Virus record (IMG/VR): IMGVR_UViG_3300037587_000163
Location: 1 to 24,691 of that record
Reading direction: 5' to 3' (one strand)
DNA from: a virus
DNA: 24,691 nt
Positions 1-24,691 of the stretch are shown in pieces. Every line of letters starts with the position of its first letter. Positions within the stretch are counted from its first letter, which is position 1. Below the pieces are notes generated by a model, which was not told the origin of the DNA, ran no database searches, and was given only the letters and a program-made list of their open reading frames with translations. The position numbers were made by a program, and so were the translations under genes.

Positions 1-90
1 CCTGAGCTGATGGACAAGTGATCTTCGACGGCTACGGGTTGCTAGTTGTATTATTCATACTAATGTTAATATCATTTAGGATTGCACATT

Positions 91-294
91 ATGTCAAAAA
101 CAGAAGAAGCCGATTACAACCCGAGCCAAAGCGAAAAAGCCGACCAAAGAGCGCGCATCGAAGAACAAACCGCTGAATTTTTGGAGGGTAACGATATTGA
201 AGAAGTGGAACAGGATAAACGCACCATCGTATTAAGTGCAGATAAAATCAAAAAGGCTGCATGGCGTGACCCGGATTCTGAATGTAAGAAATAG
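91..294 (+). CDS. Small acidic hypothetical phage protein (67 aa)
   Basis: I do not recognise a characterised family. The protein is hydrophilic and rich in Glu, Asp and Lys, with a probable helix in the middle (RARIEEQTAEFLEGNDIEEV) and no membrane segment or signal peptide. The middle resembles small phage proteins of unknown function that carry an EQTAEFL-like stretch; this is recalled similarity, not a search. I chose the ATG at 91 because AGGA at 78-81 lies 9 bases upstream; an in-frame TTG at 82 has no usable spacing. The stop codon TAG overlaps the AGGAGG ribosome binding site of the next gene, so the two are probably co-translated. Confident as a gene, function unknown. Confidence 0.72.
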   Translation: MSKTEEADYNPSQSEKADQRARIEEQTAEFLEGNDIEEVEQDKRTIVLSADKIKKAAWRDPDSECKK

Positions 295-303
295 GAGGTT
301 GTG

Positions 304-540
304 ATGTTATATGTATTAAAAAAGAATGGAATGTATTACGCGCATAATAATTGCGGTTATGTTAACAGGGTTTTGATGGCTGAAGTTTACACCAAAGAAT
401 ATGCCCAAAACTACGCAAAGAACCATGATGAAATTGATGCGATTCCAATTGACGAATTAATATCTATTGAAGAGCTTGGCGAGTATTTTGACCGTATTAA
501 AAAGATGAAAAAAGCTCTTAATGTAAGGCTAAAAAACTGA
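304..540 (+). CDS. Small hypothetical phage protein (78 aa)
   Basis: Unrecognised protein. The N-terminal half is rich in Tyr and Asn (LYVLKKNGMYYAHNNCGYVNR) and looks like a small beta hairpin unit; the rest is a charged helix ending in a basic tail (KKMKKALNVRLKN). There is no membrane segment. A perfect AGGAGG at 293-298 lies 5 bases before the ATG at 304, while the in-frame GTG at 301 is too close to the site. It follows the 67-aa gene directly and precedes the candidate structured RNA, whose probable promoter overlaps its stop codon. It could be a small host-takeover or regulatory protein, but nothing in the sequence decides this. Confidence 0.72.
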   Translation: MLYVLKKNGMYYAHNNCGYVNRVLMAEVYTKEYAQNYAKNHDEIDAIPIDELISIEELGEYFDRIKKMKKALNVRLKN

Positions 541-565
541 CATAGATCAATAAATAAATTATATG
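537..565 (+). promoter_or_regulatory. Candidate sigma70 promoter for the left structured RNA
   Basis: CTGACA (537-542, 5 of 6 to TTGACA) is followed after exactly 17 bases by TATATG (560-565, 4 of 6 to TATAAT). Predicted start is about 572. It overlaps the stop of the 78-aa gene and is the best match between that gene and the leader ORF at 625. Inferred from consensus only. Confidence 0.5.
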
Positions 566-624
566 CTGTGCTATATTGAACACTCAAAACAAACGTTTAA
601 CGGAAACTTTAAGAGGATATAACA

Positions 625-675
625 ATGACACCGGCGGGTAAATCCGCTAAGCCCATTCTAGAGAGTGGGCACTAA
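625..675 (+). CDS. Short leader ORF (16 aa)
   Basis: ATG at 625 has GAGG at 613-616, 8 bases upstream, a well-spaced ribosome binding site. It encodes MTPAGKSAKPILESGH and stops at TAA 673-675, too short for routine gene calling. Its codons run straight through both 5' hairpins (about 633-646 and 650-669), and its stop lies one base before the 5' strand of the 10-bp long-range helix at 677-686. A translating or stalled ribosome would therefore melt or block these structures, as leader peptides do in attenuation. Similarity to a known leader peptide was not recognised. The match between reading frame and hairpin positions could be coincidence. Confidence 0.45.
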   Translation: MTPAGKSAKPILESGH

Positions 676-838
676 TAAGGGTAATGGGAAGCCGACCTAA
701 TCAACGGCGTAGGTAAGTAGCTTAAGCAGAGTGTGAGACTCTAACGAAGTGAACTGCATAGGCCTAAAGGAACTCACAACCACTGATCATGGCATTACCC
801 TTTTTAGTGCAATTCAAAACAACAACGGAGTAATGGAA

Positions 839-1111
839 ATGTTTAGACTACCAATTAACCTTTACAAGTATGTCCACGAAACCTTTTTGCAATTGTTCAG
901 CCAGCCAGATAACTATATTGCTGAGCCTAATGATACCTTCCGACATCGAGGAGGTTATCGTAAAACCACACATCATACCTGGAATTTTGTTTGCAAAGAT
1001 ATGTCCGGATATGGCATCTTCAAATCTCGACAGACTGGCATTGAGCGCCGGTTTAAAATTGGTGGACTGAACATGAGCCTTCCTGCCAAGCGGCATTTCG
1101 GTTTAGCTTAA
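839..1111 (+). CDS. Hypothetical basic protein (90 aa) inside the structured RNA
   Basis: Unrecognised basic protein beginning MFRLPINLYKYVHETFL, with a mid-section rich in His, Arg and aromatic residues (RHRGGYRKTTHHTWNFVC) and a basic C-terminus ending PAKRHFGLA. The composition would suit an RNA- or DNA-binding protein, but no motif is diagnostic. GGAG at 827-830 lies 8 bases before the ATG at 839, making it the best start; ATG 833 is too close to that site and the open frame extends back to GTG 749 without a good site. The frame lies between the 5' and 3' structured domains, as ORFs often do in mobile or self-structured RNAs. The coding call is moderate because the reverse strand is also open over much of it. 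Confidence 0.5.
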   Translation: MFRLPINLYKYVHETFLQLFSQPDNYIAEPNDTFRHRGGYRKTTHHTWNFVCKDMSGYGIFKSRQTGIERRFKIGGLNMSLPAKRHFGLA

Positions 1112-1186
1112 GAACTGTCAGCGGATATGGACGGCTGTAGTATCCGTACTAATGCAGTACAGCCCGCCTCACTCTCGTAAGGAGTG

Positions 1187-1292
1187 TGCAATTTGAAGGG
1201 TTTTATTGGCGCCATACCTAGGCCTTCGACGTTCAATCTAAAGGCCACAGATGAACGCTTAGGGTGGCGCCAATAGAATCTTTCAAGGTGCA
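1187..1292 (+). repeat. Long inverted repeat: about 28-bp helix capped by an H-type pseudoknot
   Basis: Positions 1187-1214 pair with 1265-1292: 27 of 28 positions pair, with one A-G mismatch (1191/1288). Four pairs are G-U in the plus-strand RNA (1203/1276, 1200/1279, 1198/1281, 1192/1287); on the minus strand they would be A-C mismatches, so the structure is a plus-strand RNA. Inside, CCUA/UAGG (1217-1220 with 1260-1263) extends it. GGCCUU (1221-1226) pairs with AAGGCC (1241-1246), and the loop CGUUCA (1230-1235) pairs with UGAACG (1252-1257), forming a classic H-type pseudoknot. Confidence 0.85.
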
Positions 1293-1325
1293 ATAACGCA
1301 CTAGAGCAAACAAATAAAGGCCATC

Positions 1326-1358
1326 AAAAGCATTCCCTTCTGGTTGGGCGTGCTTTTT
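1326..1358 (+). terminator. Intrinsic terminator of the left structured RNA
   Basis: AAAAGCA (1326-1332) pairs with UGCUUUU (1351-1357), with an inner CCC/GGG (1335-1337 with 1346-1348) and U-run 1354-1358. It lies 26 bases before the ATG of the membrane protein gene, so that gene would need read-through or its own start of transcription. Confidence 0.75.
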
Positions 1359-1384
1359 CTTAATAATAAAGTGGGGATAGAATT

Positions 1385-1774
1385 ATGAATGAAGAAGTGA
1401 TGAATAAAGCTAATGAGCTGATCTTGAATATTATTTCAGGCTTGGAAACTGCCGGAGAGTTTGTGGTTGCTGAGGCTCCTGTTATTGTTCAGCAATTGCT
1501 GTCATGGCACATGATTAAGGCCATAGCTTCATTGTCATTATGGTTTATTGTTATAGCGACAGCAGCAACCATAACGACCTTTTTAATAAGAAAAGGGATT
1601 AAGGATGAAGACGAAAATTTTCTTATGCCTGGACTTGTCATGGCAGCTGTCAGCATGGTAGTGGGTATTATATCGATATTTGATAGTGCAGTACCAAACC
1701 TATTCACTATCTTACAGATATGGGTAGCACCCGATTTATACTTGTTTGAATATGCTGCCAGTCTAATCAAATAA
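1385..1774 (+). CDS. Holin-like phage membrane protein (129 aa)
   Basis: The N-terminal 40 residues are amphipathic and acidic. They are followed by a hydrophobic helix at about 44-68 (MIKAIASLSLWFIVIATAATI), a short charged loop (RKGIKDEDEN), a second membrane helix at about 79-100 (MPGLVMAAVSMVVGIISIF) and a third hydrophobic stretch at about 104-120. The C-terminal LQIWVAPDLYLFEYAASL-type ending is one I recall from small phage membrane proteins annotated as putative holins; that is memory, not a search. GGGGA at 1374-1378 precedes the ATG with good spacing. It is transcribed toward the lysis genes, which come from the opposite strand, so it may be a second holin or antiholin. Membrane location is clear; the role is inferred. 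Confidence 0.75.
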   Translation: MNEEVMNKANELILNIISGLETAGEFVVAEAPVIVQQLLSWHMIKAIASLSLWFIVIATAATITTFLIRKGIKDEDENFLMPGLVMAAVSMVVGIISIFDSAVPNLFTILQIWVAPDLYLFEYAASLIK

Positions 1775-1779
1775 CAGAC

Positions 1780-1805
1780 AAAAAAATGCCCCAGTACATC
1801 GGGGC
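1780..1805 (-). terminator. Late operon terminator
   Basis: On the minus strand GCCCC (1801-1805) pairs with GGGGC (1788-1792) around GATGTACT, followed by A and seven U (1780-1786 read in reverse). It lies just past the last minus-strand gene (stop at 1828) and ends the late operon. From the plus strand it has the hairpin but only a weak U-tract. Confidence 0.85.
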
Positions 1806-1827
1806 TAATATTACTACAGCGGATAAA

Positions 1828-2091
1828 TTATTTTAACGGGAAATGATTTGAAATATATGTAATCACACCACCAACTACTGCCAGCCCTGCAAGCCACTTG
1901 CAAAACTTTTGAATACGATGAGTAAACCGGATAAACCCCTCTAAATCCCTAACAAACTTAACGATTGATTCTGTATCGGCTATGTGAGACTTCATTGTAT
2001 TTGTATTTTCTTCTACTGTCGCCTGAAGTCCATCGTATTTAATATGTAGTTCGTCAACACTATTTTTGAAATGTTCGTGGCAATCACACAT
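1828..2091 (-). CDS. Tail-anchored coiled-coil protein of the lysis cassette (87 aa)
   Basis: Residues 1-62 are hydrophilic and helical with heptad-like spacing (VDELHIKYDGLQATVEENTN), and residues about 64-82 form one membrane segment (CKWLAGLAVVGGVITYIS) followed by a short tail. This is the layout of XhlA-like or other small phage membrane accessories to holins; it is not an inner-membrane spanin, which would have its membrane helix at the N-terminus. AAAGGA lies 8 bases upstream of the ATG, and the gene starts one base after the holin stop, so the two are coupled. It is the last gene of the late operon. It may tune holin action, an inference from position and topology. Confidence 0.7.
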   Translation of the reverse strand: MCDCHEHFKNSVDELHIKYDGLQATVEENTNTMKSHIADTESIVKFVRDLEGFIRFTHRIQKFCKWLAGLAVVGGVITYISNHFPLK

Positions 2092-2092
2092 G

Positions 2093-2602
2093 TTACTTAT
2101 CCTTTAGCTTTGAGCCGTGGCTAGATCCGAACCAGAAGTCAGCAATCTTAATTTGCAATGTGGTTAATACTCCGATCAGACCGGAAAGCAATTGACCTTC
2201 ACTACCCGCTGGTATTGTAGCTACATCGAAAATTAAGCAGCCGATTAGCCCAAAATAACCCAGTGTATAAATAACTGATAATGCTATTTGCGGCCACATA
2301 TTAATCTTGAACAATTCACGTGCACTATCTCTATCTGCAATTTCCAGTTCAAACACATCAATATCAAGCTCATTCATTTTAAGCTCAAATTCTTGATCAG
2401 AACGTTTGATATCTGCTAACTGTTCGGGAGACGCGCCCATAATGAGCGATTCTAGCTCTGTGGGACTTGCTCCTGGCTTTCCGAAGATGTTTGCTAATAC
2501 ATTGACCGCTTGACCAGCAACAGGCCCACCAAGGCCAGCAGCGAGCGCAGGGGCGAATTTACGAACTAAGTTAACGGCTGTTTTGCCAAGTTTAAATTTC
2601 AT
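2093..2602 (-). CDS. Holin, three-membrane-segment (GTA/3TM) type
   Basis: The 169-aa protein has a small hydrophobic N-terminal segment (about 16-38, APALAAGLGGPVAGQAVNVL), a long charged helical middle rich in Glu and Asp (about 58-98), and two clear membrane helices at about 103-126 and 134-150, the first starting MWPQIALSVIYTLGYFGL. This matches the phage/GTA 3TM holin family, which permeabilises the inner membrane to release or activate the endolysin. I chose ATG 2602 because it overlaps the endolysin stop as ATGA and has AAGG about 8 bases upstream; a GTG at 2611 would add three residues. The endolysin gene immediately upstream fixes the role. Confidence 0.82.
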   Translation of the reverse strand: MKFKLGKTAVNLVRKFAPALAAGLGGPVAGQAVNVLANIFGKPGASPTELESLIMGASPEQLADIKRSDQEFELKMNELDIDVFELEIADRDSARELFKINMWPQIALSVIYTLGYFGLIGCLIFDVATIPAGSEGQLLSGLIGVLTTLQIKIADFWFGSSHGSKLKDK

Positions 2603-3000
2603 GCTCCCCACCTTGCCTTTATTGATCGTGTGTCTCTATGTGTGAATGTATTGTATAAACCAATGCCACCAAAATCAGGATACTTACTATCGAAATAATC
2701 ATAAACCATTTTAGGAGGTATCTGCTCACCACGCGCAAATATTTTACCGTCGATAGCACAACAGCGGGGATGTTGACTTTCATCATCAGAACCTACATCT
2801 TCAGTCCGGTTATGAACATAACACCTGGCAGCGCTGGTTATCTCAAGACTAACCTTACCAACCTTCCACTTTTGGGCAAAATAATCACAAGCGTCTTGCC
2901 ATTCCTGTATAATTGGTTCGTGAGCCTGAATGCTAACTTCACAGTTTCCGCACTGGCACTTTAGCTCATGCTGACTGATGTTTTTTGTTAAATCGCCCAT
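2599..3000 (-). CDS. Endolysin, peptidase M15 family (zinc D-Ala peptidase type)
   Basis: This 133-aa single-domain protein carries the M15 zinc signature: SAARCYVHN (56-64), then SQHPRCCAID (75-84) giving ligands His77 and Asp84, and GIGLYNTFTHRDTR (112-125) giving His121. The family cleaves peptide bonds in peptidoglycan stems, as L,D- or D,D-peptidases, and serves as phage endolysin. There is no signal peptide, so export depends on the holin downstream, whose start overlaps its stop as ATGA. AGGAG lies 5 bases upstream of the ATG. A CxC-x2-C cluster (15-20) near the N-terminus is seen in some relatives. Length suits stand-alone phage M15 enzymes. Family certain, exact bond cut unknown. Confidence 0.9.
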   Translation of the reverse strand: MGDLTKNISQHELKCQCGNCEVSIQAHEPIIQEWQDACDYFAQKWKVGKVSLEITSAARCYVHNRTEDVGSDDESQHPRCCAIDGKIFARGEQIPPKMVYDYFDSKYPDFGGIGLYNTFTHRDTRSIKARWGA

Positions 3001-3036
3001 GCTGACTCCTGTGTTATATAGGGTGTGTTGGCTGCC

Positions 3037-5001
3037 TCAGTATACATTTAAAATAACATCGTCAACATAAATAGTATTGCCGCCAAACGTATCTATATTG
3101 AACTCTATAATTGCATGTGTGGCCCAAGATGGTGCGCGTTGATTCTGATTATTAGAATTCAGTTTGGTTGCCGTTGTCGCAGTCTGTGAGCCGTGAGTTA
3201 CTATTGTTTGCTCTTTCTTAACATCTAAGTCACCACTGGAATCTAATACAGCTTTCACATATTTGCTTGTAATCCCGCCAACTGTACCGCCGGTGACCTT
3301 GAATTGGAATTCATATTTAAAAGCGTCTGAACCTTCCACTGGTGTAGAGATAACAAATTTTGATGGGTTACCAGTGTGTGTGGCAGCTAGTGATTGAGCG
3401 CCTGTAATTGGAGCTGCTGCGCTTACAGCTAACGTAATATTTGTAGAACCCGTTAATTTAAAAACATCGTCTATAATAGATGCCAATTCAAAGCCACCAT
3501 CAGCCATTCGATTTGATACTTCACCCATAAGATTAGGAGACGTATCAAGTCCGTCGAATGTTCTATTTTTGAATATAATAGAACCGCTATCACCGTTAGC
3601 CATAAAACCTGATGACGTTTCTAGGTTAGCCGTCTGTACGTCATAAAGGGCAATACCCAGTTTTTCAGCAGATGCTGTCCTCGGGCTTACCTCAAAAATA
3701 AACCCAGGGTTTGTGCCAGTACCAGGGTTTACAATCCTGCCGCCATGCATAACAATTAAACCGTTTCGATCACCTACAAAGAATGGTGTTTGCGCCCAAT
3801 TGCCGGAAGGGTGTTCAACATGGCATCCAAACATTTCAATTCTAACACCAGCATCAATATGAAACGGCTTGTTAACTGTGTCATCCAGGCTACACGAATG
3901 CAGATAAATATCTGTTCCACTGCCGGTTGTATAATCAAAAAAGAAATCAAAGTTATTACCATCAAACAACGTACCCCAGAAGGAAATATTTTCACCTGAG
4001 TTTGTCGCTCCATCTGGACGAGTAACCCCGCTTGCACAGTCTCGGATAACCCCCCTGAAAAACTTAATCAAATAGGTATTATCTTGTATATCCATAGCCT
4101 TCAAGAAGGATTCTATGTAAACGTCTTCAAAAAATATCCTATTCGGACCAGCAGGAGCTGCATTGCCATCAAGCCTTAACGCTGACTGAGTCCCCGCCTT
4201 TCCGCTACCAAGTAACTTAATATTTTTAAGAAAAGATAACACCTGTTCTCTTGGGGGGCTTTGCGTTCCAGTCAAATCAAAGGCAAAAGTATCCGCCGAA
4301 CCAGAAAAATCAAATGTGGTTGTGTTACCTATAATCTTTGTCTTTGATACATCGATGGATAATCCATTGGCAAACGTGTGAGCTGCCAAGTCAGTGGCAA
4401 TGATTGTAACTCCTGATCCAGCATCAGCAACTGCTATCATTGCCGCAAATTGCGTATCATCTAAAGTCCCTGTAACTCCATATTGCCTTGCATTAAGTGT
4501 ATTTAATTCAAAATTTTGCAATACAAAAACAAACCCAGATACAGCCGATGTGTGACTTCCAAAGCCGTCACCACTCCCTGCCTGAAATAAGTAATCACCC
4601 TGGCCACCGTCTCCTACTGTTGTATAGCCTTTGGTCTTAATCGCCTTATTTGTCGGGAATACAATTGTACTTGCAACCATAAGAGCCACAGTGCCGAACT
4701 CATACGGTAGAGTTAAATCGTTAAAACCTGCAAATTCATCAACTATTGCGCCGCCAAATATTTGAGAGCCGTTTTTATCTTTCAAGGTAACTTTATATAT
4801 ACCTGATATATAAATATCACCAAACACCCCTGTACTGTCAGAAATAACCGGGTTGGTGTTAGGAGTCGGAGTCGATAGCTGGTCGCTAAAAGTATCTTTA
4901 GGTGTTACGCCATCCAATTCAAAATAGAATAGCTGCGCACCATCACTTGGTTTGATTCCGCTACCAACATTTGCAAAGGGCATGATAAATCTGGATGACA
5001 T
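3037..5001 (-). CDS. Tailspike protein with podoviral head-binding domain
   Basis: 654 aa, close to P22 gp9 (667). Residues 1 to about 95 form a head/tail-binding domain of the type with GAQLFYFELDG and DSTGVFGDIYISGIYKVTLKD, which attaches the spike to the tail hub. From about 100 (SGY-less linker, then KGYTTVGDGGQGDYLF) to about 500 it looks like a right-handed beta-helix with the pectate-lyase-like entry ARQYGVTGTLDDT at about 172-184. The last 150 residues (from about MADGGFELAS) resemble a jelly-roll carbohydrate-binding module ending YVDDVILNVY. It should bind and probably cleave host polysaccharide; catalytic residues cannot be assigned by eye. Placed after gp16, as late as gp9 in P22, but separated from it by a homing endonuclease gene. 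Confidence 0.88.
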   Translation of the reverse strand: MSSRFIMPFANVGSGIKPSDGAQLFYFELDGVTPKDTFSDQLSTPTPNTNPVISDSTGVFGDIYISGIYKVTLKDKNGSQIFGGAIVDEFAGFNDLTLPYEFGTVALMVASTIVFPTNKAIKTKGYTTVGDGGQGDYLFQAGSGDGFGSHTSAVSGFVFVLQNFELNTLNARQYGVTGTLDDTQFAAMIAVADAGSGVTIIATDLAAHTFANGLSIDVSKTKIIGNTTTFDFSGSADTFAFDLTGTQSPPREQVLSFLKNIKLLGSGKAGTQSALRLDGNAAPAGPNRIFFEDVYIESFLKAMDIQDNTYLIKFFRGVIRDCASGVTRPDGATNSGENISFWGTLFDGNNFDFFFDYTTGSGTDIYLHSCSLDDTVNKPFHIDAGVRIEMFGCHVEHPSGNWAQTPFFVGDRNGLIVMHGGRIVNPGTGTNPGFIFEVSPRTASAEKLGIALYDVQTANLETSSGFMANGDSGSIIFKNRTFDGLDTSPNLMGEVSNRMADGGFELASIIDDVFKLTGSTNITLAVSAAAPITGAQSLAATHTGNPSKFVISTPVEGSDAFKYEFQFKVTGGTVGGITSKYVKAVLDSSGDLDVKKEQTIVTHGSQTATTATKLNSNNQNQRAPSWATHAIIEFNIDTFGGNTIYVDDVILNVY

Positions 5002-5037
5002 TATAATTACCTACTATTGGTCTTTAACATTGAATTA

Positions 5038-5054
5038 TTGTATCATAGATACAA
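5038..5054. repeat. Perfect inverted repeat upstream of the tailspike gene
   Basis: TTGTATC (5038-5044) and GATACAA (5048-5054) form a 7-bp perfect dyad with a 3-base spacer between the divergent starts of the tailspike and homing endonuclease genes. It could be an operator or a small hairpin in the tailspike leader. No convincing promoter was found next to it. Confidence 0.45.
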
Positions 5055-5135
5055 GCGGATAAGGGGCACCTGAAAACCGATTTGTCATCGGCTTCCGCTA
5101 TCAATTTTAGACACCTTGACAGAGGATTATCAGAA

Positions 5136-5642
5136 ATGCTTACAACTAAAAACCTGAAAGAATTCACCTTATATAACCCTGAAACTGGATCTTTTTCTTG
5201 GTCTAAAATAGACACTCCGAACCAAACAAAAGTCGGAGATGAAATAGGTTCTATAAAAGAGACTCATGGCATTCATTACAAGCAAACCAGTTTTAATGGT
5301 AGTTATTTTGTTATTCATAGAATTATACACCTATACATGACTGGGAATTGGCCCGAATGCCAAATAGACCATATAGATGGCAACGGATTAAATAATAAGT
5401 GGTCGAACTTAAGAGCTGTAGACCACCAAACAAATATGATGAACAAAAAGAAATACAGCTCAAACTCATCCGGGCTATCTGGAGTGACGCTCCGTAAGTG
5501 CGACAAAAAATGGTACGCAAGAATAAGCAAAGACGGTGATAGATTTTTTCTTGGTGCGTTTGATTCATTCTTTGAAGCTTGCTGCGCCAGAATTTCAGCT
5601 CAAAATTCCATTGGGTATCATGCAAACCATGGAAGAGAGTAA
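5136..5642 (+). CDS. Free-standing HNH homing endonuclease with AP2 DNA-binding domain
   Basis: The 168-aa protein has an HNH_3-type nuclease core around 58-96: FVIHRIIHLYMTG, then CQIDHIDGNGLNNKWSNLR with the IDH and N..NLR residues of the beta-beta-alpha metal site. An AP2-type DNA-binding domain follows at about 113-165, with SGVTLRKCDKKWYARI and GAFDSFFEACCAR. I start at ATG 5136 because GAGGA lies 8-9 bases upstream; the open frame reaches back to 5082 without a site. Such enzymes cut phage genomes lacking the gene and spread by repair. It is the only plus-strand gene inside the late operon, its stop lies 5 bases from the gp16 stop, and it separates gp16 from the tailspike, so it is an inserted selfish gene. 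Confidence 0.88.
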   Translation: MLTTKNLKEFTLYNPETGSFSWSKIDTPNQTKVGDEIGSIKETHGIHYKQTSFNGSYFVIHRIIHLYMTGNWPECQIDHIDGNGLNNKWSNLRAVDHQTNMMNKKKYSSNSSGLSGVTLRKCDKKWYARISKDGDRFFLGAFDSFFEACCARISAQNSIGYHANHGRE

Positions 5643-5647
5643 TGAAT

Positions 5648-7504
5648 CTACTGGACATTATTGGCCTCCTGCTCTAAGTCTGGCTGTAAGATTGCCGCTG
5701 TTGCCGCTCCCTGTTTCAGTCTTCTTTTAATTTCGGTTACAAAAAATAAACTATCAGACAGTAGCTTGCTTGTCGGCGTATTCCCTTTAATCAACCGGGT
5801 TACATCGCCGCCTGTAATATTTGGGTCCATTAATAGATCAGTTAAATCTGAAACTCTTCTTTCTGATATTGGGGTATTTTTTAAATAAGCTTTTGTAACT
5901 TCTTCTGAATTCTTACCAGCTCTAACTAAATCATCAGCAAATTTTGTGTTATTTAAAGTGATTCTTTGAGATGTTTTCTTTGCTATTTGTCCGAGCGCAG
6001 GGACTCCAACAGCACCAAGAACACCGCCTGCAGGGCCGCCAAACATCGAACCAATAATACCACCGCCACCAGCACCAAATGAAGCACCAACCATGCTAGT
6101 TGCTTGACCTTCTGATATGCCAAACTTGCCTAAAAATTTAGTTAAATTACCAAGCGTTGTACCTTGTTCTATTTTTCTAAGCGCTGCTATCTCATCTGCT
6201 GAAAAACCTTTACGCCTTTTTTTGTTTTTGAGTATTTTTCTGGCTTCTATCCTTAAACCGTTTTCAAGTCCACTTGCTGTATGGCTTGCGTTCTCCATCA
6301 TGTCAGCTATATCTTGTGATTTAAAAGCTCGCTGTGCTAACCCTCTAGCCTCTTTGAACTTCCCGCCTATTTGAGTCGATAGGCTATCAATGCCGGTATC
6401 TAGCTTATTAATTATAATATTGCCTAACCTGGCGTCAGTCTTATCAATGTCATTGGCGGCACCTTTGGCAATCTTTCTTATTGTATCTAATTCAGATAAT
6501 GTTTTTGGACTGCCTTTTTCTTCCATAATCCTTTTTAGAACTGCACTGGATTTAGGTGTTAGAGTTGGGTCGACACCCTCTTTTGTTAGAGTCTTATTTA
6601 TACTATCTGCAAAATTATCATAAACCTGAGATTTGATTTTTACCCCGAATTCATCCAATTCTTTATATGCAGCAGTTTTAGCAGCTTGTATTTGTTTAAT
6701 ATCCGGGGCCGCTTGTTGTATTGCTTCTGCAATATTTGGTGATAATTTTTCATTTGCTAGCTTTGAATTTCTTAGTCCTTTAAATGCAAAAAGCTCTATT
6801 GCTGCGGTTGGCAGTGAATGCACTATCGCTGCGGCCGCTGGGCTGCCTGTAGCATCTAAAGTCCTCTGACCTAATACACTAGACAACCCCTTAGTTTGTA
6901 CTTGCTTGACGCTCTCTGCTGCTTTCTCAGCGCCTTGCCCACTAAGTATGTCAGATATAGCAACCAAACCAGATGCGGAGAAATTGGCAACATCGACACC
7001 TTTTTCAACCAATCCACCAATAACCTGTAAGTTTCTTTGACCTTCTTCTGTCGATGGTTCCAACGTTATAAAATCTCTGACAGCGCTTATTGTTTTCGTA
7101 CCTTCGCCTGTCGGGTCGCCAGCGTCAAATCCCAGCGCATTTAGTATGGCTCTTCCACCTGTCTCAATACCTCCGATGATTCCGGCAACTGGCTCGGCTA
7201 TTGCTGCTGAAGCTATTGTTTTTGCAGTATCTAAACCACCAATAATTTCACCAGTAACAGTAGGCTCCTGAACAGGTTGAGCGTCTATGCTTGCTGGTTG
7301 TGGAGTGGCTAGCTGTCCTGTGTCAAGACTATTATCAGGCAAAACACCACTATCAACGCCGCTTGGAATATTGACATCTTGAGCCTCCTGTTGTGGTAAT
7401 GTTATCAATCCACGTTTAACCGCCTCGTCAAAATTAGTTTTGGCTTGACCAGACAATAAGCCGCGCTTGTTGGCTTCTATTAAATCATCAGTTCTATTCG
7501 CCAT
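5648..7504 (-). CDS. 16: DNA ejection protein, gp16-like
   Basis: 618 aa, against 609 in P22 gp16, and last of three ejection-protein genes in the same order as P22 (7, 20, 16). The N-terminus has two copies of an ANKRGLL/AVKRGLI motif (11-34), followed by a Pro/Gln-rich linker (35-80). Alternating small hydrophobic helices and charged helices follow, and a glycine-zipper membrane-like segment lies at 471-507 (GASFGAGGGGIIGSMFGG). Such a segment suits a protein that enters the host envelope to form the DNA channel. No lytic transglycosylase motif is visible. Its ATG directly abuts the stop of the preceding gene (TAAATG), indicating coupling. Assignment rests on order, length and composition, since gp16 proteins diverge quickly. 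Confidence 0.75.
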   Translation of the reverse strand: MANRTDDLIEANKRGLLSGQAKTNFDEAVKRGLITLPQQEAQDVNIPSGVDSGVLPDNSLDTGQLATPQPASIDAQPVQEPTVTGEIIGGLDTAKTIASAAIAEPVAGIIGGIETGGRAILNALGFDAGDPTGEGTKTISAVRDFITLEPSTEEGQRNLQVIGGLVEKGVDVANFSASGLVAISDILSGQGAEKAAESVKQVQTKGLSSVLGQRTLDATGSPAAAAIVHSLPTAAIELFAFKGLRNSKLANEKLSPNIAEAIQQAAPDIKQIQAAKTAAYKELDEFGVKIKSQVYDNFADSINKTLTKEGVDPTLTPKSSAVLKRIMEEKGSPKTLSELDTIRKIAKGAANDIDKTDARLGNIIINKLDTGIDSLSTQIGGKFKEARGLAQRAFKSQDIADMMENASHTASGLENGLRIEARKILKNKKRRKGFSADEIAALRKIEQGTTLGNLTKFLGKFGISEGQATSMVGASFGAGGGGIIGSMFGGPAGGVLGAVGVPALGQIAKKTSQRITLNNTKFADDLVRAGKNSEEVTKAYLKNTPISERRVSDLTDLLMDPNITGGDVTRLIKGNTPTSKLLSDSLFFVTEIKRRLKQGAATAAILQPDLEQEANNVQ

Positions 7505-8656
7505 TTACAAGCCCAACCGCTTTATTAGCTCATCGTCAGATAATTTCCCAGGATTATCGTCAGACAATTGCCCTGCATTTGTATCTTCGCCAAACCTCCA
7601 ATCTAACCAACCTTGAATATTGTCTGCTGTTCTTTGGTCGCCTGATGAAATAGCCGCGTCTAAACCTATCCTTGACCTTTCTCTTATTAAGTCCATTCCT
7701 TGCCGGATTAGCGCTCTGTTTCCTTCGGTCGATTTACCAAAATTGGCTTCTATATCTTTAAGCCAATCGCCTTCCCTAGCTGTGAATTGAGAGCCAAAGG
7801 TTGGTTTTAATTGTTTAAGAATTTGTTTTCCCAGTAAATTGTCCAATTCTGTAGCATTAGCGGGAGAAATTCCGAACCATTTTTTAGCCCATAATAGAGA
7901 TTGAGCAGGTTTGCCAGTGGCTACTATATCTAATAGTTTATCAGCTCGCATTAATACCGGCATTGTTTGTGAAGCCGCTAGCCCGTCTTCTATATCAACC
8001 CTCTCTTGTGCAACTAAAGACTTAGCTCTTTCTTTTGCTTTTGTTGCTTCCACCTCTAATGCCAAAATTTGTTTTTTGTGCCCTACATTCAGTGTGTTAA
8101 TGTCTTTTTGATTTTGCGCTGCTACTGGATCTATTGAAAAAGTCCCAGTATTTGGGTCGAATACAGTCCCTTTTTCACCTTTTTGCTTTGGCTTTAATGC
8201 CCCACCAATAGGCTCAATATCGCCCTGCCTAACACCTATTTGAATAAGGTTGTTTGCACCTTCTTTAACTTTCTGGAATTCTCCAGCATTGGCTAACGCT
8301 AAAGCCCGGACAGATTCAGAAGGGTCACCACCTAATCTTTTTACATTCGCTATTTGCGTTTCAAGTATGCCAACTATATCTTCGTCTTTGGCACTACTGA
8401 CCCGTAGAGCTGTATTAAACAGTGACTGATTCTTTTCCTTGTCGGTTCTCTGGTCAATTTGCTGCTGTAAATCCTGTTGTCGAAGTTGGCCAAACTGTAA
8501 ATTCTGTTCTCCTTGCTGCAGCCCTTGCTTTTTCTGCTGCAGTGTCAAACCAGCTTCTTCTAATTTAAGAGGTCTTAATTTCTCATCTTGTCGAAACTGT
8601 AACCCCCGCTCAACCGCACCGGGGATATCTGCTACTAGAAATTGTCCGTTAGCCAT
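7505..8656 (-). CDS. 20: DNA ejection protein, gp20-like
   Basis: 383 aa (P22 gp20 is 471). Residues about 20-85 are extremely rich in Gln and predicted coiled coil (QKKQGLQQGEQNLQFGQLRQ), typical of ejection proteins that unfold to leave the virion. A Lys/Pro linker and a helical section follow (about 185-240), then a compact helical part with WLDWRFGEDTN near the C-terminus. No enzyme motif, signal peptide or long membrane helix is present. It sits between the gp7- and gp16-like genes with 2- and 0-base gaps, so the three are co-translated. In P22 the counterpart is packaged in the head and enters the cell with the DNA. The name rests on position and composition. Confidence 0.7.
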   Translation of the reverse strand: MANGQFLVADIPGAVERGLQFRQDEKLRPLKLEEAGLTLQQKKQGLQQGEQNLQFGQLRQQDLQQQIDQRTDKEKNQSLFNTALRVSSAKDEDIVGILETQIANVKRLGGDPSESVRALALANAGEFQKVKEGANNLIQIGVRQGDIEPIGGALKPKQKGEKGTVFDPNTGTFSIDPVAAQNQKDINTLNVGHKKQILALEVEATKAKERAKSLVAQERVDIEDGLAASQTMPVLMRADKLLDIVATGKPAQSLLWAKKWFGISPANATELDNLLGKQILKQLKPTFGSQFTAREGDWLKDIEANFGKSTEGNRALIRQGMDLIRERSRIGLDAAISSGDQRTADNIQGWLDWRFGEDTNAGQLSDDNPGKLSDDELIKRLGL

Positions 8657-8658
8657 TA

Positions 8659-9363
8659 TTAAACTCCCCTTGGTACTGTTACGGCTGATGAATTAGGTGT
8701 TGCTATGCCAAATGGATTAGGGTTGCCACCAAATTGATTGCTAAATGGGTTGCTAAATCCACCTTGAGCCAATCCGGTTGCTACACCACTAAGACCAGTT
8801 TGAAAGGCTGTATTCTGATTGAGTATGCCTGACGCTCTAGCATCACCACCGGCTAACAAAGCATTACCGATATTACCGGCTGTTTGCTGCCCGAATTGAC
8901 CTATTGCAGTTCCGGCAGCTTGCCCTTGTCCGGCTAGCTGCCCCAATCTGCCAAATTGATTTTGTAAGTCTTGCTGTGCAAAACCAACGCCTTGCTGAAC
9001 TAATGCTGATCGAACATTTCCACCGCCCAAACCACCTATAGCAGATGCGTTTCTAACTAGGTTCTTTTGCGCCCTATCTCTTAAAAATTGCTGCCCTGGT
9101 GACTGCTCCAGACCTGTAAATGCTGCTTGTTGTTGCTCTGTACCACTAAGACCAAGTAATGCTTGTTGTTGCTCTAGTGCTAGATTTCCAGCCTCTAATG
9201 ATGGCTGTAGGTTGCCCTGAGTAACATCAAATTGCCTGCGTTGTTCAGCAATTGATGCTTCTGTACTTTGTACTTGGGCCTTTGCTGCCTTATCCGCCGA
9301 ACTACTGCCAGCAATTGAGCTTATAACCTGGCCACCAATTATGGCTGTTGCTACCCCTGTCAT
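8659..9363 (-). CDS. 7: DNA ejection protein, gp7-like
   Basis: 234 aa, nearly the length of P22 gp7 (229). The N-terminus is a short hydrophobic Gly/Ala/Ser stretch (ATAIIGGQVISSIAGSSSA), followed by a helical segment with QSTEASIAEQRRQFDVTQGN, a pattern common in phage DNA-transfer proteins. A Gly/Gln/Ala-rich low-complexity C-terminal half follows (GRLGQLAGQGQAAGTAIGQF). Such composition allows passage through the portal. The ATG overlaps the stop of the upstream SET gene (ATGA) and its own stop lies two bases before the gp20-like ATG. In P22, gp7, gp20 and gp16 are the ejected proteins needed to move DNA across the envelope; the same is inferred here. Confidence 0.75.
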   Translation of the reverse strand: MTGVATAIIGGQVISSIAGSSSADKAAKAQVQSTEASIAEQRRQFDVTQGNLQPSLEAGNLALEQQQALLGLSGTEQQQAAFTGLEQSPGQQFLRDRAQKNLVRNASAIGGLGGGNVRSALVQQGVGFAQQDLQNQFGRLGQLAGQGQAAGTAIGQFGQQTAGNIGNALLAGGDARASGILNQNTAFQTGLSGVATGLAQGGFSNPFSNQFGGNPNPFGIATPNSSAVTVPRGV

Positions 9364-10211
9364 AAATCACCCTCCAGCAACCTGGTTTTAATTACTTGTC
9401 TATAACTAACTGTTATCTCTTCATCCGCTTCAATGTTTTTTATAGCAACCAAATCAGCACCTTTATCTGTAATCAATATTTCAGCATTCTCGAAAAAGGC
9501 ATGATTACAATAACGGCCTGCATCGGTCCGTAAATCTTTAATTCTCGCTGGAGCTATTAACTCACCTGATAGAATTTTAGTCTTACTAAAGAAGCCTTTT
9601 TTATCTATCTTTGAATCTGAAACATAAAGATGCTCATAACCTTTTGGAAAGTCTGTCATGTCTTCAGTATTTTCGACTTGCTTTGTTATTTCTTCCTGGC
9701 TCATTCCAATAGATTCAACCATATTCCAGTAATCATGGCGGTTAACATCGATATGAAACAACTCTAATTCTTCGAAAGAATCTGCTGTAATTCTGCTTTG
9801 TATTGTTTCGCCATCAATTACATCATCATCAATAGGATGGAATGTTATCCAGTGTGTATCTTCATGGGCGTAACCCGCACGCTTTTTACCAGCTAACCCT
9901 TTGAATAAATTAAACCCTTTGAGCCTAACTTTTTGAGCGTCATCAGTAGAGACCGTGATATCACCACTAATCATAATGTCAAAATGGTCAAACTTGTATA
10001 TTTGGCCGGTTAATATGGTGTCTTTAGGGATGGTAATTTCTCTACCATACATGCCACCATGAATATAATGATTCACAGGTATATCAAGTTGAGGGCGGGT
10101 TTTAGCAAATTCCTCATATTTTAATATCGCATCCCGGTTAGACGATTTATCTTTTACACAGATATCGCTAACAACAGATAACCCTTTTTTTTCACTAGAC
10201 ATCATATTCAT
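9360..10211 (-). CDS. Cupin-SET domain fusion, putative protein lysine methyltransferase
   Basis: 283 aa with two parts. Residues about 48-126 read as a cupin-like beta barrel (HGGMYGREITIPKDTILTGQ, then DHFDIMISGDITV, then KRAGYAHEDTHWITFHP). Residues about 195-271 carry the order of SET-domain motifs: KGFFSKTKILSGELI as the entry strand, GRYCNHAFFENAE (232-244) in place of the canonical RFINHSC.PN knot, and EADEEITVSYR (261-271) in place of GEELTYDY. SET enzymes move a methyl group from S-adenosylmethionine to protein lysines. The Cys-less NHAFFEN variant lacks the usual Cys and Pro. It lies just before the ejection genes, overlaps gp7 as ATGA, and has its own promoter upstream. Substrate and activity are unknown; SET call good, cupin call moderate. 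Confidence 0.8.
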   Translation of the reverse strand: MNMMSSEKKGLSVVSDICVKDKSSNRDAILKYEEFAKTRPQLDIPVNHYIHGGMYGREITIPKDTILTGQIYKFDHFDIMISGDITVSTDDAQKVRLKGFNLFKGLAGKKRAGYAHEDTHWITFHPIDDDVIDGETIQSRITADSFEELELFHIDVNRHDYWNMVESIGMSQEEITKQVENTEDMTDFPKGYEHLYVSDSKIDKKGFFSKTKILSGELIAPARIKDLRTDAGRYCNHAFFENAEILITDKGADLVAIKNIEADEEITVSYRQVIKTRLLEGDL

Positions 10212-10229
10212 AAAAACCTCGTTTACCTG

Positions 10230-10258
10230 ATTATACTAAATTTTGGCTAAAATAACCA
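10230..10258 (-). promoter_or_regulatory. Internal promoter upstream of the cupin-SET gene
   Basis: On the minus strand TATAAT (10230-10235) is preceded after 17 bases by TGGTTA (10253-10258, a weak -35). The 13-mer TTTAGTATAATCA around the -10 is identical to the one at the promoter before the scaffold gene, supporting a phage-specific promoter element. It falls in the 48-base gap before the SET gene. Confidence 0.6.
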
Positions 10259-10259
10259 T

Positions 10260-10604
10260 TTAGGATATAACCTCTGTCACTGTTAGTTTCCCGTTCACGC
10301 TATCGTTAGCCGATACTTTTGCCTGAAGTACACCGCCGAATATTATTGCTTGTCCGATCAAACCAGGTGCAAGGAAGTTATCTTTGGATCTAATTGTCTT
10401 CTCAGTTGTAACTTCGTCAAAAAGATCCGTTGTATCAGTTTGCGATAACCGGATAGATATAGTTACGTTACTTCCTGAATAATTGTTAAACACAATGGCA
10501 TCTATGCCACCTCTATTAACTCCAGAATTTGGCGTGTAAATAGTCGTGTATGAGGTCGTTAAATCAAACCCTGTGCCAATTGGTGTTAATGGATTACTGG
10601 CCAT
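10260..10604 (-). CDS. Small beta-rich virion protein, unassigned (114 aa)
   Basis: The sequence is strand-rich, with alternating hydrophobic and Thr/Ser residues (FDLTTSYTTIYTPNSG, GSNVTISIRLSQTDTTDL, GGVLQAKVSANDSVNGKLTVT). It looks like a small beta-sandwich of the kind used in tail or head accessory proteins. I do not recognise a named family. The ATG overlaps the stop of the 277-aa gene (TAATG), so the pair is coupled and probably works together in the virion. It occupies part of the place of P22 genes 26 and 14. There are no membrane segments or cysteines. Structural role inferred from context. Confidence 0.65.
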   Translation of the reverse strand: MASNPLTPIGTGFDLTTSYTTIYTPNSGVNRGGIDAIVFNNYSGSNVTISIRLSQTDTTDLFDEVTTEKTIRSKDNFLAPGLIGQAIIFGGVLQAKVSANDSVNGKLTVTEVIS

Positions 10605-11437
10605 TATTCTTGTAACTCCGAGCCTTGAGCAACCCAGTGCATTCTGGTTAGCCCAGTTAAATCATCTTGCACAATCATTTCCAGCTGCTCTCCTGTTCCC
10701 ACGCTGCCGTCCAGCCTTATTGCGACACCATGTTTTGATTGTCCTGCAAATGTTATTCTGGCTGTGAACCCTCGCACACCGCCACCGTTATTTATAGCGA
10801 AATCATGGTCAAAACTCATTAAAATAATATCGCCATTAGATTTAAAATTATATACATTTCGGAAAGTTCCATCTCCATTATTAACTCTAATAACTAACCC
10901 GTTTAATAGGGCAGTTAAGGCACCGAATGTCTCGAAATCCATTGCAGAGTTATCTCTAATTTCACAGATTATTCTAGTTACATCTCCCGATTGAACTGGA
11001 GTGGGTTTAATAGTGAATATTTGTGGTGTTGATGAGCCGTCAACATTCATACCTTTAATGCTGTGCTGTACAATAGAATCGGATGTTGTATATATCCTAT
11101 TAACAGGACAGTCTAATAAAACAACATCACCTGTAACCGTTACAATCTCGCATTGAGTGAAAAAAGACCCATTTGTGTTGTTTGCTAACTCAATTACGTC
11201 ACCTGCGTTTGTACCTGTCGTAAGCCCATGCCCTGCCGTTAAAGTGATATTTCTTGAGCCGATGACAGTATTGACCGCCAAAGTAATTGAATTGCCTTCC
11301 TGCAAAAAAGGCAGGTCTAAAACGCCTGTTGTTTGATCTTGAATAAACACAGGAATACCAGTGCCGCCCCTCGCTGTTGTTTCAAGAGGGCTTATTATTG
11401 ATACGGGTAGCGGATCTGGTAATACATTATTAGCCAT
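10604..11437 (-). CDS. Conserved phage virion-type protein, unassigned (277 aa)
   Basis: Beta-rich throughout, with no membrane segment or catalytic motif. The C-terminal third (RITFAGQSKHGVAIRLDGS, then EMIVQDDLTGLTRMHWVAQG) is a pattern I recall from conserved structural-region proteins in several unrelated tailed phages; no function is known to me. The middle (DVIELANNTNGSFFTQCEIV) suggests a repeat-like beta domain that may mediate oligomerisation. ATG follows the preceding stop directly, and its own stop overlaps the next start. A tail-hub or adhesin accessory is the most likely role from position between gp10 and the ejection genes. Confidence that it is a real gene is high; assignment is low. 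Confidence 0.7.
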   Translation of the reverse strand: MANNVLPDPLPVSIISPLETTARGGTGIPVFIQDQTTGVLDLPFLQEGNSITLAVNTVIGSRNITLTAGHGLTTGTNAGDVIELANNTNGSFFTQCEIVTVTGDVVLLDCPVNRIYTTSDSIVQHSIKGMNVDGSSTPQIFTIKPTPVQSGDVTRIICEIRDNSAMDFETFGALTALLNGLVIRVNNGDGTFRNVYNFKSNGDIILMSFDHDFAINNGGGVRGFTARITFAGQSKHGVAIRLDGSVGTGEQLEMIVQDDLTGLTRMHWVAQGSELQE

Positions 11438-11905
11438 TTATATCACCGCCCATTCTGTCTCGCCAAATACATAAAAATCAGACCAATTTTGAACATTAAT
11501 TGTCCTTTCTATTTCACCATCGATAGCACCTGAGACTGTGACCTCTGCTGCTGTTTGCTTTCTTTTCACATGTATCTGATCTTCAATCACAGCATTAGGC
11601 TCTAATGTTATGGTTATCGGCACAACGTTATTGCAAATTACTATTTCAAAAGGTGCCGCTGTGTAGTCGGCAGTAATCTCAACCACTCTAAACCGGATAA
11701 ATTCTAAACCGTCTATCCTGGCCGCATTTCTGGAAACTCTTGAGCCTGTACTTGTTAAAACTTGTTCATTACTTTCTGTTTCTTCTGACAAGGTATTAGT
11801 TTGACTGTTAAGAGATTCCATCCAGCGTATAAAGCGGTGAGTTAGGCTCCCGTCAGCATTAAAAACGTCTTCTCGTCTTCTGGGTACAATTAAGACTTCA
11901 GCCAT
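11438..11905 (-). CDS. Needle-position protein: short coiled coil plus beta domain (155 aa)
   Basis: In P22 the gene after gp10 encodes the tail needle gp26 (233 aa trimeric coiled coil). Here the protein has a short N-terminal segment with FNADGSLTHRFIRWMESLN, a helix at about 28-67 that could trimerise (TESNEQVLTSTGSRVSRN), and a beta domain at 72-155 with ITADYTAAPFEIVICNN and ITITLEPNAVIEDQIHVKRK. The beta part resembles small trimeric knob domains of phage fibres. It could be a stubby needle with a knob, as in Sf6 but with a much shorter shaft, or an unrelated tail fibre adaptor. Its ATG overlaps the gp10 stop (TAATG). The gene is solid, the role inferred from synteny. Confidence 0.62.
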   Translation of the reverse strand: MAEVLIVPRRREDVFNADGSLTHRFIRWMESLNSQTNTLSEETESNEQVLTSTGSRVSRNAARIDGLEFIRFRVVEITADYTAAPFEIVICNNVVPITITLEPNAVIEDQIHVKRKQTAAEVTVSGAIDGEIERTINVQNWSDFYVFGETEWAVI

Positions 11906-13359
11906 TAGTCACTCCCCAATTCTGGAGTTGCAGCGACCCTGATTAAATTGGCAATAATCGGATCTGTAACCGTAAATCGAACTGTCCTAAAATTGGGAAA
12001 TCTGCCTTGTCTTCGCCATACTGTTTCTATTCCAAATTCGCCAATTGCGCCAAGGTCTCGTTTAAACTCATTCGACCAGACTCTATTGTCATCTGTGAAT
12101 TCGTAAATAGCTACGGGTGCAGACCCTTGCCCGGTAGTTAAGCCCAAGCCAGCCTGAAACGTAGCTTCCAATTCACCAGCAAAAATCGTGTCGCCATTTT
12201 GTGAGAATGGCCTAAACGCAGCTTGCCGCATAATTGCCGCACCATACTCAGTCAAGACAGCATCATCTAAGACGCCTATACGCCCGTCTTGAGCGTCACC
12301 GACATAAAGCTTGCCGTTTGCCTTAAGTATGGCATTAACACGCCATGGAGCGTCTACAAGCCCTGTTTGAAACTCAAACCACACAGCGAAACCTGCCAAT
12401 GTTGAAGCAGTGCCATTATAAACGAAGGTTCTGCCAGGTATACGTGTCGAGTTAAACGAAAAGACAGCAAAAAACTGGCCTTTCTTTGAAAAAGACATAG
12501 CAAAGGCATCGGCTATTTCATCTTTGGTGAACTGCTGTATTGCGAAATCTGTCGCATCATCTGAAATCTTGACAGCCTGGGCGCTGGATGTTTGCCGCCA
12601 AATACCGGTTAATTCATTCTCACCACCGCCGATAAATAAATAGGTGTTGTCAAATTTAACTACCGCATATTTAGAATGAGCGCCTTTCTGTGTGAATGCA
12701 CCGGGTATAATTTGCAGAGGGAAATCAGCGCCTCCAATATTGCGAAACACTTCTGTTGTCTCAATGCCGATTATAGACAGCTCATCGTGGTCAACAATTT
12801 GTGTAACTATTCTATCCGGGTCGCCCTCTGCGCTGCCAAAGTCCAAGGAATCAAATACTAATGGTTGATTGAGGTTTGAAACAAATAGTTGTTTGCCATC
12901 TGTCGTGGTGAATACAAAAAATCCACGGTAAAAACTTACACTATCCGATAGCTGGAAATCTGGATCTACAATCTGCGTCAGTGTATCTGTTGAGCTATCG
13001 AATACAAAAGCATCAGCACCGGGAACAACAATTACCAATAGCGTGCCATTGTCTGCCATCTGAACCCGTACAGTACCTGTAATCGTCCCTATGTTGGTTA
13101 GAACGTCACTTGCGCTTAATGATATTAATGTGCTGCCTTCAATAAAGAACCTAATACCTGCCATTACATGACCACCACGACAGGCACCTAACCCGGTGTC
13201 AATAATCTGTTCGATACCTGATGGCTGCAATAGACTGCGATTATTTAGCGCCTCACCTTGCGGGACAACAGGAATCCAGTTTATAACTCGCTGTATAGAT
13301 AATGTTTGGCTCTCTGCTTGATATGAGCCTAGCGGGATGGGTAAGGGAGTTCTAGGCAT
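11905..13359 (-). CDS. 10: Packaged DNA stabilisation protein, gp10-like
   Basis: 484 aa (P22 gp10 is 472). Repeated beta-rich units with Gly-Asn turns (DNGTLLVIVVPGADAFVFDS, GGGENELTGIWR, NGKLYVGDAQDGRIGVLDD) suggest the beta-propeller-like tail factor that forms the hexameric hub below gp4 and closes the DNA channel. The C-terminal segment WRRQGRFPNFRTVRFTVTDP parallels the end of P22 gp10 (WKRVGRIRR). It lies directly after gp4, overlapping by one base (TAATG), as in P22. No signal peptide or membrane segment is present. It acts in the virion tail. Assignment by synteny, length and C-terminal pattern. Confidence 0.85.
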   Translation of the reverse strand: MPRTPLPIPLGSYQAESQTLSIQRVINWIPVVPQGEALNNRSLLQPSGIEQIIDTGLGACRGGHVMAGIRFFIEGSTLISLSASDVLTNIGTITGTVRVQMADNGTLLVIVVPGADAFVFDSSTDTLTQIVDPDFQLSDSVSFYRGFFVFTTTDGKQLFVSNLNQPLVFDSLDFGSAEGDPDRIVTQIVDHDELSIIGIETTEVFRNIGGADFPLQIIPGAFTQKGAHSKYAVVKFDNTYLFIGGGENELTGIWRQTSSAQAVKISDDATDFAIQQFTKDEIADAFAMSFSKKGQFFAVFSFNSTRIPGRTFVYNGTASTLAGFAVWFEFQTGLVDAPWRVNAILKANGKLYVGDAQDGRIGVLDDAVLTEYGAAIMRQAAFRPFSQNGDTIFAGELEATFQAGLGLTTGQGSAPVAIYEFTDDNRVWSNEFKRDLGAIGEFGIETVWRRQGRFPNFRTVRFTVTDPIIANLIRVAATPELGSD

Positions 13360-13796
13360 TAAAAGTTCTCATCTTTGTTTTCGTCAAAGAACCTTTGATT
13401 TGAAAAGTTATCAGGGCATTCATTGCCAGAGCCAATAGGAAGTGAATCAGGGTATGCAACTGGACCAATATGAGCATTGGCGTTTCTAAGCTCATCCAGA
13501 GTTGTCCGGGCATTTTCTGCTAATACGTTTGTGATTGGCTTCGAATAAGATGGGGCTAACTTTATAGCTAAGTTAGCCTTTGCTGCTGCTATGGCGGCAG
13601 GCTCTAACACTAGCTCCACATCTGGATCAGTGACAGGACTATACCCGACAATGCGGCCTATGTTGTCCCATTGAACCAACATATCATTAGCGCGCCTTAT
13701 ACCGGATTGTAGCTCATCACTTTCAAGCGCTGTTTCAGCCTTTTTGACCGTGATATCTTCGAAAGCATCCTCTACAACTTCTCGCATTGTGGTCAT
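13359..13796 (-). CDS. 4: Tail accessory factor, gp4-like head-completion protein
   Basis: 145 aa, related to P22 gp4 (166 aa). After an N-terminal helix the motif DDLxAM..EW of P22 appears here as NDMLVQWDNIGRIVGYSPV (about 52-70). A helical section with IKLAPSYSKPITNVLAENAR follows, then YPDSLPIGSGNE, which matches P22 YPSRMPTGSGN. In P22, gp4 binds the portal and provides the platform for gp10; it also has a reported peptidoglycan hydrolase activity, for which I see no diagnostic residues here. GAGG lies 5 bases before the ATG. The stop overlaps the gp10 start. Confidence 0.88.
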   Translation of the reverse strand: MTTMREVVEDAFEDITVKKAETALESDELQSGIRRANDMLVQWDNIGRIVGYSPVTDPDVELVLEPAAIAAAKANLAIKLAPSYSKPITNVLAENARTTLDELRNANAHIGPVAYPDSLPIGSGNECPDNFSNQRFFDENKDENF

Positions 13797-13804
13797 AACT
13801 GCCT

Positions 13805-14098
13805 CTAATCACTTTGATGATTACGAATAGCTTTAACAGCTTTGCTTCGAACGGTGTTTAGGTTTCCTTGTAAATTTATATCTACGCCGCAAACTTCAAT
13901 GACGTATTTTTCAATTTTCTTTTTATCAGACATCCCTTTAATCGCAGCTTCGTGAGATTTCATGACGTCAGTTTCTCCCGAGTCATTATCATCTGCAATC
14001 TTCCAGCCTGCCTGTTTTGCGTAATTATTTAATTCTTCAGTATTCTTCAGTGTTATTGGTAAGCCTGAAGCTCTTACCCATTTTGTAAATTCAGACAT
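13805..14098 (-). CDS. Small hypothetical head-tail region protein (97 aa)
   Basis: Unrecognised. It starts MSEFTKWVRASGLPITLKN, continues with an acidic linker (KIADDNDSGETDVMK) and ends in two basic helices (SDKKKIEKYVIEVCG and LNTVRSKAVKAIRNHQS). The C-terminal helices could bind DNA or another virion protein. I start at ATG 14098 (GGA 8-9 bases upstream) rather than the longer open frame to 14191, which runs back through the terminator hairpin and into the upstream gene. It lies between the probable decoration protein and gp4, a place where P22 has no large gene. It is the first gene after a C(UUCG)G hairpin, so its transcript level is probably lower than that of the coat block. Confidence 0.62.
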   Translation of the reverse strand: MSEFTKWVRASGLPITLKNTEELNNYAKQAGWKIADDNDSGETDVMKSHEAAIKGMSDKKKIEKYVIEVCGVDINLQGNLNTVRSKAVKAIRNHQSD

Positions 14099-14112
14099 GA
14101 TTATCATCCAGA

Positions 14113-14135
14113 TTAAAGGGGACCGAAGCCCCCTT
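14113..14135 (-). terminator. C(UUCG)G terminator hairpin after the coat block
   Basis: On the minus strand AAGGGG, then G and C, close the stable tetraloop UUCG, followed by G, U and CCCCUU and then UAAU (14113-14135). The G-U pair at 14129/14122 exists only in the minus-strand RNA; on the plus strand it is an A-C mismatch. It lies between the stop of the decoration gene and the next start, and could act as a partial terminator or 3'-end stabiliser. Confidence 0.75.
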
Positions 14136-14153
14136 GTTACTTTATGCCACCAA

Positions 14154-14690
14154 TTAAGCGATAGCCGGCAATGTAGCGGTAAGACCACCAAACCCGATTA
14201 CAGCCCATCCACCTGCCAGGAACATAAGCTCAACAGCTTCACCAGCAGTCGTGAAAGTGATAGTCGAGTACCCAAGCCCATTCGCCGGGGTTAATACGCC
14301 ACTTCCACCATCAACTACATGAACAACAATCTTCCGTTGCCCAATATAACCGTCTGCAATAGTCAAAGCCTGTGCAGCGCCATCAGATGTAAACTGAGTA
14401 ACGTCAGTAATAACGTCAACAGCACCAGCACCAGTGATAGCCTGGATGTTTGTGTCCGTGGTAAGTATCAGACCGGTAGAGTCGCGTGTTAGTGCTAAAA
14501 TACTCACACCGTCAGATGCTTTCACGGCAATAAAATATTCAGAATCCAGATCAGATGACATACCGTCGAAATACCCGGAGGCTCTAACTGTTGCCATTGA
14601 ATCGGAAGTTGTGTAGGCAAACATCTTGCCCTTATCAAAGGCTTTCCCTTTGCCACCCATTGCTTTTAAACCTGTTGAATCAAACGCCAT
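14154..14690 (-). CDS. Probable head decoration protein (178 aa)
   Basis: It follows the coat gene and is strand-rich with many Gly, Thr and Ala. An N-terminal arm (MAFDSTGLKAMGGKGKAFDK) precedes a beta section with YFIAVKASDGVSILALTRDS and a C-terminal domain with DGYIGQRKIVVHVVDGGSG and an Ala-Gly-Gly-Trp strand (MFLAGGWAVIGFGG). No family is named from memory; proteins of this size and make-up beside a coat gene are usually capsid decoration or head-fibre subunits. GAGG lies 8 bases before the ATG. The block scaffold-coat-this gene is bracketed by an internal promoter and a C(UUCG)G terminator, which suits a high-copy capsid component. Function inferred. Confidence 0.62.
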   Translation of the reverse strand: MAFDSTGLKAMGGKGKAFDKGKMFAYTTSDSMATVRASGYFDGMSSDLDSEYFIAVKASDGVSILALTRDSTGLILTTDTNIQAITGAGAVDVITDVTQFTSDGAAQALTIADGYIGQRKIVVHVVDGGSGVLTPANGLGYSTITFTTAGEAVELMFLAGGWAVIGFGGLTATLPAIA

Positions 14691-14710
14691 TTTCTTATCC
14701 TCATGATAGT

Positions 14711-14733
14711 AAGCCCCAGTTTAGTTGGGGCTT
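14711..14733 (-). promoter_or_regulatory. Stable hairpin between coat and decoration genes
   Basis: AAGCCCCA (14711-14718) and TGGGGCTT (14726-14733) form an 8-bp perfect stem. There is no U-run on the minus strand, so it is more likely an RNA-processing or mRNA-stabilising hairpin, or a weak attenuator, than a full terminator. Confidence 0.6.
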
Positions 14734-14739
14734 ATTAAT

Positions 14740-16038
14740 TTATGGAGCACCAAACCCTTGTCCAGCAAAGAACGGATTCATCACGCCATATGCAGGTCTG
14801 AAGTCAATACGGACCTTCTGCTCATTCTCCAAGAACCCGACACCTTTAGAGATACGGAATTGCAAACCATCTTTGGTAGTTGCAATGGTATCGGTTGAGT
14901 GTAGCTTCTTGATAGGAACAGAACCAATTGAGAACGCCTGCTTATGCCAGAACAAGTTAGGCTGAATAATTGCATTCGCCGCACCTGAGAATGTCACAAT
15001 ATCACCAGATAAAGGAGACTGAGAAACAGTGTTGTAAGCACCGTCTGCTTCAAAGATAGCTGGACCTGTTACGGTTACATTGCCTGCACCACCGGCTAGA
15101 GTGACTGTTTCAGTCACTGTACCAGTCCATACGATAGCTGAGCCAGTCTCATCCAAGATAATTTGTCTGGTAGATAGGTTCAAGCGATTAATTGCACCAG
15201 ATGCCGCAGTAATAGTTACTGTCTCACCCGCGTTAAGAACTGTAGAACCCGCACCTACCGCTGTCACAGCTAAGACTTGAGTCATAGTGTCCTTAGCAGC
15301 AACGTAAGTGACTGTAGGAGTTGCTGACAAAGTACCTGCACGGTCAGCTTCTGATCCAACTGTGTAGCTATCTAAAGTCGTCGCAGTCATTACCTTGTCA
15401 AAACCTGCAAACATATCAGATATTGTTGCCTTATCAACTGCTGTTTTAACTAAACCGCCCGCAGCTCCACCAGCACCTAAACTCCGGTTAGTGCTAGCTA
15501 ATTTTCTCTGAGTAAAGGGGTTAACAGTGTAGAACCAAGGTGCATCACCCGGTACACCGCTTGCTTGCATCATTGCGCCTGCTTCTGCGATATCGTCCCA
15601 AGTATCTGCTGCCGTTCCAACAGTACCAGCAAGTAATGCCGTGTTTTTCATCATAAAGGCAGCATAATCTAACTCAAAATCAGTCACGATTCGTGTTGAC
15701 ATAGGATCAAGCAATTGATCAAGCTGATCTAGTTTAATTGCTTCATCTGCTTCATCGTAATCAACAAATACGGTGAAATAATCCTGGACGACACCAGTTG
15801 CCTTGCCTGTGATAATACCGCTTTTGGTCTCGCCGGAAACGTCACCTTTAGGGGTCCGAACAGATTTGTAATCAGTTGGTCGTTTAAAGTCTACATTTTC
15901 GCCTGTGTCGGGTCCGAATTTACCCGCCAGCAGTTGAGTGTCTACATTTTTAGATAGAACACGCTTTGTCTCTACCTGATCTAAAAACACTCGGGCTAAT
16001 TTCCGGTTAAAGTTACTGTCTAAATTGTTGTCAGCCAT
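14740..16038 (-). CDS. 5: Major capsid (coat) protein, P22 gp5-like HK97 fold with inserted domain
   Basis: 432 aa, nearly identical in length to P22 coat (430). The N-terminal arm and E-loop region carry RVLSKNVDTQLLAGKFGPDTGENVDFKRPT (read in parts), followed by the spine-helix region with LDPMSTRIVTDFELDYAAFMM (about 111-131). At about 240-345 there is a Val/Thr-rich beta insert with DTMTQVLAVTAVGAG and AGNVTVTGPAIFEADGAYNT, placed like the insertion domain of P22 coat. The C-terminal part returns to the HK97 fold (QKVRIDFRPAYGVMNPFFAG). It self-assembles with scaffold into the prohead. AGGA lies 9 bases before the ATG and the scaffold stop is 11 bases upstream. Assignment is firm by position and length. 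Confidence 0.9.
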   Translation of the reverse strand: MADNNLDSNFNRKLARVFLDQVETKRVLSKNVDTQLLAGKFGPDTGENVDFKRPTDYKSVRTPKGDVSGETKSGIITGKATGVVQDYFTVFVDYDEADEAIKLDQLDQLLDPMSTRIVTDFELDYAAFMMKNTALLAGTVGTAADTWDDIAEAGAMMQASGVPGDAPWFYTVNPFTQRKLASTNRSLGAGGAAGGLVKTAVDKATISDMFAGFDKVMTATTLDSYTVGSEADRAGTLSATPTVTYVAAKDTMTQVLAVTAVGAGSTVLNAGETVTITAASGAINRLNLSTRQIILDETGSAIVWTGTVTETVTLAGGAGNVTVTGPAIFEADGAYNTVSQSPLSGDIVTFSGAANAIIQPNLFWHKQAFSIGSVPIKKLHSTDTIATTKDGLQFRISKGVGFLENEQKVRIDFRPAYGVMNPFFAGQGFGAP

Positions 16039-16049
16039 AATATTTAATC

Positions 16050-16841
16050 CTATTCATAGGTTGCTCCGTCCGGCCCTCGCTCTGTAGGTATTACGTCTCC
16101 AGAACTTAATGTTTCTATTGGGTCCGGTGCTGCACTTGGTTTAACGTCTGGTTTAACAGACATGTTTGCAGAAATTCGACCGACTTCCAACATTGCTGCC
16201 ATAGGCGTCATACTTGCCAATTCATCAGCTTTATCTAAATGTGTGTAGAGGTATTCAACCATACTAACACCATTATCAAGCTCCATAATTGCATCTGCAA
16301 TGCCTGCTGGCAAAGTCGGAATAGCATCAACATTCTTTGCAAAATCTTCAATCCCTGATGCGGCGACTCGTTCGTTAAATGTATCCAACGTTTGTTGAGC
16401 CTTCGTATCTTGGTCTATCTTATCTTGCTTCGCACCTTGGGTTACAAGTGCCGCTTTTACCTGCTCTTGGACCTGATATGCCACTTCAGCCTTGTTAAAG
16501 GCTTCGTCGTCGTATTCATGACCTTCGAGCGTAGGCTTTTCCAGAGTTGGCTTGTTAGCCTCAATCTCGTCTAAGCGTTTTTGCAAATCATTAGCACGCT
16601 TTGTTTCTGCTTCTCGTCCTCGTATTTCAGTGTACTTTTCTTTTGTTACTTTATTGATACGTTTTTGAAAACCGTCCTCGGTTGGCTTTTCAGCTTCGGT
16701 TGAGTCTGGTTCTTTCGCATCTTCTACGGGTGCTGATTCCGTGGTTTGAGCTTCTGCGGCTATTTGCTCTGAGGTCTGATCATCACCTTCAATAACAAAC
16801 GTAGCTTTCTGCTCTAGTGCAGCATTGTTCTCATCTGACAT
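16050..16841 (-). CDS. 8: Scaffolding protein, gp8-like
   Basis: 263 aa (P22 gp8 is 303). Acidic and highly helical: an N-terminal Glu/Thr/Ala-rich segment (EQIAAEAQTTESAPVEDAKE), a basic coiled coil at about 60-105 (RINKVTKEKYTEIRGREAET), a second helical region with YQVQEQVKAALVTQGAKQD, and a C-terminal helix pair before the unstructured tail SSGDVIPTERGPDG. Such proteins guide coat assembly and leave the prohead before DNA fills it. AGG lies 7-8 bases before the ATG. It sits between portal and coat as in P22, with its own near-consensus promoter in the 90-base gap upstream. Confidence is good from context; sequence alone is typical of scaffolds. Confidence 0.82.
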   Translation of the reverse strand: MSDENNAALEQKATFVIEGDDQTSEQIAAEAQTTESAPVEDAKEPDSTEAEKPTEDGFQKRINKVTKEKYTEIRGREAETKRANDLQKRLDEIEANKPTLEKPTLEGHEYDDEAFNKAEVAYQVQEQVKAALVTQGAKQDKIDQDTKAQQTLDTFNERVAASGIEDFAKNVDAIPTLPAGIADAIMELDNGVSMVEYLYTHLDKADELASMTPMAAMLEVGRISANMSVKPDVKPSAAPDPIETLSSGDVIPTERGPDGATYE

Positions 16842-16901
16842 TCTAGCACCTAATGGTGGATTTTAGCCGTTAATTAATGGCTTAACGTGTGCCATGTATT
16901 G

Positions 16902-16930
16902 ATTATACTAAAGAGTGGATGAAATGACAA
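16902..16930 (-). promoter_or_regulatory. Strong internal promoter for scaffold and coat
   Basis: On the minus strand TTGTCA (16925-16930, 5 of 6 to consensus) is followed after exactly 17 bases by TATAAT (16902-16907, perfect). It lies in the 90-base gap between portal and scaffold. A dyad, GCCATTAATTAACGGC (16866-16881), follows downstream and could be an operator or leader hairpin. The surrounding 13-mer TTTAGTATAATCA recurs before the cupin-SET gene. Confidence 0.78.
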
Positions 16931-16931
16931 A

Positions 16932-19100
16932 TCAGCCATTCAAATCATCTTGTCCTATCGATGCGCTAGGCTGCTCAACTGTTAACCGTCTGGCATTATC
17001 CGCCTCAACTGCCTGCTCCTGGCTTACAGCGTCCTGAACAATACTAGCCGCTTGCTCTGTGTTCGGGCCTTCGTCAATCTGCTCCTGTGCTTCCATCACG
17101 ATATCTTGCTGCTTAACCCTGATGTTATGGTCGGTTCTTGTAAATGGTATTCCAGACTCCTGCTGTGCCTTGAAAGCGTCTATTAAATCGCTGTATGCCT
17201 TGATAGTTGAATTCTGAGTGTCAATAGTTGTTTGCAAAGTTTTAGCGTCTTGCAGCTCAATATCACTTATCAGCTTCTCAGTCTGAATCTGGATGTTTTC
17301 GGTAACTGCTACCTGTTGAGGGTCAGGCTCTTGAGGTTTATCCAATCCAAGCTCCTTGATCTCTTCCTCTGTAGGCGTGACAATATTCTGCTGTATTTGA
17401 AGCTTACGAACACGTTTGGTTAATTCTTTACTTTCAAGTATTGGCAAATCTTTGGCTACCAAATCCATTGCCAAGTTTTCAAACATTGGCGAGGTTGCGA
17501 TTAGATCAAGTATTTGCTGTGCTGACTCTTGTCGTTGTGTTGCGAAAGCCGGCCCGGTTGCTGCTACCTGGTCATACTTTCCTAATGATAAGTCGTTAAC
17601 TAGAACATCCTTTTGTGTATCCTTATCTCTTACGCTCTGATTAACAAAAACATTTTCGCTTTCTCCATCTTGAGCCATGATCCTAACTTGTCGCTCTGTG
17701 TCTATAATTCTAGGTATTAAGTCAATTAATATATCTGCGCAATATTCCTGAGACTTAACCAAGTTATCAGTAAATATAAATGATCCTCTATCGCCTAACC
17801 GCTCTTGAGCCTGAATTGCTTTGCCTGATTTAAGCTCTGGGTTTGCACCTATTGAGGGGGGTTGCATATTCGTTACATGATATAGGTCCATGCTTGCTTG
17901 TTGGATCTGCTGAATAAATGCGCTTTGTACTGCTGGTGCACCGCCTCTTTGTGGCGGTCCAGGTACTGATGGATCACCATTGTAAAACATAAATGGGCTG
18001 TTTTGAGTATTAAAGTTTTTTAATTGCGGGTGGTGTCCTTCAGCTTGTTTGGCAGTTAACCAAATAGGGTCCTTAGGCGTTAAGGCTGCTGTTTCAATTG
18101 CTGCACTTGTTGTGTAGTTGTAGATACGTTGCGGGTCTTTACTAAATCTGACCAGACCTCTAGTGAAGGTCTGGTTTTCTATGCTAATCTGCCGCCCGTA
18201 CATAGGGATAAGTGGGATAAACTTACCTGCCCAATCTTTTGGACCTTCAAGTATTCCAGAGGCATCCATCAGATACATTTCAACTTTGTGTGATTTAACT
18301 TTGCGCTGCTTCTTAATTGTAATCCCTTGTTGCGCTAACTCATCCATTACGGCTTTTTCTTCGTCAATATCAATGACCCGGGCATCTGACATTAAGGCTA
18401 TGTTTTTATCTATAGGAGTTTTAACCCAGTATTCAGCAACTCTAATTGAATCATCTTCTACCCATGTATTACAACCGGATTGACTAAACTTTTCCTGGCT
18501 CCAATCGATAGCCGGGGAATCAGGGAACCTTTCCTTATGTTCTTCTTTTGGCATATTAACAGTATAAAATGCATGTGTTGCATCGCGCTTATCGTATTCT
18601 TCAGACGGGCCAAACCACAGCGAGGTTGTTGCTGTATTGATCTGCTTTATTTTGATATCCTGTTCAAAAGCGTCATCGTCATTAAATTCTGTGATTACAC
18701 GCCAACCACCGTAACCGCCGTTAACAACTTCATCAAATGCGGCATCATATGCATTATCAGCTTTACTATTTGATTCTATGTTCCTGATTATGCCAGTTAA
18801 TACTTTTGCAACATCTTCAGTGGCACCACCGCTGACAGGCCTCACCTTGATGTCTGTGCGGTTTTGACGTTGATCCCCTATCAACTGGTCAACAGCACCA
18901 GCTACCCGGTTAATCGTGTAGCGCGGCCGTCCTGCTCTTTTACTGATGGCGTCCTCGTCCCACTGGCCGTCTTCAGTCTGTGCAAACTTGATATCTTCAA
19001 CAGCTAATTTCCGCTGATCCCGTTCCCTTTTTTCGATACGGTCAAACCGCTTTAATGCGGTATCGTGGGTTTTTTGTAACTTTTCACTATCATCAGCCAT
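16932..19100 (-). CDS. 1: Portal protein, P22 gp1-like
   Basis: 722 aa from the chosen start (P22 gp1 is 725). It begins MADDSEKLQKTHDTALKRFDR, matching the MAD start and helical entry of P22 portal. It has the clip/stem-type core with RYTINRVAGAVDQLIGDQRQNR (about 60-80), IEYE-like NGGYGGWRVITEFND (about 128-142), the PKDPIW and PQRGGAPAVQSAFIQQ segments in the middle, and a long Gln-rich helical C-terminus from about 600, consistent with the long barrel of P22. The portal dodecamer is the DNA channel and the packaging motor dock. I prefer ATG 19100 (GGA 9 bases upstream) over 19109, which overlaps the large terminase stop without a site. Confidence 0.92.
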   Translation of the reverse strand: MADDSEKLQKTHDTALKRFDRIEKRERDQRKLAVEDIKFAQTEDGQWDEDAISKRAGRPRYTINRVAGAVDQLIGDQRQNRTDIKVRPVSGGATEDVAKVLTGIIRNIESNSKADNAYDAAFDEVVNGGYGGWRVITEFNDDDAFEQDIKIKQINTATTSLWFGPSEEYDKRDATHAFYTVNMPKEEHKERFPDSPAIDWSQEKFSQSGCNTWVEDDSIRVAEYWVKTPIDKNIALMSDARVIDIDEEKAVMDELAQQGITIKKQRKVKSHKVEMYLMDASGILEGPKDWAGKFIPLIPMYGRQISIENQTFTRGLVRFSKDPQRIYNYTTSAAIETAALTPKDPIWLTAKQAEGHHPQLKNFNTQNSPFMFYNGDPSVPGPPQRGGAPAVQSAFIQQIQQASMDLYHVTNMQPPSIGANPELKSGKAIQAQERLGDRGSFIFTDNLVKSQEYCADILIDLIPRIIDTERQVRIMAQDGESENVFVNQSVRDKDTQKDVLVNDLSLGKYDQVAATGPAFATQRQESAQQILDLIATSPMFENLAMDLVAKDLPILESKELTKRVRKLQIQQNIVTPTEEEIKELGLDKPQEPDPQQVAVTENIQIQTEKLISDIELQDAKTLQTTIDTQNSTIKAYSDLIDAFKAQQESGIPFTRTDHNIRVKQQDIVMEAQEQIDEGPNTEQAASIVQDAVSQEQAVEADNARRLTVEQPSASIGQDDLNG

Positions 19101-19102
19101 TT

Positions 19103-20659
19103 TTACCATTCCGTATTAAAGTTTAATTCTACAGTTTTTGATCTATCCAGATCACCGCTAATGTTCATCTGCCCAAACTGCCTAAATGCGTCTGCACATT
19201 CTGTGTGGATATCTTTAACAGGTTGATCCGTAAATCTAGCTGTTGTGCTATTCCACTTTTTCCGGTATGAGTCTAAATGCAGTATACCACCTTTGCACGA
19301 TACCTCGTCAAACCAACACGTAGAGAACGAATCTCTAGTTGCCTGTATACCGTGCGATATCTCATGGACCCTAGGTACAATTTCTATATTCTTAAGCCCT
19401 AAATTGTTTAGAGATTGCTTAGGGGACACATTATCAAGCTCTCCTTGTCTCTCATGGTTGCCATCATGCGGCAAGTAATGAACTCCCCATACATAGCCGA
19501 GAGCATTAAGCTCCTTCACATAATAACTATAAGGCTCACCCCATCCTTCAATATAGCCTATAAAGTTGTCATTCTGCCCTATCTTTTGGTGTAACCAGAT
19601 GCCAGTGCCGTCACCGTTGCCAATATCCCAAAATGTATTTACTGGATGCCCTGGCCGATGAGGAACGTTTGTTACCCTTAAATCCTTTCTGACCTTTGTC
19701 ATCTGTACCGTGTAGTAACAGCCTTCTCTGGACTTCTGAAAGGCTTCTTTGATGGTGCTTGGATATTCCTGCCACATATGTTCTTCTTCGCCAGAAAACT
19801 CGGAGTCCCTAGTCATTACCCACCATGCTCTTTGCTCTTGCGTTATTTTACAATTTGCATCTGTCTCTATTTTATCAAAGTATTCATGGTCCTTATCTGT
19901 CATCAGTACATCATCAGGGTTGGTTATATATGCCTTTTCGCCCCACCATGGATAAAAATGTAACTTATAGTCTTTAGGGTTTAGCTTTTTGCCTGATAGC
20001 ATAAGCGCCTCTGCCCTCTTTGTTATCTTATAAAAATGCCCGTCCTGTCCTTCAGATGTTGATTCTATGCATAGCAACCCATTTGTAGGCACTGCAGGTA
20101 TTGACCCGGTAATTATTTCATCTGCTCTATCTGGGAACTTAGCGCATATCTTACCGAATTCGGAAATGTGTAAGTATTGCTTTGTACCTGATCTTACTGA
20201 TGTTGCTACTTCGATACCGCTATTATTGTGAGCAAACACCAGTTCGCTTGTATTCTCAATTTTTAAAGGCATTGCTTCGCGTAGTGATGGGGGTAGATTA
20301 TCGTAAGCAAACCGCAGCTTGTCCCTGAATATTTTTTTTGCTGCGTCTTCGTTCTGGGCTATCGTTGCCGCTCTCACATTCTCGCGGAATAAACAGCTAT
20401 CTAAAAATAGGATCTGTATCACAGTAGTAAAGCCAAGCTGCCTGGCTTTTAAGATATCGTTTCTTGTATGGAGGTTGTTTAAGAAATTAAGCTGAGCATC
20501 GTTGGGTATGAAAGGGATAACTAGGCTATCTTCACCCTTATCACCCTTAATCATTATCTTGTAAAGCTGTCCGCCCGTTATCCTCCACCATGGATCAGCG
20601 AGACATTCTTTAAACTCTGCACTATCAGTTGGTATTTTAGTCGCTGGTAGACGGTCCAA
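19103..20659 (-). CDS. terL: Terminase large subunit
   Basis: 518 aa. ATPase domain: Walker A-like KARQLGFTT (71-79), Walker B and catalytic Glu in YLHISEFGK (162-170, Glu167), and coupling motif CIESTSEG (197-204). Nuclease domain: first acid in [10 protein letters not shown] (341-350, Asp345), second in LPHDGN (396-401, Asp399), third in HTECADAFR (485-493, Asp490). It powers headful packaging and cuts the concatemer. The start is TTG at 20657-20659, with GGGG 7 bases upstream; no ATG is near. It overlaps the small subunit gene by 23 bases. The ATPase (RQLGFTT) differs from the P22 gp2 type (GNQLGKS), although the small subunit is P22-type. Confidence 0.93.
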
Positions 20660-21116
20660 GTGTATTCCCCGAGATTTCTTTAATCACCATTGTGAGAGGA
20701 TTCTCAGCACTACCGGACAACTCTTTCTTATCAGTAAGCCCCAAATCTCTGGCTATAATGTTAGCGTTCAACAAGTCTGCTGCGGCTCCTGCGAACTTCT
20801 GAGACTTGATTACACTTTCAACCCTGCTTGTGACCTCAATAAAGTCTTTTCTATTTGTATAGTCTAGCCATGTTTGATATGACACACCTAAGAACAAACA
20901 AAGCCCGTCTATAGTCATTGCTCGCATCTTATATATCGTGCCTCTAGTTACTTCACCTTGGTATGCAAACAGTTTTTCTTCGTTAAGAGGATTGTCTTCT
21001 ACCCACTGGAAATATTCACAAGCTGATTCCCATAATATATCATCGGTCTCGAATATCTTGTCTCTTCCGTGCTTTGCCCTGGCTTTCCAGAACTGATTCC
21101 CTTTAGGCGCTCCCAT
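20637..21116 (-). CDS. 3: Terminase small subunit, P22 gp3 (GP3_package) family
   Basis: 159 aa (P22 gp3 is 162) and clearly the same family. [20 protein letters not shown] corresponds to P22 [30 protein letters not shown] and YQGEV follow in the same order; [15 protein letters not shown] matches [35 protein letters not shown] is almost identical to P22. The protein forms a ring that recognises the pac site and brings the large subunit to it. The ATG overlaps the stop of the preceding small gene (TAATG). A stretch of its gene (20828-20849) resembles the P22 pac site at the equivalent place. Confidence 0.95.
20828..20849 (-). promoter_or_regulatory. pac: Candidate pac site inside the small terminase gene
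   Basis: On the minus strand the 22 bases AAAGACTTTATTGAGGTCACAA match, by my hand alignment, 15 of 22 positions of the published P22 pac element as I remember it (starting GAAGACTTAT and ending GAGGTCGTTA), at the homologous codons (RKDFIEVTS here, REDLSEVVT in P22). Part of this could be shared protein sequence rather than a conserved cut signal. Confidence 0.5.
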
Positions 21117-21430
21117 TATGGCAGAACTCTAAACTTTTCATAATCATTCTGTTGCACATCGGAATCTGAAAAAGTTAGCTTAGCTTTCTTCTTCCATCTG
21201 CCTACATAATCAAGATCGTCTTTTATTGTGGTGTATTCGATATATTCATTGGCTTCAAAGGTCTCGTCACCGACTACAACCTGAACAGCAGGGATAGTTA
21301 CACCGTCTGTTATGTTTTTAACTGTGCCAACTTCAGGCAGTAAGACCAGGGTAGGAGTTGCAAGGCTTATGTCTTCACCAAGATTGACTCTTATAACTTG
21401 GCCGATTTCTTTAAAATTTAAGTTACTCAA
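21116..21430 (-). CDS. First late-operon gene: small Ig-like or beta-rich protein (104 aa)
   Basis: The protein is beta-rich: [20 protein letters not shown], then [17 protein letters not shown], then [20 protein letters not shown] and [13 protein letters not shown]. The spacing of strands and the D..Y.GRW.KKA.L ending resemble small Ig-like or baseplate-adaptor N-domains found near structural genes of many phages; I recognise no exact family. The start codon is TTG at 21428-21430, with AGGA 8 bases upstream, 20-30 bases after the predicted late promoter start. It overlaps the small terminase start as TAATG. It may be a minor virion protein expressed with the packaging enzymes. Confidence 0.68.
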
Positions 21431-21459
21431 AAGATTAATCCTGATGTGAGTTATGCCCT

Positions 21460-21489
21460 ATTATAGCATTTCCCCGGTTATTGCTGCAA
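21460..21489 (-). promoter_or_regulatory. Extended -10 promoter of the late operon
   Basis: On the minus strand TGCTATAAT (21460-21468) is a perfect extended -10 (TGnTATAAT), with TTGCAG 18 bases upstream as a weak -35. Transcription would start near 21453, giving a leader of about 23 bases before the first TTG start. It is the only good promoter before the operon; an activator or antiterminator may act here. Confidence 0.7.
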
Positions 21490-21579
21490 ATTATTGGCAA
21501 ATTAGGATGTTATCACATAGAAAATTTGCCGTTATCTGGGCTACATATATAGAAACCACAGCGTCCATAGAAAGCCCGA

Positions 21580-21595
21580 TTATTATTGATAATAA
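21580..21595. repeat. AT-rich perfect dyad in the control region
   Basis: TTATTAT, two bases, ATAATAA (21580-21595) form a perfect 7-bp inverted repeat midway between the two promoters of this intergenic region. It could be an operator for a repressor or activator; AT-rich dyads also arise by chance. Confidence 0.35.
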
Positions 21596-21604
21596 AATTT
21601 GTAT

Positions 21605-21633
21605 TTTAAGCACTCTAGCTCTCCTGCTATAAT
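21605..21633 (+). promoter_or_regulatory. Extended -10 promoter for a short plus-strand RNA
   Basis: TGCTATAAT (21625-21633) is a perfect extended -10, identical to the one of the late promoter on the other strand. TTTAAG (21605-21610) is a poor -35 at 17 bases. The predicted start is about 21640, so the transcript would run only about 60 bases to the terminator at 21677-21700. Confidence 0.62.
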
Positions 21634-21639
21634 GTCATT

Positions 21640-21702
21640 AGATTCATGTCAGAACCTAGGAGGTGATCACCTTAACAAAGGTCGGATTTCTCGGCCTTTT
21701 AC
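21640..21702 (+). ncRNA. Candidate small RNA with 16S rRNA 3'-end complementarity
   Basis: The predicted RNA starts near 21640 and ends at the U-run at 21697-21700. It contains AGGAGGTGATC (21658-21668), which is perfectly complementary over 11 bases to the 16S rRNA 3' end (GATCACCTCCT), far longer than a normal Shine-Dalgarno site. No ATG follows at a usable distance. The same bases form the palindrome AGGTGATCACCT (21661-21672), and ACCTT (21669-21673) can pair instead with AAGGT (21678-21682), competing with the terminator stem. A six-codon ORF (ATG 21646, MSEPRR) ends in tandem rare AGG AGG codons and TGA within this segment. No downstream gene lies on this strand. Confidence 0.5.
21677..21700 (+). 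terminator. Intrinsic terminator of the short plus-strand RNA
   Basis: AAAGGUCG (21677-21684) pairs with CGGCCUUU (21692-21699), closed by an A/U-rich loop and followed by UUUU. The U-G pair (21682/21694) forms only in plus-strand RNA; on the minus strand it is an A-C mismatch. Its tail overlaps the stop of the 86-aa minus-strand gene. Confidence 0.75.
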
Positions 21703-21959
21703 TCTGCTCTAACTTGAATTAAATCCCCATTTCTACCAACAAATCCAGTCTTTGGAATTGGTGTATTAAGCATGTCGTGAACCCATGCTTCACCTAATGA
21801 GGTGGTTTTATATTCATTCCGGCTTGTGAGATTATCTTCAATTACTCCTGCCTCTATCCACCGGTCACAAGTGGCCCGATATAACTCAGTGCCGTTTTGT
21901 TCAAAGTCACAAGCCATTACATAAAAATGGATTAATAATGTTGCTTCATATGGTGTCAT
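21699..21959 (-). CDS. Small winged-helix-like phage protein (86 aa)
   Basis: The sequence MTPYEATLLIHFYVMACDFE, then LYRATCDRWIEAGVIEDN, then RNEYKTTSLGEAWVHDMLNTPIP has the layout of a compact winged-helix fold: helix, helix with a recognition-like WIEAGVI, and a hairpin wing ending in TT.LGEAWV. I recall similar small proteins in many phages with unknown function, beginning MTPYEA and ending in a GEAWV..L.TP.P motif. ATG 21959 is chosen because GGAG lies 8 bases upstream, within the end of the preceding gene. The longer open frame to 22118 overlaps that gene and has no site. DNA binding is possible but not shown. Confidence 0.72.
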   Translation of the reverse strand: MTPYEATLLIHFYVMACDFEQNGTELYRATCDRWIEAGVIEDNLTSRNEYKTTSLGEAWVHDMLNTPIPKTGFVGRNGDLIQVRAE

Positions 21960-21963
21960 GCTT

Positions 21964-22149
21964 TCAGCTCCAGCTTGATAAGTAATTTGACACAGCCACA
22001 GACGTTGGTAGCGGCTTTCGGAAGAAACATGCACGAAACACCTGATTAGTGTTAATCGCCTCTCTGTAAGCCTGTACGCCCCTGTAAAATGCGCCTGAAA
22101 CCATCTTTCTATATTCACCGTATGCTTTTTTGAATTCTTGCTTCTTCAT
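21964..22149 (-). CDS. Small basic hypothetical protein (61 aa)
   Basis: The 61-aa product begins MKKQEFKKAYGEYRKMVSGA, is basic, with several aromatic residues and a single short hydrophobic patch (VFRACFF), and ends VAVSNYLSSWS. I do not recognise it. AGGAG lies 8 bases before the ATG, a strong site, which makes this frame the real one over the overlapping frame read in the same strand. Its last codons contain the GGAG ribosome binding site of the next gene, so both are co-translated. Possibly a small regulator or host-interaction protein; no evidence beyond size and place. Confidence 0.6.
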   Translation of the reverse strand: MKKQEFKKAYGEYRKMVSGAFYRGVQAYREAINTNQVFRACFFRKPLPTSVAVSNYLSSWS

Positions 22150-22196
22150 TTCATATACTCCTATCTTGCTTACTCGGTGCCAATAATTATGCCAAT

Positions 22197-22222
22197 TTAG
22201 CGCACTGGTTAGAATGCGCTAA
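22197..22222. repeat. Perfect 8-bp inverted repeat upstream of the 61-aa gene
   Basis: TTAGCGCA (22197-22204) and TGCGCTAA (22215-22222) flank a 10-base loop between the 40-aa and 61-aa genes. There is no U-run on either strand, so an operator or an mRNA-processing hairpin fits better than a terminator. Confidence 0.6.
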
Positions 22223-22231
22223 CGTGATTAA

Positions 22232-22354
22232 CTACTGAGAACGTCTTGCTCTGTCTCTTGCTGTTTTGCCCGGGCGTGCCACCTTGAACAAATCCAGACA
22301 GTTACGGTGCGTTGTAGGTAAATCACCTAATGTTTCGCGTTGCTGCTTAGTCAT
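22232..22354 (-). CDS. Small very basic phage protein (40 aa)
   Basis: Minus-strand ORF of 40 codons: MTKQQRETLGDLPTTHRNCL continuing to a C-terminus of ARPGKTARDRARRSQ. The tail is strongly basic and the ARPGKTARDRA pattern looks like genuine protein sequence of the kind seen in small phage proteins. Its ATG overlaps the stop of a 22-aa ORF as ATGA, so it is probably reached by termination-reinitiation; no independent Shine-Dalgarno site is visible. It fills an otherwise empty gap between the YopX-like gene and the 61-aa gene. Function unknown; an RNA- or DNA-binding role is possible from charge. Confidence 0.55.
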   Translation of the reverse strand: MTKQQRETLGDLPTTHRNCLDLFKVARPGKTARDRARRSQ

Positions 22355-22419
22355 GTAATTTTTAATGTTTTCATTTTTGTTGCCTCATTTGTTGTTGTTT
22401 GCTTCGATGCAGTAATCAT
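22351..22419 (-). CDS. Very small ORF coupled to the 40-aa gene (22 aa)
   Basis: Minus-strand ORF MITASKQTTTNEATKMKTLK plus two residues, with its stop overlapping the next ATG as ATGA. The ATG at 22419 has only a weak AGG nearby; an internal ATG giving the last seven residues has TGAGG 8 bases upstream, a good site. Either form could act as a leader peptide that delivers ribosomes to the 40-aa gene. Unrecognised. Confidence 0.35.
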   Translation of the reverse strand: MITASKQTTTNEATKMKTLKIT

Positions 22420-22438
22420 AGCCTAACCGTGGAATGGT

Positions 22439-22798
22439 TTATTGATCTGTGTCAGTTTTTATCAACTCTGGATTTTCGTAGATGTTACCGACAACCTTGT
22501 AATTAAGTAAATCTAAATCATCCTGTGAAATAATTGGATTAGGTAGAGTCTCATCCCAATCTACATATAACGCTCTAAATGATCCGTCATTGAATGTAAC
22601 AGAATAAGGGCATGATTCATTTGGAAATCTAGTGTGGTCTAATATGTCGCCTTCATAGACTTCTTTGCCGTCCCAGTCGCGCAGGCCAGTGTATTGATTA
22701 AGCTCCTTGAATGATCCACACCTGTGAATATCCACTTTTGAATAATCCATAAAATAGAATTCAATCCCGTCCCAAGCTCTAAATTTTATATCTCTCAT
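22439..22798 (-). CDS. YopX-family phage protein (119 aa)
   Basis: The product opens MRDIKFRAWDGIEFYFMDY, and in the middle has QYTGLRDWDGKEVYEGDILD, the hallmark of the YopX family (MR.IKFRAWD and QYTGLKD.NGKEIYEGDI). The C-terminus closes the fold with YKVVGNIYENPEL, also typical. The family is common in phages of Gram-positive and Gram-negative bacteria; its fold includes an SH3-like barrel, and its function is not known. I choose ATG 22798 with GGAG 6 bases upstream; a TTG at 22810 would add four residues. It lies below an RNA-rich gap. Confidence 0.9.
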   Translation of the reverse strand: MRDIKFRAWDGIEFYFMDYSKVDIHRCGSFKELNQYTGLRDWDGKEVYEGDILDHTRFPNESCPYSVTFNDGSFRALYVDWDETLPNPIISQDDLDLLNYKVVGNIYENPELIKTDTDQ

Positions 22799-22810
22799 AA
22801 CTTTCTCCAA

Positions 22811-23101
22811 AGTATAGTTATCAATTAAGAGCGATCTTGCAAGGATGGGGTTTACCTTACAATACTCTTATGGCTTACATGCAATCAAAACAGTATCAGT
22901 GTCCTATTTACGTCCTTGTTGGGAGATCAACCCATATACCCTGCATTACCACTGTTTGTCCGCGCTCTTAAACGTTGTTTGATTGTAGGTGTTACATAAT
23001 TACTAAGTTTAAAGCCAATTAGTTTTGGCATCAGGCTATTGCGTTTTGGAGTGTCAGCAGCCAGGTAATGAACTCTGGCTTGAGGTAGAAATGAAAGGCA
23101 T
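22811..23101. other. Gap with local hairpins, no convincing gene
   Basis: No ORF with a good start is seen over these 290 bases. Local dyads include AGCCAG/CTGGCT (23059-23064 with 23075-23080), GCCAA/TTGGC (23014-23018 with 23025-23029), and GTTG/CAAC near 22920. A minus-strand frame of 34 codons from 23031 (MPKLIGFKLS...) has no Shine-Dalgarno site and I leave it uncalled. The stretch could be the leader of the YopX-like gene. Confidence 0.4.
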
Positions 23102-23247
23102 AAAAAAAGGCTTAAGAAATACAAAGCCCAGTTGGTAAAGGCAGTTCAGGGGATAGTTGAGTTTTAACCCATTGGCCTCTGAACTTTGTATTACTTAAAC
23201 CCTTTACAACTATCTTTAAACTTTTTTAAGGCCTACCACAAGCCTGA
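23102..23247 (-). ncRNA. Candidate pseudoknotted small RNA (about 146 nt)
   Basis: On the minus strand a transcript from about 23247 would end at seven U (23102-23108). Its closing stem pairs 23183-23201 with 23109-23126 (16 of 18 positions; AATACAAAG with CTTTGTATT at the core). An inner stem pairs AGTTCAGAGG (23176-23185) with CCCCTGAACT (23143-23152). The upstream segment GATAGTTGTAAAGG (23201-23214) can pair either with the hairpin loop CAACTATC (23152-23159), making a pseudoknot, or with CCTTTACCAAC (23131-23141) in the bulge, so two states compete. No ORF of note lies in it. It could be a regulatory RNA or a long terminator-attenuator of the upstream operon. Confidence 0.5.
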
Positions 23248-23253
23248 AGTTAA

Positions 23254-23280
23254 TTATAACTAACTCTCATTATTATTCAA
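23254..23280 (-). promoter_or_regulatory. Candidate promoter for the right structured RNA
   Basis: On the minus strand TATAAT (23254-23259) is a perfect -10, with TTGAAT (23275-23280, 4 of 6) upstream. The spacer is only 15 bases, which is suboptimal. It lies just past the stop of the 72-aa gene. Confidence 0.42.
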
Positions 23281-23495
23281 TCTTTATCCTCGGTGCTACC
23301 GATATCGCTAACAGTCAATTTAAAATACTTCGCCAATGCTATAACATCGGTCTTGCTTAGTATTACAGGGTTATCTCTATAATCCCCGCTTCTTTTGCTA
23401 GACTCTACCCTAAGTTGCAATACTAATTCATCCTCATCGTATTCATGAGAAGCCCTTAAATATTCATCATTAAAGTCATACTGAAATATGTCCAT
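23277..23495 (-). CDS. Small acidic hypothetical protein (72 aa)
   Basis: MDIFQYDFNDEYLRASHEYD begins an acidic protein; a strand-rich section (ELVLQLRVESS) and a helix (KTDVIALAKYFKLTVSDIG) follow. I recognise no family. GGAG lies 7 bases before the ATG and the site overlaps the stop of the gene upstream, so they are translated together. A promoter and a candidate structured RNA begin just past its stop. No membrane segment, metal site or catalytic pattern is present. Likely an early or middle accessory protein. Confidence 0.7.
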   Translation of the reverse strand: MDIFQYDFNDEYLRASHEYDEDELVLQLRVESSKRSGDYRDNPVILSKTDVIALAKYFKLTVSDIGSTEDKD

Positions 23496-23496
23496 C

Positions 23497-23721
23497 TTAT
23501 TCTCCCGTTACCATTTCAATTAATTCAGCCAGGAATTCATCGTCTTGCTCTGGTGCATGGCTGTGATTGCAGTCAGGCTTGCGTGTCCACTTGAACTGGA
23601 TGTCTTCAGACTCGGCAGGATCGCAATGTTCAGGTAACCTGTGAGTGACTGCCGGTTGCTCTGGTTGGTAGTCTACATCTGTTATTGTGTAGTCCCAGCC
23701 GTTGGAGTTTATTTTATACAT
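23497..23721 (-). CDS. Small acidic hypothetical protein (74 aa)
   Basis: MYKINSNGWDYTITDVDYQP is followed by PAVTHRLPEHCDPAESEDIQ and FKWTRKPDCNHSHAPEQDDE, ending in an acidic helix (FLAELIEMVTGE). Two Cys and five His occur, but not as a recognised zinc-binding pattern. The ATG lies within the last codons of the upstream gene (13-base overlap), so translation is coupled, and the ribosome binding site is weak. The family is unknown to me. Confidence 0.65.
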   Translation of the reverse strand: MYKINSNGWDYTITDVDYQPEQPAVTHRLPEHCDPAESEDIQFKWTRKPDCNHSHAPEQDDEFLAELIEMVTGE

Positions 23722-23981
23722 GCTACACCGTCATCTATGAATTTAAACATATGCAAATAAACGGTTTCTACAGTGCCATCCATCGCCTCAATTATAGCCG
23801 TTGTGAATTGACCTGCTCCCATTGTAAGTTCTTCATAATCAACACCAAAGCCATGGAATCCGCCGATGTATGACTCTGTTTTTTCCTTTTTTCTATGACG
23901 CCCATTAACTGACTCAATAACTACAGGCTTACCTTCACTGTCTAATACATCTGTCATTGCATAAACTTGTACTTTTCTCAT
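23709..23981 (-). CDS. Hypothetical beta-rich protein (90 aa)
   Basis: MRKVQVYAMTDVLDSEGKPV is followed by a basic turn (NGRHRKKEKT), then YIGGFHGFGVDYEELTMGAG, then a strand-rich C-terminus with FTTAIIEAMDGTVETVYLHM. The alternation suggests a small beta barrel. GGGGATAGAGAG precedes the ATG; this leader resembles the one before the 66-aa gene, as both carry GGG.TAA/G TCAATAA-like sequence and a purine-rich site. It overlaps the next gene by 13 bases. It could be an accessory of replication or host control; no assignment. Confidence 0.68.
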   Translation of the reverse strand: MRKVQVYAMTDVLDSEGKPVVIESVNGRHRKKEKTESYIGGFHGFGVDYEELTMGAGQFTTAIIEAMDGTVETVYLHMFKFIDDGVACIK

Positions 23982-24019
23982 CTCTCTATCCCCTTATTGA
24001 TTAGCCCCGTAGGGTGTGG

Positions 24020-24220
24020 TTATTTGATATCACAGCACGATTTACCTTTTTCTAAATAAGCTTTTCGACTGAGGTTTGCCCATAACTTTTCCTCTGCGCC
24101 TTTCTCATATTCCTTTTCAATTCGTTTCTCACAAGAATACCCACCGCCAATAATATGACCGTCTGAATCTTGATCCTCTTCGTATGAAAGGTGATTGCAA
24201 TTAAGACAATTCTTTTTCAT
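24020..24220 (-). CDS. Small Cys-rich, probable zinc-binding protein (66 aa)
   Basis: MKKNCLNCNHLSYEEDQDSD opens with a C-x2-C pair (Cys5 and Cys8); YSCEKRIEKEYE (from about 28) gives Cys30, and KGKSCCDIK at the end gives two more Cys. Four of these could bind one zinc ion, as in small phage zinc-ribbon proteins. The middle is a charged helix (KRIEKEYEKGAEEKLWANLS). GGAG lies 7-8 bases before the ATG. No family name is certain. It follows a spacer with a CTAACCC/GGGTTAG dyad (24246-24274). Confidence 0.68.
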   Translation of the reverse strand: MKKNCLNCNHLSYEEDQDSDGHIIGGGYSCEKRIEKEYEKGAEEKLWANLSRKAYLEKGKSCCDIK

Positions 24221-24297
24221 GATTCTCTCCCTCTTTGTTATTGACTAACCCACTATATATAATAGGGGTTAGGGGTTTATTGATTTAGATCAGTTAA

Positions 24298-24691
24298 TTA
24301 CTCACTGTGATCTATTGCCACTCTGCTTATATTCAGATCAAGAGTGTATTTATTGCCAGTAGGGTCAATTAGCAAATCATTAATATCAGCTCCGAAAATA
24401 TCCCATAACCCCATATCCGATAAACCCGCTAGCTGATCTTTGGTTAAGGCCGCTGAATAAAAGCTCTTATCTACAAAAGGGCCTCGCTCCACATCATCAC
24501 TACCACTCGCTTTAGGATCAAACCAAGCGATATGAGGAGCTTCTTCCTGCTTTACTGTTGTATCAGCAGCTGCGCGGTCAGGAGTATATCGACTAATAAC
24601 TCCAGCCGGTTCCTTCGCAACAATTGTTTGCTCTACCACTACAGCCTGGTTAGATTCTTTCTGTTCCTCTTCGAACTGATCTCGCTCATCA
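24298..24691 (-). CDS. C-terminal part of an unidentified protein (partial)
   Basis: The frame is open to the right window edge, so the gene begins outside; at least 130 residues are seen. The visible N-part is acidic (DERDQFEEEQKESNQ) and looks like a linker, followed by a Val/Glu/Pro-rich segment and a compact C-terminal region with PHIAWFDPKASGSDDVERG, then SALTKD-like LTKDQLAGLSDMGLWDIFGA and NKYTLDLNISRVAID. I do not recognise a family. A GTG at 24639 is a possible internal start, but there is no reason to prefer it. It is the most upstream gene of this cluster within the window. Confidence 0.65.
   Translation of the reverse strand, partial: DERDQFEEEQKESNQAVVVEQTIVAKEPAGVISRYTPDRAAADTTVKQEEAPHIAWFDPKASGSDDVERGPFVDKSFYSAALTKDQLAGLSDMGLWDIFGADINDLLIDPTGNKYTLDLNISRVAIDHSE

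Follow-up and report, generated by a model that had tools for sequence, protein, structure and literature searches.

Positions 572–1358 of a marine phage contig raise the question of whether their product is an RNA or a protein. The window, by which we mean the whole stretch of DNA analysed, is a single IMG/VR virus contig of 24,691 bases and represents a phage fragment. It carries a P22-like packaging gene of the gp3 family, a minus-strand module for the portal and head, and an endolysin gene near 2600–3000, and its terminase has relatives in IMG/VR contigs and in beta- and gammaproteobacterial genomes. The few plus-strand genes at 1–1774 face the lysis genes. Two complete open frames flank 572–1358: a gene at 301–540 and, at 1385–1774 on the plus strand, a gene for a membrane-type protein of 129 aa assigned by a family match to phrog_3054. 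The family phrog_3054 is spread over phages of Vibrio, Salmonella, Escherichia, and Klebsiella, among others, and within the left early operon its members frequently lie close to N. The gene at 301–540 has a relative at the same position in Psychrobacter phage vB_PmaS_Y8A, where it lies among the genes that end the early operon and faces a muramidase gene. Therefore, 572–1358 is placed at the distal end of an early operon, a position that commonly takes up accessory genes in phage genomes. Elsewhere in the window, a free-standing HNH endonuclease with an AP2-like part (5082–5639, plus strand) lies on the strand opposite to the surrounding late genes.

The stretch is framed by two signals. An extended −10 promoter-like site, TGCTATATT, can be read at 569–577 on the plus strand, and the RNA start expected from it is near 584. 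The earlier note had also described a promoter-like site here, but the site is weak, because it has no good −35 element, and a consensus promoter scan lists no plus-strand promoter at 569–577. At the other end, a hairpin (1326–1337/1346–1357) and a T run form a structure resembling an intrinsic terminator (1326–1358, plus strand) in the fold, although a strict consensus scan omits it. One plus-strand transcription unit of approximately 775 nt would thus extend from near 584 to 1358, with the RNA itself as the putative product. Two hairpins noticed previously near the 5′ end were reproduced in the minimum free energy folds of the plus strand, one at 633–648 (633–637/644–648, GGCGG / CCGCT) and the other at 651–670 (651–658/663–670, GCCCATTC / GAGTGGGC). 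The leader also contains a 16-codon frame that had been overlooked, MTPAGKSAKPILESGH (625–675, plus strand), which is preceded by AAGAGG, a good Shine-Dalgarno sequence. This frame could encode a leader peptide or could have arisen by chance.

Downstream of the short hairpin leader, the predicted fold consists of three domains in succession. A helix of 18–29 positions closes each of them, and domains 1 and 3 probably contain pseudoknots. When all 24.7 kb of the plus strand were scanned for ungapped helices with a span of up to 240 nt, only three long helices reached the cut-off, and all of them lie inside 572–1358, end to end. The P values given below were obtained by shuffling the 787-nt stretch 1,000 times at the dinucleotide level. 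Domain 1 (669–810, plus strand; z = −3.2) is closed by the helix 669–686/793–810 (score 37), in which 17 of the 18 positions are paired, and a helix as good as this with a span of at most 145 has P = 0.002 in the shuffles. The 10-bp long-range helix described earlier corresponds to its inner part (677–686/793–802) and extends outward to the full length. An inner H-type pseudoknot is possible in this domain, formed by 691–694/705–708 with 695–699/710–714. A loop part of domain 1 contains the palindrome TAGGCCTA (759–766); self-complementary RNA loops can form dimers, and dimerisation of this RNA through the palindrome is a speculative possibility.

Domain 2 (839–1074, plus strand; z = −3.0) holds most of an open frame of 90 aa. 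Its closing helix, 839–856/1057–1074 (score 33), had been overlooked and is marginal when taken alone (P = 0.045). Domain 3 (1187–1292, plus strand) consists of the long helix 1187–1215/1264–1292, which has the score of 57 and includes 24 unbroken pairs at 1192–1215/1264–1287 when G-U pairs are counted. The helix of 28 positions reported previously (1187–1214/1265–1292) agrees well with this domain, with P < 0.001 in the shuffles and z = −7.5 for the local fold. The pseudoknot proposed at its tip is possible, as 1221–1226/1241–1246 with 1231–1235/1252–1256. The domain 3 helix scores 57 on the plus strand versus 36 on the minus strand, and the domain 2 helix, by virtue of its G-U pairs, attains the cut-off on the plus strand but not on the minus strand. 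This plus-strand advantage, gained through G-U pairs, fits selection acting on a plus-strand RNA. The whole stretch folds at z = −5.2 (20 shuffles), and the segment 580–1180, which leaves out domain 3, at z of only −2.2. The structure of 572–1358 is therefore beyond chance and clustered. On the minus strand of the window, a strong helix (score 43) is located at 3286–3504, within the tail-spike gene.

The distribution of structure along the stretch also bears on whether the domains belong together. The linker between domains 2 and 3 (1075–1186) shows no structure beyond chance (z = 0.1), pairing across domains within 572–1358 does not exceed chance, and domain 1 reaches significance by itself, as does domain 3. 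These properties would suit a mosaic without a common product, in which domain 1 is a cis element behind a promoter, for example for pausing or antitermination, and domain 3 is an unrelated, stable hairpin with a terminator that stops early transcription ahead of the lysis genes. However, three closing helices in a row on the same strand, all that the contig has, exceed what two such elements need, and we regard the mosaic as rather improbable.

The open frame of 90 aa (839–1111, plus strand) was taken from the list of open reading frames, and the earlier note had described it as an embedded frame with its own ribosome binding site. The frame and a good Shine-Dalgarno sequence do exist, but its status as a gene is doubtful. 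Its codon score is −0.13 per codon, off the codon bias of the phage, whose genes reach up to +0.28; this value resembles that of the antisense frame and lies below those of most accepted genes in the contig. An ATG frame of at least 90 codons arises in 4% of the shuffles, so its length is within chance. The protein has no relative in IMG/VR, GTDB genomes, phages, plasmids, PHROGs, Pfam, NCBIfam, PADLOC, or PDB, and single-sequence AlphaFold2 gave a poor model (pLDDT 45) consisting of one helix and five strands. Because of this codon score, the shuffle frequency, the lack of relatives, and the poor model, we consider the frame more likely to be part of an RNA domain than a gene. An analogue of lambda N was also considered for this frame and was rejected in view of its distal place in the early operon, as judged by comparison with Y8A, and its start, which is not rich in arginine.

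The ATG of the frame coincides exactly with the start of the domain 2 closing helix, and this arrangement would suit a message. In such a message, a leader peptide would be made at 625, domain 1 would be regulatory, the helix 839–856/1057–1074 would hide the start of the 90-aa frame, and domain 3 with the terminator would form a protective 3′ end. The good Shine-Dalgarno sequences before both frames (625 and 839) and the helix and five strands of the low-confidence protein model agree with this explanation, and short orphan genes are common at such a genome position. The unfitting codon use, a frame length within 4% of chance, the failure of every search to find a relative of the 90-aa protein, and the poor model confidence oppose it. 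On balance, we consider a message unlikely, though with a substantial share of the probability.

If 572–1358 is a noncoding RNA, the question is whether it belongs to a known family. Rfam 15 gave no match in the window at the gathering thresholds, and up to E = 5 it gave only three spurious eukaryotic matches; the earlier statement that the stretch is tied to neither GOLLD nor ROOL nor an intron thus stands. The Rfam models detected no catalytic core of a group I or group II intron. GOLLD is characterised by a homo-oligomeric RNA cage, and genes for tRNAs beside it or in its linker are a frequent but not universal feature. ARAGORN detected no tRNA in the window, and 572–1358 has no tRNA nearby and no covariance-model match to GOLLD at any threshold used. 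It resembles GOLLD in being phage-borne, approximately 800 nt long, and composed of several domains with pseudoknots and no protein product, as predicted here from sequence. The structure of GOLLD was determined by cryo-EM, and tRNAs are sometimes found in its linker (PMC12286853). ROOL is likewise a large RNA of phages and prophages with pseudoknots and a variable linker (PMC12286853), but 572–1358 has no match to its covariance model either, and its sequence and domain order are unrelated to ROOL as far as could be tested.

Other known systems were compared in the same way. The HK022 put and lambda N-leader RNAs are structured RNAs on an early phage transcript (PMC9378689), and the gene downstream of 572–1358 belongs to phrog_3054, which is seen near N in lambdoid phages. 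In contrast to these RNAs, 572–1358 is far larger, lies distally in the early operon, and is followed by a terminator, and neither boxA/boxB nor a put signature was identified in it. A type III toxin-antitoxin RNA of the ToxI kind was rejected: 540–1400 contains no tandem pseudoknot repeats, or any other tandem repeat family, and PADLOC found nothing for 1385–1774.

Searches for relatives were equally negative. Searches with blastn using 540–1390 or 560–1370 against phages, plasmids, and E. coli gave nothing beyond chance. DNA matches in related viral contigs and in 369 class-level and 299 family-level gammaproteobacterial genomes were no longer than approximately 50 nt, and the best of these, upon inspection, were in ordinary genes or uninformative. 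Four exact-pattern scans of IMG/VR gave chance matches only. IMG/VR was covered by short exact words and close-protein patterns, and "no relative" here denotes none that the searches described could reach. The domain 1 model matched itself alone, with the next match at the chance level (E = 0.13). A resemblance of the terminator to Psychrobacter genomes was dropped because it sits at a gene start. The RNA of 572–1358 is thus an orphan within the collections searched, and the suggestion that it is possibly mobile found no backing, as neither a second copy nor an empty site nor relatives were found. The absence of a homologue anywhere searched would also be expected if the stretch were a non-functional or decayed insert that folds by chance. 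The shuffle statistics, the clustering, and the framing signals in the right places make this explanation barely credible.

Related phages do carry another large structured RNA. Gene-free gaps were inspected in contigs with terminases related to that of the window, and in one of them (G004) a 540-nt gap folds at z = −4.6. At the DNA level, this gap resembles an unannotated region of Vibrio phage NF (21723–22268), which in turn led to 31 records of Vibrio and Pseudoalteromonas phages. Eleven loci of this family were tested against Rfam up to E = 0.5 without a match. In its constant layout, the 5′ module consists of a promoter, the P1 hairpin, a strand "a", a long helix, and a T run, and the tip of the long helix pairs with both the P1 loop and strand "a"; we therefore refer to the family as the marine double-pseudoknot RNA. 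Pairs in which both sides have changed are more numerous in the alignment than in any of the 500 shuffles or any slid register. The pseudoknot strands, which were picked by eye with identical picks in the control, fit their own partners far better than they fit the partner strands in other members (for each pseudoknot, 0 of 20,000 permutations). A tRNA-Trp gene lies between the 5′ module and the 3′ domain in contig L015 (3606–3815), and three tRNA genes (Pro, Leu, and Leu) occupy the same place in contig G009 (L103, 15373–15751). These tRNAs recall the linker tRNAs of GOLLD (PMC12286853). Phage NF has a second copy (NC_070773.1, 10686–10824, minus strand) in a 610-nt unannotated gap (10261–10872, minus strand), whose linker ends with the T-arm-like GGTTCGATTCC and a closing stem and may be a tRNA-like domain. 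The family is apparently widespread, absent from Rfam, and undescribed.

The window itself contains a member of this family at 22795–23262 on the minus strand, upstream of the small terminase gene. Its 5′ module (23245–23095) is matched by the covariance model R1 (25.2 bits, E = 0.0013) and is followed by a linker and a 3′ domain with matches in Pseudoalteromonas phage BS5 and contig G010. The pseudoknot strands of this member pair with each other. Relatives of this member are found in Vibrio phages NF, 1.275.O, 1.122.A, and 1.054.O and in Pseudoalteromonas phages HS5 and BS5. The family loci (NF 21723–22268, L015, G004, G009, and 22795–23262 minus) share with 572–1358 the nature of a large structured intergenic RNA in the same phage lineage. 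The order of promoter, hairpins, and long helix with a T run is also the same, although the promoter is strong in the family and weak in 572–1358. Because more than one member can occur in a genome, as in phage NF, 572–1358 might be a far diverged member. However, with filters off, R1 gave at most 7.5 bits in or near 572–1358, nhmmer found no sequence link between the two, and pairing of the leader with the domain 1 loop does not exceed chance, so that both family pseudoknots are absent. Common descent with the family is therefore disfavoured and, in our estimate, very unlikely.

The three clustered helices, the z-scores, the strand bias, the un-gene-like frame of 90 aa, and the similar RNAs in related phages led us to prefer a noncoding RNA as the explanation of 572–1358. 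We place at about even the chance that it is a large noncoding RNA of the phage, equipped with its own signals and situated where an early operon ends, similar in kind to GOLLD and ROOL but a member of neither. Possible ribosome-binding sites before the frames at 625 and 839 are unusual for a pure noncoding RNA and argue against this reading, as do the lack of homologues, the marginal domain 2, the unstructured linker at 1075–1186, and the weak promoter. Because the RNA is an orphan, this reading is drawn from single-sequence statistics, strand bias, clustering, and context. The helices, their clustering, the framing signals in the sequence, and the absence of relatives are observations, from which we infer a single transcript, its noncoding status, and any role in trans. 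The unit would lie between the last genes of an early leftward-type operon and the small membrane-protein gene, facing the lysis genes, and would give a stable structural RNA acting in trans, as is thought for RNAs of the GOLLD and ROOL types, rather than a message. The related-terminase phages (L015, G004, and G009) and the window carry other large structured RNAs outside Rfam, and Vibrio phage NF has two in one genome. Tentatively, and with somewhat less than even confidence, 572–1358 may be the first example seen of its own class of large noncoding RNA in phages, beside another undescribed class, with several such RNAs per genome in this marine phage group.

To our knowledge, large ornate phage RNAs such as GOLLD and ROOL are few. 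The double-pseudoknot family adds a robust non-Rfam family with covarying pseudoknots in cultured phages (Vibrio phage NF and Pseudoalteromonas phages HS5 and BS5). Since it occurs in cultured phages, and related metagenomic contigs have tRNA genes between its halves, tests by deletion, expression, and structure determination are directly possible. The orphan RNA at 572–1358 suggests a fast turnover of such RNAs, with further classes awaiting description.

Within the double-pseudoknot family, four Vibrio phage loci (L140, L141, L147, and L149, from phages 1.122.A, 1.275.O, jenny 12G5, and 1.135.O, respectively) have near-alike 3′ domains and differing 5′ modules, a pattern that looks like cassette exchange of the latter. 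More long-helix elements were observed in contig G009 at 29613–29791 and 37942–38066 and in the 3′ parts of the G004, L015, and G009 loci. One helix, CTGTAT..ATGAGT.AGTTAG / CTA.CTCAT..ATACAG, repeats at four places in three contigs.
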